Shown piece by piece: positions 1 to 64,000 of a DNA stretch of 64,000 bases (position 1 is the first letter of the stretch; every line of letters starts with the position of its first letter). The notes under the pieces are model-generated. The model saw only the letters and a list, made by a program, of their open reading frames with translations. It ran no database searches and was not told where the DNA came from. Source of the DNA: Clostridia bacterium (GTDB taxonomy: Bacteria; Bacillota; Clostridia; Christensenellales; Aristaeellaceae); the NCBI GenBank assembly GCA_017512985.1, contig JAFWEJ010000012.1, positions 62,001 through 126,000 on the forward strand, in the 5' to 3' direction. The position numbers and the translations under genes are program-made.

Positions 1-969
1 GACAAGCACGCTCTGCCGTTCCGTGACGCCCGGCATCGTGACCGTTGCCAGCACGTTCACCACGTCCGCCTTGCCCATGTTCATGACCGGCAGGGTCAGG
101 TTCAGGGAATCCCCGGCGGTAACGCTCGGCGCCATCCGCAGCCCGCCCTGCTCCAGCCGGATCTCCTGCCGGACGGCAACGGTGTTGTTCTCGGAATAGG
201 CCGCCGCCTGGCCTGCCGCCGTCCAGGAAAGATCCAGCTTCAGGACATGCGGGGCGACCGACGCCTTCTCCAGCACCGTCACCGGATAGCCCACCGTCAC
301 GCTTTTTCCCACCGGCAGGCTGCCGATCTTCAGGGTGTCGGATTCCCTGGGCAGGATGTGGCCGGAAGCGTCGGAAATCTTCAGCTCCAGGTCTTCAATG
401 TTCGTCGCGGCACAGGGATTGGCCAGGGTAACCCGCACCTCTCCCTCTTCCCCGACGGACAGTTCCGCCTGCACATCCGCGATCGTGATACGGGGTTTTT
501 CCAGGTTTTCCTTGTTCCCGCGGATCTTCACCGTATAGGGTATTTCCGCGGCAAGGGCGTTCCCGTCCCTGTCGGCGCCGGTGACGCGGATCACGCACGG
601 ATAGTCGGCGTTCTTCTGGTCCGGCAGCAGGGCTAGGGTAAAGCGCACGCCCCAGGTTCCCCCGGCTGTCCCCTCTTCCCTTGCCTCCACAGTCATGGTT
701 TGGGATCTGAACGGCGTCGTCCGTTCATCCTTCACTGTCAGTTCAGCCCGGAGGCTGCCGGCCGCCTGTTCCGACTGCAGGGGCAGCACCAGCGTCCACC
801 TGTTTCCGGAAACGGATGCCGTGTAGCCCTGCCGCCAGGAGCGGTCCATGCCCCTGAGCACGGCTCCCTCGTTGACCGTGAAAGCCGGGGCGGTTTCGGC
901 GCGCGCCGTGAAAAAGGGCGCAAGGAACAGGGCGGTCAGCAGGACCGCAAGCATTTTATTCATTTTCAT
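1..969 (-). CDS. Secreted CARDB-like protein, 3' end outside window
   Basis: The reading frame starts at 969 and runs off the left edge, so only about 323 residues are seen. A classic signal peptide (residues 1-24, hydrophobic core AVLLTALFLAPFF, cleavage near ARA-E) is followed by beta-rich stretches, with segments such as VRVTLANPCAATNIEDLEL and LTLPVMNMGKADVVNVLAT that resemble CARDB/NEW3-type immunoglobulin folds. The start lies 5 bases after the permease stop, so it is the third gene of the ABC operon. It probably acts outside the membrane as an accessory or substrate-handling protein of that exporter. That role is inferred from position only; the family call is by sequence style and is not certain. 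Confidence 0.6.
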   Translation of the reverse strand, partial: MKMNKMLAVLLTALFLAPFFTARAETAPAFTVNEGAVLRGMDRSWRQGYTASVSGNRWTLVLPLQSEQAAGSLRAELTVKDERTTPFRSQTMTVEAREEGTAGGTWGVRFTLALLPDQKNADYPCVIRVTGADRDGNALAAEIPYTVKIRGNKENLEKPRITIADVQAELSVGEEGEVRVTLANPCAATNIEDLELKISDASGHILPRESDTLKIGSLPVGKSVTVGYPVTVLEKASVAPHVLKLDLSWTAAGQAAAYSENNTVAVRQEIRLEQGGLRMAPSVTAGDSLNLTLPVMNMGKADVVNVLATVTMPGVTERQSVLV

Positions 970-974
970 GGTAT

Positions 975-3752
975 TTACAACTCCCTGATATTATCAACAA
1001 TGGACTGGCGCGTCACGCCGGCGATCCGGCTGCGGATGCCCGCGATACAGGCCAGGACGATGCTTCCCGCCATCAGGACCAGCACCGGGATCATGACCGC
1101 CGGATGGTTGGCCGTAAACAGCCGCAGTCCCGGTATCTCCGTCACCGCGTAGAACAGCAGGCAGGGAACCAGGCCGGCGGCCGCGCAGACGATCACCGGC
1201 AGCCGGTAGCAGCCAACCAGTGTCTTCAGGTCCGCGCCGACGGCGCGCAGCGTGCCGATGGTCCGGGTCTCGGACCGGATCTGCCGGGAAGTCCCGGAAA
1301 CCTGCATGAAGACGGATACCGTGAAGAACAGCAGGATCAGCCCGGCAAACAGCAGGATCTGCCGCAGTTTTTTGCTCCGGTATTCCCGGGTCAGCTTCAG
1401 CTGGTTGTCCGTCCGGAGCCAGCCGCGCATGGCGACCTGGCCGATCTTTTCCTCAATCTCCGCTTCCTTCTCCGGCGTCGGATCGCCGTCCAGCCAGACG
1501 TTCGAATATTCCGGATTCGGCAGCTTCAGGCCGAGCGCTTCGGCGCCCTTCGGCGTGGTAATCACCGAGAAGGAATACATATAGGTATCGCAGAGCCTCA
1601 CCGGGCCGCTCAGGACCGCGCCAACGGTAACCCGCGCGCGGACCGCGTCCCTCTGTCTGTACAAAGCCTTCAGGTCCGCCGCTTCCGCCTGCAGCAGGCT
1701 GTTTTCCTCCTCCTTCCCGGCAAGCTCCATCAGGTCCAGGGCCGTGCCGGCCGTGAACACGTCGTTGCGGATGATCATGTCCCACTCGTTTTCCCGGACC
1801 TCTGCGGGTTTCAGGAAAAATTCGCTGGAATAAGACCTGTTTTCTTTTCTTACGCCCATCAGCGGAGCGTAGACCAGCACCTGCTCCCCGCTGTCCAGCC
1901 GGTCGGGATCAATGGTCCCGTCCGTCACAAACTCCCGCAGTTCAGCCGCGTCCAGGTCTGTGATATACATAACAACCGGCACGGGCGTTTCGGAAATGCC
2001 CTGCGTCTCGCGAACAGCCCTCATCCTGTCATATTGCCGTATATTCTCGCCGGCCTGCCAGTCCTCATCCTGCCGGGCCCGCGCGTCCGCCGCGTCCTCG
2101 CCGGACCAGAACAGCCAGTCCATGCAGTCTCCCCGGATGGCCTGCAGGGCGCCGAAACTGAACACGCTTACAGCGCCGTCCTCATCCTCCAGGCTGAACT
2201 GCCGGGTCCGGAAATACTCCGGCACGTTCTCCATCAGCAGGTTCACGCTGATCTCCGTGAGCGACCGGACCTGCCTGACGCCGTCAATGGCGTTCAGCTG
2301 TTTCAGCTCAGCCCGGTCCGTCGTGTTTTCCGGAATCAGTTCGGAAAAAGGATCATCCGACCAGCTGTGTCCGTCGCTGTACAGGCGGAAAGCGGGAATA
2401 TCCCTGTCGTCGGCGGTCTGTATGCCCATGGCCAGTTCACCCAGCATCAGGGTGGACAGCAGGGTCAGCGCGATCATCCCGGCCGCGCCCAGCTGGCGCA
2501 GGGGATGCAGGCGCGTCCGGCGGCCGGCAATCAGCCGGTCAGGCCTGAACGCCTTACGGCTGTGGAGATTCCCGGCCTTCCTGAGCAGCGCGGTATCCCG
2601 CAGCACGCCCATGGGCATCTGGCGGGAGGCGTGGTACAGCGGCACCCTGGAGGCGACAAACACGCACAGGACGGAAAGCCCCAGAATCGGGACCAGCAGC
2701 CAGCCGTTCAGGGAAAACACCACCTGGTCCGGCGCGATCCCGGAAACAATCCGGGTAAACAGTACGCCGGGCAGCAGGCCGGCCGGCAGCGCCGTCACCG
2801 CCAGCAGCCAGGCCTCCGCGCCGTAAACGCGGCGGATCTGCCGCTTTGTCGCGCCGATGGCGCGCAGCATGCCGATATCCTCTGTTTTCCGTGCCAGCAG
2901 GCTTTCCATGGAGGAAGTGATGCCGACGCAGGCCGACAGCATCAGCGCGGCGCCAAGCACAACCCAGATCAGGATCCGGCTCAGCGTGTTCGCCGCCCGG
3001 TCCCATCCGGAATCATTGTACACGAACGTCCCCGATTCCCGGCTTACGCCGAAGGCCAGATTCATCCTGACCGGGCAGTTGCGCTGCACCTGGTTGAAGG
3101 TGATCAGCGGCGCGTAGGTCAGCACCCGGTGCACAACCGAGCCGCCGATCTTAAACTGCTCCTCCGGGAAGACCAGCAGTGCCGGAAAGCGCATATATTC
3201 ATCATCGTCGTAATAGGTTTCAAGCCAGGAAGTCTGTTCGTTCAGGATCCCGGTCAGCGTGAACGTCTTTTCTTCGGTTACGCCGTACACCGGCTGCATA
3301 TTCAGGGTTAGCGTGTCGCCAACCTTCGCCTCTTCCAGGTCCAGGCGGATCAGCGCGCTCTGTTCCGCGGCAATCTCGCCGGCCTTTTCCGGCATGCGGC
3401 CTTCCTTCAGCGTCCGGTTCATCAGCCGCTCCGCCGTCCCGTCATAGTATCCGGCACAGACAGGCTTCCCTTCCACTACGGCGGCCACCGTCACATGGCC
3501 GATCTCCTGGAAAAACCCGCACCGGCGGAGCTGTTCGTCGGTCGCCTCGTCGCTGCCCAGGGTGAACATATCCATCCAGCCGACGCGCTGCGCCATCTGT
3601 TCCTCGTGTCCGCGGACCGTTCCCCAGGCGCACAGGCTTGTCGCTGTCGCGAGGAACACCGCCGTCAGGATGCCGATGAACAGGCTGACGTAGGCCTTCC
3701 GGTTGATCCGGATGTTCGCCCCTGCAACCCGGTTGATCGTCAGGCGTTTCAT
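975..3752 (-). CDS. FtsX-type ABC transporter permease (925 aa)
   Basis: A large membrane protein of the MacB/BceB/FtsX permease class. It has one N-terminal membrane helix (about residues 20-45), a long extracellular domain, an FtsX block of three helices (about 260-385) with the cytoplasmic motif RKTEDIGMLRAIGATKRQIR, a further helix near 430, a second extracellular domain and a C-terminal FtsX block (about 800-925) with TRTIGTLRAVGADLKTLVG. The duplicated FtsX blocks fit a full-length single-chain permease. It overlaps the ATPase gene by 4 bases, which supports translational coupling. Such transporters move or sense peptides, lipids or lipoproteins at the membrane rather than import nutrients; the substrate here is unknown. 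Confidence 0.9.
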   Translation of the reverse strand: MKRLTINRVAGANIRINRKAYVSLFIGILTAVFLATATSLCAWGTVRGHEEQMAQRVGWMDMFTLGSDEATDEQLRRCGFFQEIGHVTVAAVVEGKPVCAGYYDGTAERLMNRTLKEGRMPEKAGEIAAEQSALIRLDLEEAKVGDTLTLNMQPVYGVTEEKTFTLTGILNEQTSWLETYYDDDEYMRFPALLVFPEEQFKIGGSVVHRVLTYAPLITFNQVQRNCPVRMNLAFGVSRESGTFVYNDSGWDRAANTLSRILIWVVLGAALMLSACVGITSSMESLLARKTEDIGMLRAIGATKRQIRRVYGAEAWLLAVTALPAGLLPGVLFTRIVSGIAPDQVVFSLNGWLLVPILGLSVLCVFVASRVPLYHASRQMPMGVLRDTALLRKAGNLHSRKAFRPDRLIAGRRTRLHPLRQLGAAGMIALTLLSTLMLGELAMGIQTADDRDIPAFRLYSDGHSWSDDPFSELIPENTTDRAELKQLNAIDGVRQVRSLTEISVNLLMENVPEYFRTRQFSLEDEDGAVSVFSFGALQAIRGDCMDWLFWSGEDAADARARQDEDWQAGENIRQYDRMRAVRETQGISETPVPVVMYITDLDAAELREFVTDGTIDPDRLDSGEQVLVYAPLMGVRKENRSYSSEFFLKPAEVRENEWDMIIRNDVFTAGTALDLMELAGKEEENSLLQAEAADLKALYRQRDAVRARVTVGAVLSGPVRLCDTYMYSFSVITTPKGAEALGLKLPNPEYSNVWLDGDPTPEKEAEIEEKIGQVAMRGWLRTDNQLKLTREYRSKKLRQILLFAGLILLFFTVSVFMQVSGTSRQIRSETRTIGTLRAVGADLKTLVGCYRLPVIVCAAAGLVPCLLFYAVTEIPGLRLFTANHPAVMIPVLVLMAGSIVLACIAGIRSRIAGVTRQSIVDNIREL

Positions 3753-4441
3753 CCGATCACCTTCTCTTCGGCGCTGTCCTCCGCCACCCGGCCGTCCTCC
3801 AGCCGGATAATGCGGTCTGCCTGCTCCGCCACGCCCAGGTCGTGGGTGACCAGGATCATCGTAATGCCCAGCTCATTGCTCACCGTGCGCATCAGGGTCA
3901 GCACCTCCCGGCCGGTCTTCCCGTCCAGGTTGCCGGTCGGTTCGTCTGCGAACAGGAGCGCTGGCTTGTTGGCCAGCGCCTGGGCAATGCACACCCGCTG
4001 CTGCTGGCCGCCGCTCAGGGCGCCCGGCAGGTGGCCCAGCCGGTCTTCAATACCCAGCATCTCCACCAGGCGCTTCAGGTAGTCCTCGTCCGCCTTGCGG
4101 CCATCCAGCATCACCGGCAGCAGGATATTCTCCTGCGCGGTCAGTTCCCGCACCAGGTTGTAGGCCTGGAAGACGAAACCGAAGCGGCGGCGCCGCAGCA
4201 CGGACAGCTGGTTGTCGTTGTAGTCAAACAGGTTGTTGTCCTGGTAGATCACGCGGCCGCCGGTCGGCCGGTCCAGTCCGGAAAGCAGGTGCAGCAGCGT
4301 GGACTTGCCGCTTCCGCTCTTGCCGGTCACGGCCGTAAAGCTGCCCTGTTCAAAGGAGAGGCTGACGCCGTCCACCGCGTGGACGCCGGACGTGCCGCTC
4401 CTGTAGATTTTCGTAAGGTCTTCGCAACGGATGATTTCCAT
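3749..4441 (-). CDS. ABC transporter ATP-binding protein (LolD/MacB class)
   Basis: A 230-residue nucleotide-binding subunit. Walker A GKSGSGKS is at residues 40-47, the signature LSGGQQQR at 142-149, Walker B LLFADE at 162-167 and the switch histidine at 200 (LVTHD). The sequence DEPTGNLD after Walker B is typical of the LolD/MacB/BceA export and resistance class. It is the first gene of the operon and feeds the FtsX-type permease behind it. A ribosome binding site (GAGGAGG) lies just upstream. The start sits 37 bases downstream of a motif shared with an ECF sigma gene at 25,184, which suggests common control. Confidence 0.95.
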   Translation of the reverse strand: MEIIRCEDLTKIYRSGTSGVHAVDGVSLSFEQGSFTAVTGKSGSGKSTLLHLLSGLDRPTGGRVIYQDNNLFDYNDNQLSVLRRRRFGFVFQAYNLVRELTAQENILLPVMLDGRKADEDYLKRLVEMLGIEDRLGHLPGALSGGQQQRVCIAQALANKPALLFADEPTGNLDGKTGREVLTLMRTVSNELGITMILVTHDLGVAEQADRIIRLEDGRVAEDSAEEKVIG

Positions 4442-4478
4442 GGTTCATTCCTCCTCAATAGCAAGGTTAGCAAATGAA

Positions 4479-4517
4479 CCTTACTTCCGGGTGACTTTCA
4501 GCTTACAGTTTCGTAAG
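4479..4517 (-). promoter_or_regulatory. Shared 39-bp promoter/operator motif, copy A
   Basis: On the plus strand it reads CCTTACTT, 15 bases, then CTTACAGTTTCGTAAG. It aligns without gaps to 25,223-25,261, with 30 of 39 positions identical by eye count. The CTTAC...GTAAG part is an inverted repeat. In both copies the motif ends 37-38 bases before the start codon of a minus-strand gene, here the ABC ATPase. This spacing suits a promoter with a linked operator. The protein that recognises it is unknown; autoregulation by the ECF sigma factor is one possibility. Confidence 0.6.
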
Positions 4518-4555
4518 AAAGGAATCTATCATTCCGCACATCCTGAAAAACGATT

Positions 4556-4595
4556 AATTCTTCATTGTGCGTTGTGCATGATTTATTATTTATTC
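4556..4595. repeat. Degenerate partial copy of AT-rich repeat
   Basis: An AT-rich run (TTCATTGTGCGTTG... ATTTATTATTTATTCA) resembling the right arm of the repeats at 29,447 and 31,210. As in those, it overlaps the stop codon of the gene to its right (histidine kinase, stop at 4586-4588). The left arm is missing, so this may be a decayed copy or chance AT richness. Confidence 0.35.
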
Positions 4596-5464
4596 ACCAG
4601 TTCCAGCAGCGGCAGGGAAATCGTGAACTTCAGCCCCTTTGTGCCGTTTTCCGCGGAAATATGCCCGTGGTGCCGCAGGATGATCTCCTTCACAATCGCC
4701 AGGCCGAGCCCTGCACCCTGCGCGCTTTGGCCTTCCGCCCGGTAAAAACGCTCGAACAGGCGCGGCAGGTCTTTCGGGTTCGCCCCGCCGCCGTCGTCCT
4801 CCACCGTACAGTGGAAGGTTCGGTCCGTCTGTTCCAGGGTAATATAAATCAACCCGCCTTCCTTCGTATGCTCGCAGGCGTTCTTCATCAGGTTGCGGAA
4901 GGCCTCGGACAGCCACTTTTCGTCGCAGCGGATCTCCGCCTCCCCTTCCAGGATGAGCGTCCGGTCCGGCCAGAGCGGCTGCAGCTGCTGCCATGCCAGC
5001 TCAATCAGCCTGCGGATATCGCAGGACTCAAAGTTGAATTCATACCCGTCCGCGCAGAGTTTCTCCAGGCGCAGCAGGCTGCTGATCAGCGTTTCCATCC
5101 GCTCGATCTGGCTGATCTGCTGCTCCCGGTGCGCGCTGTTGTCCATCTCGCAGAACAGCCGCAGGGACGCCAGGGGCGTCTTCAGCTGGTGGGAGATATC
5201 CGCGGTCAGGTTGCTGGTCCGCCCGGCTTCCTGCCGGAAGCGTTCCTCCGCGACCTCGATCCGGTTCTGCATCTCTGCGGCGGCGTTCTCCACCCGGGCA
5301 ATCCCGTCCTCCTTCAGGGACAGCGGCAGCCTGCCGCCCCGGCCCGTCAGGCAGTCCTCCATCCGCCCGGACAGCGTGTTCAGCCGCCTCATCTCAAAAC
5401 AGCGGCGGATCAGTACCGCCGCAAGGATCAGCAGGAGGATTCCGCTGAGGATGTATCCAGCCAT
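4586..5464 (-). CDS. Sensor histidine kinase
   Basis: A 292-residue membrane kinase with one N-terminal helix (residues 1-20), a short HAMP-like linker, the H-box with phospho-accepting histidine at 92 (ADISHQLKTPLASL), an N-box (FRNLMKNACEHTKEGG), and ATP-lid motifs DDGGGANP and GAGLGLAIVKEI. There is almost no extracellular domain, as in the intramembrane-sensing BceS class. It overlaps the response regulator gene by 37 bases. Its position beside an FtsX-type exporter suggests that the pair senses through that transporter. The start could be slightly later, but MAGYILSG gives a natural membrane anchor. Confidence 0.93.
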   Translation of the reverse strand: MAGYILSGILLLILAAVLIRRCFEMRRLNTLSGRMEDCLTGRGGRLPLSLKEDGIARVENAAAEMQNRIEVAEERFRQEAGRTSNLTADISHQLKTPLASLRLFCEMDNSAHREQQISQIERMETLISSLLRLEKLCADGYEFNFESCDIRRLIELAWQQLQPLWPDRTLILEGEAEIRCDEKWLSEAFRNLMKNACEHTKEGGLIYITLEQTDRTFHCTVEDDGGGANPKDLPRLFERFYRAEGQSAQGAGLGLAIVKEIILRHHGHISAENGTKGLKFTISLPLLELVNK

Positions 5465-6105
5465 TGATAACCCACTCCCCGTATGGTGCGGATGTGCTCC
5501 GCGCCTGTCTTCTCACGCAGCCGGCTCATATGCACCGACAGCGTGTTGTCATCGATAAACTTGCCGCCGTCGTCCCACAGAACCTCCAGCAGCCTGTCCC
5601 GCGGCACAACGTTCGGATGATCCATCAGCATCGCCAGGATCTTGTATTCCGTCAGCGTCAGCGGCAGCGCCTCGCCGTCCTTCAGCACCTGCATCCGCTC
5701 CCGGTCTACGGTGAATCCGCCGCGGCTGACCGCCGGTTTTGGCGTCTGCGCACTGCGCAGCAGCACGCGCACGCGGCTGAGCAGTTCCTGCATCCGGAAA
5801 GGTTTGGTCACATAATCGTTCCCGCCGTTGTCCAGGCCCCGGACCACGTCAAACTCCTCGCCCTTCGCGGTCAGGAACAACACCGGCCGGTTTTCCCCCG
5901 CCGCGCGCCATTCCCGGCACAGGCTGACCCCGTCGCCGTCCGGCAGGCCCACGTCCATCACAATCGCCTGCACCGCTCCGGTCAGCTTTTCCCGGGCTTC
6001 CCGCAGGCTCCCGGCCGTGATCACCTCATACCCGTCCCGGGCAAACAGTTCAGTCAGTCCATCCTGCAGGACAGCGTCGTCTTCCACCAGCAGTATCGTC
6101 GCCAT
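5428..6105 (-). CDS. OmpR/PhoB-family response regulator
   Basis: Receiver domain plus winged-helix output domain, about 225 residues from the chosen start MATILLVEDD. The phospho-acceptor aspartate is residue 51 (VMDVGLPDGDG); a conserved lysine follows in YVTKPF. The C-terminal part has the winged-helix pattern LTLTEYKILAMLMDHP...RLLEVLWDD...IRTIRGVGYQW. The frame stays open to 6129, and a start at 6114 or 6129 would add a lysine/arginine-rich leader. It is the first gene of the two-component operon and probably controls the neighbouring ABC exporter. Confidence 0.93.
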   Translation of the reverse strand: MATILLVEDDAVLQDGLTELFARDGYEVITAGSLREAREKLTGAVQAIVMDVGLPDGDGVSLCREWRAAGENRPVLFLTAKGEEFDVVRGLDNGGNDYVTKPFRMQELLSRVRVLLRSAQTPKPAVSRGGFTVDRERMQVLKDGEALPLTLTEYKILAMLMDHPNVVPRDRLLEVLWDDGGKFIDDNTLSVHMSRLREKTGAEHIRTIRGVGYQWLDTSSAESSC

Positions 6106-6221
6106 TTTCTTCATTCTCCGTTTCTTCATCCGGCCGCCCGCATGCGGCCCGGTTCATGATATCATGCGCCGGCAATGCGGGCAAGCAGCGCCGGGCGTGC
6201 TGCCATATTTTAACATTTTCG

Positions 6222-6250
6222 TTGACTTCCCTCGCGGAGGGTGATACACT
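6222..6250 (+). promoter_or_regulatory. Sigma-A promoter for gntP operon
   Basis: TTGACT (6222-6227), 17-base spacer, TACACT (6245-6250). The spacer contains CCCTCGCGGAGGG, a small inverted repeat that could hold a repressor between the two boxes. It lies 55 bases ahead of the GntP start. Confidence 0.7.
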
Positions 6251-6304
6251 GCATATGGTAGCTCGCTGGCCATTACAATTCTATATGTAGAAGGAGGTTT
6301 TTCT

Positions 6305-7708
6305 ATGACCGGTCTTCCGCTCATCATCGCGTTCGTCGTGGCGATCGTGCTGATGATCCTGCTCATTTCCAAACTGAAGGTCCATCCTTTCCTCGCGATC
6401 ATGGCCGTCTCGCTGCTGCTGGCCATCGTCGCCGGCATCCCGCTGACAGACGTGAAAACCGTCGATGAAGCCGGAAACACCGTCACCACCCAGGGCATTC
6501 CCAGCGTGATCGGCGCCGGATTCTCCGGAACTTTCACCTCCATCGGTATCGTGATCATCCTCGGCGCCTTCATCGGCACGGTGCTGGAAAAGACCGGCGC
6601 CGCCCTGAAGCTGGCCGACATGGTCATCAAACTCGTGGGCGAGAAACACCCTCAGCTGGCCATCGAGCTGATGGGCTGGGTCGTCTCCATCCCGGTCTTC
6701 TGTGACAGCGGCTTCGTTATCCTGAACCCGATCCGCAAGGCCCTGGTCAAACGCACCGGCGTCTCCTCCGTGGCGATGACGGTGTGCCTTTCCTGCGGCC
6801 TGTATATCTCCCACGTGTTCATCCCGCCGACCCCCGGCCCCATCGCGGCGGCCCAGACCCTGGGCGTGGGCGATTCCCTGCTGCTGGTCATCGGCATCGG
6901 CCTGCTGTGCTCCATCTTCCCGCTGATTGCCGGCCTGATCTACGCGAAGTTCATCGGCAAAAAGATCAGGAGCGCAGACGAAACCGGGGATAACGGCGAA
7001 GTGGTCAAGTCCTATGAGGAACTCAAGGCCGAATTCGGCAAACTGCCGAACGGATTCAACGCGCTGGCTCCGCTGCTGGTACCGATCCTGTTGATGGCCC
7101 TCTCCTCCGTTTCCTCCATGGCCAAGTGGACCGGACCTTTCGCGGACGTGCTGGCCTTCCTTGGTACGCCGATCATGGCCCTGGCCGTCGGCACCGTGCT
7201 GGCCGTCATCCAGCTGTTTTCCGCGAAGAAGGGCAAGGATTTCTACACTCTGACCAACGAAACTCTCAAGACCGTGGGCCCGATCCTGTTCGTCACCGCT
7301 GCGGGCGGCGTCCTGGGCAAGGTAATCTCCTCCTCCGACATGGTCAACTTCATCAAGGCAAACGCGACCACGCTGCAGACGATCGGAATCTTCTTCCCCT
7401 TCCTCCTCTCCGCGATTCTCAAGAGCGCGCAGGGTTCCTCCACCGTCGCCATCACGACGACAGCCGGTATTGTGGCCCCGCTTCTCCCTGTGCTGGGCTA
7501 TACCACGCCTGTTGAGATCGCCCTGGTGGTCATGGCTATCGGCGCCGGCGCCATGACTGTGTCCCACGCCAACGACAGCTATTTCTGGGTGGTCACCAAC
7601 TTCGGCGAGATGCAGCCGGAGGAGGGCTACAAAACCCAGACGCTGATGACCCTGGTCATCGGCGTCGCCGCCATGGTGGAAATCTTTATCCTGAGCCTGA
7701 TCTTCTGA
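6305..7708 (+). CDS. GntP-family gluconate/organic acid permease
   Basis: A 467-residue transporter with about 12-14 hydrophobic segments from end to end. Diagnostic GntP stretches are the N-terminal LPLIIAFVVAIVLMILLI, PVFCDSGFVILNPI, ISHVFIPPTPGPIAAA and the C-terminal SHANDSYFWVV. The family carries gluconate, D-serine or related hydroxy acids with protons. Because the next gene is a glycerate 2-kinase, D-glycerate or a related C3-C6 sugar acid is a reasonable substrate guess. The ribosome binding site AGAAGGAGG precedes the ATG. It is first in a three-gene operon. Confidence 0.92.
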   Translation: MTGLPLIIAFVVAIVLMILLISKLKVHPFLAIMAVSLLLAIVAGIPLTDVKTVDEAGNTVTTQGIPSVIGAGFSGTFTSIGIVIILGAFIGTVLEKTGAALKLADMVIKLVGEKHPQLAIELMGWVVSIPVFCDSGFVILNPIRKALVKRTGVSSVAMTVCLSCGLYISHVFIPPTPGPIAAAQTLGVGDSLLLVIGIGLLCSIFPLIAGLIYAKFIGKKIRSADETGDNGEVVKSYEELKAEFGKLPNGFNALAPLLVPILLMALSSVSSMAKWTGPFADVLAFLGTPIMALAVGTVLAVIQLFSAKKGKDFYTLTNETLKTVGPILFVTAAGGVLGKVISSSDMVNFIKANATTLQTIGIFFPFLLSAILKSAQGSSTVAITTTAGIVAPLLPVLGYTTPVEIALVVMAIGAGAMTVSHANDSYFWVVTNFGEMQPEEGYKTQTLMTLVIGVAAMVEIFILSLIF

Positions 7709-7781
7709 ACATAGGCAACATATTCAGCGCACCGTGCCCGCAGGACGCGGTGCGCATTATCTTCTCTTGACGGGGGTATAT

Positions 7782-9014
7782 ATGAACAAGCAATTACGGG
7801 AACACGCGGATCAGATCGTCCGGGAGGCCATCGCGGCCGTACAGCCGGACGCGGCGGTACGGCGCGCCCTGGAGGGCCGGAAGTTTCCCGGCCGGGTGCT
7901 GCTGGTGGCCGCCGGCAAGGCGGCCTGGCAGATGGCGAAAGCCGCTTCCGACTGTCTCGGCGACCGGATTGAAAACGGCGTGGTCGTCACCAAATACAAC
8001 CATGTAATGGGGCCCATCGCAAACTTTGCCTGCTTCGAGGCCGGCCATCCGGTGCCGGATGAAAACTCCTTCAAAGGCACCCAGGCGGCCCTGGACCTGG
8101 TGGCTGATCTTTCGGAAAAGGACACCGTGCTCTTTCTCCTCTCCGGCGGCGGCAGCGCGCTGTTTGAAAAACCGCTGGTGCCCGCGGAAGAGCTGCAGGA
8201 CATCACCGGCCAGCTGCTGGCCTGCGGCGCGGATATCGTGGAGATCAACACCATCCGCAAACGCCTGTCCCAGGTCAAGGGCGGTCGCTTTGCCCAGATC
8301 TGCTGGCCCGGCTTTGTCGAGGCCGTGGTTCTCTCCGATATTCTGGGCGACCCACTGGATATGATCGCCTCCGGCCCCGCCTGTCCGGATTCCTCCACCT
8401 CGGAGGACGCCCGGCGGATAAAGGAAAAGTACGGCCTGCGCATGTCCGAAGCGGCCGGGCAGCTGCTCGGCATCGAAACGCCCAAGAGCCTGGACAATGT
8501 GCACACTCAGATCAACGGCAGCGTGCGCGAACTGTGCGCCGCCGCGGCCTCCACCTGCCGGGAACTCGGTTATGAACCCGTCATGCTGACCGACCAGCTC
8601 TGCTGCCAGGCAAAAGAAGCCGGCAGCTTCCTCGCTTCCATCCTGAAGACCCATGCCTCGGACGGCAAACCGCTCGCCTTCATCGCCGGCGGCGAGACCG
8701 TCGTAAAGCTCACCGGCCATGGTCTGGGCGGACGGAACCAGGAGATCGCCCTTTCCGCCGCGGCGGGCATCGCGGGCATGGGCAGCGCGGCCGTCTTCTC
8801 CGTGGGCAGCGACGGCACCGACGGACCCACCGACGCTGCCGGTGGCTACGCGGACGGCGATACCTGCGCGGAGCTCCTGGCCCACGGGCTCACCGTGGAC
8901 GCGGTCCTGCAGGACAACGACGCCTATCACGCGCTGCAGCAGACCGGCGGCCTCATCATGACCGGCCCCACCGGCACCAACGTGAACGACGTGGCTGTCG
9001 CCCTGCTGGGATAA
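7782..9014 (+). CDS. Glycerate 2-kinase (MOFRL/GckA type)
   Basis: A 410-residue protein of the class II glycerate kinase family, which phosphorylates D-glycerate to 2-phosphoglycerate in the cytoplasm. Visible family motifs are AAGKAAWQMAKAA near the start, NHVMGP..FEAGHPVPDENS, LLSGGGSALFEKP, the LSDILGDPLDMIASGP segment, and the C-terminal MOFRL domain with GGRNQEIALSAA and GSDGTDGPTDAAGG. The ATG at 7782 is chosen because it opens the conserved region; an upstream in-frame extension to 7734 has no family sequence. It lies 73 bases after gntP, supporting use of an imported hydroxy acid. Confidence 0.92.
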   Translation: MNKQLREHADQIVREAIAAVQPDAAVRRALEGRKFPGRVLLVAAGKAAWQMAKAASDCLGDRIENGVVVTKYNHVMGPIANFACFEAGHPVPDENSFKGTQAALDLVADLSEKDTVLFLLSGGGSALFEKPLVPAEELQDITGQLLACGADIVEINTIRKRLSQVKGGRFAQICWPGFVEAVVLSDILGDPLDMIASGPACPDSSTSEDARRIKEKYGLRMSEAAGQLLGIETPKSLDNVHTQINGSVRELCAAAASTCRELGYEPVMLTDQLCCQAKEAGSFLASILKTHASDGKPLAFIAGGETVVKLTGHGLGGRNQEIALSAAAGIAGMGSAAVFSVGSDGTDGPTDAAGGYADGDTCAELLAHGLTVDAVLQDNDAYHALQQTGGLIMTGPTGTNVNDVAVALLG

Positions 9015-9023
9015 AGGAGCGTT

Positions 9024-10544
9024 ATGGAACAGCTTACGGTTGAAAAATGGGGCGTGTTTGAGCTCGCCCTGCCGGGAAAAACGGACGGCAATCCCTTCAC
9101 GGACTATACGATCCGGGGCCGGTTTGAAGGCCGCCATGAGGACGTCATGGTCACCGGCTTTTACGACGGGGACGGGATCTGGCGGATCCGGTTCATGCCC
9201 TCCTTTACCGGGGAATACCGTTATACCGTCTTCGGATCCTTCTCGGAACGGGAAACAAGCGGCTCCTTCCATGTCCGGGAAGCGTCGGAAGACAACCGCG
9301 GCCCGGTGCGCGTCGCCGCGAAATACCATTTTGCCTATGCGGACGGCACACCCTTTTATCCCCTGGGCACCACCTGCTATGTCTGGACCCAGCAGCCGGA
9401 CGGCCGGATCACGGAGACCCTGCGCTCCCTGAAGGAAGCGCGCTTTAACAAAATCCGCTTCTGCGTCCTGCCCAAGCACTACGACTATAACCTCGGCGAG
9501 CCCCGCACCTATCCCTTTGAGGGCGTTCCGATGGACTCCTCCGTCCTGACAAAGGAAAACTTCCGGGATTACGCCGAACACATCGATGAAGGAAACCGGT
9601 TCGACTTCTCCCGCCCGAACCCGGAACACTTCCGGCACCTGGAAAAATGTATCCTCGCCCTGCAGGAAGCCGGCGTCGAAGCCGACCTCATCGTCATGCA
9701 CCCGTATGACCGCTGGGGATTCTCCCGCATGAGCCGGGAGGCGGACGACCTCTACTGGCGCTATGTCATCGCCCGCTTCTCCGCTTTCCGCAACGTCTGG
9801 TGGAGCCTCGCGAACGAGTACGATATCCTGAAAGCCAAAACCGAAGAAGACTGGGAGCACTACGCAGGCCTGCTTCTTCAGGAGGACCCCTACGGGCGTC
9901 TCCGGTCCATCCATAACTGTTTTTCCTTTTACGACCATACCCGGCCGTGGATCACCCACTGCAGTATCCAGCGCCAGGAGCTTTACCGCGGCGCGGAACT
10001 GACCCACGAGTGGCGGGAGCAGTTCGGCAAGCCGGTCGTTCTGGACGAGATCGCCTATGAAGGCGATATCCAGCACGGCTGGGGAAACATTACCGGGGAG
10101 GAGATGGTCCGCCGCTTCTGGGAGGGCGCGGTCCGGGGCGGTTATCCCGGCCACGGGGAAACCTTCCTGAACAGGGAGGAGATCCTCTGGTGGAGCCACG
10201 GCGGAAAGCTGCGCGGGGAAAGCTGGAAACGCGTCGGCTTCCTGCTGGATATCCTTCGGGAGGTGCCCGGCCACGGGCTGAAATACCTGCCGGCGGAGTG
10301 GGATTCCGTCTGCGGTATTCCGGAAGACGAAACTGCCGCGCAGGAAACCGGTTACCGCCTTTACTATTACAGCTTCATGCGCCCCTCGTTCCGCGTCTTC
10401 CGGTTTGACGGCGATACCCTGTACCGCGCGGAAGTCATCGATACCTGGAACATGACGGTTTCGGACGCGGGAACGCACCGGGGGCAGTTCCGGGTGGACC
10501 TGCCCGCCCGGCCTTACATAGCCGTACGGATCACCAAAGCCTGA
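9024..10544 (+). CDS. Putative glycoside hydrolase (DUF5060/DUF4038/DUF5605)
   Basis: A 506-residue cytoplasmic protein (no signal peptide) with three parts: an N-terminal beta domain of DUF5060 type (about 1-95, VEKWGVFELALPG), a DUF4038-like (beta/alpha)8 barrel starting near FAYADGTPFYPLGTT, and a DUF5605-type C-terminal beta domain. Two glutamates fit a clan GH-A retaining pair: E265 in WWSLANEYD (acid/base) and E342 in VVLDEIAYEG (nucleophile). The start lies 9 bases after the glycerate kinase stop. It probably trims an intracellular glycoside whose acid product enters the upstream pathway. The substrate cannot be told from sequence. Confidence 0.85.
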   Translation: MEQLTVEKWGVFELALPGKTDGNPFTDYTIRGRFEGRHEDVMVTGFYDGDGIWRIRFMPSFTGEYRYTVFGSFSERETSGSFHVREASEDNRGPVRVAAKYHFAYADGTPFYPLGTTCYVWTQQPDGRITETLRSLKEARFNKIRFCVLPKHYDYNLGEPRTYPFEGVPMDSSVLTKENFRDYAEHIDEGNRFDFSRPNPEHFRHLEKCILALQEAGVEADLIVMHPYDRWGFSRMSREADDLYWRYVIARFSAFRNVWWSLANEYDILKAKTEEDWEHYAGLLLQEDPYGRLRSIHNCFSFYDHTRPWITHCSIQRQELYRGAELTHEWREQFGKPVVLDEIAYEGDIQHGWGNITGEEMVRRFWEGAVRGGYPGHGETFLNREEILWWSHGGKLRGESWKRVGFLLDILREVPGHGLKYLPAEWDSVCGIPEDETAAQETGYRLYYYSFMRPSFRVFRFDGDTLYRAEVIDTWNMTVSDAGTHRGQFRVDLPARPYIAVRITKA

Positions 10545-10561
10545 CCTTCTTTTTCTTCCTG

Positions 10562-10588
10562 CGCCCCTCTGCTCCGGAGGGGCGTTTT
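10562..10588 (+). terminator. Rho-independent terminator after glycosidase operon
   Basis: Stem GCCCCTC / GAGGGGC (10563-10569 with 10577-10583) around a 7-base loop, followed by GTTTTCC. It sits 18 bases after the stop. Confidence 0.8.
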
Positions 10589-10727
10589 CCTTTCCTGAAA
10601 ACTTTTTCTTTTTTTCAATTTTCGTTCAAGGTTGGCCCTTTATACTGACGCCGTAGCCGGGAAGGAACGCCCGGAGACAGAAAAGATCAAAGATCATGAA
10701 GAAACGATCGAACGGAGGTTGAATACC

Positions 10728-11330
10728 ATGAAAAAGACCATTGCACTGCTTACAGCCCTCGCGCTGGCGATCAGCGCCGCCGCCCTCCCGGCCCTCGCCG
10801 AAGATACCGGCAGCGCCGTGGACCAGGTCACTTCGGCTACCCAGAACAGCCGGAACGGCCAGACCGCCAAAGGCGGCCGCGGCGGAAACCGGCAGATGCC
10901 CGGCAACGGCCAGATGCCGCAGATACCCGGACAGAACGGGCAGAACAACCAGATTCCCGGTAACGGCCAGATGCCGGGCGGCAATTACGGCCGCCAGGGA
11001 AAAGGCGCTTTCGGCCGGAACGGCCAGGCCGTCAAAGGCGGAAAACAGCTCATCTTTGACCAGCTGCTTTCGGAAGGCGTGATCACCCAGGAAGTCTATG
11101 ACGCGATCACCGCCTGGATCAACGAAAAGATGCAGCCGCAGGCTGAAGCCGCCGCTCCCGCGGAAGGCGCCGATGCCCCCGCCCTGCCTGAAGGCGCGGA
11201 TGCCGGTGCGGACAGCGAACAGTCCCGGCTGCTGAAGTCACTGCTGGACAGCGGCGCCATCACGCAGGAACAGTATGACCTGCTTGCCGGCGCCCAGCCG
11301 CCCGCCCCCGCGGCGCCGGCTGCGAACTGA
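10728..11330 (+). CDS. Secreted Gly/Asn/Gln/Pro-rich protein with SHOCT-like repeats
   Basis: A 200-residue protein with a signal peptide (residues 1-24, ending ALPALA-ED). The middle is low complexity, with near repeats of GNGQMP and IPG, rich in Gly, Asn, Gln, Pro and Arg. Two short helical repeats follow, LLSEGVITQEVYDAI and LLDSGAITQEQYDLL, which resemble SHOCT-type modules, and the tail is Ala/Pro rich. The ATG at 10728 has GGAGGT upstream and opens the signal peptide. It is followed by a terminator and then a two-component system. No function is recognised; cell-surface binding is possible. Confidence 0.75.
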   Translation: MKKTIALLTALALAISAAALPALAEDTGSAVDQVTSATQNSRNGQTAKGGRGGNRQMPGNGQMPQIPGQNGQNNQIPGNGQMPGGNYGRQGKGAFGRNGQAVKGGKQLIFDQLLSEGVITQEVYDAITAWINEKMQPQAEAAAPAEGADAPALPEGADAGADSEQSRLLKSLLDSGAITQEQYDLLAGAQPPAPAAPAAN

Positions 11331-11346
11331 CCAGACAGGCATCCCC

Positions 11347-11376
11347 GGACTCCCGGTTTAGCCGGGAGTCCCTTCT
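11347..11376 (+). terminator. Rho-independent terminator
   Basis: Perfect 10-bp stem GGACTCCCGG / CCGGGAGTCC (11347-11356 with 11362-11371), 5-base loop, then a short T-rich tail. It separates the secreted protein from the two-component genes. Confidence 0.8.
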
Positions 11377-11419
11377 TGCTGTCCGGGGGCAGCTGTGGTA
11401 TCATCGAAACACGGAGGAA

Positions 11420-12106
11420 ATGCATATGCGCGTATTGCTGGTGGAGGACGACCGGAAGCTTTCCGCGGCGGTCTGCAGGCTGCTGGAAAAGGAAAGAATC
11501 ACCGTGGATCCGGTCTATGACGGAAACGACGGCCTGGACTGGGCGCTGAGCGCCGAGTATGACGCGGTCATTCTCGATGTCATGCTTCCCGGCATGGACG
11601 GTTTTTCCGTGCTGCGCTCCCTCCGCAGGGAAAAATCCGCGGTTCCGGTCCTGATGCTGACCGCCCGGGCCGCGCTGGAAGACCGGCTGACCGGCCTGGA
11701 CAGCGGCGCGGATTATTATCTGCCCAAACCCTTTGAGTCAGCTGAGCTGATCAGCTGCCTGCACGCAATCACCCGCCGCGGCGACCGCGCCCCGATGATG
11801 ACTCTCAGCTGCGGTGACCTGCTCCTCAGCGAAAAAGACGGAAAGCTGAAGAACACGGAAAACGGGCAGGACGTCAGGCTCGGCGCGAAGGAATACCAGC
11901 TGATGGAGCTCTTCCTGCGCAACCCTGCCCGCATCCTGTCCAAAGAGACCATGCACGAGCGGGTCTGGGGCCTGGAAAGCGACGCCGAATACAACAACCT
12001 GGAAGTCTATGTCTCCTTCCTGCGGAAAAAGCTGGCCTTCATCGGCTCCCGCATGAAGATTAAAGCAACCCGCGGAGTGGGCTACGCGCTGGAGGAGGAA
12101 GCATGA
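11420..12106 (+). CDS. OmpR/PhoB-family response regulator
   Basis: A 228-residue regulator with receiver domain (phospho-acceptor D53 in VILDVMLPGMDGF; lysine in LPKPFES) and winged-helix domain (GAKEYQLMELFLRNPARILSKE...KATRGVGYALEE). GGAGGAAATGCAT precedes the start; an ATG two codons downstream is equally good. It overlaps the kinase gene by 4 bases. The likely target is the secreted protein gene just upstream or the MFS operon downstream, by position only. Confidence 0.93.
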   Translation: MHMRVLLVEDDRKLSAAVCRLLEKERITVDPVYDGNDGLDWALSAEYDAVILDVMLPGMDGFSVLRSLRREKSAVPVLMLTARAALEDRLTGLDSGADYYLPKPFESAELISCLHAITRRGDRAPMMTLSCGDLLLSEKDGKLKNTENGQDVRLGAKEYQLMELFLRNPARILSKETMHERVWGLESDAEYNNLEVYVSFLRKKLAFIGSRMKIKATRGVGYALEEEA

Positions 12107-13386
12107 TAAAGAAACTTCGCCGGCGCATGACGCTCATGGTCATCGCCGTCCTGATCCTCGTCTCCGCCGGCATCGTCCTGGCAATCCACCTGGCGAACGA
12201 GCGGAACATCGCCGTTCAGGCGGAGGACACGCTGGCCGTGCTCACGGAAAAAGGCGGCGCAAATACCCGGAAGGATAACCCGCCGGCAAGGCCTGAAGAG
12301 GATGACGACGGAAACCGGTTCGGCCGGAAGAACGGCCGCGGCCTCCGCGGGCAGCCGCCGGAGATCCGCAGCGGCGGCGACGCCGCAGCCGCCGGCCTGA
12401 TCAGTTACTACGCCATCACCCTGAACGAGGACGGATCCGTTTCCTCCTGGACGTCGGACCGGACCGATCTGTATACGGACGGGCAGGTTGCCGCCATCGC
12501 GGAAAGCGCCCTGGCGGACGGAAAAGAAAGCGGCCGCATCGGCACCCAGTTCTACCGGAAAACGGCCGGCGGCCTGGTCGTGCTGGACGCGCGGCTGGAT
12601 TACCTGTCCGCGTCAAACGTCCTGCGCTCCGCCGCCCTGATCGCCGCGGCGTCCTGCGCGCTGCTCTCCCTGCTGGCATGGCTCCTGATCCGGCGGATGG
12701 TGCAACCCGTGGAGGACGCCTTCAACCGCCAGAAGCAGTTTGTTTCGGATGCCAGCCACGAGCTGAAAACGCCCCTGGCCGTGATCTCCGCCAACGCCGA
12801 AGTGCTGGAGCAGGATATCGGGGAAAACGAATATCTGGGCTATATCCGCTCCGAAGTGCGCCGCACAGACGCGCTGGTAAACAACCTGCTGACCCTGGCC
12901 CGCATGGATAAGGGCGGCGCCGCGGAAACAGTCCTGAAATCCTTTGATCTCAGCCGCGCGCTGCTGGACGTGGTCCTGCCCTTTGAAAGCACCGTTTATG
13001 AGGCCGGAAAGACCATGGATACCGATATTCCCGAAGGAATTTCCTGCACCGGCAGCGAAGAAATGATCAAACAGCTGGCTGTGATCCTGCTGTCCAACGC
13101 CCTGAAGTATTCCGACGAAGGCGGCCGGATTGAGGTCAGCCTGAAAGCCCGCGGAAAGCAGCGGGAGATCCGCGTCTTCAACACCGGCAGCGCGATTTCC
13201 CCGGAGGATCAGGAGCATATCTTCGACCGCTTCTGGCGGGCGGATCCCGCCCACGGCCGGGAGACCGGCGGCCACGGCCTCGGCCTGGCCATTGCCCGGA
13301 CGATCGTGGAAACCCACCGGGGAAAGATCGCGGTCGACAGCCGGGAAGGCTTCGGCACCGCTTTCACTGTCACGCTGAACGCCTGA
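12103..13386 (+). CDS. Sensor histidine kinase
   Basis: A 427-residue kinase with an N-terminal helix (about 8-30), an extracellular sensor of about 140 residues containing a charged, Gly/Arg-rich stretch (GRKNGRGLRGQPPE), a second helix (about 170-195), the H-box with H219 (SDASHELKTPLAVIS), an N-box (ILLSNALKYSDEGG) and the ATP lid GHGLGLAIARTIV. It is coupled to the regulator gene by a 4-base overlap. The basic sensor loop resembles the low-complexity secreted protein upstream and could be a clue to a surface or polyanion signal. The stimulus is unknown. Confidence 0.93.
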   Translation: MIKKLRRRMTLMVIAVLILVSAGIVLAIHLANERNIAVQAEDTLAVLTEKGGANTRKDNPPARPEEDDDGNRFGRKNGRGLRGQPPEIRSGGDAAAAGLISYYAITLNEDGSVSSWTSDRTDLYTDGQVAAIAESALADGKESGRIGTQFYRKTAGGLVVLDARLDYLSASNVLRSAALIAAASCALLSLLAWLLIRRMVQPVEDAFNRQKQFVSDASHELKTPLAVISANAEVLEQDIGENEYLGYIRSEVRRTDALVNNLLTLARMDKGGAAETVLKSFDLSRALLDVVLPFESTVYEAGKTMDTDIPEGISCTGSEEMIKQLAVILLSNALKYSDEGGRIEVSLKARGKQREIRVFNTGSAISPEDQEHIFDRFWRADPAHGRETGGHGLGLAIARTIVETHRGKIAVDSREGFGTAFTVTLNA

Positions 13387-13418
13387 CAATATATTTCTTC
13401 TGAAAGGAAGCCACTGCC

Positions 13419-14837
13419 ATGAAACTGAATGTCAAACGGACCTGCCGGATCGGATTTGCCTTCTTCGGAATCCTGCTCCTGTGGCAGGTATACGATTCCT
13501 GGTGCCCGACGTTCCTGACGGACCTTTTCGCCCACCGGATGTTTGACCTGACCACGGAACAGCTGAAAATGCCTGCCAACGCGGACAAGCTCCTGAATGT
13601 GCAGTGGCTGGTCGGCATCATCATGGCCTGTGACAACCTGGCGGCACTGATCCTGCTGCCGGTCTTCGGCCGCCTGTCCGACAGGACCCACACGAAAATC
13701 GGCAAGCGGATGCCCTATATCCTGGTGGGCACCTTCGTTTCCGCCGTGGCCTTCCCCTTCATTCCCCTGTTCTTCCACAACGGCAACGTCGCCGGCATGA
13801 TCATCATGATGGGTATCGTCCTGATCTTCATGATGATGTACCGGAACCCGGCCGTCGCCCTCATGCCGGATATCACGCCCAAACCGCTGCGCACAAAAGC
13901 CAACGGCATCATCAACATCATGGGCTATCTCGGCGGCGGCGCGGCGACGATTATCGGCGTGTTCCTGAAGCTCAGCGACTATATCAACGTAACGGACCGG
14001 AGCAGGAAAATGTGGCTCATCGAGATTCCCTTCCTGGCCGCCTCCGTGCTGATGATCATCTCCGCGGCCGTGCTTTACTTCTCCATTAAGGAAAACAGGA
14101 TTGCGGAAGAGATGAAGGAGCAGATGGAGGAAGGCGAACGCCTGGCGGCCATCGCAGAACCCGCCACGGACGAAGGCCCGATGCCCCGCGCGAACCGGAA
14201 TATGCTGCTGGCGATCCTGGGCGCCGAGTTCCTCTGGTTCATGTCCGACAATGCCATCGGCACCTATATCGGCAACTACGTCATCTATTACCTGAAGGCC
14301 TCCTCCGGCGCCACCATGATCCTGACCCTGGGCGGCGGCCTCGCCTCCGCCGTCGGTTTCCTGATTGCCGGCGGCATCGCCGAAAAGATCGGCCGCAAAT
14401 GGACGGTTTGCTCCGGCCTGCTGATTTCCCTTCTGGCCACGCTGATCATGATCTTCGTCCGGCCGACAGGCAACGTGGTGGGCGCGAACGGTGAATATTC
14501 CTTCCCTGCCGTGCTTTACGGCGTCTGGGTGCTGAAAGGCTTCGGCATGGCGCTGGTCCACAACTGCTCCTTCCCGATGGTTGTGGAGCTGTGCACCTCG
14601 AAAAAGATCGGCAAGTTCACCGGCTATTACTATGCAGCCAGCATGGCCGCCCAGACCGTGACCCCGGTGCTGCTGGGCCTGATCTTCGTGCGGACCCTCG
14701 CCTGGGGCGTTCTGCCGGTCTATTCTTCCATCCTGACCGCGCTGAGCGCACTGGTCTTCCTTTTCCTGGTGAAGAACATCCGGATCCGGAAAGTCGCCAC
14801 GGCGTCCGGGCTGGAAGCTTTTGCGGAGGAAGACTGA
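13419..14837 (+). CDS. MFS transporter (GPH/SLC45-like)
   Basis: A 472-residue integral membrane protein with about 12 hydrophobic helices. The opening RIGFAFFGILLLWQVYDSWCPTFL, the loop GRLSDRTHTKIGKRMPYI after helix 2 (MFS motif A-like) and the long charged central loop (EEMKEQMEEGERLA) match the glycoside/pentoside/hexuronide and SLC45 branches of the major facilitator family. It probably exchanges a sugar or sugar derivative for a cation. AAAGGAAG precedes the ATG. Its stop is adjacent to the phosphodiesterase start, so the two are co-transcribed. Confidence 0.88.
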   Translation: MKLNVKRTCRIGFAFFGILLLWQVYDSWCPTFLTDLFAHRMFDLTTEQLKMPANADKLLNVQWLVGIIMACDNLAALILLPVFGRLSDRTHTKIGKRMPYILVGTFVSAVAFPFIPLFFHNGNVAGMIIMMGIVLIFMMMYRNPAVALMPDITPKPLRTKANGIINIMGYLGGGAATIIGVFLKLSDYINVTDRSRKMWLIEIPFLAASVLMIISAAVLYFSIKENRIAEEMKEQMEEGERLAAIAEPATDEGPMPRANRNMLLAILGAEFLWFMSDNAIGTYIGNYVIYYLKASSGATMILTLGGGLASAVGFLIAGGIAEKIGRKWTVCSGLLISLLATLIMIFVRPTGNVVGANGEYSFPAVLYGVWVLKGFGMALVHNCSFPMVVELCTSKKIGKFTGYYYAASMAAQTVTPVLLGLIFVRTLAWGVLPVYSSILTALSALVFLFLVKNIRIRKVATASGLEAFAEED

Positions 14838-14838
14838 G

Positions 14839-15588
14839 ATGCGGATGTTTGCCCCTTCGGATTTCAGGGGATTCTTTTACGCCCACCGGGGCCTGTATAA
14901 CAACGAAGGCGGCGTGCCGGAGAATTCGCTTCCCGCGTTCCGCGCCGCCGCGGAAAAAGGTTACGGCGTGGAACTGGACGTGCAGCTGTCCCTGGACGGA
15001 CAGGTGGTTGTCTTCCACGACGACACCCTGGACCGCGTCTGCGGCATTCACGGGAACGTGGCGGACTTCTCCCTTTCCCGGCTGCAGAACATGAAGCTGC
15101 TGGACACAGCGGAAACCATACCCCTCTTCACGGACGTACTGGACGTGCTGCGGCAGGGTGCCGGACCGCTGATCGTAGAACTGAAGTCCGGAAAACGCAA
15201 CGCCGAGCTGTGCGAAAAAACCCGGGAGCTCCTGAAGGATTACCCCGGCGTCTACTGTGTGGAATCCTTTGCTCCGGCCATCGTCACCTGGTTCAGAAAG
15301 AACGCCCCGGAGATCATCCGGGGCCAGCTGGCTATGCCGCGGCAGGACTACGCCAATGTGAATTCCCTTGTTGCCCGGGCCCTGGCCGGCTGCCGGCTGG
15401 CCTTCCTGAACCGGCCGGACTTTATCGCCTACAAGGTCGGTCCCCGGCCGGCAAACGTCCTGCGCATGCGTGAAAAAGGCGTCCTGCTGATCGGCTGGAC
15501 GTCCCGCGATTATGAAACAGACGCAAAAGAAAACGACGGCGTGATCTTTGAGGCATGCACGCCGCCGCTGAAATACGATCAGTTATAA
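14839..15588 (+). CDS. Glycerophosphodiester phosphodiesterase
   Basis: A 249-residue cytoplasmic GDPD-family enzyme that splits glycerophosphodiesters into glycerol 3-phosphate and an alcohol. The catalytic set is clear: AHRG with H16, NSLPAF, the metal-binding ELDVQLSLDGQVVVFHDD, VELKSG, and the C-terminal GWTSRDYE. The ATG at 14839 follows directly after the MFS stop and has GGAGGA nearby, so it is preferred over the in-frame TTG at 14821. Coupling to the MFS transporter suggests that the imported solute is a glycerophosphodiester or a similar molecule. Confidence 0.93.
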   Translation: MRMFAPSDFRGFFYAHRGLYNNEGGVPENSLPAFRAAAEKGYGVELDVQLSLDGQVVVFHDDTLDRVCGIHGNVADFSLSRLQNMKLLDTAETIPLFTDVLDVLRQGAGPLIVELKSGKRNAELCEKTRELLKDYPGVYCVESFAPAIVTWFRKNAPEIIRGQLAMPRQDYANVNSLVARALAGCRLAFLNRPDFIAYKVGPRPANVLRMREKGVLLIGWTSRDYETDAKENDGVIFEACTPPLKYDQL

Positions 15589-15592
15589 CCTG

Positions 15593-16936
15593 TTACCTGA
15601 TTCCGTTCACAAACTCCGCGACGTCCGAGATTACCCGGGCGTCCATTTTTTTATTCCCGGCATAGGCCGCCTGTCCTTCCGTCTTTTTCCCTTCCATAAA
15701 CACGTGGGTCAGCCCCGGATAGGACTTCAGCTGCCAGTTTGCTTTTGTCCCGAAATGCTCCTGCCAGATGCCGAAGTCGACCATCGTCACCTGGTAGTCC
15801 TCCTCGCCCTGCAGCAGCAGTACGGGCTGTTCAATCTCCTCTGCGGCCTGCAGGATATCGTAATGGGCCAGCCACTTCCAGTAGGAGGACCAGACGTCCA
15901 TCACCGCGTCGTTTTCCGCCAGCGCGTCCACGTCCTGCAGCCTGTCCAGGTCTGCGAACACCGCGTCCTTTTGGGCCTGCAGCTCTTCGGTCACCTCCGG
16001 CATCAGGGAATACAGATATTCATACTGTTCCCGCACCAGCTCATCCAGCGGGCGGGGCGAAGCCGCCATCATAATGAATCCGCAGGCCTTCGCCGGTGCT
16101 TCCTTCAGGGCCCGGGCAATAGCGGGAATCGCGTTTCCGCCCATGCTGTGGCCCAGCACCAGGATCCGTTCCGGATCGATCCTGTCCTGCGCCGCCAGCA
16201 GCTGTACCGCGTTCACCGCGTCCTCAACGGATTCCGTTTCCAGAGTGATGGTCTTGTCCGCCGCCAGCGCCATGCTAAACACATAACTGCGCTTGTCAAA
16301 GCGGTAGACGGCGATTCCTTCCGCCGCCAGGCCTTCCGCGATGTCCCGGAATGGTTTCAGATCCCCCATGGTCTCATCCCTGTCGTTGGGTCCGGAGCCG
16401 TGGATCAGCATCACCGCCGGGAAAGGGCCTTCGCCCTTCGGCAGGGTCAGGATCCCGGGCAGTTCGCCCAGGCCGGGCACCGGCAGCGCCAGCTCTATGC
16501 TGTCGAAAGCTTCGCTTTCCGCCGGCGTTTTCTCCTTCCCGCCGCTGTAGGCGCCGGGCTGGATTCCGGCGATCACGCCGTCCTGGATAACCAGGATCAG
16601 GTCTGTCGACGCGGCGGAAAAGGCCACCGGCACATAGAACAATTTATATCCCCGGAGCTCCCCTTCATACGCCGGGTCAATCTTCACCGGCGCTCCCAGC
16701 GGGGCGAACTGTTTCGCCAGCCCGCCGATCCCGCCGTACTGGGAAAGGGCCGTTTCCATCTGGGAAGAGAACGCCCATACGCCTTCCATCTCCTCCGGAT
16801 GTTCTCCCAGGAACGCCGCGATGAATTCATCCGCGTCCGCGGCTGTCTCTATTTTCCGTGCCTCCTGCTCCGCCGCGGCGATTCCGCAGGCGGTCAGCGT
16901 CATGATGGCCAGCAGGGCCGCAATCATCTTCTTCAT
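15593..16936 (-). CDS. Lipoprotein alpha/beta hydrolase with DUF3887 domain
   Basis: A 447-residue protein. A lipobox LTAC (cysteine 17) follows a short hydrophobic leader, so it is probably a membrane-anchored surface lipoprotein. Residues 28-135 look like DUF3887, a small alpha+beta domain. The rest is an alpha/beta hydrolase with oxyanion motif HGSGPNDRDE, nucleophile S264 in GHSMGG, and a late aspartate/histidine pair (LLLQGEEDYQVT, GLTHVFM). It overlaps the upstream MerR-type gene by 4 bases. It is likely an esterase or peptidase acting on an external substrate or drug, controlled by the partner regulator. Confidence 0.88.
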   Translation of the reverse strand: MKKMIAALLAIMTLTACGIAAAEQEARKIETAADADEFIAAFLGEHPEEMEGVWAFSSQMETALSQYGGIGGLAKQFAPLGAPVKIDPAYEGELRGYKLFYVPVAFSAASTDLILVIQDGVIAGIQPGAYSGGKEKTPAESEAFDSIELALPVPGLGELPGILTLPKGEGPFPAVMLIHGSGPNDRDETMGDLKPFRDIAEGLAAEGIAVYRFDKRSYVFSMALAADKTITLETESVEDAVNAVQLLAAQDRIDPERILVLGHSMGGNAIPAIARALKEAPAKACGFIMMAASPRPLDELVREQYEYLYSLMPEVTEELQAQKDAVFADLDRLQDVDALAENDAVMDVWSSYWKWLAHYDILQAAEEIEQPVLLLQGEEDYQVTMVDFGIWQEHFGTKANWQLKSYPGLTHVFMEGKKTEGQAAYAGNKKMDARVISDVAEFVNGIR

Positions 16937-17658
16937 TTGATGTCTCCTCCATATGTTTCCACACAGAATCCTTTATGCCCGCATTTGGCACAGGTCAGTT
17001 TGCGTGTTTTCGTCGTATGCTTTGCCAGGAACGCTTCCTTAAAGGAAGGTTTGAATACCTCGTGGCACTGCGGGCAGATATAAGCGGTATTCCTGAAATA
17101 ATACCTGCTTGCCCAGATCCCGTAGACCGCCGCGATCACTACCCACACAGCGAAGACCCACCAGACGCCTTTGAATATCCAGAGCAGGATCCCCGCACAT
17201 TCCAGCAGGGCGACAGGCAGTGCGGCCAGGAGCATATTCCGGTGCACCGCGTTCAGTTTCTTTTTGTTTTCCATGATTTTCGCTACGTCACCGATGGTTT
17301 CAAAAGAGAAAGGCGCCGCCGTTTTCAGTCCGTTTTTCAGTTCCGCGATCCTTTCCAGTTTTTCCCTGCGCTCGCCGATCTCTCCCTGAAGCGTCAGTTC
17401 CTGCTGCTCCAGGAAAATGGAAATCACGCTGCCGGGATCCTCTTCCTTCAGCAGCTGGCTGATAGTATCCAGCGACAGCCCTGTCTCCCGCAGAAAGCAG
17501 ATGATCTTCATCTTCCTCAGGTCTTCCGCGGAATACAGCCGCCTGCCGCCCTCGGTCAGCGCGCTGGGAACCAGGATTCCTTTCTGATCATAGAACTGAA
17601 CCGTCCGGACAGTGATACCGCACTGTTTTGCCACTTCTCCGGTGGTATACTGTGACAT
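16933..17658 (-). CDS. MerR-family regulator with membrane helices and zinc ribbon
   Basis: A 241-residue protein. Residues 1-70 are a MerR winged helix (YTTGEVAKQCGITVRTVQFYDQKG, then RRLYSAEDLRKMKII). A coiled coil (about 90-125) follows, then two hydrophobic helices (about 150-195) and a C-terminal zinc-ribbon pair (CPQC and CAKC). DNA-binding MerR proteins are normally soluble, so this would be a membrane-tethered version. The ATG at 17658 opens the helix-turn-helix; the frame extends further upstream without family sequence. It precedes and overlaps the hydrolase gene, and a dyad that fits a MerR operator lies 41 bases upstream. Confidence 0.88.
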   Translation of the reverse strand: MSQYTTGEVAKQCGITVRTVQFYDQKGILVPSALTEGGRRLYSAEDLRKMKIICFLRETGLSLDTISQLLKEEDPGSVISIFLEQQELTLQGEIGERREKLERIAELKNGLKTAAPFSFETIGDVAKIMENKKKLNAVHRNMLLAALPVALLECAGILLWIFKGVWWVFAVWVVIAAVYGIWASRYYFRNTAYICPQCHEVFKPSFKEAFLAKHTTKTRKLTCAKCGHKGFCVETYGGDIK

Positions 17659-17698
17659 AGCTTCACGCCTCCTTTCGCCGCCCATCCTACAATATGAC

Positions 17699-17727
17699 GT
17701 TACGTCACAAGCAAGGGGTGACGTAAG
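17699..17727 (-). promoter_or_regulatory. MerR-type operator dyad
   Basis: GTTACGTCAC (17699-17708) and GTGACGTAAG (17718-17727) form an inverted repeat with 9 of 10 matches and a 9-base spacer, just upstream of the MerR-type gene on the minus strand. A weak -10-like TATTGT lies on the downstream side. MerR proteins bind such dyads inside long-spacer promoters, so autoregulation of the regulator-hydrolase operon is likely. Confidence 0.65.
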
Positions 17728-17878
17728 GGGATTTTCAAAAAAACTGAAAATAGTGTTTTTTCCGTCCGGTACAGTATAATATGCTCCCGCCGGACGGGCA
17801 AGTTCCCTGCATTGTTTTTCCGCGGGCAAAGCGGTATAATGGTTTTAACAGAGAAAACCATATCAGGAGGCTGACCCT

Positions 17879-18910
17879 ATGCAGCGCCGAATCACCATCC
17901 CCGGCCCGCTTCACGACGAAAAAGGCCGTCTCATCGAAACCGGCTACGCCACGAGCCTGATCAAAACCTATGACCGTTCCCGGATCGCCGCACGCCCCTT
18001 CCGGATCAAGGAATGGGATTATTACGCCGTCTGCACGGACCGGTTCGCGCTGGCACTGACAATCGACCACAACGGCTATATGGTCATGGACAGCATTTCC
18101 CTGCTGGATTTCACGGAAAACAGCCAGGTCACCGTCTCCCGCATCAACCTGCCCGCCTTCGCGAAGCGTTCCCTGCCCCCGACCAGCGAAAAGGGTAATA
18201 TCCGCGTTTCCGGCAAGGATTATGAGATTGCCTTTGACAACGACGGAACCGTCCGCCGCCTCTATGGCCATATGGACAATTTCCCGAAGGAAGACGCGAT
18301 CTGCTTTGATCTGACGCTGACTGACGCGCCGGATGAATCCATGGTCATCGTCACGCCCTACAAGGACCATCCGGAAGCCTTCTACTACAATCAGAAGATC
18401 AACTGCATGCGGGTCTCCGGCAGCGTAAAATACAAGGATAAGGAATACCTCTGCGATCCCGCGGACACCTTCGCCGTGCTGGACTGGGGCCGCGGCGTCT
18501 GGACCTATGACAATACCTGGTACTGGGGCTCTGCCTCCGGCCTGGCCGGCGGCGTGCCCTTCGGGTTCAATATCGGCTGCGGCTTCGGGGACACTTCCGC
18601 CGCCAGCGAGAACGTGCTGTTCTACAACGGAAAGATCCACAAGCTCAGCCGGGTCAGCTTTGAGATCCCGCAGAAGGACGGCAAAGACGATTATCTCTCC
18701 CCCTGGCGCTTCACCAGCGACGACGGCCGCTTTGAAATGTCCTTTGTCCCCGTTATGGACCGCAGCGCGAAAATCGACCTGCGTCTCATCTGCTCCGACC
18801 AGCACCAGGTTTTCGGGAAGTTCTCCGGCACCGTCGTCCTGGACGACGGCCGGAAACTGGAGATCAGCAATCTCATGGGCTTCGCCGAAAAAGTCCGGAA
18901 CAAGTGGTAG
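17879..18910 (+). CDS. DUF2804 family protein
   Basis: A 343-residue soluble protein. The opening (ITIPGPLHDEKGRLIETGYA), FRIKEWDYYAV, the tryptophan-rich centre DWGRGVWTYDNTWYWGSASG and the closing FSGTVVLDDGRKLEI match DUF2804, a family with a two-domain beta-barrel, lipocalin-like fold related to hydroxyneurosporene synthase (CrtC) and AttH proteins. No enzyme activity is established. CAGGAGG precedes the ATG. It is divergently placed from the MerR operon with a 220-base gap and seems to be transcribed alone. Confidence 0.88.
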   Translation: MQRRITIPGPLHDEKGRLIETGYATSLIKTYDRSRIAARPFRIKEWDYYAVCTDRFALALTIDHNGYMVMDSISLLDFTENSQVTVSRINLPAFAKRSLPPTSEKGNIRVSGKDYEIAFDNDGTVRRLYGHMDNFPKEDAICFDLTLTDAPDESMVIVTPYKDHPEAFYYNQKINCMRVSGSVKYKDKEYLCDPADTFAVLDWGRGVWTYDNTWYWGSASGLAGGVPFGFNIGCGFGDTSAASENVLFYNGKIHKLSRVSFEIPQKDGKDDYLSPWRFTSDDGRFEMSFVPVMDRSAKIDLRLICSDQHQVFGKFSGTVVLDDGRKLEISNLMGFAEKVRNKW

Positions 18911-19013
18911 GAAGGCCTGTCACGCCCTCCGCTCCGCGGATATATGGTTCACCGATCCGAATGATTATGAACTTGCCTCACGTTGTTCCCGGCAGCGCCC
19001 GATAAAAAAGTGC

Positions 19014-19042
19014 TTTACAAAGCAGGGAACATATGGTAATAT
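19014..19042 (+). promoter_or_regulatory. Promoter of the tRNA-Ala region
   Basis: TTTACA (19014-19019), 17-base spacer, TAATAT (19037-19042). The predicted start of transcription falls close to 19,050, only a few bases before the degenerate tRNA 5' end at 19,054, so both the disrupted copy and the intact tRNA-Ala would share one transcript. Confidence 0.65.
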
Positions 19043-19053
19043 ATCCGCTGTTC

Positions 19054-19234
19054 GGGGCATTAGCGCAGTTGGGGAACGAAGGAAGTGTCAGCCCGGTGGG
19101 CTGTCCTGCGAAGCAGAAAACGCCCCGAGTGAGTCAATCGAAGCAAGCAGCAGGCTGCAGCGTCAGCAAGGCCGGCTGCACCGACTGAGATTGCGGGAGC
19201 GCACAACACTGTGTGCGGATCATGAGTTGAATAT
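19054..19234 (+). other. Disrupted tRNA-Ala copy with insert in the D-loop
   Basis: The first 19 bases (GGGGCATTAGCGCAGTTGG) equal the 5' end of the intact tRNA at 19,235. A GC-rich block of about 120 bases then interrupts the D-loop, after which AGCGCACAACACTG resumes the tRNA sequence; the T-arm and acceptor end are decayed (ATCATGAGTTGAATATGG). The insert contains hairpins (CAGCCCGGTGGGCTG and others) related to the module at 19,387-19,555. It cannot make a normal tRNA. Confidence 0.65.
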
Positions 19235-19307
19235 GGGGCATTAGCGCAGTTGGTAGCGCACAACACTGGCAGTGTTGGGGTCAGGAGTTCGAATCTCCTA
19301 TGCTCCA
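19235..19307 (+). tRNA. tRNA-Ala (anticodon GGC)
   Basis: 73-base cloverleaf: acceptor GGGGCAT / ATGCTCC including the G3-U70 pair that marks alanine tRNAs, D-arm GCGC...GCGC, anticodon stem CAACA/TGTTG with loop CTGGCAG (anticodon GGC), T-arm AGGAG-TTCGAAT-CTCCT and discriminator A. The 3' CCA is not encoded (CAA follows). A terminator lies 8 bases downstream. Confidence 0.93.
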
Positions 19308-19314
19308 CAAAAAT

Positions 19315-19346
19315 CGGAATCACCCTTGTGGTGATTCCGTATTTTT
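19315..19346 (+). terminator. Terminator after tRNA-Ala
   Basis: 10-bp stem CGGAATCACC / GGTGATTCCG (19315-19324 with 19330-19339), then TATTTTTG. Confidence 0.85.
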
Positions 19347-19386
19347 GTTGTGTCGCACAGGAACTTCGAACTCTTGGCTATAGCAG

Positions 19387-19555
19387 CACTGCCAGTGGCA
19401 GTGGCGGGGGGAGCGAGGGAAGCGGTAGCCCAGTGGGCTATCCTGCGAAGCAGGAAGCGACCCGAACGAGTCAACCGAAACGAGCAATGCGACCGCTCCA
19501 AGGGAGCAGTGCGACGATTGAGGTTGCGGAACAGGTTTGAATCTCCTATGCTCCA
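19387..19555 (+). repeat. Hairpin module fused to a tRNA-Ala 3' end
   Basis: GC-rich structured segment with hairpins GCCAGTGGC, TAGCCCAGTGGGCTA, CCTGCGAAGCAGG and GCTCCAAGGGAGC, followed by GCGACGATTGAGG..GCGGAACAGG and then a tRNA-Ala-like T-arm and acceptor strand (TTTGAATCTCC, TATGCTCCA). The same order of parts occurs on the minus strand at 56,729-56,866. No 5' tRNA half is present. With its own terminator at 19,558, it accounts for the gene-free stretch 19,308-19,650. Confidence 0.6.
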
Positions 19556-19557
19556 CA

Positions 19558-19592
19558 AGCAAAGGGCCATCCAGTCGGATGGCTCTTTTGCT
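19558..19592 (+). terminator. Terminator behind tRNA-derived module
   Basis: Stem GCCATCC / GGATGGC (19566-19572 with 19577-19583), extended by the outer AAGCAAA / TTTGCTT pairing, with a T-run inside the outer arm. Confidence 0.75.
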
Positions 19593-19650
19593 TGTGGATG
19601 CGCATATCTATACCTGAGGAAAGTTCAGGCTCTGTGTTACATCGGGTTTT

Positions 19651-21123
19651 TTATTTCAGATTATTCAGGAGTGCATCGATGGCATATCCCGTAAGCAATC
19701 CGGCGTAATGGTCCTTCGTGTCCAGCGGCCTGTCTGTCGATATCGTTGTGGGATTATGCGCCGTACCGATATCATATGCCTTGAGCTGTTTCCCGGTAAT
19801 CACCGCCATGCGTGTCGTCGTTGTATATGCGTTGGATCCGTTTGTATAGCGGCCTTCCAGTTTGTGATTCGGATCCGGATAGATGAAGACCCATGTGTCT
19901 GCTTCGCTAAAGGTTGTTGCGAGGCGATTCTTCGGGAGACCTGAGAACATTTTGTGATCAAATCCGTTATCCAGCGTGTTTTCCTGCAGGTTTCCGTCCA
20001 TGTCAAAAACGGCGATCAGTATTTTCCCTTTGATGGAGATCTTTTCCGATTTGGGAAGGTATTTGATCGATTTGTTTTTCTTCAGGATATCCTGTAGTTT
20101 CTTTTCCAGGGTGTTCCTATCACTGCCGGTCATGGGATTGGCCGTGGGGACGGGGGTGGGCGAGGGAGTGGGCTCCGGCGTTGGTTCAGGAGTCGGAGTG
20201 GGTTTCAGGGTGACGACGGGAAGGCTCTCCGTTCCGTTTTCCGGCAGAGGCTCCGTCAGCGCTGAAAGATACCTGAGGCATACTTCATGGCCGTATTGCA
20301 GGAAGATGTCTTTCAGCCCGAACACGGACCGCAGGGAGATGACGATGTCAAAATCCGTAAAGGTATTCCCCGCCGTTAATATTTCCCGCAAGGAAGAATG
20401 GCCGTTTTTGTAGCCTAATTCCGGCTCGTAAATGTAGATACGAAAAGCTTCCCGGAAGGCTTCCGCATCAGTCCGGGTGATCAGGCCGTCCAGGCAGCGG
20501 AAACGAACCATGATCCTGAACTTGTCGGATTCGGTTCCGGTTTTCTGTAAAATGAAATCCTGGTCATCCGTTACAGCGACCGGCGTGAAACGAAGGCCCC
20601 GGTATTCAAAGGGCGTCAGCGAATCCGCCACAGTACGGACATCGTCTTCCATCGGCGGAAGGCCGTTGACAGGATACCATTCATCGTGACCTTCCAGCAC
20701 CAGGTACGCGTTTTCCGGATCCGGTTTGTCCGGGAGCCGCATTACAATATCAAACAGGAACATGGAATCCTTCACGTATGGCAGCAATTTCCGGATGTCG
20801 TAATTAATTTCGTTTTTCGTCCGATCGTATATAGTAATTTTCTCACGAAAGAGTTTCGCATCATCGTACGTCACCGCGCCATCCGGACAATAGATACGGA
20901 GCAGCACTGTATAATCAGTATCGATTTCCGTACGGGTCCATTCGTATATCTGTTCCTGATTGTCAGTCATTCCGACGGGCAGGTACCGGTGCCCGTTGAA
21001 GGTGAATGGGGTGCCGGGGTCCAGGATTGTTTCCGCGCAGGAATTGCCGGGCAGCAGAAACAGTGCGGTCAGCAAAAAACTGATCAGCACGATAATACGG
21101 AACATTGATGTCATTCTGCGCAT
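19651..21123 (-). CDS. Secreted protein with tandem domain and Pro/Thr linker
   Basis: A 490-residue protein of unknown function. A signal peptide (residues 1-30, ending NSCA-ET) is followed by two copies of a roughly 125-residue domain: FTFNGHRYLPVGMTDNQ in the first and FEYRGLRFTPVAVTDDQ in the second are equivalent, as are RIYCPDG and RFRCLDG. A linker of TPxPEP repeats (about residues 305-330) leads to a C-terminal domain of about 150 residues. The ATG at 21123 is chosen because GGGGTGA lies just before it. Linker and signal suggest a cell-wall-exposed protein. No neighbour hints at its job. Confidence 0.75.
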   Translation of the reverse strand: MRRMTSMFRIIVLISFLLTALFLLPGNSCAETILDPGTPFTFNGHRYLPVGMTDNQEQIYEWTRTEIDTDYTVLLRIYCPDGAVTYDDAKLFREKITIYDRTKNEINYDIRKLLPYVKDSMFLFDIVMRLPDKPDPENAYLVLEGHDEWYPVNGLPPMEDDVRTVADSLTPFEYRGLRFTPVAVTDDQDFILQKTGTESDKFRIMVRFRCLDGLITRTDAEAFREAFRIYIYEPELGYKNGHSSLREILTAGNTFTDFDIVISLRSVFGLKDIFLQYGHEVCLRYLSALTEPLPENGTESLPVVTLKPTPTPEPTPEPTPSPTPVPTANPMTGSDRNTLEKKLQDILKKNKSIKYLPKSEKISIKGKILIAVFDMDGNLQENTLDNGFDHKMFSGLPKNRLATTFSEADTWVFIYPDPNHKLEGRYTNGSNAYTTTTRMAVITGKQLKAYDIGTAHNPTTISTDRPLDTKDHYAGLLTGYAIDALLNNLK

Positions 21124-21364
21124 GAAAGTCACCCCTGCCGTCTGATTGTTCGCCGGATAAATGTTCGGATATTCAGCATTGCGTGCCGAAGAACGGCCCG
21201 GAAAACACTTATGCCTCCTGAGATATCTGCTCTTTCATGACTGCCTGTCAGCGTCGGCGGATATGAAAATATCCATGTTTACACAGATTATAACATCCGG
21301 ATCCCGTCACTGTCTAGAAATCGACGCTTTGAGGGAGACAGCGGACGAAAGCCTAATAGCGTTG

Positions 21365-22138
21365 TCAGTCCTCATTCCGGCTGATTGTCAGTTCTATATC
21401 ATAACCTTTCTTTTCATACCTGTAACTTTCATCTTCCGGCTTTTTAGCGATCGTTGTGACAAGCCCCAGTTCATAACGATTGCCTGAATGGGTCCATTTT
21501 GTGTATTCGGACAGGAACAGCAGTAATGAATCCTCCTCATCATAATCCATGTCAATATCATCAGGCGCCCACGCGTCCTCTGCATGCCCCAGTTCCTTCG
21601 TCAGACAATCAACCCAGCTGACATACTCAAATAATGTTTTGGAAGAATCAACAGACCGGACGCTGATCGTTTCCAGGCCGTCATCAGAAAAGATCAAAGT
21701 GTAATCGGCCGGATTTGTCCCCAGTTTCCCGTAAAAACGATAATAGCGGATATTCTTTTTCGCGGAGGAAGTGAAAAGAATGCCGTCGGAACAGAACCAG
21801 TAATACAGGTGATTGCTTTTCAGCGTTTCGAGCGCTTCTTTTTCCGACATATTCCAGTCAGGATGCAGAAGATCCAGATCGCTGTCTTTCCGGCCGTCAA
21901 TCCACATGGTGGTTTTGCTGACTTTCCCATCCCGTAAATTGATCTGTATCCGGTTTTCCTGATCACTGTACTCAAGATAATATTTTGTCTGCATTGCCAA
22001 TTCATATTCCTGAAGCAACGCAATCACGTCGTCCTGCCCCATGCCGACGCTGATCTCTTCAAAAGTGTGCGCATGGGAAGTGCCTAAAGAGAAACAAAGC
22101 ACCATGACCAGGCAAATGAGAATGAGTCTCTTTTTCAT
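21365..22138 (-). CDS. Secreted hypothetical protein
   Basis: A 257-residue protein with a signal peptide (MKKRLILICLVMVLCFSLG, cleavage near SHA-HT). The mature part starts with a segment like SmpA/BamE-type small domains (FEEISVGMGQDDVIALLQEYE) and then a beta-rich region with many acidic residues. The ATG at 22138 has GGAGGAAA upstream; the frame continues to 22279 without signal-peptide logic. It reads in the same direction as the secreted gene downstream, across a gap of about 240 bases in which no gene is seen. The function is not recognised. Confidence 0.7.
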   Translation of the reverse strand: MKKRLILICLVMVLCFSLGTSHAHTFEEISVGMGQDDVIALLQEYELAMQTKYYLEYSDQENRIQINLRDGKVSKTTMWIDGRKDSDLDLLHPDWNMSEKEALETLKSNHLYYWFCSDGILFTSSAKKNIRYYRFYGKLGTNPADYTLIFSDDGLETISVRSVDSSKTLFEYVSWVDCLTKELGHAEDAWAPDDIDMDYDEEDSLLLFLSEYTKWTHSGNRYELGLVTTIAKKPEDESYRYEKKGYDIELTISRNED

Positions 22139-22409
22139 GTCCGTTTCCTCCCAGTCTTCATATCTGCTTTTTCCTTCTGCTGAAACACAGTATACCATAT
22201 ATGCAGCCTTTGCATAAGTGAAAATTCGCCATGCTTTCCGGTTCCTTTTTATCTGAAGTTTTCTCCGGAAGTGCTTCATTTTTGTTCAGGATATGGTAAT
22301 ATGAACTGACAGGAAGTTCCGGAGTATTGAATATACTGTATCCCTTTATTTGCCGGAAGGGAAAATCCGCCCGGATCGTGCGTCCGCGGAAGATTGAGGA
22401 GGTAATCAC

Positions 22410-23054
22410 ATGAAAGTTCTCCTGGACAGTGTCAGCGATTCCCCCATGGTCTGCCCCGTCTATGATGAACCCGGCGCCTGCCCGAAATGCGGGCAGCCCA
22501 TGCGGCCCATCCGCCTTTTCCACGCGGATACCCGCACAGCGGCCCTCAGTTCTTCCAAGGACTACCGCGGGGGACGCTGGGTGACCACTACAACCTACAA
22601 TACGAGTTATAACAATATCCAGCCCTGCACATTGGGTTTCTGCGATGCGTGCCACCGGGCGGAACAGGACAGCGACCAGGCAAGGAAAGGACAGAATCCC
22701 CCAAGCCCGGTCAAATGGATCGCCGGCGTCGTACTGACTGTATACGGAATCGCTTTTACGGTGCGTTCCATAATCCTGAATGAGAGCGAGGTGAACGCGC
22801 TGCTTGCTTCCGCCTTCGCGGCCCTGGCCCTGGGACTGTACCTGTTCTTCAAAAACATCGGAAAATACAGGAAAGAGCGAAAGAATCACCTGCGCTACAA
22901 AGCGGGAGAGCGGGACTTCACGACGGTTTCGGAAAGCGGCATTGCCTCCATGCTGACTTTGAAGATTCCAAATGAAGCTTATCTGACAGAGGAAGGCCTT
23001 CAGGAACTGCAGAAGAACAGCAATCCCCTGTACCGGTTTGGGATTATGAAGTGA
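22410..23054 (+). CDS. Membrane protein with N-terminal zinc-ribbon cysteines
   Basis: A 214-residue protein. Residues 1-85 hold three cysteine groups (CPVYDEPGACPKCGQP and later CDACHRAEQ) that look like a zinc ribbon. Two hydrophobic helices follow (about 104-125 and 130-150), then a charged cytoplasmic tail ending in MLTLKIPNEAYLTEEGLQEL. AGGAGG precedes the start. The layout recalls the C-terminal part of the MerR-type protein at 16,933. No known family is claimed. Confidence 0.7.
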   Translation: MKVLLDSVSDSPMVCPVYDEPGACPKCGQPMRPIRLFHADTRTAALSSSKDYRGGRWVTTTTYNTSYNNIQPCTLGFCDACHRAEQDSDQARKGQNPPSPVKWIAGVVLTVYGIAFTVRSIILNESEVNALLASAFAALALGLYLFFKNIGKYRKERKNHLRYKAGERDFTTVSESGIASMLTLKIPNEAYLTEEGLQELQKNSNPLYRFGIMK

Positions 23055-23137
23055 AAAAATGATATGCAACTGATTACAGTTTTGGAGGCGGCGAGTGACA
23101 GCTCCCGGCTGAAAAATATGCAAGGAGAAAAAATAAC

Positions 23138-24637
23138 ATGACCCTGAGCGAAGCGGTTGAAAAACTCAACGAACTGGAAAAAGCGTCCTATGCGCTTAAC
23201 CATGCCCAAAGCATCCTGTATGTGGACGGCGACACCGTCGCGCCGAAAAACTCCTGGAAAGGCCGCGGCAAGGCCCTCGCCTACCTGGGCGAACTGACCT
23301 ATAAACAGCTGGTGAACCCGGAGACCGGCGAGGTGCTGGAAACGATCCTGCAGCATCGGGGCGAGGTGGACGAAGTCACTTTCCGCCGGGCGGAAGTGAT
23401 GAAGGAAAGCTATGACGACCTGCACGTGCTGCCCATGGAGGAATACGTCGCCTGGCAGGAATTGACCAACGAGGCAAGCAACGTCTGGCACGACGCGAAA
23501 CCCAAAAGCGACTGGAACCTGTTTGCTCCCTACCTGGAGAAAATGATCGCCGGCCGCCGCCGCTACGCGTCCCTGAAGAATCCGGACAAGCCCGCCTATG
23601 ACGTCCTGCTGGACGAATATGAAAAAGGCGCCTCCATGGAGGCGCTGGATCCCTTCTTCCTCACCCTGCGCAGCGAGCTTTCACCGCTCATCCGGGAAGT
23701 CGCCGTCCGGGAAAAGCCCGTGCCCGCCTTCATGAAAGGCCCCTGGCCGGTGGACCGGCAGCGGATCTTCTCAGAGAAGATCATGGCCCTGGAGGGCATC
23801 GATCCCATGAACTGCACCCTCGGCGAGACCGAGCATCCCTTCACCGACGGAAACAACAAGTGGGACGTGCGCATCACCACCCATTATTATGAGGAAGATC
23901 CCTTCTTCAGCATGTACAGCGTGATCCATGAAGGCGGCCACGCCCTGTATGAGCTGGACGTGCGGGACGACCTGCAGTTTACCTGCCTTTCCGGCGGCGT
24001 CACCATGGGCGTGCACGAGAGCCAGTCCCGTTTCTATGAAAACCTGATCGGCCGCAGCCGCGCCTTCTGTACGCCGCTGCTGAAGATCATGAAGGAAGTG
24101 TTCCCGGACCGGATGGAGGGCGTCACCGAGGACGATCTCTATTCCGCCGTCAACCTTTCCAAACCCTCCCTGATCCGCACGGAGGCGGACGAACTCACCT
24201 ACTCCCTGCACGTCATGATCCGCTACGAGCTGGAGAAGGCGATGATTTCCGGCGACCTGAAAGTGACCGACATTCCCGGTGAATGGAACCGCCTGTATAA
24301 GGAAGTGCTGGGCGTGGACGTGCCGGACGACCGGCGCGGCTGCCTGCAGGACAGCCACTGGTCCTTCGGCGGCATGGGTTATTTCCCGAGTTATGCCCTG
24401 GGCAGCGCCTACGGCGTGCAGATGCTGCGCAGGATGGAGAAAGAGACCGACGTGTGGGGCGCCGTCGAAAAGGGCGACCTTTCCCCTGTGACCGCCTGGC
24501 TGACGGAAAACGTCCATCAGTACGGAAGCCTGAAAAAGCCGCATGACCTGCTGTCCGCCGCGATGGGCGGACCGCTGGATGCGGCTGTGTATACGGATTA
24601 CCTGAAGAACAAGTTCAGCAGCCTTTACGGGCTCTGA
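23138..24637 (+). CDS. M32 family metallocarboxypeptidase
   Basis: A 499-residue thermostable carboxypeptidase 1 (Taq) homologue, a zinc enzyme that removes C-terminal amino acids from peptides in the cytoplasm. The metal site is HEGGH (H264, E265, H268), followed by HESQSRFYENLIGRS, which supplies the third ligand glutamate. Other family marks are WDVRITTHYYEEDPFFSMYS and RTEADELTYSLHVMIRYELE. Length agrees with the family (about 500). AAGGAGAA precedes the ATG. It converges with the ECF sigma gene, with one base between the stops. Confidence 0.95.
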   Translation: MTLSEAVEKLNELEKASYALNHAQSILYVDGDTVAPKNSWKGRGKALAYLGELTYKQLVNPETGEVLETILQHRGEVDEVTFRRAEVMKESYDDLHVLPMEEYVAWQELTNEASNVWHDAKPKSDWNLFAPYLEKMIAGRRRYASLKNPDKPAYDVLLDEYEKGASMEALDPFFLTLRSELSPLIREVAVREKPVPAFMKGPWPVDRQRIFSEKIMALEGIDPMNCTLGETEHPFTDGNNKWDVRITTHYYEEDPFFSMYSVIHEGGHALYELDVRDDLQFTCLSGGVTMGVHESQSRFYENLIGRSRAFCTPLLKIMKEVFPDRMEGVTEDDLYSAVNLSKPSLIRTEADELTYSLHVMIRYELEKAMISGDLKVTDIPGEWNRLYKEVLGVDVPDDRRGCLQDSHWSFGGMGYFPSYALGSAYGVQMLRRMEKETDVWGAVEKGDLSPVTAWLTENVHQYGSLKKPHDLLSAAMGGPLDAAVYTDYLKNKFSSLYGL

Positions 24638-24638
24638 T

Positions 24639-25184
24639 TCAGGCGATCATCTTCTTCGCTTTTTCCAGTGTCCTGAAGAAAGTGGACTGGCTGGTGCACG
24701 TGCATTCCGCCGCTTCGCGGATCGTCATGCCGTGCCAGAAAACCAGCAGTACCGCTTCGCGGTATTTCACCGGAAGTTTCATAACGTCCAGGATCAGGTC
24801 CCGGTCTTCCTGCGGCGCGTTCCCCAGCTTCTGCAGTTCCTCCGGAGTGATCAGGCGGTTCTCATGCTTCCGCCAGCTTTTCCGGAGATAATCGCGGCAG
24901 GTATTCCCGGCGATCTTGATGATCCATGTCTTCGGGGAGCATCCGTCCCGCGATTCATACCGGCCGATGTTCCGCCAGACCTTCAGGAAAGTTTCCTGGG
25001 CGGCGTCTTCCGCGTCCGCCCTGTTGCCGAGGAACATGAAGCAGTAGCGGAGAACGTCCGTTCCGTACTCGTCGTACCAGGCGGAAAGCGTCGCTTCCGG
25101 CGATACGGGGATCGCCTCTGCCCGGCTTTCCTTCCGGTTGCTCCCCCGGGTGTTTGTCAGCGTCTCACTTCGCAGCGCAGTCAC
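24639..25184 (-). CDS. ECF-type RNA polymerase sigma factor
   Basis: A 181-residue sigma-70 family protein with region 2 (YGTDVLRYCFMFLGNRADAEDAAQETFLKVW) and region 4 (LPVKYREAVLLVFWHGMTIREAAECTCTSQSTFFRTLEKAKK). The start is GTG at 25184, 8 bases after AAGGAGG; the nearby ATG is in another frame. No anti-sigma gene follows, because the neighbour converges from the other strand. Its upstream region carries the 39-bp motif that also precedes the ABC exporter operon at 4,441, suggesting that this sigma factor reads its own promoter and that of the exporter. The last point is inference. Confidence 0.9.
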   Translation of the reverse strand: MTALRSETLTNTRGSNRKESRAEAIPVSPEATLSAWYDEYGTDVLRYCFMFLGNRADAEDAAQETFLKVWRNIGRYESRDGCSPKTWIIKIAGNTCRDYLRKSWRKHENRLITPEELQKLGNAPQEDRDLILDVMKLPVKYREAVLLVFWHGMTIREAAECTCTSQSTFFRTLEKAKKMIA

Positions 25185-25222
25185 AGGCCATCCCTCCTTA
25201 CACTTACAGTATAGCGGGACAC

Positions 25223-25261
25223 CCTTACTTTAACGTGAATTTAACCTTACGATTTCGTAAG
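25223..25261 (-). promoter_or_regulatory. Shared 39-bp promoter/operator motif, copy B
   Basis: CCTTACTT, 15 bases, then CTTACGATTTCGTAAG on the plus strand, aligned without gaps to 4,479-4,517. It ends 38 bases before the GTG of the ECF sigma gene. The palindrome CCTTACGATTTCGTAAGG is almost perfect here. Confidence 0.6.
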
Positions 25262-25285
25262 GTTCGCCGCGGCGGAAAAAGTTTC

Positions 25286-25314
25286 TTGACAAAACGGTTT
25301 TTATCCGGTATGAT
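25286..25314 (+). promoter_or_regulatory. Sigma-A promoter of the helicase gene
   Basis: TTGACA (25286-25291), 17-base spacer, TATGAT (25309-25314), close to consensus. It gives a leader of about 95 bases before the helicase start. Confidence 0.8.
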
Positions 25315-25347
25315 GCACCTCCACACGCTTGCGAGACGATGATCCGT

Positions 25348-25398
25348 AAGCCTCTGCGTCTGAAGAATGAATACGGCAGAGGCTTATTTTATCGTTTT
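25348..25398 (+). promoter_or_regulatory. Leader hairpin, possible attenuator
   Basis: A 10-bp perfect stem AAGCCTCTGC / GCAGAGGCTT (25348-25357 with 25376-25385), 18-base loop, then ATTTTATCGTTTT, lies between promoter and start of the helicase gene. The form is that of an intrinsic terminator inside a 5' leader. A competing antiterminator was not worked out. Confidence 0.55.
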
Positions 25399-25415
25399 GC
25401 CGGGAAAGGAAGAAA

Positions 25416-27608
25416 ATGAAACAGATCAGTTTACCGGATCATCCGGCCGCCGAAGAAGAGTATCTCCGTCTTCAGCAGGCCTGCGACACGATTGACCGGG
25501 AGATCGCCGAGGTCGAAGCGCTCACCGGCGCGAAGGCCGGCGTGTGCATGGACGTGCAGATGAAGGAGGATCCGGATGAGCAGGAGCAGGTAACCATCCA
25601 GCGTTTCAAATACCAGCTGGACCGCCTGCGGCAGCTGAGCATGGCATCCGGCCAGGCCTACTTCGCCCGGCTGGATTTCATCCCCTCCGGCGGCAGTCCG
25701 GAGACCTGGTACCTGGGCCGCTGGGGCGTCCTGGATCCCGTCACGCTGGTCCCCGTCGTGGTGGACTGGCGTTCCCCCGTCGCGAACCTGTACTACTCCG
25801 GCCAGATCGGCCGGATGGACTATGAAGCCCCGGACGGTCGCGTGGAGGGCGAACTGACCCTGAAGCGGATGCTGACCGTCCGTCAGCGGGAGCTGGTCAG
25901 CCTGTTCGACAGCGGGATCGTCTCCCAGGAAGCCTATCTCCAGGGCGTGCTGGGCAGCGTTTCCACCGACCGCCTTCGGGAGATCGTCACCACCATCCAG
26001 GCGGAACAGAACATCGTGATCCGCCATCCCCTCACCGCCGACCTGCTGGTACAGGGCGCGGCCGGAAGCGGAAAGACCACCATCGCGCTGCACCGGATTG
26101 CCTACCTGCTCTACACCTTTCAGAAGACCCTGAAGCCGGAGAACATGATGATCCTGGCGCCGAACCCGCTGTTCCTCTCCTATATCTCCCAGGTCCTTCC
26201 CGACCTGGGCGTCGAGCGGGTCGTACAGACCACCTTTGAGGGCTGGTGCCGGGAAGGCATGGGCCGCCGGATGCCGAAGATCCTGCGGGAAAGCCGGCTG
26301 GAAATGAACCTGGCCTCCACGGAGGCGGAACGGGAAAAAGCCGGGCGGATCCTCCGGATGAAGGGTTCCCTGCGGATGATGCAAAAACTGGAAGCCTGGC
26401 TCGCCCGCCTGCAGGAAACCGTCCTGCCGGCCGGCCTCAAAATGGCCGGCGTCGTCCTGATGGAGCGTGCGGAACTGGAAACAGTCTTCCTGAAGGATCT
26501 CCGTTTCTTCCCGCTGGAGCAGCGGATCAGCGAACTGAAGAAGATCATCCGCAAGCGGGTTCAGTCCGCCGCCTCCGTGCTGAAGGACCGCTACGCCGAA
26601 AGCGCGGAGCAGATGGCCGGCCGGATCCGGAGCTCCATGCGCGACAGCGCGCAGCGGCAGCAGAAGCTCAAAGAGCTGTATGAGGTCCGCGACCGGCGCT
26701 ACCGGGAAATCGACGCCCGGGCGGAAGCGTACCTGAACGGATACCGGGATAAATTCCCGCTGCCGGACGTGGCCGGGCTGTACCGGGCCTTCCTGGAGGA
26801 ATGCGCGCCGGAGCTGATCCCGGAGGACGGCCGCCTGCGGCAGGAGGACCTGCCGATGCTGGCCATGATCTGCCAAACGGCATACGGCCTGAAGACAAAA
26901 CCGATGAAGCACATCGTCATCGACGAATGCCAGGATTGCTCCCCCTTCCAGATTGAGCTGCTGAAAAAAGCGAATCCCGCGGCCACCTTCTCCCTGGTCG
27001 GGGACCTGTACCAGGGAATCCGTGCGGACGAGGGCATCCGGAGCTGGGACGAATGGAAAGGCCCAGTCTTTGAAGGGAAAGCGGACCTGAAACAGCTGAC
27101 TGTCAGCTACCGCAACACGGTGGAGATCATGGACCTGGCGCAGGCCGTCGCAGCCCGCTACCCCATCGGGGGAATCTGCGAAACGAAACCTGTCCTGCGC
27201 CACGGCGAGCCTCCGGAGATCGTCCGGGCGGAAAGCGAAAAGGACCGCCTCGCCCTGATCTGTCAGCAGGTCCGGGACTGGCTGGCGGAAGGCTGGCACA
27301 GCGTCGCCCTGATCGAAAAAACGGAAGAGCAGGCAAAAAAGCTCTTCCGGCAGATCGGTCCGGAGCTGGGCGCGCACCTGCTTTCCGAAACGGACGCCGA
27401 ATACCGGGGCGGCGTCATGATCCTCCCGGCCAGTATCGCCAAGGGCATGGAGTTTGACTGCGTCGGCGTCTGCGACGCCTCCGCGGGGAACTTCCCGGAC
27501 GATGAATTCCTCTGCCGCATCCTGTATGTGATGATGACCCGGCCGCTGCACCGGCTCCGCGTCTGGCACAGGGGAGATCCCTCGCCGATGCTGCCTGCGG
27601 GCAAATGA
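25416..27608 (+). CDS. helD: HelD-like UvrD/Rep-family ATPase
   Basis: A 730-residue superfamily 1 helicase-like protein. Walker A is GAAGSGKTT near residue 214, Walker B is HIVIDECQD, and late motifs include QLTVSYRNT and KGMEFDCVGVCDA. The N-terminal 60 residues form a charged helical arm (EEEYLRLQQACDTIDREIAEVE), and an insert of about 250 residues rich in Arg/Glu helices sits between the ATPase halves. This arm-plus-insert layout and length match HelD, which frees stalled RNA polymerase from DNA, better than UvrD or RecB. The ATG at 25416 follows GGAAAGGAAG. Its leader may be attenuated. Confidence 0.85.
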   Translation: MKQISLPDHPAAEEEYLRLQQACDTIDREIAEVEALTGAKAGVCMDVQMKEDPDEQEQVTIQRFKYQLDRLRQLSMASGQAYFARLDFIPSGGSPETWYLGRWGVLDPVTLVPVVVDWRSPVANLYYSGQIGRMDYEAPDGRVEGELTLKRMLTVRQRELVSLFDSGIVSQEAYLQGVLGSVSTDRLREIVTTIQAEQNIVIRHPLTADLLVQGAAGSGKTTIALHRIAYLLYTFQKTLKPENMMILAPNPLFLSYISQVLPDLGVERVVQTTFEGWCREGMGRRMPKILRESRLEMNLASTEAEREKAGRILRMKGSLRMMQKLEAWLARLQETVLPAGLKMAGVVLMERAELETVFLKDLRFFPLEQRISELKKIIRKRVQSAASVLKDRYAESAEQMAGRIRSSMRDSAQRQQKLKELYEVRDRRYREIDARAEAYLNGYRDKFPLPDVAGLYRAFLEECAPELIPEDGRLRQEDLPMLAMICQTAYGLKTKPMKHIVIDECQDCSPFQIELLKKANPAATFSLVGDLYQGIRADEGIRSWDEWKGPVFEGKADLKQLTVSYRNTVEIMDLAQAVAARYPIGGICETKPVLRHGEPPEIVRAESEKDRLALICQQVRDWLAEGWHSVALIEKTEEQAKKLFRQIGPELGAHLLSETDAEYRGGVMILPASIAKGMEFDCVGVCDASAGNFPDDEFLCRILYVMMTRPLHRLRVWHRGDPSPMLPAGK

Positions 27609-27612
27609 AATA

Positions 27613-27640
27613 GGGCGCTGCTTCCGCAGCGCCCTTCGGC
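27613..27640. terminator. Bidirectional terminator between helD and DUF4867 gene
   Basis: 9-bp stem GGGCGCTGC / GCAGCGCCC with a 4-base loop (27613-27634), A-rich before and T-rich after, shared by two convergent genes. Confidence 0.8.
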
Positions 27641-27650
27641 TTTCTGTTGA

Positions 27651-28286
27651 TCAGATGAGATCCGCGATATCGGGGTTCACGCCCTTGATGCAGACCTTCG
27701 CGCCCGCGGCCGCTTCGGCGGAATCCGCATGCGCCAGCAGCCACTTGTTGGCCGCTGTCATCAGCTCGTCCTCGGCGTTCTTCACGGTGAACTCGGGCTT
27801 TGCCAGGTTGGTTCCCTTCGGCAGGACAATGACGACCTTGAAGCCCTGGCCCTTCTTCGCGCTGCAGGGTGCGTAGTGCAGGGTCGTGGCGTAAACTTCA
27901 ACCATCGTGCCGGCGGGGCAGTAGTAGGCGACCACCTTGTCGGAATCCAGGACGCCGTCCACCAGGTCTTCGCGCTTGGCCAGCAGCAGGATAAAATCCT
28001 GTACGCCGACGTTCAGCTCGCTGTCCCGGTGATACTCCAGGCAGTTCATCTTCGTGTTGTGGCCGTTGCACCAGCCGATCTGGATGGGCATGCCGCCGTA
28101 GGCGTTGTTCCGCAGGTCCTTCTCAATAGCCAGCGCCTGCAGTTCGGGCTGCTCCGGCACATAGTCCACGCCGTCCGGGCAGGGCGTGACTTTGTCCAGG
28201 GTCTCCAGCAGTTCCTTCAGGTCGTAGCCGGTCATCACCTGGCCGTAGTTCTGGAAAGACGGGTCGCTGACGGGTAAGATCTTCAT
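27651..28286 (-). CDS. DUF4867 family protein
   Basis: A 211-residue soluble protein whose conserved stretches (NAYGGMPIQIGWCNGHN, KMNCLEYHRDSELNVGVQDFILLL and CPAGTMVEVYATTLHYAPC) match DUF4867, a cupin-like family seen in gut Firmicutes. The HxxxE/H residues in MNCLEYHRDSE suggest a metal site. In other genomes this family often sits near sugar isomerase genes, so a role in sugar metabolism is possible; nothing here confirms that. AAGGAGGA precedes the ATG. It follows tgt with a 16-base gap and is probably its operon partner. Confidence 0.82.
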   Translation of the reverse strand: MKILPVSDPSFQNYGQVMTGYDLKELLETLDKVTPCPDGVDYVPEQPELQALAIEKDLRNNAYGGMPIQIGWCNGHNTKMNCLEYHRDSELNVGVQDFILLLAKREDLVDGVLDSDKVVAYYCPAGTMVEVYATTLHYAPCSAKKGQGFKVVIVLPKGTNLAKPEFTVKNAEDELMTAANKWLLAHADSAEAAAGAKVCIKGVNPDIADLI

Positions 28287-28302
28287 AGGGGTATCCTCCT
28301 TA

Positions 28303-29539
<1,237 letters not shown>

Positions 29540-29541
<2 letters not shown>

Positions 29542-30337
29542 AAAGCAGGTCATCCTGCTTAATCGGCTTGTATTTGTCGAACTCTTCCAGCTTCTGCACG
29601 ACCTCTTCGCGCAGGACCAGCGCCGGGCGCTGCCTGGGCGCGTCCGTATCCTCCGGAACCGTCAGCAGGTCCGCGTAGGTGTCCCAGATGTTGCCTTCCG
29701 GCAGGGAGTGAAAGGTCATGACCTCTCCCAGCGTCGGATGGCGGAAAGCCAGCTTGTAGCCCCACAGGGCAATCTGCTGCCCCGGAATCCCGCTGCCGTA
29801 GCGGTTGTCGCCCCACAGGGGCGCCCCGATGTTGCACATCTGCGCCCGGATCTGGTGCTTCCGCCCGGTCTCCAGCCGGATCGCGCACAGCGCGGTGCCG
29901 TTCCGGCGGTCAATGCAGCGGCCGTGCAGGATCGCCAGCTTGCTGCCCTTCTCGTCCGCCTCGCAGACGACCTCTCTGTTTTTGATCTCGTCGTGGATCA
30001 GGTAGTCGGTCAGGGTAAACTCGTCCTGCACCTCGCCGGTCACCACGCACAGGTATTCCCGGCCCATCTCATGCTCGCGCATCTGGGCGTCCAGCCGGGC
30101 GGCCGCCTTGCTTGTACGGGCAAAGACCATCAGGCCGCCGACCGGGCGGTCCAGCCGCTGCACCAGGCCCAGGTACACGTTGCCGGGCTTGTGGTACTTT
30201 TCCCGGATATATTCCTTCAGCAGGGACAGGACGTCCGGATCGCCGGTTCTGTCCGCCTGGGAAAGCATGTTCGGCGGCTTCACGGCCACCAGCACATGGT
30301 TGTCCTCATACAGGACGTTTCCGCTCAGGTCAGCCAC
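29540..30337 (-). CDS. RluA-family pseudouridine synthase
   Basis: A 265-residue enzyme that isomerises uridines in rRNA or tRNA. The catalytic aspartate is D63 in LVQRLDRPVGGLMVFA; VVAVKPPNMLSQ-type entry (residues 15-27) and GRKHQIRAQM are further family motifs. No S4 domain precedes the catalytic domain, as in the shorter RluA/TruC branch. It overlaps the methyltransferase gene by 8 bases, so the two RNA modifiers are co-expressed. The target base is not predictable here. Its stop codon lies in an AT-rich repeat. Confidence 0.92.
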
Positions 30338-31193
30338 GCTGCCACCTCCCGCTCGCGCCGCAGGGCAGCACGCCGCCCGCGGTCACGGGCAGGCACAGCT
30401 CCTCGCTGTCCACCTTGCCGCCGAAGCGGCTCACCACGCACTTCTCCAGCATGTTGCTCAGCACGCTCGCCTGGAAGCCCGTGGTATAGCTGTTGACCAG
30501 GAAGAACAGGGGCTCCTTCCCCAGCGCCTGCGCGCAGGTGTCAATCAGCCCGTACAGTTCGTTCTCCAGTTTCCATACTTCGCCGGAAGGTCCCCGCCCG
30601 TAGCTCGGCGGATCCATCAGGATGCCGTCATAGCTGTTGCCGCGGCGCAGTTCCCGCTGCACAAAACGCAGCGCGTCCTCCACAATCCAGCGGAACCGGT
30701 CCTCCGGCAGCCTGCTCAGCTCCCGGTTCTCCTTTGCCCACTGCACCATGCCCTTCGCCGCGTCCACATGGGTCACATGCGCGCCCGCGGCGGCGCAGGC
30801 CAGCGTCGCCCCGCCGGTATAGCCGAACAGGTTCAGGATCTTGATGTCCCTGCGCCCGTCCTTCCGGATCAGGTCGCTCATCCAGATCCAGTTCGCCGCC
30901 TGTTCCGGGAAAAGGCCCGTATGCTTGAAGCCCGTGGGCCGCACATAGAATTTCAGGTCCCCGTGGGAAACGGTCCAGCGCTCCGGCAGTTTCTTCAGGA
31001 ACTCCCATTCGCCGCCGCCCCGTTCGCTGCGGTGGTAATGCGCCTGGGCGCTCTTCCACAGCTTTTCCTGGGCTTTCGGCCAGATCGTCTGCGGGTCCGG
31101 CCGGCGCAGGATAATATCGCCCCAGCGCTCCAGCTTTTCGCCGTCGCCGGTATCGAGGACTTCATAATCTGTCCAGCTGTCAGCTAAGAACAT
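30330..31193 (-). CDS. Class I SAM methyltransferase (RlmI-like)
   Basis: A 287-residue methyltransferase of the COG1092 type that acts on rRNA cytosines. The AdoMet site is LNLFGYTGGATLACAAAGA, with acidic loop HVDAAKG, and the catalytic motif is DGILMDPPSYGRG. It lacks the N-terminal PUA domain of full RlmI, which makes it a short variant. The ATG at 31193 is preferred (AAGGAAA upstream) over 31208. It is followed by the pseudouridine synthase with an overlap; an AT-rich repeat separates it from the GH4-like gene upstream. Confidence 0.9.
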   Translation of the reverse strand: MFLADSWTDYEVLDTGDGEKLERWGDIILRRPDPQTIWPKAQEKLWKSAQAHYHRSERGGGEWEFLKKLPERWTVSHGDLKFYVRPTGFKHTGLFPEQAANWIWMSDLIRKDGRRDIKILNLFGYTGGATLACAAAGAHVTHVDAAKGMVQWAKENRELSRLPEDRFRWIVEDALRFVQRELRRGNSYDGILMDPPSYGRGPSGEVWKLENELYGLIDTCAQALGKEPLFFLVNSYTTGFQASVLSNMLEKCVVSRFGGKVDSEELCLPVTAGGVLPCGASGRWQRG

Positions 31194-31209
31194 ACTGTTT
31201 CCTTTCAAT

Positions 31210-31305
31210 AATGAACAATTAACAATGAATAATGAATAATAATTTACCTGCAGTTTCTGGTTTTACCATTCATAATTGTTCATTGTTCATTATTCATTAT
31301 TCATT
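31210..31305. repeat. AT-rich inverted repeat element, copy 2 (96 bp)
   Basis: Same build as 29,447-29,541: left arm with AATGAACAATTAACAATG and AATGAATAAT, centre ACCTGCAGTTTCTGGTTTTACC, right arm with the inverse. It supplies the last two codons and the TAA stop of the GH4-like gene. Confidence 0.8.
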
Positions 31306-32607
31306 CCCGAAGAAGTGCTTCAGCACATCTTCGTGCATCCTGATTAATGCGTTCACCACGTCCAGGCAGTAGAGCCGGTCCAGCCCGTCCAGGGCGGGAT
31401 CCGCCTCCACATATTCGCGCAGGGCCTCCCGGTCGCCGAAGGCGGCCTTCGCGGCCAGCCGGTTCGTCCGGTCCACCTCGCACAGGATATCCGCCAGCGC
31501 GTCCGGCACCCGGACCGCCGGGGTCTCGTCCTTTCCGTCCTTCAGCAGCAGCGCCGTTTCAACGACCGCTTCCTTCGGCAGCTGCGGCAGGACGCCGCCG
31601 TTCTTCCGGGTCACGGCCGGGATTTCCGCCGTTTCCCCGCGCAGCAGCGCCAGGGCCAGCTTCATCGGCCGCACCGGCGGCACTTTGGACAGGAGCAGCA
31701 GCTGGGCCATCGCGCCTTCGCGGCTGTCCGCCCCCTGCTCCCGCACGGTGTTCATATACAGGATGCGTTCCTTGCGCTTCTCCACGGTCTCGCCGAACTC
31801 GGGGCGCTCCTCCGGGATAAATCCCTCCTGTGCGGGCAGGAACTCCGCGTGGTCTGTCACGTCCCCCACCGGGACCGCGTCCCACCAGCCGAGCCAGCGT
31901 TTCGCCAGGCTGCCCAGTTCGCCGTTCTCCGCGGCTTTCTTCAGCTTGCCCAGCAGGTCCGTCTTTCCGTCTTTCATCTCCGCCAGGAAGGCGAATCCGG
32001 GCAGGCCGGCAGTCACCGCCTGTACGTTCTCCGGGCGGATCTGCAGCCGCTTCGCGTAGGTGTCCACGCCGTTCGCGCCGCGCATCGGCGTCCGGCCGAG
32101 GCCGTACGTCCGGTATCCGCGCGCTTCGAATATTTCCGTCGTCCGCGCCGCCGGCTGGCCCAGGTTCACCACCAGGGCGCCGGGGCACGCTTTGTCCATT
32201 TCGTCGCAAAGGTCCAGGATCGCTTCGCCGGCCCGCAGCGTGTGCAGCAGGCCTTCGATGCCGCCGTTCACCCGCGCCTGGTCCGTCAGTCCGGGATCGT
32301 CCTCCTCGTCAGATCCCAGGGCGCTCCGGTCCTGGAAGAACCGGCTGGCAGCCTGCGGGTCGCCGGCATAGATCACGCATTCGGCGCCCTCAAGCGCCTT
32401 ATCCCTTTCGGAAAGCACCTGAAAGGTGCCGCCTTTGCCTGCTTTGGCAAAGATCCGGTCCCCGTACTCCTGCAGAAGCTCCCGCATCGCGGGATTCCCC
32501 TCTTCCACGGTGACTTCGGCGTCCGCCGCTTTTCCTGTAAAGAGCAGGTCAGTTAAAAGGGCGGGCAGGAGCGTGGGTACGTCCTGCCCGATCATCGCGA
32601 TTCTCAT
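31297..32607 (-). CDS. Divergent GH4-like protein without catalytic metal ligands
   Basis: A 436-residue protein with the outline of a family 4 glycosidase/LDH-type Rossmann protein: an N-terminal strand RIAMIGQD, AECVIYAGDP, VVNLGQPAARTTEIFEARG, and NGVDTYAKRLQIRPENVQAVTAGLPGF. True GH4 enzymes use NAD and a metal held by Cys (GLC-N/H) and His (GLNH). Here these places read GLGR and GLPG, and the nucleotide loop GxGS is also altered to GQDV. It is therefore probably not an active GH4 glycosidase. It overlaps ileS by 4 bases (ATGA), an odd partner. The C-terminal end lies in an AT-rich repeat. Confidence 0.7.
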   Translation of the reverse strand: MRIAMIGQDVPTLLPALLTDLLFTGKAADAEVTVEEGNPAMRELLQEYGDRIFAKAGKGGTFQVLSERDKALEGAECVIYAGDPQAASRFFQDRSALGSDEEDDPGLTDQARVNGGIEGLLHTLRAGEAILDLCDEMDKACPGALVVNLGQPAARTTEIFEARGYRTYGLGRTPMRGANGVDTYAKRLQIRPENVQAVTAGLPGFAFLAEMKDGKTDLLGKLKKAAENGELGSLAKRWLGWWDAVPVGDVTDHAEFLPAQEGFIPEERPEFGETVEKRKERILYMNTVREQGADSREGAMAQLLLLSKVPPVRPMKLALALLRGETAEIPAVTRKNGGVLPQLPKEAVVETALLLKDGKDETPAVRVPDALADILCEVDRTNRLAAKAAFGDREALREYVEADPALDGLDRLYCLDVVNALIRMHEDVLKHFFGNE

Positions 32608-35600
32608 GCCTTCGCGATCCCCAGTTCTGCTTTCTTGCCGTTGATATCCCACTGCTGGCTGACGAAGCCCTCCGGCGCGTTTCCGCGCGCGATGGAGGTG
32701 GCCAGCGTGGTCCGGCCGATCATGCCGCTGAACGCGTCCAGCGCGGCGGCCAGTTCGTCGTCGCCCTCGTAGTACAGGCTGATGCGGTCCGTCACCTCAA
32801 AGCCGGCGTCCTTGCGCATGGTCTGCACCTTCGAGATCACCTCGCGGGCATAGCCTTCGCGGATCAGCTCTTCGCTCAGGTTCGTATCCAGCACCACGGT
32901 CACGCCGCGGTCTTCCGCCGCGATGAATCCGGGCTTGTTCATGGGCTCGGTCAGCACGTCGTCCTTCGCCAGCTTCACTTCGGTATCGTCGATCATGAAG
33001 GAGACTTCCTCGCCCCTGTTGAAGGCGTCCACCACGTCGTTGCCGTCCATCTGCGCCAGGTGCTGGCCGATCTTCCCGAGCAGCTTGCCGTACTTCGGCC
33101 CCAGCGTCCGCATCTGCGGCTTAAGCTGGTAGGTGGTGAAGGCCCGGGCGTCCTCCGTGAAGATGACCTCCTTCACGTTCAGTTCGTCCTCGCACAGCTC
33201 CTGGTAGGCCTTTTCAAACTTCGCGCCCTTGACGTACAGCTTCTGCACGGGCTGGCGCACCTTCAGGTTCGCGGTATTGCGGCAGGCGCGGCCCAGCTGG
33301 ATGGCTTCCACCAGCGCGTCCATCTGCTCTTCGATATCCTTGTCCACGGCGGACCTGTCGCTCACCGGGAAATCGCTCAGGTGTACGCTTTCCGGCGCGC
33401 CGGGCACGTTGTTCACCACCAGGTTCTGCCAGATCTCCTCCGCCAGGAAGGGGATAAACGGCGCGCACAGCTTGCTCAGCGTCACCAGCACATGATACAG
33501 CGTGGCGAAGGCGGCTTCCTTGTCTCCGCCCATGCCCTTGCCCCAGAACCGCTCGCGGCCCCGGCGCACATACCAGTTGCTCAGCTCGTCCACAAAGGCG
33601 GCCAGCTTGTTGGCGCTTTCGGTGATCCGGTAATTTGCCAGGTCGTCGTCCACCTGGTCGATCAGCGTATTGAGCTTCGACAGGATCCAGCGGTCCATCA
33701 GGGTCAGTTCCGTCTTTTCCAGCGGATGCGCCAGCGGGTCGAACCCGTCGATCTGGGCATACATCGCGAAGAAGGCGTAGGTGTTCTGCAGCGTCGCCAT
33801 GAACTTCCGCTGGCCTTCCTGCACGGCTTCCTCGCTGAAGCGCTTGGGCAGCCACGGCGCGGAAGTTGTGTAGTAATACCAGCGCACCGCGTCCGCGCCG
33901 AATTTGTCCAGCACTTCAAAGGGATTCACCACGTTGCCCAGGTGCTTGGACATCTTGCGGCCTTCGGCGTCCTGGGTGTGGCCCATCACGATGCAGTTTT
34001 TGAAGGGCGCCCTGTCAAACAGCAGCGTGGAGATCGCTTCCAGCGTATAGAACCAGCCGCGGGTCTGGTCGATGGCTTCGGAGATAAAGTCCGCGGGGAA
34101 ATTGTTCTCAAACATCTCCTTGTTTTCAAAGGGATAGTGCCACTGCGCGAAGGGCATGCTGCCGGAGTCGTACCAGCAGTCGATAACCTCCTTCACCCGG
34201 TGCATTTCCTTGCCGCACTCGGGGCAGCGGATCGTCACCGCGTCGATGAAGGGGCGGTGCAGCTCGATGTCCGGGCCGGGATCGCTGATCGCCATCTCCC
34301 GCAGTTCGGCGATGGAGCCGATCACGTGCAGGTGGCCCTCTTCACACCGCCATACCGGCAGGGGCGTGCCCCAGTAGCGTTCGCGGCTCAGGCCCCAGTC
34401 GATCACGTTCTCCAGGAAGTTGCCCATCCGGCCGTCCTTGATGTTGTCCGGCAGCCAGTTCACAGTCCGGTTGTTGCGCACCAGGTTGTCCCGCAGCGCC
34501 GTCATTTTGATAAACCAGGTCGGCCGCGCGTAATACAGCAGCGGCGTGTCGCAGCGCCAGCAGAAGGGATAGTCGTGCGCAAATGGAACGGCCGCGAACA
34601 GCAGGCCGCGGTCCTTCAGGTCCTGCAGGATCAGGGGATCCGCGTCCTTCACGAACATGCCGGCCCAGGCCGTCTCCGGAACGAATTTGCCCTGGGTGTC
34701 CACCAGGTTCACAAAGGGCAGGCCGTTCTCCCGGCAGACCCGGTTGTCGTCCTCACCGAAAGCGGGCGCCTGGTGCACGATGCCGGTGCCGTCTTCCATC
34801 GTGACATAGTCGTCGCAGACCACAAACCACGCCTTTTTGTCCGGTTCCACAAAGCGGTAAAGGGGCTCATATTCCATGCCCTTCAGGTCCGTTCCGGGGA
34901 ACTCCGCCTCAAAAGCCAGTTCCTGTCCGCTGAATACGGTCTCGGTCAGGGCTTTTGCCATGATGTATTTCTTTCCGTCCGGCGCGGTGAAGCGGCAGTA
35001 GGTATCCCGCGGGTTCACGCACAGCGCCAGGTTGCTCGGCAGCGTCCAGGGCGTGGTCGTCCAGGCCAGCAGGTAGGTGTTCTCCTCGCCCTTCACGGCA
35101 AAGCGGACGAACGCGGACGTTTCCTTCACGTTCTTGTAGCCCTGGGCCACTTCATGGCTGGACAGGGCGGTTCCGCAGCGGGGGCAGTAGGGCACGATCT
35201 TGTGGCCTTCATACAGCAGGCCCTTTTCAAAGATCTGCTTCAGGCTCCACCACTCGGATTCGATATAGTAGTTTTCATAGGTAACGTAGGGATGCTCCAT
35301 GTCCACCCAGAAAGCGACCTGGTCGGACATCTTCTCCCACTCGTGCAGGTATTTCCACACGCTCTTTTTGCACTCGCCGATAAACGGCTCGATGCCGTAC
35401 TGCTCGATCTGGGGCTTGCCGTCCAGGCCCAGCGCCTTTTCAACCTCCAGCTCCACAGGCAGGCCGTGGGTGTCCCAGCCGGCCTTGCGCAGCACGCTCT
35501 TTCCCTTCATGGTCTGGTAGCGCGGGATCAGGTCCTTGATCGCCCGGGTTTCCACATGGCCGATATGCGGCTTGCCGTTGGCCGTAGGCGGTCCGTCAAA

Positions 35601-35729
35601 GAAGGTGAAGCGCTCCGCGCCGTCCCGGTGGTGATAGCTCTTGCGGACGATGTCTTTCTTCTTCCACAGTTCCGCGATCGCCTTTTCCCGGGAAACAAAA
35701 TTCATATCTGTCGCAACTTTGTTATACAT
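32604..35729 (-). CDS. ileS: Isoleucyl-tRNA synthetase
   Basis: A 1,041-residue class I synthetase that charges tRNA-Ile. The HIGH signature is at 55-58 (NGKPHIGHVETR), and GWDTHGLPVELEVEK, the CP1 editing domain (TTPWTLPSNLALCVNP), KMSK near residue 593 (GRKMSKHLGN) and the anticodon-binding helical domain follow. Length and motifs fit the long eukaryote-like (type 2) IleRS that is usually insensitive to mupirocin; that resistance is a family expectation only. No T-box leader motif was seen upstream. It is preceded by deoC in the same direction and overlaps the GH4-like gene. Confidence 0.96.
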   Translation of the reverse strand: MYNKVATDMNFVSREKAIAELWKKKDIVRKSYHHRDGAERFTFFDGPPTANGKPHIGHVETRAIKDLIPRYQTMKGKSVLRKAGWDTHGLPVELEVEKALGLDGKPQIEQYGIEPFIGECKKSVWKYLHEWEKMSDQVAFWVDMEHPYVTYENYYIESEWWSLKQIFEKGLLYEGHKIVPYCPRCGTALSSHEVAQGYKNVKETSAFVRFAVKGEENTYLLAWTTTPWTLPSNLALCVNPRDTYCRFTAPDGKKYIMAKALTETVFSGQELAFEAEFPGTDLKGMEYEPLYRFVEPDKKAWFVVCDDYVTMEDGTGIVHQAPAFGEDDNRVCRENGLPFVNLVDTQGKFVPETAWAGMFVKDADPLILQDLKDRGLLFAAVPFAHDYPFCWRCDTPLLYYARPTWFIKMTALRDNLVRNNRTVNWLPDNIKDGRMGNFLENVIDWGLSRERYWGTPLPVWRCEEGHLHVIGSIAELREMAISDPGPDIELHRPFIDAVTIRCPECGKEMHRVKEVIDCWYDSGSMPFAQWHYPFENKEMFENNFPADFISEAIDQTRGWFYTLEAISTLLFDRAPFKNCIVMGHTQDAEGRKMSKHLGNVVNPFEVLDKFGADAVRWYYYTTSAPWLPKRFSEEAVQEGQRKFMATLQNTYAFFAMYAQIDGFDPLAHPLEKTELTLMDRWILSKLNTLIDQVDDDLANYRITESANKLAAFVDELSNWYVRRGRERFWGKGMGGDKEAAFATLYHVLVTLSKLCAPFIPFLAEEIWQNLVVNNVPGAPESVHLSDFPVSDRSAVDKDIEEQMDALVEAIQLGRACRNTANLKVRQPVQKLYVKGAKFEKAYQELCEDELNVKEVIFTEDARAFTTYQLKPQMRTLGPKYGKLLGKIGQHLAQMDGNDVVDAFNRGEEVSFMIDDTEVKLAKDDVLTEPMNKPGFIAAEDRGVTVVLDTNLSEELIREGYAREVISKVQTMRKDAGFEVTDRISLYYEGDDELAAALDAFSGMIGRTTLATSIARGNAPEGFVSQQWDINGKKAELGIAKA

Positions 35730-35781
35730 AACTGTTAACCTCTTAACTTAGTTTGTCTTTTTTATCCGAAGGGGCTCGGGG

Positions 35782-35826
35782 CGTTTTCACGACCGCTGCC
35801 GGTGGCAGATGAAGGTCGGGAAAACG
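35782..35826. promoter_or_regulatory. Long hairpin between deoC and ileS
   Basis: A 45-base segment with nested pairing: CGTTTTC / GAAAACG, CGACC / GGTCG and CTGCC / GGCAG around the loop. It lies in the 120-base gap upstream of ileS. No clear T-run follows, so it may be an RNA processing or leader structure rather than a terminator. Confidence 0.5.
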
Positions 35827-35849
35827 TTGATAAAAGGAAAGCCCCCAAT

Positions 35850-36581
35850 TTAATATCCACCGTTCATTTGCTTGAGATCGCTGATCTCATGCAAATTCCC
35901 TTCCGCGTACCGCTTTTCGGCTTCCGCCATAATCTTCTCCGTGGCGCTCACCCCGCAGCGGCTTGCTCCGACGGCCCGCGCGGACAGAACCGTATCAAGG
36001 TCCCGGATGCCGCCGGAGCCCTTAATTCGGATCTTATCCGAGACGTTCGCCCGCATCAGCTTCAGGTCCTCGATCGTGCATCCCGCGGAACCGTAGCCCG
36101 TGCTGGTCTTGACGAAGTCCGCCCCGGCCTTCTCGCTCAGCTTGCAGGCCAGGATCTTTTCCTCTTCCGTCAGGTAGCAGGTTTCAAGGATCACCTTCAG
36201 GATGGCGCCGGCCGCGTGCGCGGTCTCCGCCAGCTGCCGGATCTCGTTTTCCACATAATCGGCGTCGCCGTGCTTGAGCTTGCCGATGTTGATCACCATG
36301 TCCAGCTCCTCGCAGCCTTCGGCCAGCGCCTGCTTTGCCTCGGCCACCTTCACGGCGGTCTGGTGCGCGCCGTGAGGGAAACCGATCACTGTGCAGACCT
36401 TCACGGGACTTCCCTTGAGCATCTCGGCCAGGATCGGCACGTCACAGGGGCGGGCGCAGACGCTCGCCGTCCGGTATTTCAGGGCGACTTCGCAGCCGCG
36501 CCGTATATCGTCTTCCGTCAGCCAGGGCTGAAGGGTCGAATGATCCAGCATCGCGGCGACATCGTTCGGGGTCAGGGCCAT
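35850..36581 (-). CDS. deoC: Deoxyribose-phosphate aldolase
   Basis: A 243-residue class I aldolase that splits 2-deoxyribose 5-phosphate into glyceraldehyde 3-phosphate and acetaldehyde in deoxynucleoside breakdown. The Schiff-base lysine is K158 in DFVKTSTGYG, with a second lysine K187 in RIKGSGG and an upstream aspartate in ELDMVINIG. Length is usual for bacterial DeoC. The ATG at 36581 has AAGGAGGA close by; the frame continues upstream to 36743 without homology. No other deo gene is present. Confidence 0.95.
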   Translation of the reverse strand: MALTPNDVAAMLDHSTLQPWLTEDDIRRGCEVALKYRTASVCARPCDVPILAEMLKGSPVKVCTVIGFPHGAHQTAVKVAEAKQALAEGCEELDMVINIGKLKHGDADYVENEIRQLAETAHAAGAILKVILETCYLTEEEKILACKLSEKAGADFVKTSTGYGSAGCTIEDLKLMRANVSDKIRIKGSGGIRDLDTVLSARAVGASRCGVSATEKIMAEAEKRYAEGNLHEISDLKQMNGGY

Positions 36582-36843
36582 GGATCCATCCTCCTTAAAG
36601 CGGCAAAAACCGCATAAAATACTAAATAAGTTTATTTCTTCATTGATTCCTTTTTTTCCTTTATTTATGAAAAAGCATTTTATGCAGCCGGAAAGCTCCT
36701 CTCCCTGCCGCGGCAGACGCTGTTGCTTTTTCTCCTGTCTCATGGTATTTTTTTACGGAAGGATTTGTGCCGCCGGTTCCTTATATATCCGGGGCCTGCC
36801 TCAAGGGCGGTCACCATCATTATCGGAAAAGGAGATCAGTTAT

Positions 36844-37365
36844 ATGAAAAAGATTCTTGTTCTGTCCCTAGCGCTTCTGCTGGCACTGACGCTCGCTGTT
36901 CCCTGTGCGCAGGCGAAACCCCAGGACTTCGTTGGCAAAACCATCCCGGATTTTACAGTGAATACTCTGAGCGGCGAATCATTTACCCTTTCGGAATCCC
37001 TGAAAACCCACGACCTGGTGGTGATCAATTTCTGGGCAACCTGGTGCCACTGGTGCATTTATGAATTCCCCTTTGTGGAAGAAGCATGGGAGCAGTATTC
37101 CGACCGGGTGGACGTCATCGCGCTTAACGTATGGGATGAGCAGTCAGATGACAATGCGCTCAGGCAGTGTATTGAGGAAAACGGCCTGAAATTCCCCGCC
37201 GGCCGGGATACGTTCAAGCTGCTGGACGGCATGGGCGCTGAAGGCATCCCCACGACCCTGGTCATAGATAAAAATATGTGTATTGTGTTCGCGGAGAGCG
37301 GCGCCGCTTCTTCAACACAGGAGTTAACCGAACTGTTTGACAGCCTGCTTTCTCCTGCCACATAA
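36844..37365 (+). CDS. Secreted TlpA/ResA-like thioredoxin-fold protein
   Basis: A 173-residue protein with a signal peptide (MKKILVLSLALLLALTLAVP, cleavage near AQA-KP) and a thioredoxin fold: DFTVNTLSGESFTLSE, VVINFWATWCHWCIYEFP with redox pair WCHWC, and the cis-proline loop GIPTTLVID. TlpA/ResA proteins reduce disulfides outside the membrane. AAGGAGA precedes the ATG. It converges on the CotH gene across a terminator. Since the peptide at 39,045 has two cysteines, a role in its maturation is possible, but the opposite strand argues against one operon. Confidence 0.88.
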   Translation: MKKILVLSLALLLALTLAVPCAQAKPQDFVGKTIPDFTVNTLSGESFTLSESLKTHDLVVINFWATWCHWCIYEFPFVEEAWEQYSDRVDVIALNVWDEQSDDNALRQCIEENGLKFPAGRDTFKLLDGMGAEGIPTTLVIDKNMCIVFAESGAASSTQELTELFDSLLSPAT

Positions 37366-37389
37366 AAACGTGATCCGTATGAAAAAAGA

Positions 37390-37411
37390 GCACCCGTAAG
37401 GGTGCCCTTTT
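37390..37411 (+). terminator. Terminator after TlpA-like gene
   Basis: 6-bp stem GCACCC / GGGTGC (37390-37395 with 37400-37405), 4-base loop, then CCTTTTT; A-rich on the other side, so it can also stop the convergent CotH transcript. Confidence 0.75.
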
Positions 37412-37448
37412 TGATTTCTTTCAGATATTTTTATTTGCTGGCGAACGT

Positions 37449-38987
37449 CTATTTATGCCATACGCCGTTCAGGAAATCGATCCTTCTTTCAAGCCAGTGC
37501 GCAAACTGCTCCGCGGATTCCGCCTCCGACTTGCAGGCAAAGGCTTCCCTGTTCAGTTCGTAATCGAGCGGAGACTTGTCTCTCATGTTGCTCCAGCGCT
37601 GATAATTTCTCGTGAATGCCGCTTTATACTTCCTGCTGTCGGAACGGATCTGCTCAACCGCCTCGCCGAACACTCCTCTGTCGTAAAGATCCGTCCATTT
37701 CCGGGCGATCATTTCCGTGAACCATTCCTGCCGCATCAGCACTGTCAGCCACGGGTTGATCGCCTTGTACTCATGGTTAACGTCGTCCACCACGTTGGCA
37801 GCATGGAATCCCCGCGCGTTCTCAATGACATAGCGGTTCCCCATGGCTGAATCGAAATCCCAGGGCGCTTCAAACCGCAGTTTTTTATCTCCGTCCCCGC
37901 TCAGATCAGCGCTCATGTAAAAGCTGGAATAGTAAATGTCCGGGTCGCATGTGATCTCGCTCAGGATATACATGTCCGCAAGGGACTGAACGTCGACGAC
38001 AGCCTCAACGGCTTCCCGGGGCGTCCTTGACGACGGTACGGTATCTGAATAATCAGCGGTCATTTCCAGGGCTTTCCCGTCGTAAGCGGCGGAATACATG
38101 ATGACGTATGCGTTGGCAACAAAGTCCCGGATCGTGTCGCGCTGTTTTTCAGAGCGGATATTGCTCTTGATCGTGAATCCCACAACATCTTTTTCATGTC
38201 CGGGATTCGTGCACAGCGGCGTAAAGGGTTTCGCTTTTCCGGTGCCGTCAAACGGAATCAGCGGCGCGTAATTGTTGTAATCAATGGTGAATCTGTGAAG
38301 GCTGTCTTCCAGTCTGTAATACGCGTCAAATTCCAGCAGGTAACCCACGTCCGGCCCGGTCTCTTCCTTTTGGGGCTCCGGTACGTTCACGCGTCCACGG
38401 GCTGCCTCCTGCCGTTCCGCCAGGAGATATACTCCCCAGTATTGGCCATTGATCTCCACCTCGACCAGCTCACAGTCAGAGCAGTAAAGGCTTTCCCCCA
38501 GGATTTTGCGCCCCAGTTCAAAAGCCGTCTTGTTCCGCAGCATGGAAAGGTCTTTGTATTCCGCCAGCAGAATCCAGTTTTTGAATGCCTGTCCTTCATT
38601 GAGCCCGCCAAGGGACTGCTTTTCCGTGAATTTGATCCGCAGCGGCTTTTTCTCATAGCTGGTCGTCCAGTTGCCCCGGACTTTGACCTGCGCCGGATTT
38701 TTGTTGACAGTCACTTTCCCGTCTGTTCCGGTATAGGAAACAATACAGTCGACATAATAGGGCTCGGGAGGAATCTCATATCCTTCCGTCCATGTGGCAA
38801 TTTCCGCGGAAACATTGCCCTTCACCGGTTCCGCCGCGAAGCGCGTCCCTTCCCTCCGGTCGACGGTCCTGACAGAGACCAGGGGCATCAGCCGCTTCGT
38901 TGTATTGCCCGCCGCCTGCGCGCCGGCACAGCAAAACATTACTGCCGCCGCAATCAGCGCAGCCCGGAATGCTTTCGTATGTCTCAT
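37449..38987 (-). CDS. Secreted CotH-kinase family protein
   Basis: A 512-residue protein with a signal peptide (residues 1-25, ending AGAQA-AG). The CotH pattern is plain: VKVRGNWTTSYEKKPLRIKF, FKNWILLAEYKDLSMLRNKTAFELGRKI, VEVEINGQYWGVYLLAERQE, GYLLEFDAYY and late PWDFDSAMGN. CotH proteins are atypical secreted kinases; Bacillus CotH phosphorylates coat proteins on serine. It is the last gene behind a radical SAM enzyme and a 60-residue peptide, which suggests that the peptide is its substrate or ligand. It contains no dockerin, unlike many rumen CotH proteins. Confidence 0.9.
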   Translation of the reverse strand: MRHTKAFRAALIAAAVMFCCAGAQAAGNTTKRLMPLVSVRTVDRREGTRFAAEPVKGNVSAEIATWTEGYEIPPEPYYVDCIVSYTGTDGKVTVNKNPAQVKVRGNWTTSYEKKPLRIKFTEKQSLGGLNEGQAFKNWILLAEYKDLSMLRNKTAFELGRKILGESLYCSDCELVEVEINGQYWGVYLLAERQEAARGRVNVPEPQKEETGPDVGYLLEFDAYYRLEDSLHRFTIDYNNYAPLIPFDGTGKAKPFTPLCTNPGHEKDVVGFTIKSNIRSEKQRDTIRDFVANAYVIMYSAAYDGKALEMTADYSDTVPSSRTPREAVEAVVDVQSLADMYILSEITCDPDIYYSSFYMSADLSGDGDKKLRFEAPWDFDSAMGNRYVIENARGFHAANVVDDVNHEYKAINPWLTVLMRQEWFTEMIARKWTDLYDRGVFGEAVEQIRSDSRKYKAAFTRNYQRWSNMRDKSPLDYELNREAFACKSEAESAEQFAHWLERRIDFLNGVWHK

Positions 38988-39044
38988 ACTGCTGTGCCTT
39001 CAGTGTTCTTTAGATCTGCAATCCCTGTTTCGCACTTCCGCCAA

Positions 39045-39227
39045 TCAGTCGTCGGAAACATACCCGCATACTGTGCGGTCCGCGTTCATTACATCCACAT
39101 ACCTTGTTTCGCACTTCCACCAGTTGGTTGATGCCTGGTCGGTCAGGCCCGACCCGGAAGCAACCACTGTTTCCGTGTAGTCGAAATCCAACAGTTCCGC
39201 TTTCGGTGTTACATACTCCTTTTTCAT
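39045..39227 (-). CDS. Candidate radical-SAM-modified precursor peptide (60 aa)
   Basis: A 60-residue peptide with a leader-like N-terminus (MKKEYVTPKAELLDFDYTE; the K-x-Y-x-x-P-x-x-E pattern is common in small Clostridia peptides) and a distinct C-terminal part rich in Ser, Thr, Trp, Tyr and Cys. The putative core contains NWWKCETRYVDV and ends CGYVSDD, with cysteines at 39 and 54. AAAGGAGAAG lies just before the ATG at 39227. It sits 72 bases after a radical SAM/SPASM gene and before a CotH gene, and has its own promoter. The RiPP precursor role is inferred from size, composition and neighbours. Confidence 0.75.
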   Translation of the reverse strand: MKKEYVTPKAELLDFDYTETVVASGSGLTDQASTNWWKCETRYVDVMNADRTVCGYVSDD

Positions 39228-39255
39228 TTTCTTCTCCTTTCGTCTATATAAGTGC

Positions 39256-39286
39256 TTTATACGCTGCCATATGAAGGATATGTCAA
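39256..39286 (-). promoter_or_regulatory. Promoter of the peptide gene
   Basis: On the minus strand TTGACA (39286-39281), 19-base spacer, TATAAA (39261-39256). The spacer is 2 bases longer than ideal, but both boxes are near consensus. It would give the peptide far more transcript than the enzyme gene upstream, as is usual for precursor peptides. Confidence 0.6.
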
Positions 39287-39299
39287 CCCGCACCTATGC

Positions 39300-40445
39300 T
39301 CATTCGCATTCCGGTATTTTCATTACCCCATGCCGGGTATAGTACCGGACTGTTTCACACAGTTCAGTCGGCTGCCTGCCGGGTTCGGCGTATCGGAGCA
39401 TTGACGCCGTGCAGATGCTGCAAACGCTTCGGTAAGCGCAGCCCTCGCACTCCGGAACCCGGGGCCAGTTTTCCGCCTCACGGTTGATCCTGGCCCACGC
39501 CTCCTTAAATCCTTCCCTGATGGGATCCGCATGGATGACGTTCAGTCGGTTGCAGGGCGTCATCGTTCCCTTCCAGTCCATGACAAACGCTGAACGTCCG
39601 CCTCCACACCGAAGGCCGTACTGCGTACACTCATGGGAAGGACCGCCGACCGGAGGGAGCCTGTCAGGATCGATTTCCTTTGTTTCCCGGCCAGCCAGCT
39701 CGTTCATAAGCCTGTAAATACGGATGTATTGGTCCGCATCTATGCTGTCCTCCTGCCGGGATCTCCCTGTTTCCTCCCGGGGTGCAAAGAGGTTGGTATT
39801 GACGACGAGGCCTTTATCCAGGCTCTTTCCGAGACGCACGGTTTCCAACACGTCCTCGCCAAGATATCGGTTCGGCGTCACCGTCAGATCAATGTTGAGG
39901 CCGGCGTCCATAGCTTTGCGGATGTTCCCGGTCACAGTATCAAAAGCAGGCTGCCCGGTCACCCGTTCATAGACGTCATTGTTCCATCCGTACAGCGTGA
40001 TCTGAATTGCCGCGGGCTTATGCTGCCGGAAGAACGCGATCCTGCGGTCATCCAGCAAGTATCCGTTGGTCATCACGGAAACGGTGCAGCCCAGGCTCTG
40101 CAGATACAGGAACAGCTCGTCAAATCCAGGATAGGTCAGGCATTCTCCTCCGGTCAGGGATGCATACAGCATCCCCGCTTCCCATGCCTGGCGCATCAGT
40201 CCTTTCCAGGTATCTGTCGAGAGGACTTTCCGGCCCGACAGCTGGTCGGCGTCCAGATGGACATAGCACATTTTGCAACTGAAGTTGCACAGCGGCGTCA
40301 GCTCAAACTGACCGGAGAGCGGGATACCCTTTTCCCTTGCTTTGACTTCCAGATAACGGGAGAAAGTTCTGAAATGCTGCATCTGTTTCCCGTTCTGCCT
40401 GCGAAGATCTTCGATATACTCAAAGCCGTCCAAGTGCACCTTCAT
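39300..40445 (-). CDS. Radical SAM/SPASM peptide maturase
   Basis: A 381-residue enzyme. The radical SAM 4Fe-4S motif is CNFSCKMC (C53, C57, C60), with the glycine-rich SAM contact LTGGECLTYPGF. The C-terminal SPASM domain has cysteines at 273, 280, 298, 333, 336, 342, 345 and 363, enough for two auxiliary clusters. Such enzymes cross-link or epimerise ribosomal peptides or activate partner enzymes (anSME, PqqE, streptide and sactipeptide types). About 50 residues before the radical domain could hold a short leader-binding region. It has its own promoter at 40,489 and the candidate substrate 72 bases downstream. Confidence 0.92.
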   Translation of the reverse strand: MKVHLDGFEYIEDLRRQNGKQMQHFRTFSRYLEVKAREKGIPLSGQFELTPLCNFSCKMCYVHLDADQLSGRKVLSTDTWKGLMRQAWEAGMLYASLTGGECLTYPGFDELFLYLQSLGCTVSVMTNGYLLDDRRIAFFRQHKPAAIQITLYGWNNDVYERVTGQPAFDTVTGNIRKAMDAGLNIDLTVTPNRYLGEDVLETVRLGKSLDKGLVVNTNLFAPREETGRSRQEDSIDADQYIRIYRLMNELAGRETKEIDPDRLPPVGGPSHECTQYGLRCGGGRSAFVMDWKGTMTPCNRLNVIHADPIREGFKEAWARINREAENWPRVPECEGCAYRSVCSICTASMLRYAEPGRQPTELCETVRYYTRHGVMKIPECE

Positions 40446-40488
40446 TCACTCGTCCTTCAGCGCTTATTCAGTTCATCATTTCATAGTT

Positions 40489-40517
40489 ATTTTATACTGA
40501 ATCCGATCGTTTGTAAA
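40489..40517 (-). promoter_or_regulatory. Promoter of the radical SAM cluster
   Basis: Minus strand TTTACA (40517-40512), 17-base spacer, TAAAAT (40494-40489), 44 bases before the radical SAM start. It is the only clear signal in the 300-base gene-free stretch 40,446-40,746; nothing else is seen there. Confidence 0.65.
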
Positions 40518-40746
40518 GCTTTTGCTGCCATGATGAACCTTCGTATTCAATTATATATCACCACTGTTATTCAAAAAAGTAAATAAACGGAAGCTAAATG
40601 TTCTAAAACACCATGGCATGTTTCCGGCGGTTGAATCCCGCGTCCGGAGGATCCTCGGCCTGAATCATTTAGACACATGTAAATAAATAACGCCGCGGCG
40701 TTTCCGCCGGGCGTCTTCATTCCTCAGCAGTTTCGTTCAGGCCGGG

Positions 40747-41862
40747 TCAGCGCCTTCTCCTGTCGATTCCGTGGTTGATATAATAGTTCCGCTTGTATTC
40801 ATACATATTCTTATCCGCTTCGGCAATGATCGATTCGATACTGTCGTGGTTTTCGTTCGACGCGACCCCGGTGGAAATGGAAAGGCTGTTGTTATACTGG
40901 CCTTTCCATTGCGACATCAGGTCTTCCAGACGTGCAATGCAAAGCTGTGCCTTCGCGATCGGACCGTCCATGAAAACGCAGAATTCGTCGCCACCGGTGC
41001 GGTAAATCGTGTCGATTCCTTCAAAAGCGGCAGACAGGCATTCCGCGGCGCCGGTGATAAGCTCGTCGCCGGCCTGGTGGCTGATGGTATCGTTCGCCTT
41101 TTTCAATCCATTCAGATCCGCCGAGACGATGCAGAATTCGGCCGGGGCATTCTTCGCGAGCCAAGACAGTTTCTCTTCGTATGCACGCCTGTTTTTCAGT
41201 CCCGTCATCTGATCGTAATAGGCGTAACGCCTCTGTATGTCGGCCAGTTCTTTCGCCGACTCCGCAAAAACATAACGCTCAAAACGTTCCCTGTTGATCG
41301 CGTTTCCGATCAGGAACCCGAAAACGGAGAACAGGATATAATTGCCCAGTCCCCATGAATAAATATCCGGGGATATTGTATTTCTTCCCAGAACAATATA
41401 AAGAACCAGGGCGCAGAAATGGACGGCCAGGGACGAGAACGTGCTGTCAATAAAGATCGAAGGAGAAATAATGGCGACGGCGAACAGCGTGAGGGAGCGC
41501 AGGTTCCACTGGCAGACCGCAATTCCGATTCCGCCTCCGAGAAGGGACAGCCGGAAGATGAATTTGAACAGCTTGAGCGTATCCGGAAACCGTGTCACCA
41601 CAAAGCGGGATGCCAGGTAGGAGAAAATGCAGCAGCAGAGCGCGACGATATAGGCTGGGCGGCACATGGCATAGTCTTTTGCGTTTATGGACATCACAAG
41701 ACAATAGATCCAGAAGAAACTGACGAGGACAGACCAGTAGATCAGGGCTTTATGATTGGCTTGAACGACCGGCTGTTTCACCCGGTCGTATTCTTCTTTG
41801 CTGATCCCGCCATAAAGCAGAATGTTTTTCACCTTTGCGGAGAAAAATGACCTGTCTTTCAT
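40747..41862 (-). CDS. Membrane diguanylate cyclase (GGDEF)
   Basis: A 371-residue protein. About six hydrophobic helices fill residues 35-195, followed by a short coiled linker (ESAKELADIQRRYAYYDQMTG) and a GGDEF domain with intact active site RTGGDEF near residue 287 and KKANDTISHQAGDELI before it. It should make cyclic di-GMP. An inhibitory RxxD site was not clearly seen. The C-terminus ends in DRRRR, like the protein at 55,511. The ATG at 41862 follows AAAGGGGA. Its start overlaps a small upstream frame. Confidence 0.9.
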   Translation of the reverse strand: MKDRSFFSAKVKNILLYGGISKEEYDRVKQPVVQANHKALIYWSVLVSFFWIYCLVMSINAKDYAMCRPAYIVALCCCIFSYLASRFVVTRFPDTLKLFKFIFRLSLLGGGIGIAVCQWNLRSLTLFAVAIISPSIFIDSTFSSLAVHFCALVLYIVLGRNTISPDIYSWGLGNYILFSVFGFLIGNAINRERFERYVFAESAKELADIQRRYAYYDQMTGLKNRRAYEEKLSWLAKNAPAEFCIVSADLNGLKKANDTISHQAGDELITGAAECLSAAFEGIDTIYRTGGDEFCVFMDGPIAKAQLCIARLEDLMSQWKGQYNNSLSISTGVASNENHDSIESIIAEADKNMYEYKRNYYINHGIDRRRR

Positions 41863-42121
41863 GGAGTCCCCTTTCGATTGTCCGAACGCCGTGCCGGCGG
41901 GCGGATGCCAGCATCTGCCGGAAGAGAAAGATAGAACACTTTTTACTGTGGGCAAAATCTGCTATTCTAGATGAGATAATCCAATTGAGATCTCTGATAC
42001 ATATTGTCCGCAAAGGCTTTTCAACCGCATCACAGTCAATCAGGATGAGATTACAGTCTTCTGTCCAGGCCTGTACAAAGCCGGAATCCATATCGTATTT
42101 GGCGAAAATGATGTTATCCAT
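41750..42121 (-). CDS. Small DUF6061-like protein, doubtful 3' part
   Basis: The frame begins with a strong ACAGGAGGAAAA site and reads MDNIIFAKYDMDSGFVQAW, then ILIDCDAVE and LNWIISSRIADFAHSKK, which resembles the short DUF6061 family (YNMDTG..., AVE..., LDWL). After about residue 60 the similarity stops, and the last 37 codons overlap the GGDEF start in another frame. It may be a real 123-residue protein or a small gene whose natural end was lost by a frameshift. Confidence 0.4.
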   Translation of the reverse strand: MDNIIFAKYDMDSGFVQAWTEDCNLILIDCDAVEKPLRTICIRDLNWIISSRIADFAHSKKCSIFLFRQMLASARRHGVRTIERGLHERQVIFLRKGEKHSALWRDQQRRIRPGETAGRSSQS

Positions 42122-42297
42122 GCGATTTTCCTCCTGTTCGTGGCCGTTGTTGTCAGTTTTCGTTCTTCCGGGTTTTTATAACAAATCTCAGATTGCGGAT
42201 CAAGGCTGTCCGTTCGGTAGGGTGGCTCGGAAATGGCAGAACCGCGCTATTTCAGGCTATGTCATCCCGCAGCAATACTCCTTCAGATCAAATACAA

Positions 42298-42339
42298 GAA
42301 ATCCGAACCCCTTGCCGACCGGCTTCAGGTTCGGATTTC
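42298..42339 (-). terminator. Terminator downstream of a tRNA 3' fragment
   Basis: 12-bp perfect stem GAAATCCGAACC / GGTTCGGATTTC around an 18-base loop, then TTGTATTTG on the minus strand. It ends the ECF sigma/partner operon. Confidence 0.8.
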
Positions 42340-42346
42340 TCGTGTA

Positions 42347-42373
42347 TGGTGGAGCATAGGGGAGTCGAACCCC
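42347..42373 (-). other. tRNA T-arm/acceptor fragment with CCA in 3' UTR
   Basis: On the minus strand GGGG-TTCGACT-CCCC forms a canonical T-arm and is followed by TATGCTCC-A-CCA, the 3' end of a tRNA with encoded CCA. No 5' half exists: directly upstream is a GC-rich stretch of GAGCGAAGCGCAGCGAG type and then the stop codon at 42,436. The same fragment lies at 56,729. The rest of the gap 41,863-42,435 outside the listed features shows nothing. Confidence 0.7.
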
Positions 42374-42435
42374 GTCTCGCTGCGCTTCGCTCACTCAGCC
42401 GGGTTCGCAGCTGCGGCCGGCTTTCAGGGCGCGGA

Positions 42436-43383
42436 TTACCGGACTTCGGTGAAGATCGGGATAACCTCCTCCGGTTCCAGGTTGCTGCAATGGATCATCT
42501 CATAGTCGGCTTTTTCAATATCGCTGCCGTCCGTAACGGTGCCGGACCAGTCCTGGTTGACATATACCGGCGTCTCCAGCGGGCGGTACATCATCAGTTC
42601 GGTGCTGCCGTCGTATTCGGTGAATAAAGCGTCTTCCATTCCGGGAACGGAGATCGCCTTCGACTGAACCTTGCCGTCCGCGGGATACGCGACGGAGAAT
42701 ACGGTAATATACTCCTTCGCTTCGCGCACAGAACTGATCACGCCTTCCTTCGGTCCGTTTTTCAGATAAAGCGCGTAGGAATCCGGGATCCGGTACTGCT
42801 CGTCGAGTTTATACTCTCTCACCGTAAACCGGCCGTCGGCGGTTTCAGTCTCGCTGACCTGTTCGTATTTCCCGTCAGGAACGCACCCGTAACCCAGTAC
42901 TGCCGAGCTGAACGTCCAGCCGGCCGGAATCAGCTGCTCCGGATGCCGGTATCCGGCCTCGTCCAGGACCCGGTACAGCTCTTCCGGGGAGGAAACGTCT
43001 CTTGTAATCCCCTTGTAATAGGAATCCGTACCTTCCTTCGGAATCATGACGACAAACGATTCATCCGGATAGGAGTCCAGTACCTCTTTCAGCGGGGCGA
43101 TCTGTTCCCCGGTCATACCGATGGCCGGAACCTCTGTTTCTGATTGTTTCGCTCCCCAGGAAACCAGCGTGCCGGTGTAAAGGCCCACCGCTGCCGCGGC
43201 GATTCCCATGAGAATCAGGGCTGCCGCCAGGATGAATGTGACCCGGCGTTTCAGGACCACAGGCCTGGTTTCCGGCGCTTTCCTGTCCGGAAGCTTCGCG
43301 AGTGTCCGGCGCATTTCTTCTGTCCGGTCATAATCCGGGGAATGATAAAGATTCTGAAGATCTTTCTGCGTTACTGTTTTCAT
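42436..43383 (-). CDS. Single-pass membrane protein, probable sigma-factor partner
   Basis: A 315-residue protein: cytoplasmic N-terminus of about 48 residues (MKTVTQKDLQNLYHSPDYDR...), one membrane helix (about 49-70, VTFILAAALILMGIAAAAV) and an extracellular domain of about 240 residues. It overlaps the ECF sigma gene by 4 bases and follows it, the normal place of an anti-sigma factor. No zinc-binding HxxxCxxC is present, so it would be an atypical anti-sigma or a sigma-controlled surface protein. The ATG at 43383 follows AGGAGGAAT. Confidence 0.75.
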   Translation of the reverse strand: MKTVTQKDLQNLYHSPDYDRTEEMRRTLAKLPDRKAPETRPVVLKRRVTFILAAALILMGIAAAAVGLYTGTLVSWGAKQSETEVPAIGMTGEQIAPLKEVLDSYPDESFVVMIPKEGTDSYYKGITRDVSSPEELYRVLDEAGYRHPEQLIPAGWTFSSAVLGYGCVPDGKYEQVSETETADGRFTVREYKLDEQYRIPDSYALYLKNGPKEGVISSVREAKEYITVFSVAYPADGKVQSKAISVPGMEDALFTEYDGSTELMMYRPLETPVYVNQDWSGTVTDGSDIEKADYEMIHCSNLEPEEVIPIFTEVR

Positions 43384-43853
43384 CCCAATTCCTCCTCTGT
43401 TTCCATCCATTCGTCCCTCAGTTTTGCCTTTGCCCGCCTGAGCCGGGCTTTCAGCGTGTTTTGGGGAATTCTGAGGATCGCGGCTGTCTCTTTTTCGCTG
43501 TATCCTTCCATATAGCGGAGCAGCAGCGGCAGCCGGAGCGTTTCGGTCAGGGACTCCACAACGGCCTTCAGCTCGGAATCGGGCAGCGGCGGATCTGTGT
43601 CCCCTCCCTGCCTGTCCGTTGGCAGAATCCTCCGGCGATGACGCTGGATGTTCCGGCATTCGTTGATCACAATCCGGGTGATATACGCTTTCCCGCTGTC
43701 CGTCCTGATTCTGTCCGCGGCGGACCAGGCCTTAACCGCCGACTGCTGCACGGCGTCCTGGGCATCCGCTTCATTGTGCAGGATGCTCTGGGCAAGCCGG
43801 TACAGGCCGGGGTAAAGGGCAATATACAATTGCTCGAATTCTGTTCTTTCCAT
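43380..43853 (-). CDS. ECF-type RNA polymerase sigma factor
   Basis: A 157-residue sigma factor with region 2 (LYIALYPGLYRLAQSILHNEADAQDAVQQSAVKAW) and region 4 (LTETLRLPLLLRYMEGYSEKETAAILRIPQNTLKARLRRAKAKL). The ATG at 43853 is chosen for the GGAAGAGGTG site before it; the frame opens further upstream. It is coupled to the membrane partner behind it and the operon ends at the 42,298 terminator. The stimulus is unknown. The 280-base stretch upstream (43,854-44,133) shows no convincing gene. Confidence 0.9.
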   Translation of the reverse strand: MERTEFEQLYIALYPGLYRLAQSILHNEADAQDAVQQSAVKAWSAADRIRTDSGKAYITRIVINECRNIQRHRRRILPTDRQGGDTDPPLPDSELKAVVESLTETLRLPLLLRYMEGYSEKETAAILRIPQNTLKARLRRAKAKLRDEWMETEEELG

Positions 43854-44133
43854 TTGGCACCTCTTCCTGAAGATCTTCACTTATTATACGGGTACGGCAG
43901 CAAAAAAAGGTGTATTGATATTTAGCTTTTTTACGGTCCGGTTCTCCGGCCGGTCCCGGATTGCCTGCTCCGGATACGGATAATCATATTCCCGGCGGTC
44001 AGGCTTTGCTGAACGCCGGGAAGAAAATGCAGGTTTATTGGATTGTGTCTTTGAATCGGTATTGAATGAAAGCATTACCTCTTTTTCCCGCCTCACAGCC
44101 GCCCCCTTCGGGGCAGGAACCGGCAGGAACCTT

Positions 44134-46170
44134 TCAGCGGTAAACGCTCAGTGTCAGCATCCGCTCGTTCCATGAGTAACGGTAGGACGACGGGAGCTCA
44201 TGGCTGAGTATATTCAATGCTCCGTGATGATCTTCACCCGCCTCATCGGCATAGATCAGTTCGAAATCTGTGAACCCGCGGTTCACGGCGTCCCTTACAG
44301 CCGCTTCCGTTTCCTCTGCGGTTGATACCAGGTACTCATTCTCCGGCCGTACGCTGAGATCCGTCTGCGCAAGAAGCGCCACGCTGGTTTCAGCGTTCCA
44401 GATATGCATGCGCTTTGCCCTGTCCTCTCCCAGGTTGAACCAGGTATACTGGATCCCTTCCTCACTGTCGTCCCAGGTCACATCCACCAGGCGCCAGCTT
44501 CCGTCTATCTCCACAAGGTTCCACATATGGGTCACCGAGTTGAGGAAATCGATTGTGAGTCCGATGTTGTAGCTGTCCCCGTGCTGGTATCTCACGTTCA
44601 GCCCCGCCAGCCTGCCCAGCAGGCAGAACGCGTCCGCGTAGCCGTCGCAGTTCGCCTCGCCGTTCAGAATAGCTCCGATTGCGGTGTCGTCCTCATCTGT
44701 TCCGTCATCGTCAACATAGGTGTTTTTTTCGCACAGCCAGTCATGAACTGCCCGGGCGGTCTCCAGGGGCGTGTCTTTACGGCAGCTGTCCGCCACGCTC
44801 TGCGCCTGCTTCAGCGTCTCGCGTTCCCTGTCTGTAAGGGCGCTTTCGTCCCCGCTGTTCACTGCCCTGAGTATGTTTGTTCCCGGATACAGGTTTTCCA
44901 CATGCAGGGTAATAACATGGGTGGCTGAGGAATAGCTGAACGTGAAATCGAAGATGCCGGAATACGCCGTCACATCGAAAAGAGGAGCCATACTGTCATT
45001 GGAGAACGAGAACGGTGATATATTCGCGATCAGGAGTTTGTAGAGCTCTTCACTGCAGAACAGGCTGATCTCTTTCTCTCCTTTGGCAACACAATCCGTG
45101 GTGTACGCCATGGCTTCCTCCGGCGATGTCAGCCTGACCACATCGGAATGGATCACAGCGTCGCTGTAAACAACCACTGTGCCCATGAAGGAATACTTCA
45201 TGTCGCCGCTGCTCATGCCCGCGTCGGATGTAAGCTCCTGAAGCCTCTTGAACGAATTCCCCCTCACTGCGTCATACAGTTCCCGTGACATGACAAGGCG
45301 GAATGAGGTTATCCCTGAGGCGCCCATCCGGCGCACCGAGTCCTGAATATCCTCCTCCGTATTGCACAGAAGCCTGGGTTCCGGAGAGTATGTCACGTCT
45401 GTAAATTCATACCGGCAGTAATAATTGTTGTATTTGCTTTTCCAGTCCTCCATCTGGGTGGAAGCCTCCAGGATCTGAAGCGTTTCTCTGTCTCCCTGCA
45501 GGGAATGGTAGAAATCCGGATCCAGCATAATGAAGAAATGCCCGGCGTTCTCCCGCCACATATAGTCCACCGCGTTCCGGAACGAGTCCGGATCCTCGGC
45601 AAGGGCCCACGGGATGGATGATTTCCGGATATTCTCAAAATAATACACCCTCGGATAGCTGAAGTTGTATTTCAGGCCAAAGTCCTCAATCCCGTTCCAG
45701 CCCATATACACAAATATGTGGTTATTCTTCTGCAGCGCCTCCGACAGTTCTTTGCCGCAGACAAGCTGGAACTCGCCGGTTTCACTGTCCAGAAAGCCGC
45801 GGATCGCTTCCGCCACATCGGCGTCGTTCTCACACTCCGCCACATGCGGCTCCCGCCACTTTACCTCCGAGAATAACAGATCGCCGCTGAAGGTGTAGCG
45901 CAGCTTCTCTTCCGCCATGCCGCACCTGAGCTTCAGTACTGTATATTTCGCGTAACTGTCCGCCCGGATCTCATCAAAGTAATCCTTCGTCAGGCTTATC
46001 TCAAACTCAGCCTTTCCTTCCTGGCGGTACTGATTCAGCAGCGCCATGAAGTCAGCGTCATTTCCCGTCTGTGACTCCGCCGCCGCAGCCGCGGCGCAAA
46101 AGGCCGCGATAATCAGCACGGCCGCGCAGGCAAACCGAAGTATACGTTTAACGTTCCCCATAGCTGTCAT
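44134..46170 (-). CDS. Secreted transglutaminase-like domain protein
   Basis: A 678-residue protein with a signal peptide (ILRFACAAVLIIAAFCAAAAA-A). Residues 30 to about 420 contain three or four divergent repeats of an alpha/beta module (for example SEALQKNNHIFVYMGWNG, YHSLQGDRETLQILEAS, YDAVRGNSFKRLQELTS). The C-terminal part is a transglutaminase/peptidase fold: C508 in GEANCDGYADA, H548 in VTHMWNLVEIDG and D563 in RLVDVTWDD. Such domains act as proteases, amidases or cross-linkers at the cell surface. Starts at 46185 and 46161 are also possible. It appears to be transcribed alone. Confidence 0.85.
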   Translation of the reverse strand: MTAMGNVKRILRFACAAVLIIAAFCAAAAAAESQTGNDADFMALLNQYRQEGKAEFEISLTKDYFDEIRADSYAKYTVLKLRCGMAEEKLRYTFSGDLLFSEVKWREPHVAECENDADVAEAIRGFLDSETGEFQLVCGKELSEALQKNNHIFVYMGWNGIEDFGLKYNFSYPRVYYFENIRKSSIPWALAEDPDSFRNAVDYMWRENAGHFFIMLDPDFYHSLQGDRETLQILEASTQMEDWKSKYNNYYCRYEFTDVTYSPEPRLLCNTEEDIQDSVRRMGASGITSFRLVMSRELYDAVRGNSFKRLQELTSDAGMSSGDMKYSFMGTVVVYSDAVIHSDVVRLTSPEEAMAYTTDCVAKGEKEISLFCSEELYKLLIANISPFSFSNDSMAPLFDVTAYSGIFDFTFSYSSATHVITLHVENLYPGTNILRAVNSGDESALTDRERETLKQAQSVADSCRKDTPLETARAVHDWLCEKNTYVDDDGTDEDDTAIGAILNGEANCDGYADAFCLLGRLAGLNVRYQHGDSYNIGLTIDFLNSVTHMWNLVEIDGSWRLVDVTWDDSEEGIQYTWFNLGEDRAKRMHIWNAETSVALLAQTDLSVRPENEYLVSTAEETEAAVRDAVNRGFTDFELIYADEAGEDHHGALNILSHELPSSYRYSWNERMLTLSVYR

Positions 46171-46308
46171 TTCCCCATCCCTCATTTATGATGTTTTTTG
46201 TTGCGCCGGTCCCTTGATATCCATGTCAGATTATACTCTGCCGGCTGTTCGTTTTCAGGATAAGACCGCCGGTCCGAATGGACCGGCAGTTATCCGGCGC
46301 GCAGGCCG

Positions 46309-49300
46309 TCACCTGAGTACAAGCTTCAGCCGGTTAGGCAGTTCCGTGCCTTCGTTCCAGGTGTATTCCATGCTCTGTGTCATCCCTTTCAGCACGGTAA
46401 GCGCAAGGCCGTCGCCCGCGGAGGCCATGTCATAGCGCGGCCCGGCATAGAGAAGCGTCCATTCCGCGTTTTCTGTCTGCGCCGAGTATTCGCATACTGC
46501 CTGTACACGCGGATTCTCCAGCGCGGGCACCAGCAGCTGCATCGTTTCCTCAAAGACCAGCTGCACACGGTTTGCTTGCTTCGGGGCAACCTGGTTCCTG
46601 GCGCACCAGTCCTCAATCCTGCCCGCCATGCCCAGGAAATCGTAATCGCGGCTTTCAATGTCCAGCTCCAGTACCTTAAGCCTGCGCACAAAGCGCCGGG
46701 TATTCTCCCTCAGCGGATGGTCAAAAACCTGTTCCGGCGATCCGTCTTCGTAAATCCCGCCCTCATCCATATAGAACACACGGTTGGATATGGCCCTGGC
46801 GAAGTTCATCTCGTGGGTAACGATCATCATCGTCTTTCCACTCTTTGCCAGGTCCCGGATCACAGCCTGCACCTCGCCCACCATCGTGGGATCCAGGGCG
46901 CTGGTAGGCTCGTCCAGCAGGATTACGTCCGGGTCCATGGCCAGCGTCCGCGCGATGGCGATCCGCTGTTTCTGCCCGCCCGAAAGCTCATCAGGATAAT
47001 TCAGCGCTTTTTCCGCGAGGCCGACCATCCGCAGCAGCCGCATGCCCGTATCGTAAGCCTCCTGTTTTGACCTGCCGAGAAGATCCATCGGGGCCATCAT
47101 GATGTTCTCAATCACCGTCCGGTGGCCGAACAGGTTGAAATTCTGGAATACCATGCCCATCTTCCGGCGGACCTTGTTGATGTCACACCCGGGATCGGTA
47201 ATTTCCAGGCCGTCCACCCAGATCCGGCCCGAAGTGGGTTTTTCCAGCAGGTTAATGCAGCGCAGCAGCGTGCTCTTTCCCGTGCCGGAAGGGCCGATAA
47301 CGGAGATCACGTCGCCGTCGCGGATTTCAACGGAAACATCCTGCAGCGGGGTGACGTTCGGGTATTCCTTTTTCAGATGCTCAATTCTGATCATCTGTCT
47401 GTCCTGCACCCTCAACGGTTGCGGAGCCGTTACAACCGTCTCCGCTTCCTTTCGGTTGATCTCACCGCCGACGAAACTCCTGCCGCTGGCAGTCGTCGGC
47501 GGTTCGTCCCCCTTCAGGATATCGGCCGGTTTGCGGCGCCTGGGATCGAAACTGACGCTGATCCGGCTCACGAAGAACCCGATCAGGCCCTCCAGTACAA
47601 AGTAGATGATGGTAACGGCGATCAGCGGGAAGAACGCCTCATAGGTGCGGCTTCGTACAATATCGCCCATCTTGGTCAGGTCCTGTACGGCAATGTAGCC
47701 TACGATCGCCGTGGCTTTGATAAGCCCCACGATTTCACCCTTGTAGGCGGGCAACACATGCGGCAGCGCCTGGGGCAGGATAATCCTGAAAAATGTCCTG
47801 AGGTTGGAATATCCCAGCGCGTAAGCCGCTTCATACTGGCCCTTGTCCAGTGCGCCCACGCCCATTTTCAGCAGTCCGAACACCGATGACCCGAATGTCA
47901 GCGTGAATCCCATAACCGCCACGGCAATACCGCTTATGGACACGGAGCCGAAGATCACGTAATAGAAAATCATCAGCAGCACGACCATGGGCATCCCCTG
48001 GATCAGCCACATGCAGAACCGGGTGATGAGGTTGGCCGCGGGGTTTCCGTTGCGGCAGAGCATAAATACAGTGAAGCCGAGCAGCGTACCGAGCAGGATT
48101 GTCAGCACCGTGATCAGCAGCGTTGTCAGTATCCCGTCCACAAACAGCCGCCAGCGGCCTTCACGGACAAAAGTCTTGTTGAAGCTGGAAACAATACTGT
48201 CCGGGAAGCCCCGGCTGTTTTTCTCCGGGCCGGAATCCGCGGTCTGCGCCAGGCTGTCCTTCAGCACCACCATCACCGTTCCGCCGGAATAATAAGGCGC
48301 GGAGAAATTCACGCTCTCACGGCGTTCGTCGGTAATGGTGATCCCCGCGGCGGCAAGGTCCGCCTTGCCGGACTGGACGGCAGGCAGGATCCCGTCAAAG
48401 TTCATCACCTTGATTTCAAGTCCGTATCCGCAGGCCTCGCAGAACCGGGCGGCCAGGTCAATCTCCGCGCCGACGATCCTGTTGCCGCGGTAATAGGTCA
48501 TGGGCACATAGTCGCCCTCCGTGGCCAGGGTCAGGACGCCCTTCGGCGCCGGAAACGCGTCGTAGTCCGGCAGCGTCTTCTCTTCCTCCGGACCGTTTGT
48601 CCACTTTTCGATAATCTGTTCCAGCCCGCCATCCGCCTTCAGGGAGGCGAGCCATGCGTCCAGTTCCTCCAGCAGCGCTTCCCCTTCGGTTGTTTTGGGC
48701 AGCACAAAGCCGAACTCAAAGGTGTCCATGTATTCATCCGGCACGGCCAGCCGCGGGTTTTCCCTGCAGAACTGCCGCGCCGCCGGTTCGTCCACGGCAA
48801 ACCCGTCGATTTTGCCCGCCTCCAGGGCGGCAATCAGGTCGGCCGCGGTATTGATATAGACAATCTCCGCCGCAGGCAGCGCCTTCCGTACAATGGCGTC
48901 GAACGTCGTGCCGGTCGCGGCGCCGATGCGCTTTCCGTCAAGCCGCGCAAGCTGCCCGTTCGCCGCCGCGGAAACCGGCTGTCCCCCGTCGCGCACCATG
49001 GCGGTGATCTCAACGGTAAACAGCACGTCGGAAAACGGGATGGATTCCTCCTTTTCCTCTGTGTAAAACAGGTTGGACATAATACAGTCGATGCTGCCGC
49101 CCTCGGCGGCGGGTATGATTCCGCCGAAGTCATAAACCTTGAGCTCCAGCTTTGCCCCGATCCGGGCGGCGAAACGGCGGGCCAGCTCGATATCGTAGCC
49201 TGCCAGTTCCGTTCCGATGTAATAGGAATAGGGCATCACTGTGCCCGTCGTGCCCACGCGCAGGGTAAACGCCGGGTTTTCCGCTTCCGGAATCTCCGGC

Positions 49301-49788
49301 ATGGTCTCCTCACCGCGGGTCACCCAGCGTTCGTACATGTCGTCCAGCGTGCCGTCCGCCCGGAGTTCCGCGATAAAAGCGTTCAGTCTGTCCTTCAGCC
49401 CGGAAATCGGCGAAACGGGGGAAATGCCCACGGCAATTCTGTTTGTGGCGTAATTATCTTCCAGCAGGCGGACCCCGTCAAACCCATGCTCAATGGCAAA
49501 CTCCATTTCGCGCCGGGCATTGACGCAGGCGTCCACACGGCCGTTCGCCACGTCCAGGTACGCCAGGAATATATCGCTGTAGGGAATCAGCGTTGCCTGC
49601 GGATAATCCTGCTTCAGGCTGGCTTCCGCGGGCGTATTGAGGCCTACGGCAATGCTGATTCCGGGCTGCGCAAGCAAGTCCAGTGAGGTGACCGGCAGCT
49701 TCCCCTGCTCTGCGGATCCCGCCGGAGCGAGAAACGGCGCAGCGGCCAGAAGCACGCTCACAACCATGCAGGCCAATCGTTTCATCAT
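46309..49788 (-). CDS. One-polypeptide amino-acid ABC importer (binding, permease, ATPase, GHKL-like tail)
   Basis: A 1,159-residue protein with signal peptide (1-26) and, in order: a lone second half of a periplasmic binding protein family 3 domain (31-160), a complete family 3 domain (173-398), a lone first half of such a domain (416-512), a His/Gln-type permease (540-750) with the EAA loop EAAYALGYSNLRTFFRIILP, and an ATPase (799-1038) with Walker A GPSGTGKST (832-840), LSGGQ (935-939), Walker B VILLDE (955-960) and H991. A 118-residue tail (1042-1159) resembles an anti-sigma/HATPase_c_2 module (VQLVFEETMQLL, GDGLALTVLKGMT). It should import polar amino acids. Fusion of all parts is unusual. 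Confidence 0.88.
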   Translation of the reverse strand: MMKRLACMVVSVLLAAAPFLAPAGSAEQGKLPVTSLDLLAQPGISIAVGLNTPAEASLKQDYPQATLIPYSDIFLAYLDVANGRVDACVNARREMEFAIEHGFDGVRLLEDNYATNRIAVGISPVSPISGLKDRLNAFIAELRADGTLDDMYERWVTRGEETMPEIPEAENPAFTLRVGTTGTVMPYSYYIGTELAGYDIELARRFAARIGAKLELKVYDFGGIIPAAEGGSIDCIMSNLFYTEEKEESIPFSDVLFTVEITAMVRDGGQPVSAAANGQLARLDGKRIGAATGTTFDAIVRKALPAAEIVYINTAADLIAALEAGKIDGFAVDEPAARQFCRENPRLAVPDEYMDTFEFGFVLPKTTEGEALLEELDAWLASLKADGGLEQIIEKWTNGPEEEKTLPDYDAFPAPKGVLTLATEGDYVPMTYYRGNRIVGAEIDLAARFCEACGYGLEIKVMNFDGILPAVQSGKADLAAAGITITDERRESVNFSAPYYSGGTVMVVLKDSLAQTADSGPEKNSRGFPDSIVSSFNKTFVREGRWRLFVDGILTTLLITVLTILLGTLLGFTVFMLCRNGNPAANLITRFCMWLIQGMPMVVLLMIFYYVIFGSVSISGIAVAVMGFTLTFGSSVFGLLKMGVGALDKGQYEAAYALGYSNLRTFFRIILPQALPHVLPAYKGEIVGLIKATAIVGYIAVQDLTKMGDIVRSRTYEAFFPLIAVTIIYFVLEGLIGFFVSRISVSFDPRRRKPADILKGDEPPTTASGRSFVGGEINRKEAETVVTAPQPLRVQDRQMIRIEHLKKEYPNVTPLQDVSVEIRDGDVISVIGPSGTGKSTLLRCINLLEKPTSGRIWVDGLEITDPGCDINKVRRKMGMVFQNFNLFGHRTVIENIMMAPMDLLGRSKQEAYDTGMRLLRMVGLAEKALNYPDELSGGQKQRIAIARTLAMDPDVILLDEPTSALDPTMVGEVQAVIRDLAKSGKTMMIVTHEMNFARAISNRVFYMDEGGIYEDGSPEQVFDHPLRENTRRFVRRLKVLELDIESRDYDFLGMAGRIEDWCARNQVAPKQANRVQLVFEETMQLLVPALENPRVQAVCEYSAQTENAEWTLLYAGPRYDMASAGDGLALTVLKGMTQSMEYTWNEGTELPNRLKLVLR

Positions 49789-50097
49789 ATTTCAGTACCC
49801 GAACCTTTCTGACATCCCGGAATCCTGTCCGCACCGATGTGTTTTTCTTTTTCTTATGTTTTATTTTATCGCAGGCGGGATAAATAATCAATGACCGGCG
49901 GCCTCACCGCCGGCGGTCGGCAATCACGCCCGGGGCTGGTTTTCCGCCTGTATGGTCATATAAACCTGTTTTTGATATGATAGGACTATGAAAGGAATGA
50001 TTTTTGAGATATACTAGATATACTTAAGAGGAATATTGGTTTTTCTGAAAATGACTGACATATGCGGGAACAGAACTACGGGAGAGCAGCAGGCATT

Positions 50098-52638
50098 ATG
50101 AAAAAAATCTGGGTTATAGTTGTCAATGTGCTCATTATGGTTGCCATGTTAACCTTTGTGGTTTTTTATTCCGCTTCTGAAAGCAGGAATACAACCCAGA
50201 GGCAGACAGAGCATTTTGAAAACACCGCCATCGTCTTGGAACACGTCACTGAAAACTATCTGGAGGGCGAGCAGCGCATCTGTGACGTTTGGGCACGCTA
50301 TATCAACATGAAGGGCATGACCATTGAGGAAGCCGTTTCCTTCATCCGTACTTCTCATGTGCTGCCGAACGTTTCCGCGCATATTGTATATCTTGATACG
50401 CTGTCCGGATTGTCTACAAGGGCGAGGCAGAACACCTCCGACAATTGCTCCGTCTCTTATGCGCGGATGGATCTCCTGGACGATGTGAGCTGGATTAATA
50501 ATGATATAGGGAAAGCCATCAACATTTCCCGTGCCTATACGAACCCGGTCAACGGCGAACAGTCTATATCCTTCTGCAATCATATTACGCTTTATGATCC
50601 GGAGGCTGGAAATCCCCGGCAAGCGATCTTGCTGCGCGTGCTGCCTCTTGCAGAGTTGGAGGAAAAGTGGGTGTTCCCGCAGGAAGAGTTTGAAAGCGCC
50701 GAGCTTTCAATCATCGATTCATCCGGAGACTATATCATCAAAGGCCATTCCTTCAAAAACTCCAGTTTCTTTGAGTTTTACAGGTCGTACAACGGAACAG
50801 ATACCGCCTCTACACAGAATCTCTTTGAAAAAATAACTTCGTCGACCGGTTCTGTCGCCATCCTCAATTCCCGGGGTAAGGAATGTATACTCGCCTATAC
50901 ACCGGTTGCCGCGGCAGGAGGATGGACGCTTCTCAGCCTCATGCCGATGAAAGACCTGAACGTGAGCACCGAAAACTGGCTGCTGATCGGTTTTGTTTCC
51001 GCGGGTCTCCTGATCCTGTTCGTATTTGACCTGGCGGTCATCCTGAGCATTAACAAGAAACTCCAGGCTACGGCGAAAGAAGCGGCTGCGGCGAACAAGG
51101 CAAAAACCGATTTCCTCTCCACCATGTCCCATGATATCCGCACGCCGATGAACGCGATCATCGGGCTCACGGCAATTGCTGAAAAGAATCCCGGCGATAA
51201 GGAATCGGTTGGCGAAAACCTGCGGAAAATCTCTCTGGCCAGCAATCACCTGCTTACGCTGATCAATGATATTCTGGACATTTCCAAGATTGAAAGCGGA
51301 AAACTGAACCTCAGCCCGCTGACCTTCTCCATCGTTGAAACGGTGGAAAACCTCGTCAACCTGGCCCAACCGATGGTCAAGGAAAAGAATATCGATTTCA
51401 ATTTCCGTGTCAGCCGGTTTGAAAAAGAATATCTTTATGCCGACCAGCTGCGGCTGAACCAGATCTATATTAACATCCTTTCCAACGCCATCAAATACAC
51501 GGAGCCGGGCGGACGTGTCAGCGTGGATATGCATGAGGAGGAAAGCCAGAATCCGGGCTGTGTTAAGCTGACCTATGTGGTATCCGATAACGGTATCGGC
51601 ATGAGTCCGGAATTTATGGCAACCATGTACCAGCCCTTCTCACGCCAGACAGACAGCCGGGTGAACAGCATTCAGGGAACCGGGCTCGGACTTGCCATTA
51701 CAAAGCAGATGGTCGATCTGATGGAAGGTAGCATCGACTGCCAGAGCGAGCAGGGCAAAGGAACAACGTTTACCATCATAATGGATCTTCCTGTTGCGGA
51801 ACGGCAGAGGGAAGAAATGATGCTTGAGCCGATGGACATGCTGATCGTTGATGACGATGAGCTTCTTCTGGATACTGCGGCGGAAACACTGGCGTCCCTC
51901 GGTGTAACAGCCGATCGTGCGGGAAGCGGCCTGGAAGCGCTCCGCATGATCAAAGACCGGCATGAAGCAGGACGGGATTACAGGGTTGCAATCCTGGATT
52001 GGAAAATGCCGGATATCGACGGTATCGAAACGATTCGCCGGATTCGTGCGGAAGTGGGGCCGGGCACTGCCATTCTGCTGTCTTCCGCGTATGACTGGTC
52101 GGATATTGAGGATATGGCAAAGGAAGCCGGGGCAAACGGCTTTATCGTCAAGCCGCTGTTCCGTTCCAAGCTTTACGATAAGATCAATTCGATCCTGGGG
52201 ACCGAGGTTAAATCGGTTGATCCCGAGAACGACTATTCCGATCTTCAGGGAATGAATATTCTCATTGCGGAAGACAATGACATCAACTGGGAGATCATTT
52301 CTGCCTTGCTTGGCATGTTCGGAATCACGACGGAGCGCGCGGAAAACGGACGCATCTGTGTGGAGAAAATGAAACAGGCGGAAAAAGGGGCTTATTCCCT
52401 GATCTTTATGGATATACAGATGCCTGAAATGAACGGGCTTGAGGCCACGGGGAATATCCGTAAACTGGCTGATCCCTGGGCTTCTTCCATCCCGATTGTC
52501 GCCATGACGGCGGACGCGTTTTCGGAAAATATCACAGAGTGCATGAACGCCGGTATGAACGGTCATATAGCGAAACCGATAGACATTAAACTGGTTATCA
52601 AAGAGATTCGAAGAATCAGGGAGGAAGGAAAATCATGA
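50098..52638 (+). CDS. Hybrid sensor histidine kinase with two receiver domains
   Basis: An 846-residue protein. Two membrane helices (near 1-22 and near 290-315) enclose a Cache-like extracellular sensor. Then come the HisKA domain (KAKTDFLSTMSHDIRTPMNAIIG), HATPase motifs (ILSNAIKYTEPGG, DNGIGM, GTGLGLAITKQMV) and two receivers: one with VAILDWKMPDIDG and one with LIFMDIQMPEMNG, each with its acidic DDD or EDN triad and lysine. No histidine phosphotransfer domain is present, so relay must go elsewhere. The in-frame start at 50062 lacks a good ribosome site. Its 3' end overlaps the binding-lipoprotein gene by 4 bases. Confidence 0.9.
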   Translation: MKKIWVIVVNVLIMVAMLTFVVFYSASESRNTTQRQTEHFENTAIVLEHVTENYLEGEQRICDVWARYINMKGMTIEEAVSFIRTSHVLPNVSAHIVYLDTLSGLSTRARQNTSDNCSVSYARMDLLDDVSWINNDIGKAINISRAYTNPVNGEQSISFCNHITLYDPEAGNPRQAILLRVLPLAELEEKWVFPQEEFESAELSIIDSSGDYIIKGHSFKNSSFFEFYRSYNGTDTASTQNLFEKITSSTGSVAILNSRGKECILAYTPVAAAGGWTLLSLMPMKDLNVSTENWLLIGFVSAGLLILFVFDLAVILSINKKLQATAKEAAAANKAKTDFLSTMSHDIRTPMNAIIGLTAIAEKNPGDKESVGENLRKISLASNHLLTLINDILDISKIESGKLNLSPLTFSIVETVENLVNLAQPMVKEKNIDFNFRVSRFEKEYLYADQLRLNQIYINILSNAIKYTEPGGRVSVDMHEEESQNPGCVKLTYVVSDNGIGMSPEFMATMYQPFSRQTDSRVNSIQGTGLGLAITKQMVDLMEGSIDCQSEQGKGTTFTIIMDLPVAERQREEMMLEPMDMLIVDDDELLLDTAAETLASLGVTADRAGSGLEALRMIKDRHEAGRDYRVAILDWKMPDIDGIETIRRIRAEVGPGTAILLSSAYDWSDIEDMAKEAGANGFIVKPLFRSKLYDKINSILGTEVKSVDPENDYSDLQGMNILIAEDNDINWEIISALLGMFGITTERAENGRICVEKMKQAEKGAYSLIFMDIQMPEMNGLEATGNIRKLADPWASSIPIVAMTADAFSENITECMNAGMNGHIAKPIDIKLVIKEIRRIREEGKS

Positions 52639-53924
52639 AAAAACTGCTCTGTGTCACCCTGGCCCTGTGCATGCTTGTCCTGCTGACATCCTGCGGCGGC
52701 AAGCAGCCTGAGGAAACCACCGCCGGATTCAAACCGGTCCTCGACAAAAATACAAGCTGCAAAATCGTTGTAACCGGAAGTTATGACAACTTCGAGGCGC
52801 TGGAGGCTGAATTTGACAAATTCAATGAGTTCTATCCGAATGTGCAGCTGAGCTATGTGAAGTTGGATGACTACAACAACGTGCTGGGTACTGTCCTGGA
52901 GGGAAAGGATAAACCCAACATCTTTTTCTCTTATACCTGGATGGCCGGAAACGAGCAATACGATTCAGTCACATCGCTGATGGAGGATCTTTCGGACCCT
53001 GCCCTGAAGCTGAACCTGGACTGCATTCGTCCCGGCCTGATCAACCGTGACGCGGAGGGCCATGTGCGGATGGTGCCGGTGTTCTCCAGGTCCTATGGTA
53101 TGCTGGTAAACAAGACCCTGTTTGAAAAAGAAGGCCTCAGTGTTCCGTCCACATGGACAGAGCTGATGGCCGTGTGTGAAGCGTTCCGCGGCAAAGGCTA
53201 TGCCAGCCCGATGATGGGCTATAGTCTCAAATCCTCCAGCTGCTTCATGAACACCGTTGCCTATCCCCTGTTTGTGGCCACACTTGCAAAAAACAAGGAA
53301 GCGCTTACGCTGGCCAACAATCTGGATCCCGCTGCGGGAGAAAACATGCGTCCGGCGCTGGAAGCTATGGAGCATCTGATTCAGAACGGCTGCATCAACC
53401 TCAGCGAGTGTGATAAGATCGAGGACAACTATACTCAGGTAATCCTTCGCTTCTTCGAAGGCGATGTGCCGATGATGATCTGCGCCGGGGATACCGTATC
53501 CGGAACCAAAAAGCGGGAAGGCCAGTCTGAAGCGTTCACCAAGGCGCCTTTTGATTACACATTCGCGCCGATTCCCATGACAGACGAAGGCGGATACTTT
53601 ATCGACAGTCCTTCCATCCAGTTTTCCGTGAACAAAGGCTGCGATAATCTGGACATGACCAACGAATTCATGCGGTTCCTGGTCTCGAACGAAGAGCTGA
53701 ACCAGATGGCCTCTGTGAAGCGTCTGGTAACACCCACCAGGGACCTGACCTTTGACAAGGTCTACGCGCCTTTCGGCCAGGTGCCCGCAGACCGTACCAT
53801 TTCTCCGGAAGTACTTGGCATCAAGGATCGCCTTGTGGCCCAGATCCGGGTCGCGGCATTCCGGGTTGGAAAGGGCGAGATGACCATAGATGAAGCCATT
53901 TCAATGTACGGAAGCTTTGAGTAA
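52635..53924 (+). CDS. Family 1 extracellular solute-binding lipoprotein
   Basis: A 429-residue lipoprotein (lipobox LTSC, cysteine 20) of the sugar-binding SBP family 1: NFEALEAEFDKFNEFYPNVQ, the ligand-loop NIFFSYTWMAGNE, YGMLVNKTLFEKEGLSVPSTWTEL, and late NKGCDNLDMTNEFMRFL. No permease or ATPase gene lies nearby. It overlaps the hybrid kinase gene by 4 bases, and a diguanylate cyclase follows, so it more likely presents a ligand to the kinase than feeds a transporter. AGGGAGGAA precedes the ATG. Confidence 0.9.
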   Translation: MKKLLCVTLALCMLVLLTSCGGKQPEETTAGFKPVLDKNTSCKIVVTGSYDNFEALEAEFDKFNEFYPNVQLSYVKLDDYNNVLGTVLEGKDKPNIFFSYTWMAGNEQYDSVTSLMEDLSDPALKLNLDCIRPGLINRDAEGHVRMVPVFSRSYGMLVNKTLFEKEGLSVPSTWTELMAVCEAFRGKGYASPMMGYSLKSSSCFMNTVAYPLFVATLAKNKEALTLANNLDPAAGENMRPALEAMEHLIQNGCINLSECDKIEDNYTQVILRFFEGDVPMMICAGDTVSGTKKREGQSEAFTKAPFDYTFAPIPMTDEGGYFIDSPSIQFSVNKGCDNLDMTNEFMRFLVSNEELNQMASVKRLVTPTRDLTFDKVYAPFGQVPADRTISPEVLGIKDRLVAQIRVAAFRVGKGEMTIDEAISMYGSFE

Positions 53925-53997
53925 AATTCTTCTCTGCCGTCTGGATCTGCCGGTTATATAATCAATTCAGAAATCCGTGGGAAAGGAGGACAATCCG

Positions 53998-55029
53998 GTG
54001 CGCAGAAAGCTGAGTGAGATCCTCACCGACGAAAACAAACGAAAAGAACTGCAGTACATTGGCATTTTCCTTCTTTTCTTCATTGTTTCCACGTTCATGA
54101 CGGTCCTGAACATCATTACCGGCAAAGGCCTTCTGACCGTGGCCACGGCGGTCTTCTCCGTTCTGTGCGCCGTGAATTTCATCCTGGTCCGAAAAGGCGG
54201 TAAATCCGGAATGACGATTGCTTCCGTCCTTTTCTCCGTTGAAATCGTGGCGCTGTTTACGTTCTTCCTGATCTCCGGAAACCCGGACGGTTTCTCCGCC
54301 CTGTGGATCTCCATGCTGCCCGCCTGCGGCATGCTGCTCTTCGGGCGGAAGCGCGCCGCCGTCCTCAGCGGCGCCATGTTTGCCATCCTGGTGTTTTTCT
54401 TCTGGGTCCCCGCGGGCAGGTCGCTGCTTCAGTATGAATACAACAAGACCTTCATGATGCGGTTCCCGATTTTCTACCTGGCGTTTTTCCTGCTCTCAGC
54501 CCTGCTGGAGACGATCCGGTCCATCACACAGAGCGAGCTTGACAAGCTGCGGGATAAATACAAGTATTACGCCGCCCATGACTACCTGACCAACCTCCTG
54601 AACCGCCAGGGGCTGGAGGAATGGTACGCCACCTTTAAAAACCTCGGGGAACAGGCGGCCATGATGATCGATATCGACCATTTCAAGCATGTCAACGACT
54701 CCTTCGGCCACGACGTCGGCGATCTGGTCCTGGCCAGCGTCGCACGTGAGATCAAAAGCATAGCGGACACCCGGGTATGCCGCTGGGGCGGCGAGGAATT
54801 CGTGATCTGGTTCCCGGACAGCGAAAAAATGTGCGACCCGGAGAAAATCCGCGCCGGAATTGAAAACATGGACATTACCATTCCGGGCAGCAGCAAAGTC
54901 CTTCACGTCACGGTCAGCATCGGCGTAGCCAAAGGTACCCAAAACCTGGGCGCCCTTGTCAAGGTTGCTGACGAAGCTATGCTGCTGGCCAAGAACAACG
55001 GCCGGAACCGGATCGAATACCACGCGTGA
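53998..55029 (+). CDS. Membrane diguanylate cyclase (GGEEF)
   Basis: A 343-residue protein with about six helices (residues 18-165) and a C-terminal GGDEF-type domain with active site CRWGGEEFVIWF and MIDIDHFKHVNDSFGHDVGD before it. The start is GTG at 53998, placed 8 bases after AAAGGAGG; an upstream in-frame GTG at 53977 lies before that site. It should make cyclic di-GMP. It follows the kinase and lipoprotein genes by 73 bases on the same strand and may be part of their output path. Confidence 0.9.
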   Translation: MRRKLSEILTDENKRKELQYIGIFLLFFIVSTFMTVLNIITGKGLLTVATAVFSVLCAVNFILVRKGGKSGMTIASVLFSVEIVALFTFFLISGNPDGFSALWISMLPACGMLLFGRKRAAVLSGAMFAILVFFFWVPAGRSLLQYEYNKTFMMRFPIFYLAFFLLSALLETIRSITQSELDKLRDKYKYYAAHDYLTNLLNRQGLEEWYATFKNLGEQAAMMIDIDHFKHVNDSFGHDVGDLVLASVAREIKSIADTRVCRWGGEEFVIWFPDSEKMCDPEKIRAGIENMDITIPGSSKVLHVTVSIGVAKGTQNLGALVKVADEAMLLAKNNGRNRIEYHA

Positions 55030-55065
55030 CGCTTTCCCCGGAAACCTCAGCCCGCAACTCAAAGA

Positions 55066-55290
55066 TCAGCCCCGGAGCAACCTGTGATAATGAGGGTGAT
55101 CATCCTCATAATTAATCAGAACAAGGAACCGCTTTTCTTTCAACTGGTAGCATAGTCTATGAGTCTGTTCATTGCTGATACCCAGCTCATTTTGTAATTC
55201 AATTCCGCTGATAGTATGTTGGCCTTTGTCCAGATACTTGAGCAGGACACCAGCGCTCCGTCCGATAATCGCGTGCGTTTTCTGACTCAT
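55066..55290 (-). CDS. Small winged-helix DNA-binding protein
   Basis: A 74-residue protein reading MSQKTHAIIGRSAGVLLKYL, then ISGIELQNELGISNEQTHRL and a wing-like RFLVLINYEDDHPHYHRLL. The centre is a helix-turn-helix of MarR/ArsR style. The start at 55290 opens the domain, but no good ribosome site was seen. It lies between two GGDEF genes on the opposite strand. It could be a small transcription factor for them. The 220 bases up to 55,510 hold nothing else. Confidence 0.6.
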   Translation of the reverse strand: MSQKTHAIIGRSAGVLLKYLDKGQHTISGIELQNELGISNEQTHRLCYQLKEKRFLVLINYEDDHPHYHRLLRG

Positions 55291-55510
55291 GTGTGTGAGT
55301 GCTTTACGAAAGGTACGTTTGTTTCTTATGCTTTTCAAAAAATGTCTGAAGATGAAAAGATAAAGAAGGAAAGAATCAGAGATGCATACGAAGAATGGGG
55401 GCAAATAGGAACAGATTGAATCTGCTACCCTTTGATGATAAAATAGAAATCGAAGCAGAAAAAGTTATTCCTGATATTCTGTCAGAATCTATCATCCGGG
55501 GGACATCATC

Positions 55511-56590
55511 GTGTTTCTTGATTACATTATTCAGAACTGGGCTTTGATTCTGATCGGGATTGCCTTTGCGATTTCTTTGACAATAACAGGTTTTCAGGAC
55601 GAGGGTTCTGTAAAACGAATGTATATTCTGATTGCCGGGGTTTTTCTTCTTTCCATTGTCGTGTTTGAAGAATTTTACCTGGCTGATATCGGCGGATACC
55701 AGATGGCCCGGACCGTTCTGATGGCTGTCCGGTACAGTGCGACGCCTGTGATTGTCGCGATGGTTCTCTATACCCTGCAAAAGAAGACCCGGTGGTTTAT
55801 CTTCATTCCCGCCCTTGTACTTGCGGTAATCAATGTCATCTCTATCTTTACCGGCATTGTTTTCAGCCTTGCGGAGGACGGAACACTGCAGCGTGGCCTG
55901 CTTGGCTATCTTCCGTATATTGTCGCCGGACTCTACGGTGTTTTCCTGATTTATGTTCTCTATAAAAGGAGTAACAAGCTGTATACAGAGATCATTCCGA
56001 TTGCGTTCCTTGCGCTTGCTTTTGCTTCCGGCGTATTCCTGCCATTCATCTTTGGAACGAAATTTGCGCAGATCTTCTGTACCACCATCATGATTGCCCT
56101 GTTCGTCTATTATGTATTCTCTATCCATCAGCTGAGCAAAATTGATCCGCTGACCGGCGTGCTGAATCTCCAGGCCTTCTATGCGGACAGCGCGGTAAAT
56201 CAGGAGGATATCACGGCGCTGATTTCCATGGATATGAACGGTCTGAAGAAAATCAACGATACCCTGGGCCATGCCGCCGGCGATCAGGCGCTGGTTACGG
56301 TGGCGGAATGCTTCATGGGTGAGCTGAACAGCCATCAGGCGATTTACCGTATCGGCGGAGATGAATTTGTGATCATCTGCCGGAAAACACCGCAAAACGA
56401 AGTAGAGGATCTGATTCGACAGATTCAGGAAAAGCTTTCCAAAACAAAATACAACAGTTCCATCGGATACAGTTATTCGGTGGATGGAAAAAAGCCCGTC
56501 AATGAAATGCTCCGGGAATCCGATGAGAATATGTATGCCGCAAAAGCAAAGTATTATTCAGACTCCCGGACAGATCGGAGAAGAAGATAA
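55511..56590 (+). CDS. Membrane diguanylate cyclase (GGDEF, 7-helix N-terminus)
   Basis: A 359-residue protein with about seven hydrophobic helices (residues 5-205), similar in plan to histidine kinase-type 7TM sensors, followed by a GGDEF domain with ISMDMNGLKKINDTLGHAAGD and active site YRIGGDEFVIIC. It starts with GTG at 55511 after CCGGGGGA. The C-terminus DRRRR matches that of the cyclase at 40,747. It should make cyclic di-GMP; no EAL or HD-GYP phosphodiesterase is in the window. Confidence 0.9.
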   Translation: MFLDYIIQNWALILIGIAFAISLTITGFQDEGSVKRMYILIAGVFLLSIVVFEEFYLADIGGYQMARTVLMAVRYSATPVIVAMVLYTLQKKTRWFIFIPALVLAVINVISIFTGIVFSLAEDGTLQRGLLGYLPYIVAGLYGVFLIYVLYKRSNKLYTEIIPIAFLALAFASGVFLPFIFGTKFAQIFCTTIMIALFVYYVFSIHQLSKIDPLTGVLNLQAFYADSAVNQEDITALISMDMNGLKKINDTLGHAAGDQALVTVAECFMGELNSHQAIYRIGGDEFVIICRKTPQNEVEDLIRQIQEKLSKTKYNSSIGYSYSVDGKKPVNEMLRESDENMYAAKAKYYSDSRTDRRRR

Positions 56591-56696
56591 AATCGCAGGG
56601 AACATTTTCAAAACCTATAAGTGACTTTTCAGGAGTATCACTTGATGAATACGTGCAGGATCTGCATGCTCTGATTACTTGAAAAGCAAGCACGAA

Positions 56697-56728
56697 AAAA
56701 CCTTGCAGGCTTTGATCTGCAAGGTTTT
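56697..56728. terminator. Strong bidirectional terminator
   Basis: 12-bp perfect stem AAAACCTTGCAG / CTGCAAGGTTTT (56697-56708 with 56717-56728). It can end the cyclase transcript from the left and the tRNA-like RNA from the right. Confidence 0.85.
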
Positions 56729-56866
56729 CTGGTGGAGCATAGGGGAATCGAACCCCTGTTCCGCATGCTCAATCGTCGCGACTCCCCACCGGGGAGCTCG
56801 CTCGTTTCGCATGAGGCTCCCGCTGATGAGATTTCTGCCACTGGCAGTCATCAGCGGAAGCCCCTC
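56729..56866 (-). ncRNA. Candidate structured RNA ending in a tRNA minihelix with CCA
   Basis: Reading the minus strand: hairpin CCGCTGATGA...TCATCAGCGG with an inner CTGCC-AGT-GGCAG, hairpin CTCCCC-GGT-GGGGAG, and a minihelix GAGCAT, 7 bases, AGGGG-TTCGATT-CCCCT, ATGCTC, then C-A-CCA. The last part has the T-arm, canonical T-loop, acceptor stem and encoded CCA of a tRNA without D- or anticodon arms. The strong terminator follows at once. A degenerate tRNA or an integration scar are the alternative readings. No promoter was identified. Confidence 0.5.
56748..56866 (-). repeat. 119-bp perfect direct repeat, left copy
   Basis: Identical over all 119 bases to 61,716-61,834, in the same orientation and 4,968 bp apart. 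The unit carries the hairpins and T-arm described for the candidate RNA. Flanking sequences differ at both ends. Confidence 0.9.
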
Positions 56867-56979
56867 GACAATGCGAATGTTAGGAAAATCAAGGCTTCCA
56901 GAGATTAGAATATGCAGTTTCGTTTGCATAAAATACATGGATTTCATCTCCTGTATCTCTATGAGATTACCAAGGGGGA

Positions 56980-57120
56980 TTATCTTCGATAGTTCTTCAA
57001 AACGCTATTCATTCTCTCAACAAATTGATGCCTGACTTCCTTCGGCTCTACAATTGATACCTTCTGCCCATGCTTAGTATCCATCCGAAAAAGGAAGTTA
57101 GCTGAAGCCCTCGATTGTGA
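56980..57120 (-). pseudogene. C-terminal remnant of a WYL-domain regulator
   Basis: A frame without start codon encodes about 46 residues, FLFRMDTKHGQKVSIVEPKE and RHQFVERMNSVLKNYRR, ending in TAA. The pattern (basic loop, V.I..P..V, then an amphipathic helix ending in Y) fits the C-terminal WCX extension of WYL transcription factors. The upstream part is gone, cut by a stop at 57,121. The remaining bases to 57,367 show no gene. Confidence 0.55.
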
Positions 57121-57367
57121 CTATGAAGCCCACTTTATTTTGCGTGATACTGGCGAAAGGCTATAACTGACAATAGGTAGGGGCGTGGGTTTCAGTATTT
57201 CGGCGTCACTTTGCTCTGAAAGGCGCTGGGGGTCACCGCAACTGCCACCGACTGACGCAATTTGAAAAAATGTGATATATTTTTTTCCAGAAGAACTGCC
57301 ACAGGCAAAAACTGATGCGTATCTACTTATGGAAACAAGCACTAAATGATTTTAGGAGGATATGAAA

Positions 57368-57712
57368 ATGGATAAGGAAATGATGGAGAAGGTCAATGAG
57401 GTTCTGAAGGCGCATGGTAAGCGCGAACTGAATATGAATGAGATGGAGCAGGTTACTGGTGGTCAGACCTGCAAGAGAGATGGCGTATATTATATTGATC
57501 TCATTGGGATTGGCGATTTTCCACTGATTGCTTATGGTGAGCTTTTGGATGGCATTAAAAAAGACAAGGGTGTGGATGTTGCCATCAAGTTTGCCAACGA
57601 ATTAGATCCAAACCCACACAACGAAGAATTGCTGCGATATTATGGAGCGTGGGGCGTTGTTGATCACTGGGAACGCAGGATCGATGGGAAAAATAACGGA
57701 TTTGAGATCTGA
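57368..57712 (+). CDS. Double-glycine leader peptide, possible bacteriocin/RiPP precursor
   Basis: A 114-residue protein. Residues 1-32 form a charged helical leader ending LNMNEMEQVTGG, the class of leader cut by C39-type transporters after Gly-Gly. The 82-residue remainder is acidic and not Gly/Cys rich (QTCKRDGVYYIDLIGIGDFP...). The ATG at 57368 is 8 bases after AGGAGG; an ATG at 57362 is too close to it. No transporter, protease or modifying enzyme is adjacent, so it is an orphan. GC is lower than in the region to the left. Confidence 0.7.
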   Translation: MDKEMMEKVNEVLKAHGKRELNMNEMEQVTGGQTCKRDGVYYIDLIGIGDFPLIAYGELLDGIKKDKGVDVAIKFANELDPNPHNEELLRYYGAWGVVDHWERRIDGKNNGFEI

Positions 57713-57795
57713 TAAACCCATTTATGCGCCACACCCAGTTGGGCAATTAATATACGAGCTTGTGAAAATAGCTTTGGCAAAGATATTGCCGCAGA

Positions 57796-57966
57796 TATAA
57801 TAAAGACGCAGATTCCTTCCTAGAAACAGCCAAAGCCAATGGTCTGGATGTGTTCGAATATCTGAGCTGGCTATTCAGACAGATCACAGCAGCCAACCAC
57901 CAATTCACAGACGAGTTCCTGGAAGAACTCATGCCGTGGAGTGAAAGAGCTCAGGAAAATTGTTAA
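57796..57966 (+). pseudogene. IS66-family transposase C-terminal fragment
   Basis: The last 50 codons of a frame reading ETAKANGLDVFEYLSWLFRQ and later FLEELMPWSERAQENC match the C-terminal end of IS66 transposases (ETAKANGL-P--YL ... LPW). The rest of the transposase and the inverted repeats are absent. It marks an old insertion next to the orphan leader peptide. Confidence 0.8.
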
Positions 57967-57976
57967 TCAAATTTTC

Positions 57977-58010
57977 AAACTACTCCCTTAGCAGGGGAGT
58001 AGTTTTTTCA
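57977..58010 (+). terminator. Terminator behind IS66 fragment
   Basis: 11-bp perfect stem AAACTACTCCC / GGGAGTAGTTT (57977-57987 with 57995-58005), then TTTCAG. Confidence 0.8.
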
Positions 58011-58116
58011 GGGGCGGCTACCGCCGAATCATTTGATGTTTACGAAAAACAAGCGCTTGAAGGCTGTCGAAAGGTCAAAAAGTTGGAAAAGCACCAATTT
58101 GGAAAACAAAAAAGAA

Positions 58117-58147
58117 CGCGGAAGCGTTGAGAATCAACGCTTCCGCG
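58117..58147 (-). terminator. Terminator for the leucine-rich-repeat genes
   Basis: 14-bp perfect stem CGCGGAAGCGTTGA / TCAACGCTTCCGCG with a 3-base loop, followed on the minus strand by TTCTTTTTTG. It lies about 200 bases beyond the stop at 58,346. Nothing further was recognised in 58,011-58,345. Confidence 0.8.
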
Positions 58148-58345
58148 GATGTGGAGCAATATGCGTCAAATCCGAACCATCAGGTCAGTTCAGGCTTTTT
58201 CAGCCTGCGTCCGATTGCGCCTGGTGTCCTTTTGCGGATCTCTGACTTTTCCTTTGTGGTTTCTCCTTCTTTCTGTTTCCCTTCCTTGCTGTCTGACCGG
58301 AGGAACGGTTCCCCCGGTCCACCTCTGGAATATATTGCCCCGGTG

Positions 58346-59899
58346 TCATTTATGATACTTTATTGTCAGCTTGTAAGCCTTGCAGAAGTTCTCCGCGTAA
58401 CTTCCCTTTACCACGTTATAGGTAACAGGAATCCGGTCCGTACGCGCCTTTCCCGAAAAGAAAGATGCTCTGCTGATTTCTGTCAGGCTCCTGGGCAGCA
58501 CAATCTGTTTGAGATTAATGCAGTCGGAAAAGACATACCCTTTAAGCTGTTCCACCCCTTCGGGCAGTATGATTTCGGTCAGCTGACCGCAGTTGTAGAA
58601 AGCCCCGCTCCCAATGATCCTGACGTCCTTGGGAACGGTATACTTCTTTCGTTCCGCTGACATCGGATACCAGACAAGCTGCATATCTTCCAGGCTCACC
58701 AGTGCGTCATCCATCACCGCGAATGCGGGATGATCCTCGTCCACAATAATCCTCCTAAGGTTTTCACACTCCCGGAACGGGTTCTCGCCGACCTTTGCCA
58801 GACTGCGCGGCAGGCGGATCTCCTTCAGTCCGTTGCAGTACCGGAAGGTTCGGTTTCCTAATTCTTCCACCCCTTCGGAAATGGTGACGGAAGCCAGCTG
58901 CTCACAGCAAAAAAACGCGTCTGCCCCGATCTCCTTTACGCTTCCCGGGATCACGATCTCCGTCAGTTTTGCCCTGATAAAAGCACCTGACTCAATAGCG
59001 AGCGTTCCTTCCGGAATCTCATAATGCTCATCCCCGCGGCCGCCCGGAAAAAGCACAAGCTTATCTTTTCCCCGGTCAAACAGCACACCGTCCCGGGTAC
59101 AGAAAACCTGGTTGTCCGGGGATACCTCAATATCCGTTATTTCCCCGTAACCCGGAAACACTTCGTCAAGCTCCGTAATTTTCGCGGGAATATTGATTTT
59201 TTCCAGATAAGGGCAGCTGCCGAACGCGGACATCCTGATCTCCTCTACACTGTCCGGCAGAGTGACGGCGGTCACAGGCGGAAGATGAAACGACTCAGCG
59301 CCGATGATACGCGTACCTTCCGGGACCGCGTAAGTCTCATCTTTCTTCGTTGTGGGATACCATATCAGGCGTTTTTCCTGACGGTCGAAAAGCACCCCGT
59401 CCACAACTTCCAGCAGCGGATGCCCGGGGGAGAGCGTAACCGAAGCCAGTTCCCTGCAGCCGGAAAAAATCCTGTCATCGATATGCTTCAGTGTATCCGG
59501 AAGATTGATGGATTTCAGTTTCCCGCAGGACTGGAAAGCACCTGATCCCAGGATTTCCAGTCCTTCCGCCAGCCGGACAGTCGTCAGATTGTTGCAGGCT
59601 GCAAACGCACCGTTTCTGATCTGCCTGATTCCGCCCGGTACCGTGACCTCGGCGAATCCGGCACTGTTAAACGCATTCTGTGCGATAACGGTCACAGGAT
59701 GACCTTCCAGCGTTTCAGGGATCACCAGCTTCTCTTTTTTGCCGGTATAACCGACGATCTCCGCGGAACCGTTCTCCGCGACGATATACACAAGGCCTTC
59801 CGCGTTGGTCAGCTGTTTCGGCGCGGCTTTCCCTTCCCCGCAGGCTGCGGCGGAAAGCAGCAGGAGCAGGGCAAGGAGCAGGGACAGCGTTTTCTTCAT
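58346..59899 (-). CDS. BspA-like leucine-rich-repeat lipoprotein, paralogue 1
   Basis: A 517-residue surface protein. The lipobox SAAAC follows a leucine-rich leader. The mature part is a series of about 23-residue LRR_5 repeats of the type ...F..C..L..I.LP..L..I (for example AFNSAGFAEVTVPGGIRQIRNGAF and AFYNCGQLTEIILPEGVEQL), broken by beta inserts such as SPDNQVFCTRDGVLFDRGKDKLVLFPGG. Such proteins bind host or particle surfaces in gut bacteria. A start at 59911 is possible. It has a tandem paralogue 39 bases upstream. Confidence 0.88.
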   Translation of the reverse strand: MKKTLSLLLALLLLLSAAACGEGKAAPKQLTNAEGLVYIVAENGSAEIVGYTGKKEKLVIPETLEGHPVTVIAQNAFNSAGFAEVTVPGGIRQIRNGAFAACNNLTTVRLAEGLEILGSGAFQSCGKLKSINLPDTLKHIDDRIFSGCRELASVTLSPGHPLLEVVDGVLFDRQEKRLIWYPTTKKDETYAVPEGTRIIGAESFHLPPVTAVTLPDSVEEIRMSAFGSCPYLEKINIPAKITELDEVFPGYGEITDIEVSPDNQVFCTRDGVLFDRGKDKLVLFPGGRGDEHYEIPEGTLAIESGAFIRAKLTEIVIPGSVKEIGADAFFCCEQLASVTISEGVEELGNRTFRYCNGLKEIRLPRSLAKVGENPFRECENLRRIIVDEDHPAFAVMDDALVSLEDMQLVWYPMSAERKKYTVPKDVRIIGSGAFYNCGQLTEIILPEGVEQLKGYVFSDCINLKQIVLPRSLTEISRASFFSGKARTDRIPVTYNVVKGSYAENFCKAYKLTIKYHK

Positions 59900-59938
59900 C
59901 TTGTTTGTCACATCCTTCCTGGTTTTATCGCCGCGGCG

Positions 59939-61495
59939 TCATTTGTGGTACTGAATTTTCAAGTTGTAGGACTTGCAGAAATTCTCCGCGTAACTTCCCT
60001 TTACCACTGCATAGGTAACAGGAATCATGTCCTTGCGCGATTCTCCCGAGTGAAAAGCCGTCCTGTTGATCTCCTTCAGGCTTTTCGGCAGCACCACTCG
60101 TTTGAGGTTTGAACAATAGTCAAACACATTTTCCCTGAGCTCTTCCACCCCTTCGGGCAGCGTTATTTCGGTCAGCTGATCGTTGAAGGAGAACGCATAA
60201 CAGTCTATGATCCTGATCCCCTGCGGAACAGTATATTTCTTTCGGTCAGCTGCCGGCGGATACCAGATGAGCCGCATATCCTCCAGGCTCACCAGCGCGT
60301 CGTCCATCACTGCCAGCGCGGGATGGTCCTCGCTCACAATGATTTTTCTGAGGTTCACGCATTGCCTGATCGGGTTTTCACCGACCTTCACCAGGCTGCG
60401 CGGCAGGCGGATCTCTTTCAGCCCGGCACAGCTCTGGAAGGCCAGACCCTTGATTTCCTCTACGCCTTCGGGAATGGTAATGGAAGTGAGCCGGTCACAG
60501 AACAGAAACGTATTTGACCCAATCACCTTCACGCTGCCCGGGATCACGATTTCCGATAATTTCGCCCTCATAAAGGTTTCCGACGCAATGGCAAGCGTTC
60601 CGTCCGGGATCTCATAGCGTTCATCCTCACGGCCGCCCGGGTAAATCACCAGTGCTTTTTTCTCCCGGTCAAACAGCACCCCGTCCTGTGTGTAGAACAC
60701 CGGATTGTCGGGAGATACCTGGATATCCACCAGGGTCCCGCGGCCCGGAAACACAGCATTCAGTTCCGTAACTTTCGCGGGAATATTGATCTTTTTCAGA
60801 TTAAGGCAGCTGCTGAAAGCGTATCGCGCAATCTCCTCCACGCTGTCCGGCACGGTAATAGCAGTCGGAGTCGCTCCGAAAAACGCCTGTGAGCCGATGG
60901 AAAGCGTGCCTTCCGGAATCGCGTAAGTTTCATCCTTTTTTGCCGGGTCATACCACAGCAGGCGCTTCGCCTGCCGGTTGAACAGCACCCCGTCCGCAAG
61001 TTCCAGCAGCGGATGATCCGGTGAGAGCGTAATCGAAGCTATTTCCCTGCAGTCGGAGAAAATACTGTCTCCGACAAACTTCAGCGAATCCGGGAAATTG
61101 ACGGTGGTCAGATGAGTGCAGGAATGGAAAACGTCAGACCCCAGGAATTCCAGTCCTTCCGGCAGCCGGACCGTTTTCAGGCTGTAGCAATGCTCGAACG
61201 CACCGCTCCCCACAGACCTGATGCCTTCCGGCACCGTGACCCCGGTTATCCCGGCATGGAAAAACGCCCGTTCCACGATAGCAGTCACGGGATGTCCGTC
61301 CAGGGTGTCGGGAATCTCCAGCTTCTCTTTTTTCCCGGTATAGCCTGTAATCTGCGCTGAGCCGTTTCCCGTCAGCGTATACACAAAGCCCTCCGCGTTG
61401 GTCAGCTGTTTCGGCGCGGCTTTCTCTTCCCCGCAGGCCGCGGCGGGAAGCAGTATAAACAGCATAAGGAATAAAGACAGAAACCTTTTCGCCAT
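59939..61495 (-). CDS. BspA-like leucine-rich-repeat lipoprotein, paralogue 2
   Basis: A 518-residue lipoprotein (lipobox PAAAC) with the same order of LRR_5 repeats and inserts as the gene at 58,346; whole segments match, for example the entry KAAPKQLTNAEG and the end VVKGSYAENFCK. The two arose by tandem duplication and have since diverged substantially. AAAGGAAAG precedes the ATG at 61495. Both are read leftward and probably form one operon ended by the hairpin at 58,117. The roles could differ by ligand. Confidence 0.88.
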   Translation of the reverse strand: MAKRFLSLFLMLFILLPAAACGEEKAAPKQLTNAEGFVYTLTGNGSAQITGYTGKKEKLEIPDTLDGHPVTAIVERAFFHAGITGVTVPEGIRSVGSGAFEHCYSLKTVRLPEGLEFLGSDVFHSCTHLTTVNFPDSLKFVGDSIFSDCREIASITLSPDHPLLELADGVLFNRQAKRLLWYDPAKKDETYAIPEGTLSIGSQAFFGATPTAITVPDSVEEIARYAFSSCLNLKKINIPAKVTELNAVFPGRGTLVDIQVSPDNPVFYTQDGVLFDREKKALVIYPGGREDERYEIPDGTLAIASETFMRAKLSEIVIPGSVKVIGSNTFLFCDRLTSITIPEGVEEIKGLAFQSCAGLKEIRLPRSLVKVGENPIRQCVNLRKIIVSEDHPALAVMDDALVSLEDMRLIWYPPAADRKKYTVPQGIRIIDCYAFSFNDQLTEITLPEGVEELRENVFDYCSNLKRVVLPKSLKEINRTAFHSGESRKDMIPVTYAVVKGSYAENFCKSYNLKIQYHK

Positions 61496-61715
61496 ACTCT
61501 TTCCTTTCTCCGAAACCATGTGTTTTTATATTATCACAATTCCATACATATAATACTACATATTGTCTGCTCAACAACTGCCTTTTTTGCGAAAATCGTG
61601 TCCCGAAGCCCTTGATCCGGAAATCTTCAGGCAGTTGCTGACAATTTCGTTTCCGCCTTCTTGCCCGGGGAGACAGGGGCCGCTTCCCTGTCTCCTTCGT
61701 TGTTTGAAAGGGGAG

Positions 61716-61834
61716 TCGAACCCCTGTTCCGCATGCTCAATCGTCGCGACTCCCCACCGGGGAGCTCGCTCGTTTCGCATGAGGCTCCCGCTGATGAGAT
61801 TTCTGCCACTGGCAGTCATCAGCGGAAGCCCCTC
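61716..61834 (-). repeat. 119-bp perfect direct repeat, right copy
   Basis: Exact duplicate of 56,748-56,866. Here the T-arm is present, but the acceptor strand and CCA are replaced by TTTCAAACAACG; a hairpin GGAGACAGGG / CCCCTGTCTCC follows at 61,667-61,693. Together with the repeat this accounts for the gene-free stretch 61,496-61,877. Confidence 0.9.
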
Positions 61835-61877
61835 TCCAATGCTTCGCATTGTCTTCGGTCAGGGAGTGAGACAACCC

Positions 61878-63803
61878 ATGCACACAAAAATATGTGAATA
61901 TGAAGACTACTATCTTATTGTCAGAGAGCGCTTTATTGACGCATTCAGTAGTGTGTATAATCCCGACGACAGAACCGATCAAATTCTTCAATTTAGAGTT
62001 GAAGGGTGTAGCCTTCAGGATATTGGAGAATTATACGACCTAACGCGTGAACGCGTTCGGCAAATAGCCATAAAGCGGGCCAATAAGTTTCCACCTTTAT
62101 TTGAAGATTATTCCAGTGATGTCTACAGTTTTTTTCACATCTCAAAGAACAGTTTTATTGATGCATTTCCTGAGGTGTCTGAAGAAGGTTATGAATACCT
62201 GTCAACTAGATATCAAAAGGGGAAAACTGATTTGTCGGAAAAAACCATACAGTCTTATTATGGGAAATGGAAAAGCAGACTGATTAGGCACCTTGAAGAG
62301 GAAATTGAGCGCAGAGATAAACAGACTATTTCTCGAACTGAAATGATTATGAGGGTGCTGATCAGTAATAAAGACACACCTTTATCAATAGAAGAATTCG
62401 AAGATACGTATTATGAATACCTAAAGAGAAAAGGCTTCTCTACTGAACGACTTACAATTAATATGCGCTCCGTTGGAAACCATCTACGAAATGCTAAAGG
62501 AGTTGTTTTTAACAGAGAGAACAAAGTACGTTATTGTGATGCAGATCCACATGTCATCTGGAATGCTATTAATTTCTCTCAATATAAGAACTCTGTAATA
62601 TCATCTGAACTGATTTTCCGCGATTATAATGATCTAATGGAAGAATTAGACATTCGTGATGGCTATGAGCTTTTCTATGTAATTAAGTCGTCTTTATCGC
62701 TCTGGAACAAAAAACTCTTTGAGATTAAATGTAGAAGAGTTCCGGTAATTGTTATGGGAGAAGCTTCCGAAGAAGCTCAAGCAATAAAGCTCCTTAGGGA
62801 AATATCACCAGTTGCTTATTATGATTATTATTTAGCATATGAAGAACGCTATGGATTAAGAAAAGAAACAGCCCAAGGCAATCCAACAATTTCAAATGCT
62901 CTTGCGCGATATTATGTTGATGGGCAATACCTCATTGATGCTCCAGTTATTAATGACGCAGATGTCCCGGCATTCCTTAGTGCTCTTAACAAAAAAACTA
63001 TCTGGTTTATTGATGAAATAGAATTGTTATTCGATACGATATGCATCAACTCATCCAAAGATGCAATAAACGAAGCAGCATTTCGTCGCATAGGATATGT
63101 ATTATATGCTGGATATGCTTTTAGCGAAAGGTACGGAACAGTAAATAATTACTTGGAAACTGAAGTCTTTTCGGCGGATGTTGTTGATCTAAACACTCTT
63201 GATAGGCGTCTTTTAAATTTGTCATCATTTGGATCATTCCTTGATAAAACAAAGAAAGCTCTTGATTTCATTGAAACTGCTCCCAAAGTTCTTACTTCGA
63301 TAAAAAGAATCAATGAAGCATATGGGTTGACAAAGGAAATCATTCGTGAGATCCAGTCGAACTTAACAGAATACTATAAGATTCCTTACTTTAATGGTTT
63401 CAGTTTATGGAGTCAGATAGAGAACCAGCCACTCATTCAAAAGCTTCAAAAGAATGATTGGATGTTAACTTGTATTCTAAGGCAACAAGATATAGTTTCC
63501 TCAATGATTGTCGGTGGAGGTATTATACTGTCACTGGATAATGAATCATTAAGCATTAGCAAAATATGTGAGTGGATTGCTTCCATACATAATAAAAAAA
63601 TGCCACTCAAGACTCTTGAGAAAGAATTTAATAGCACGTTTGGATCAAAAGTATCCTCATCAAAACTTGCAGAAAAGCTGAAATCAAGTGGATCATGGGA
63701 TCGTGTCGTTTCAGATTCAATGGATGAGTATATTGATCAATTAGTTGATACGGACATAGCGAATATGGATACAAGCGATCTGTTCCAAGAAGAATTCTTC
63801 TAA
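61878..63803 (+). CDS. Large protein with N-terminal sigma-70 region 4 helix-turn-helix
   Basis: A 641-residue soluble protein. Residues 32-72 (DQILQFRVEGCSLQDIGELYDLTRERVRQIAIKRANK) are a sigma region 4 DNA-binding motif with the RERVRQI recognition helix. The other 570 residues are mostly helical, charged and match no family I recognise. The ATG at 61878 follows GGGAGTGA; the frame runs upstream through the repeat without support. Base composition is far more AT-rich than in the left part of the window, which points to transfer. The next gene is a WYL regulator on the other strand. Confidence 0.75.
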   Translation: MHTKICEYEDYYLIVRERFIDAFSSVYNPDDRTDQILQFRVEGCSLQDIGELYDLTRERVRQIAIKRANKFPPLFEDYSSDVYSFFHISKNSFIDAFPEVSEEGYEYLSTRYQKGKTDLSEKTIQSYYGKWKSRLIRHLEEEIERRDKQTISRTEMIMRVLISNKDTPLSIEEFEDTYYEYLKRKGFSTERLTINMRSVGNHLRNAKGVVFNRENKVRYCDADPHVIWNAINFSQYKNSVISSELIFRDYNDLMEELDIRDGYELFYVIKSSLSLWNKKLFEIKCRRVPVIVMGEASEEAQAIKLLREISPVAYYDYYLAYEERYGLRKETAQGNPTISNALARYYVDGQYLIDAPVINDADVPAFLSALNKKTIWFIDEIELLFDTICINSSKDAINEAAFRRIGYVLYAGYAFSERYGTVNNYLETEVFSADVVDLNTLDRRLLNLSSFGSFLDKTKKALDFIETAPKVLTSIKRINEAYGLTKEIIREIQSNLTEYYKIPYFNGFSLWSQIENQPLIQKLQKNDWMLTCILRQQDIVSSMIVGGGIILSLDNESLSISKICEWIASIHNKKMPLKTLEKEFNSTFGSKVSSSKLAEKLKSSGSWDRVVSDSMDEYIDQLVDTDIANMDTSDLFQEEFF

Positions 63804-63828
63804 CACTGCAAAGTCCTGGTAATACTGC

Positions 63829-64000
63829 CTAGGATTGTTGTGCTACATATATGTCCAGTGCATGTCGTAAACACTCTTTTATATCACTTATCAACTCAAC
63901 TGGTGATGTGATCGTAACTTGATCACAGTTTTGTAACGCCCACCTAAGCATATCGTACTTTGGCACATTTACAACACATTCTACTTTCCCATCTTTTTGA
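63829..64000 (-). CDS. WYL-domain transcription regulator, C-terminal part
   Basis: The last 56 residues of a protein that enters from the right edge: GKVECVVNVPKYDMLRWALQ, then DQVTITSPVELISDIKECLR and ALDIYVAQQS before the TAG at 63,829. The order (strand, Y/L-W-L helix, V..P..L...I...L, Y) is that of the WCX extension after a WYL domain. WYL regulators often control phage-defence genes. It converges with the sigma-region-4 protein, 25 bases apart. Confidence 0.7.
   Translation of the reverse strand, partial: QKDGKVECVVNVPKYDMLRWALQNCDQVTITSPVELISDIKECLRHALDIYVAQQS

Follow-up and report, generated by a model that had tools for sequence, protein, structure and literature searches.

Several described systems come close to the locus reported here. 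SkfB is a radical SAM enzyme that forms thioethers, SuiB installs a Lys-Trp cross-link and carries an N-terminal RiPP recognition element (RRE), and the kinase of lasso peptide clusters targets a C-terminal Ser. YxxP is a lasso leader motif (PMC12710340), and Firmicutes lasso clusters that include an HPr kinase and a nucleotidyltransferase are described for paeninodin and pseudomycoidin (PMC7533575, PMC8498205).

We analysed a stretch of 64,000 nucleotides (the window) from a Clostridia bacterium genome (G000). The first-pass annotation had described three genes running in one direction, and we find all three open reading frames at the stated place; they lie on the minus strand, the enzyme first, then the peptide and then CotH. 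Our preferred reading, to which we give a probability of roughly 0.75, is that enzyme and peptide belong as a stand-alone pair to a large radical SAM RiPP family, that the partners missing here would act in trans, and that CotH is separate. The features are as follows, all on the minus strand.

40489..40517 (-): promoter-like TTTACA-17-TAAAAT upstream of the enzyme gene (10/12 matches)
39300..40445 (-): radical SAM/SPASM enzyme P0002, 381 aa (PF04055 match 1.4e-19)
39256..39286 (-): TTGACA-19-TATAAA in the gap from enzyme gene to peptide gene, a promoter-like site spotted by eye
39045..39227 (-): gene of the precursor peptide P0001, 60 aa plus stop (orthologues in the related loci L049 and L092; the L084 copy is cut by a contig end)
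39159..39227 (-): predicted leader, residues 1-23 (Y5xxP8, F15, Y17, V21-V22-A23), from family frequencies
39048..39158 (-): residues 24-60, the predicted core, in which C39 and C54 are spaced by 15
38990..39052 (-): relic of a second precursor core, out of frame and overlapping the very end of the intact gene
37449..38987 (-): CotH-family protein P0003, 512 aa (PF08757 3.5e-33), with a signal-peptide-like start (by eye)

A recurrent pairing of enzyme and precursor peptide

We searched 102 related enzyme loci, of which 89 are distinct and 76 of these come from public genomes, using a leader profile built from 27 leaders of relatives, part of which stem from the same DNA as the loci tested. A precursor was called at a score of at least 7 bits and a distance from the enzyme of up to 2.5 kb. 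Of the 102 loci, 88 have a precursor beside the enzyme; among distinct loci these are 76 of 89, and among distinct loci of public genomes 65 of 76, with no precursor detected by the profile in 13 of the 89. Leader matches of at least 12 bits in the distinct loci are concentrated around the enzyme (101 near versus 3 far). The leaders share one type, YxxP...F.Y...V-x-A followed by S across the predicted cleavage site, with YxxP in 97 of 99 precursors; among 98 precursors Tyr is present in 99%, Pro in 100%, Phe in 89%, Val or Ile at -3 in 89%, Ala at -1 in 70% and Ser at +1 in 66%. The Trp/Tyr/Cys-rich end pointed out in the first-pass annotation is present in P0001; family-wide, the core usually bears Cys (96/97, one core being without it) and Trp occurs in 47 of 97. 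The most common Cys spacing is 15 (13 of 50 two-Cys cores), and outside one fixed-core group every two-Cys core has a spacing of 8-19 (50/50; random mean 21.9, maximum 33). That group comprises 12 precursors with a near-fixed core, and the other cores are mostly variable. The family therefore displays what characterises RiPPs, a genetically paired precursor with a conserved leader and a variable core. We also observe a second enzyme-peptide pair in G000 (enzyme 51% identical, no adjoining CotH) and at least 430 related places, most of which, going by the titles of the records, are in Clostridia of the rumen and gut.

P0001 has no match in NCBIfam or Pfam (to E 1) or in PHROGs (to 0.001). It is 73% identical to the L049 peptide across 60 columns, reading beyond the L049 stop, and its leader pattern, the W-W-K-C-E-T-R motif and both Cys are retained in L049 and L092. 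Separate promoters had been proposed for the genes. The window shares the peptide's TTGACA-19-TATAAA with L092 and L084, L049 deviating by a single base of the -35, and that part stands; the enzyme's site is promoter-like, in a region where the scan counted no more such sites than in shuffles; no promoter was found by the scan immediately upstream of the window CotH, the orthologues of which appear by eye to have one. The dN/dS values of the peptide are 0.17/0.34 for window-L049, 0.24/0.53 for window-L092 and 0.21/0.24 for L049-L092 (0.30/0.22 for the leader alone), and that of the enzyme is 0.04/0.24 (window versus L049). The absent partners, the adjoining relic core and the lost terminator-like hairpin would fit a decaying remnant without function, yet the reading frames are intact, the promoter-like spacing is conserved and dN is below dS for both enzyme and peptide in the window comparisons, and we regard decay as quite improbable. 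Judged from its sequence, P0001 behaves as a genuine gene.

The CxxxCxxC motif of the enzyme is invariant in 25 of 25 aligned sequences, as are six SPASM-type Cys (C280-x12-G-x4-C298 and C333-x2-C336-x5-C342-x2-C345); the last Cys pair of SPASM domains is CX3C and that of P0002 is CX2C, and the match to Pfam SPASM is under the cut-off (E 0.15). The closest PDB sequence is SkfB (1.4e-26), and Foldseek places SkfB and SuiB as the top PDB folds for the AlphaFold model (pLDDT 89.3). Among the 25 best of 63 matched NCBIfam models none is over its cut-off, and the enzyme is far under the curated cut-offs of the skfB, AlbA and PapB models. With the recurrent pairing, the conserved leader, the mostly variable Cys cores and this closeness to SkfB and SuiB in sequence and fold, the RiPP half of the first-pass proposal is supported.

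We suggest that the peptide is synthesized as a leader (residues 1-23) followed by a core and that the enzyme acts on the two-Cys core, where thioether cross-links from C39 and C54 are the most likely modification. C-C or C-O cross-links at Trp or Tyr, or epimerisation, with the two Cys forming a disulfide, are a possible but doubtful alternative: SuiB is among the top folds and W36-W37, though not Y43, is retained in L049 and L092, whereas Trp is present in 47/97 cores against 96/97 for Cys, and the closest sequence is that of a known thioether former.

CotH as a separate gene

The first-pass annotation inferred that the three genes work as one unit, in which CotH would bind or phosphorylate the peptide after its export. 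The layout speaks for this, as the three genes share a strand with gaps of 72 bases (enzyme-peptide) and 57 bases (peptide-CotH). In L049 and L092 a terminator-like hairpin follows the peptide; it is absent in the window, where the relic core joins the CotH start, and since no CotH promoter was found either, CotH may be transcribed together with the peptide. Against it, the CotH profile, run on all 102 loci, detects CotH in 1 of 89 distinct loci, the window itself, and this is not a blind spot because the same profile found CotH in 12 of 12 control loci (8 different genes, including four P0003 orthologues). Enzyme and CotH each occur without the other: P0003 orthologues, 69-80% identical, are present in four genomes without the enzyme (orthologue search, 61 genomes), and L049 and L092 are close enzyme-peptide pairs without CotH, the L084 contig being cut where CotH would lie. 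The junction search of 45 genomes did not find the peptide-CotH join in the other 44 genus genomes, and it is known from a single assembly. By PF08757 matches inspected by eye, no CotH lies on the enzyme contig in 16 of 17 other enzyme-bearing relatives, many of whose contigs are short, and in G044 the nearest is ~138 kb from the enzyme (by eye). CotH genes are also common, with nine in G000 and 70 matches across 18 enzyme-bearing genomes, which makes a single chance neighbour less surprising. We therefore consider the one-unit reading highly improbable, reject CotH as a pathway member and judge it to be a separate gene. Measured against the refuting condition that the first-pass annotation set itself, related genomes preserve the order of peptide and enzyme but not that of all three genes.

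The relic core matches precursor cores at 51 of 63 columns (L049), 56 of 68 (L092) and 44 of 59 (the window's own core), and its score against L092 is 87, compared with 33 for the best of 1000 shuffles. Homology to the P0003 orthologues starts 5 to 8 bases upstream of the start codon. CotH probably reached its place behind the peptide in this lineage, by recombining into a duplicate of the precursor tail. The tempting three-part pathway is thereby taken apart, and the recurrent core is a radical SAM peptide family.

Partner genes of the family and the proposed pathway

By in-house profiles, the partners across the 89 distinct loci are PqqD in 70, a kinase-like protein in 55, a signal-peptidase-like (S26-like) protein in 47 and an ABC transporter in 41, compared with CotH in 1. 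PqqD-part matches occur in 14 of 18 enzyme-bearing genomes versus 7 of 82 others (Fisher p 6e-9). A kinase-like partner does recur in the family; it is weakly HprK- and ScmC-like, often with PqqD, and distinct from CotH. It is often fused to PqqD, which forms the C-terminal part (PF05402 4e-15), so that the leader-binding domain of the family is frequently joined to a kinase-like protein. The fused forms have no Pfam kinase match, the HprK-related models match the kinase-like partner far under their cut-offs (E 6e-6 to 9e-3), and the sole PDB match of the kinase-PqqD protein is the lasso protein TfuB1 (E 7e-4). The S26-like protein scores 40-42 bits against a signal-peptidase cut-off of 51.85 and has no significant Pfam match. 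Fuller clusters also encode a PF14907 nucleotidyltransferase, and Blautia sp. MSJ-9, an isolate as its title suggests, carries a cluster of the fuller type.

Based on these partners, the YxxP leader would probably be bound by a PqqD-type RRE, encoded nearby in most family loci and often fused to the kinase-like protein; a signal-peptidase-like protein would cut the leader after V-V-A, at A23 in P0001, and the product would be exported via an ABC transporter such as the fuller clusters encode. The window pair is without adjoining PqqD, kinase-like, S26-like and ABC partners, and its RRE, protease and exporter would act in trans. A kinase-PqqD gene is present elsewhere in three genomes that hold close orthologues. 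In G000, an assembly 89.67% complete, the kinase-PqqD profile gave zero matches, compared with matches in 32 other genomes, and the PqqD search gave one, in a radical SAM ORF that we take to be the SCIFF maturase; on that assignment, its PqqD-like stretch was dropped as the RRE of the pair.

The lack of an RRE match in G000 also suits a pair that needs no RRE, in which the leader would be recognised by helices at the N-terminus of the enzyme itself, as does the low dN relative to dS of the enzyme. Among 100 enzyme rows, 14 with adequate flanks have no PqqD within 4 kb, and these require ten parsimony changes, eight of them forced by well-supported branches, which contradicts a single PqqD-less clade; they are partly clustered on the tree, as every one of 500 shuffles needed more than ten changes (mean 13.3). 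On the other hand, 7 of 9 genomes with such rows have a PqqD match either at another place in the genome or at a greater distance within the cluster, and the first 30 residues of the enzyme model are of low confidence. By its secondary structure, the model contains no RRE-like N-terminal domain, and an RRE within the enzyme was rejected, as the two N-terminal helices preceding the barrel show no winged-helix pattern. We find leader recognition by the enzyme itself rather unlikely and favour partners in trans.

As a tentative extension, which we hold to be possible but far from probable, the family may represent a RiPP class that has no name so far. In it, a radical SAM enzyme would be combined with a lasso-type chassis made up of the YxxP leader, a kinase-fused PqqD, the nucleotidyltransferase, a protease resembling signal peptidase and an ABC exporter, and stand-alone pairs would be satellites that borrow RRE, protease and exporter. 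If so, one peptide could be both cross-linked and phosphorylated or glycosylated by such a chassis, and satellite pairs in the same genomes could add new products using one fuller cluster. Satellite pairs served in trans are a directly testable idea.

Comparison with described systems

Our literature search, whose scope did not extend to preprints and most subscription papers, returned no paper on radical SAM, CotH and RiPP together, no relevant paper, as far as the sources were accessible, on CotH with RiPP or CotH kinase with radical SAM, and none on PqqD with HprK and radical SAM or on radical SAM, PqqD, kinase, signal peptidase and RiPP. The accessible portions of PMC12710340 and PMC4289311 describe no YxxP/HPr-kinase radical SAM system of this type. 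Given that scope, these negative results are weak evidence that such systems have gone undescribed.

Among radical SAM systems, SkfB-type sactipeptide maturases share the closest PDB sequence, the first Foldseek match and Cys cores with the family, but the enzyme scores 49.5 bits against the NCBIfam skfB cut-off of 300. Ranthipeptide maturases of the PapB type likewise combine a radical SAM/SPASM enzyme with Cys-containing precursors, whereas the PapB model gives 35.1 against a cut-off of 340. The streptide enzyme SuiB is among the top folds (TM 0.63) at 15% identity, and its N-terminal RRE has no counterpart in the P0002 model.

Lasso clusters share the YxxP leader, PqqD, an HprK-like kinase, the PF14907 nucleotidyltransferase and the ABC transporter with the fuller clusters of the family. 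The lasso combination of YxxP and PqqD is found in the family (97/99 precursors; 70/89 loci), with PqqD missing from the window, and the family PqqD is under the cut-offs of the NCBIfam lasso PqqD models. In contrast to lasso systems, the family centres on a radical SAM enzyme, PqqD is often fused to the kinase, and a C-terminal Ser is present in only 8 of 98 precursors. Inspecting three fuller clusters (L053, L054, L057) by eye, we noticed no lasso cyclase in the first 100 residues of their ORFs and no B2 protease. Finally, in SynChlorMet, the kinase-like partner matches ScmC (3.7e-11 in L067; 42.9 bits versus a cut-off of 125) and the enzyme matches ScmF (6.8e-13) and ScmE (7.3e-11), at 48.7 and 41.6 versus a cut-off of 400. 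All of these are far under the curated cut-offs and do not place the family within SynChlorMet, while the likeness to ScmC and to ScmE/ScmF indicates that the combination of a kinase-like partner of this sort and a radical SAM enzyme has precedent.

The enzyme and its precursor peptide

We found all three genes that the first-pass annotation had described, on the minus strand of the window (G000:C5:62001-126000, in an assembly of 2.63 Mb and 17 contigs that is 89.67% complete), with intergenic gaps of 72 and 57 bases:

39300-40445, minus strand: radical SAM/SPASM enzyme gene (P0002; Radical_SAM match, 1.4e-19)
39045-39227, minus strand: 60-aa precursor peptide (P0001; ORF reading)
37449-38987, minus strand: CotH-family gene (P0003; PF08757 match, 3.5e-33)

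The peptide had no match in the libraries searched (NCBIfam, Pfam, PHROGs). The window also holds a thioredoxin-like gene convergent with CotH (36844-37365; AhpC-TSA/Redoxin, nearest to ResA and under the ResA cut-off) and a 1159-aa ORF fusing ABC transporter solute-binding, permease and ATPase domains (46309-49788).

The enzyme was observed at E 1e-20 or better in 18 of 100 genomes (G000 included), in 27 places, and a scan of public genomes gave at least 430 related places. We retained 78 public loci; adding 22 stretches of relatives' DNA and two of G000 gives 102 loci, 13 of which carry a repeated enzyme, so that 89 are distinct. To call precursors we built a leader profile from 27 seed leaders of relatives and accepted matches that scored at least 7 bits and lay no more than 2.5 kb from the enzyme; it gave a precursor in 88 of the 102 loci and in 76 of the 89 distinct ones. 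For the public genomes the figure is 65 of 76 distinct loci. This profile found no precursor within 2.5 kb in 13 distinct loci, of which L130 ends at a contig edge and L069 has a leader that is diverged yet visible. At 12 bits or more, the distinct loci gave 101 matches near the enzyme and 3 far from it. Additionally, G000 holds a second enzyme, 51% identical to that of the window, with a 64-aa peptide directly after it. The leader of this peptide shares 58% identity with the window leader across residues 2-27, and the core is rich in Gly and Cys. The peptide and the enzyme are a real pair, and the RiPP reading of them is supported by the frequency of called precursors and by this second pair.

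The YxxP motif is present in 97 of 99 distinct precursors, in which the most frequent leader letters are KKxYETPxAEKLEFDYxDQVVAS. Cys occurs in 96 of 97 cores, and outside a group of 12 with a nearly fixed core, 50 of 85 cores have exactly two. All 50 have a spacing of 8-19, where 2000 random draws gave a mean of 21.9 such cores and a maximum of 33, and 32 have 13-16 (random mean 6.7 cores, maximum 15). The sequences being related, this comparison is not a probability, but it suggests that Cys is the residue at work in the core. The window core has C39 and C54, at a spacing of 15, and both Cys are kept in the close orthologous loci L049 and L092, together with LTDxAxTxWWKCETRxVDV. The solved enzymes nearest to P0002 are SkfB (sequence 1.4e-26; Foldseek 1.8e-14) and SuiB. 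Our preferred chemistry is that the two Cys form thioethers. Trp is found in 47 of 97 cores, and the enzyme may instead make Trp/Tyr cross-links or epimerise.

The twelve fixed-core precursors (L056, L060, L061, L103, L106, L107, L108, L110, L115, L119, L120, L155; L108 the most diverged) combine a nearly fixed core, GDVGRGRGRGGGCDGVPYHRN.RTFSSGRNSGC, with varied leaders, whereas usually the leader is conserved and the core varies.

Partner genes in related loci

Using our own profiles, with E thresholds of 1e-3 (kinase, PqqD) and 1e-5 (all others), we observed a PqqD domain in 70 of the 89 distinct loci, a kinase-like domain in 55 (fused to PqqD in 33), an S26-like, signal-peptidase-like protein in 47 and an ABC protein in 41. 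By our own tally, the PqqD profile part is found in 14 of 18 enzyme-bearing genomes, whereas it is found in 7 of 82 others (Fisher-tested). In the fused protein, PqqD spans residues 288-359 (PF05402, 4e-15), a P-loop is seen by eye, and the sole PDB sequence match is the lasso protein TfuB1 (E 7e-4). The kinase part stays under the cut-offs of HprK-related models (6e-6 to 9e-3), of ScmC from the SynChlorMet cassette (3.7e-11, in L067) and of Pfam HPr kinase (one match, 0.006), and the S26-like protein scores 40-42 bits against a cut-off of 51.85; the partner names are thus less firm than the partner pattern itself. Signal peptidase cleavage follows a -3/-1 pattern with which V-x-A agrees, and the leader would be cleaved there by the signal-peptidase-like protein.

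Close to the radical SAM gene of fuller clusters, a helix-turn-helix domain is fused to a UDP-glucose dehydrogenase-like enzyme, as identified with NCBIfam in L053 (L053:5306-6787) and by similarity in L051, L054 and L057.

CotH as a neighbour

The proposed link of CotH to the pathway was not supported: by the CotH profile it occurs in 1 of 89 distinct loci, the window itself, and among the other 17 enzyme-bearing genomes CotH is absent from the enzyme's contig in 16, while in G044 the nearest CotH lies ~138 kb from the enzyme (both compared by eye, with many of the contigs short). Nine CotH genes are present in G000. Orthologues of P0003, 69-80% identical, are present in G036, G001, G023 and G007, from all four of which the enzyme is absent; in G036 and G023 (comparison with L080 and L082) the orthologue lies ~2.4 kb from deoC-ileS. 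The window CotH (37449-38987) shares this neighbourhood, but its orientation to deoC-ileS is the opposite of that in G036 and G023.

In L092 a strong hairpin (-31.2 kcal/mol) and a T run lie 3' of the peptide, and L049 has nearly identical sequence, of which a shortened folded piece gave -7.1. This hairpin is absent 3' of the window peptide, where an out-of-frame, decayed second core leads directly into CotH, which may now be transcribed together with the peptide. Homology to the CotH orthologues begins 5 to 8 bases upstream of the ATG, and CAGTATG, which occurs both in the tail of the precursor and in the start of CotH, is a possible crossover point. When searching the junction in 45 genus genomes, we found that G035 matches the peptide side alone, and G036, G023, G001 and G007 the CotH side alone; therefore, CotH looks like an accidental neighbour. 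The join is known from one assembly and may be an assembly fault, but the decay of the relic second core counts against this.

Proposed service in trans and likeness to known systems

Within the window's 16-kb locus, no PqqD, kinase-like, S26-like or ABC gene was found. The enzymes of the window, L084, L092 and L049 group in one clade of the tree (100/100); PqqD is absent within 4 kb in the window, L092 and L049, where flanks are wide enough, and L084 is truncated by its contig. The genomes of L049, L092 and L084 also have a kinase-PqqD gene, inside the fuller cluster L051 in G035, ~5 kb off beside another enzyme in RUG13460 (L092), and with an S26-like gene at L091 in RGIG6889. Overall, in 14 of 100 enzyme rows the flanks are adequate but hold no PqqD within 4 kb, which takes ten changes on the tree by parsimony, eight of them forced. 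Because, by our reading, seven of the nine genomes holding such rows have a PqqD match elsewhere or further along the cluster, we propose that stand-alone enzyme-peptide pairs would use a fuller cluster in trans. RGIG2510 was covered at its locus only, and G000, in which no PqqD partner was found, is the awkward case, though the missing tenth of its genome may hold an RRE cluster. G044, 97% complete in two contigs, has four enzymes (C1:2149106, 2157276, 2254535, 2819703) versus one kinase-PqqD match, and is a good test bed for service in trans.

Judged by the libraries and papers searched, the family is a new variation on radical SAM RiPPs, with a chassis resembling that of lasso peptides. The YxxP motif is already known from lasso peptides (PMC12710340). 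Ruminal lasso clusters often come with HPr kinase, PqqD and nucleotidyltransferase (PMC7533575), and HPr-kinase homologues phosphorylate a C-terminal Ser of lasso precursors (PMC8498205). Since a C-terminal Ser is found in just 8 of the 98 precursors of this family, the kinase target, if any, differs from that of the lasso peptides. A partial precedent for a radical SAM family with a kinase-like partner is found in the SynChlorMet cassette.
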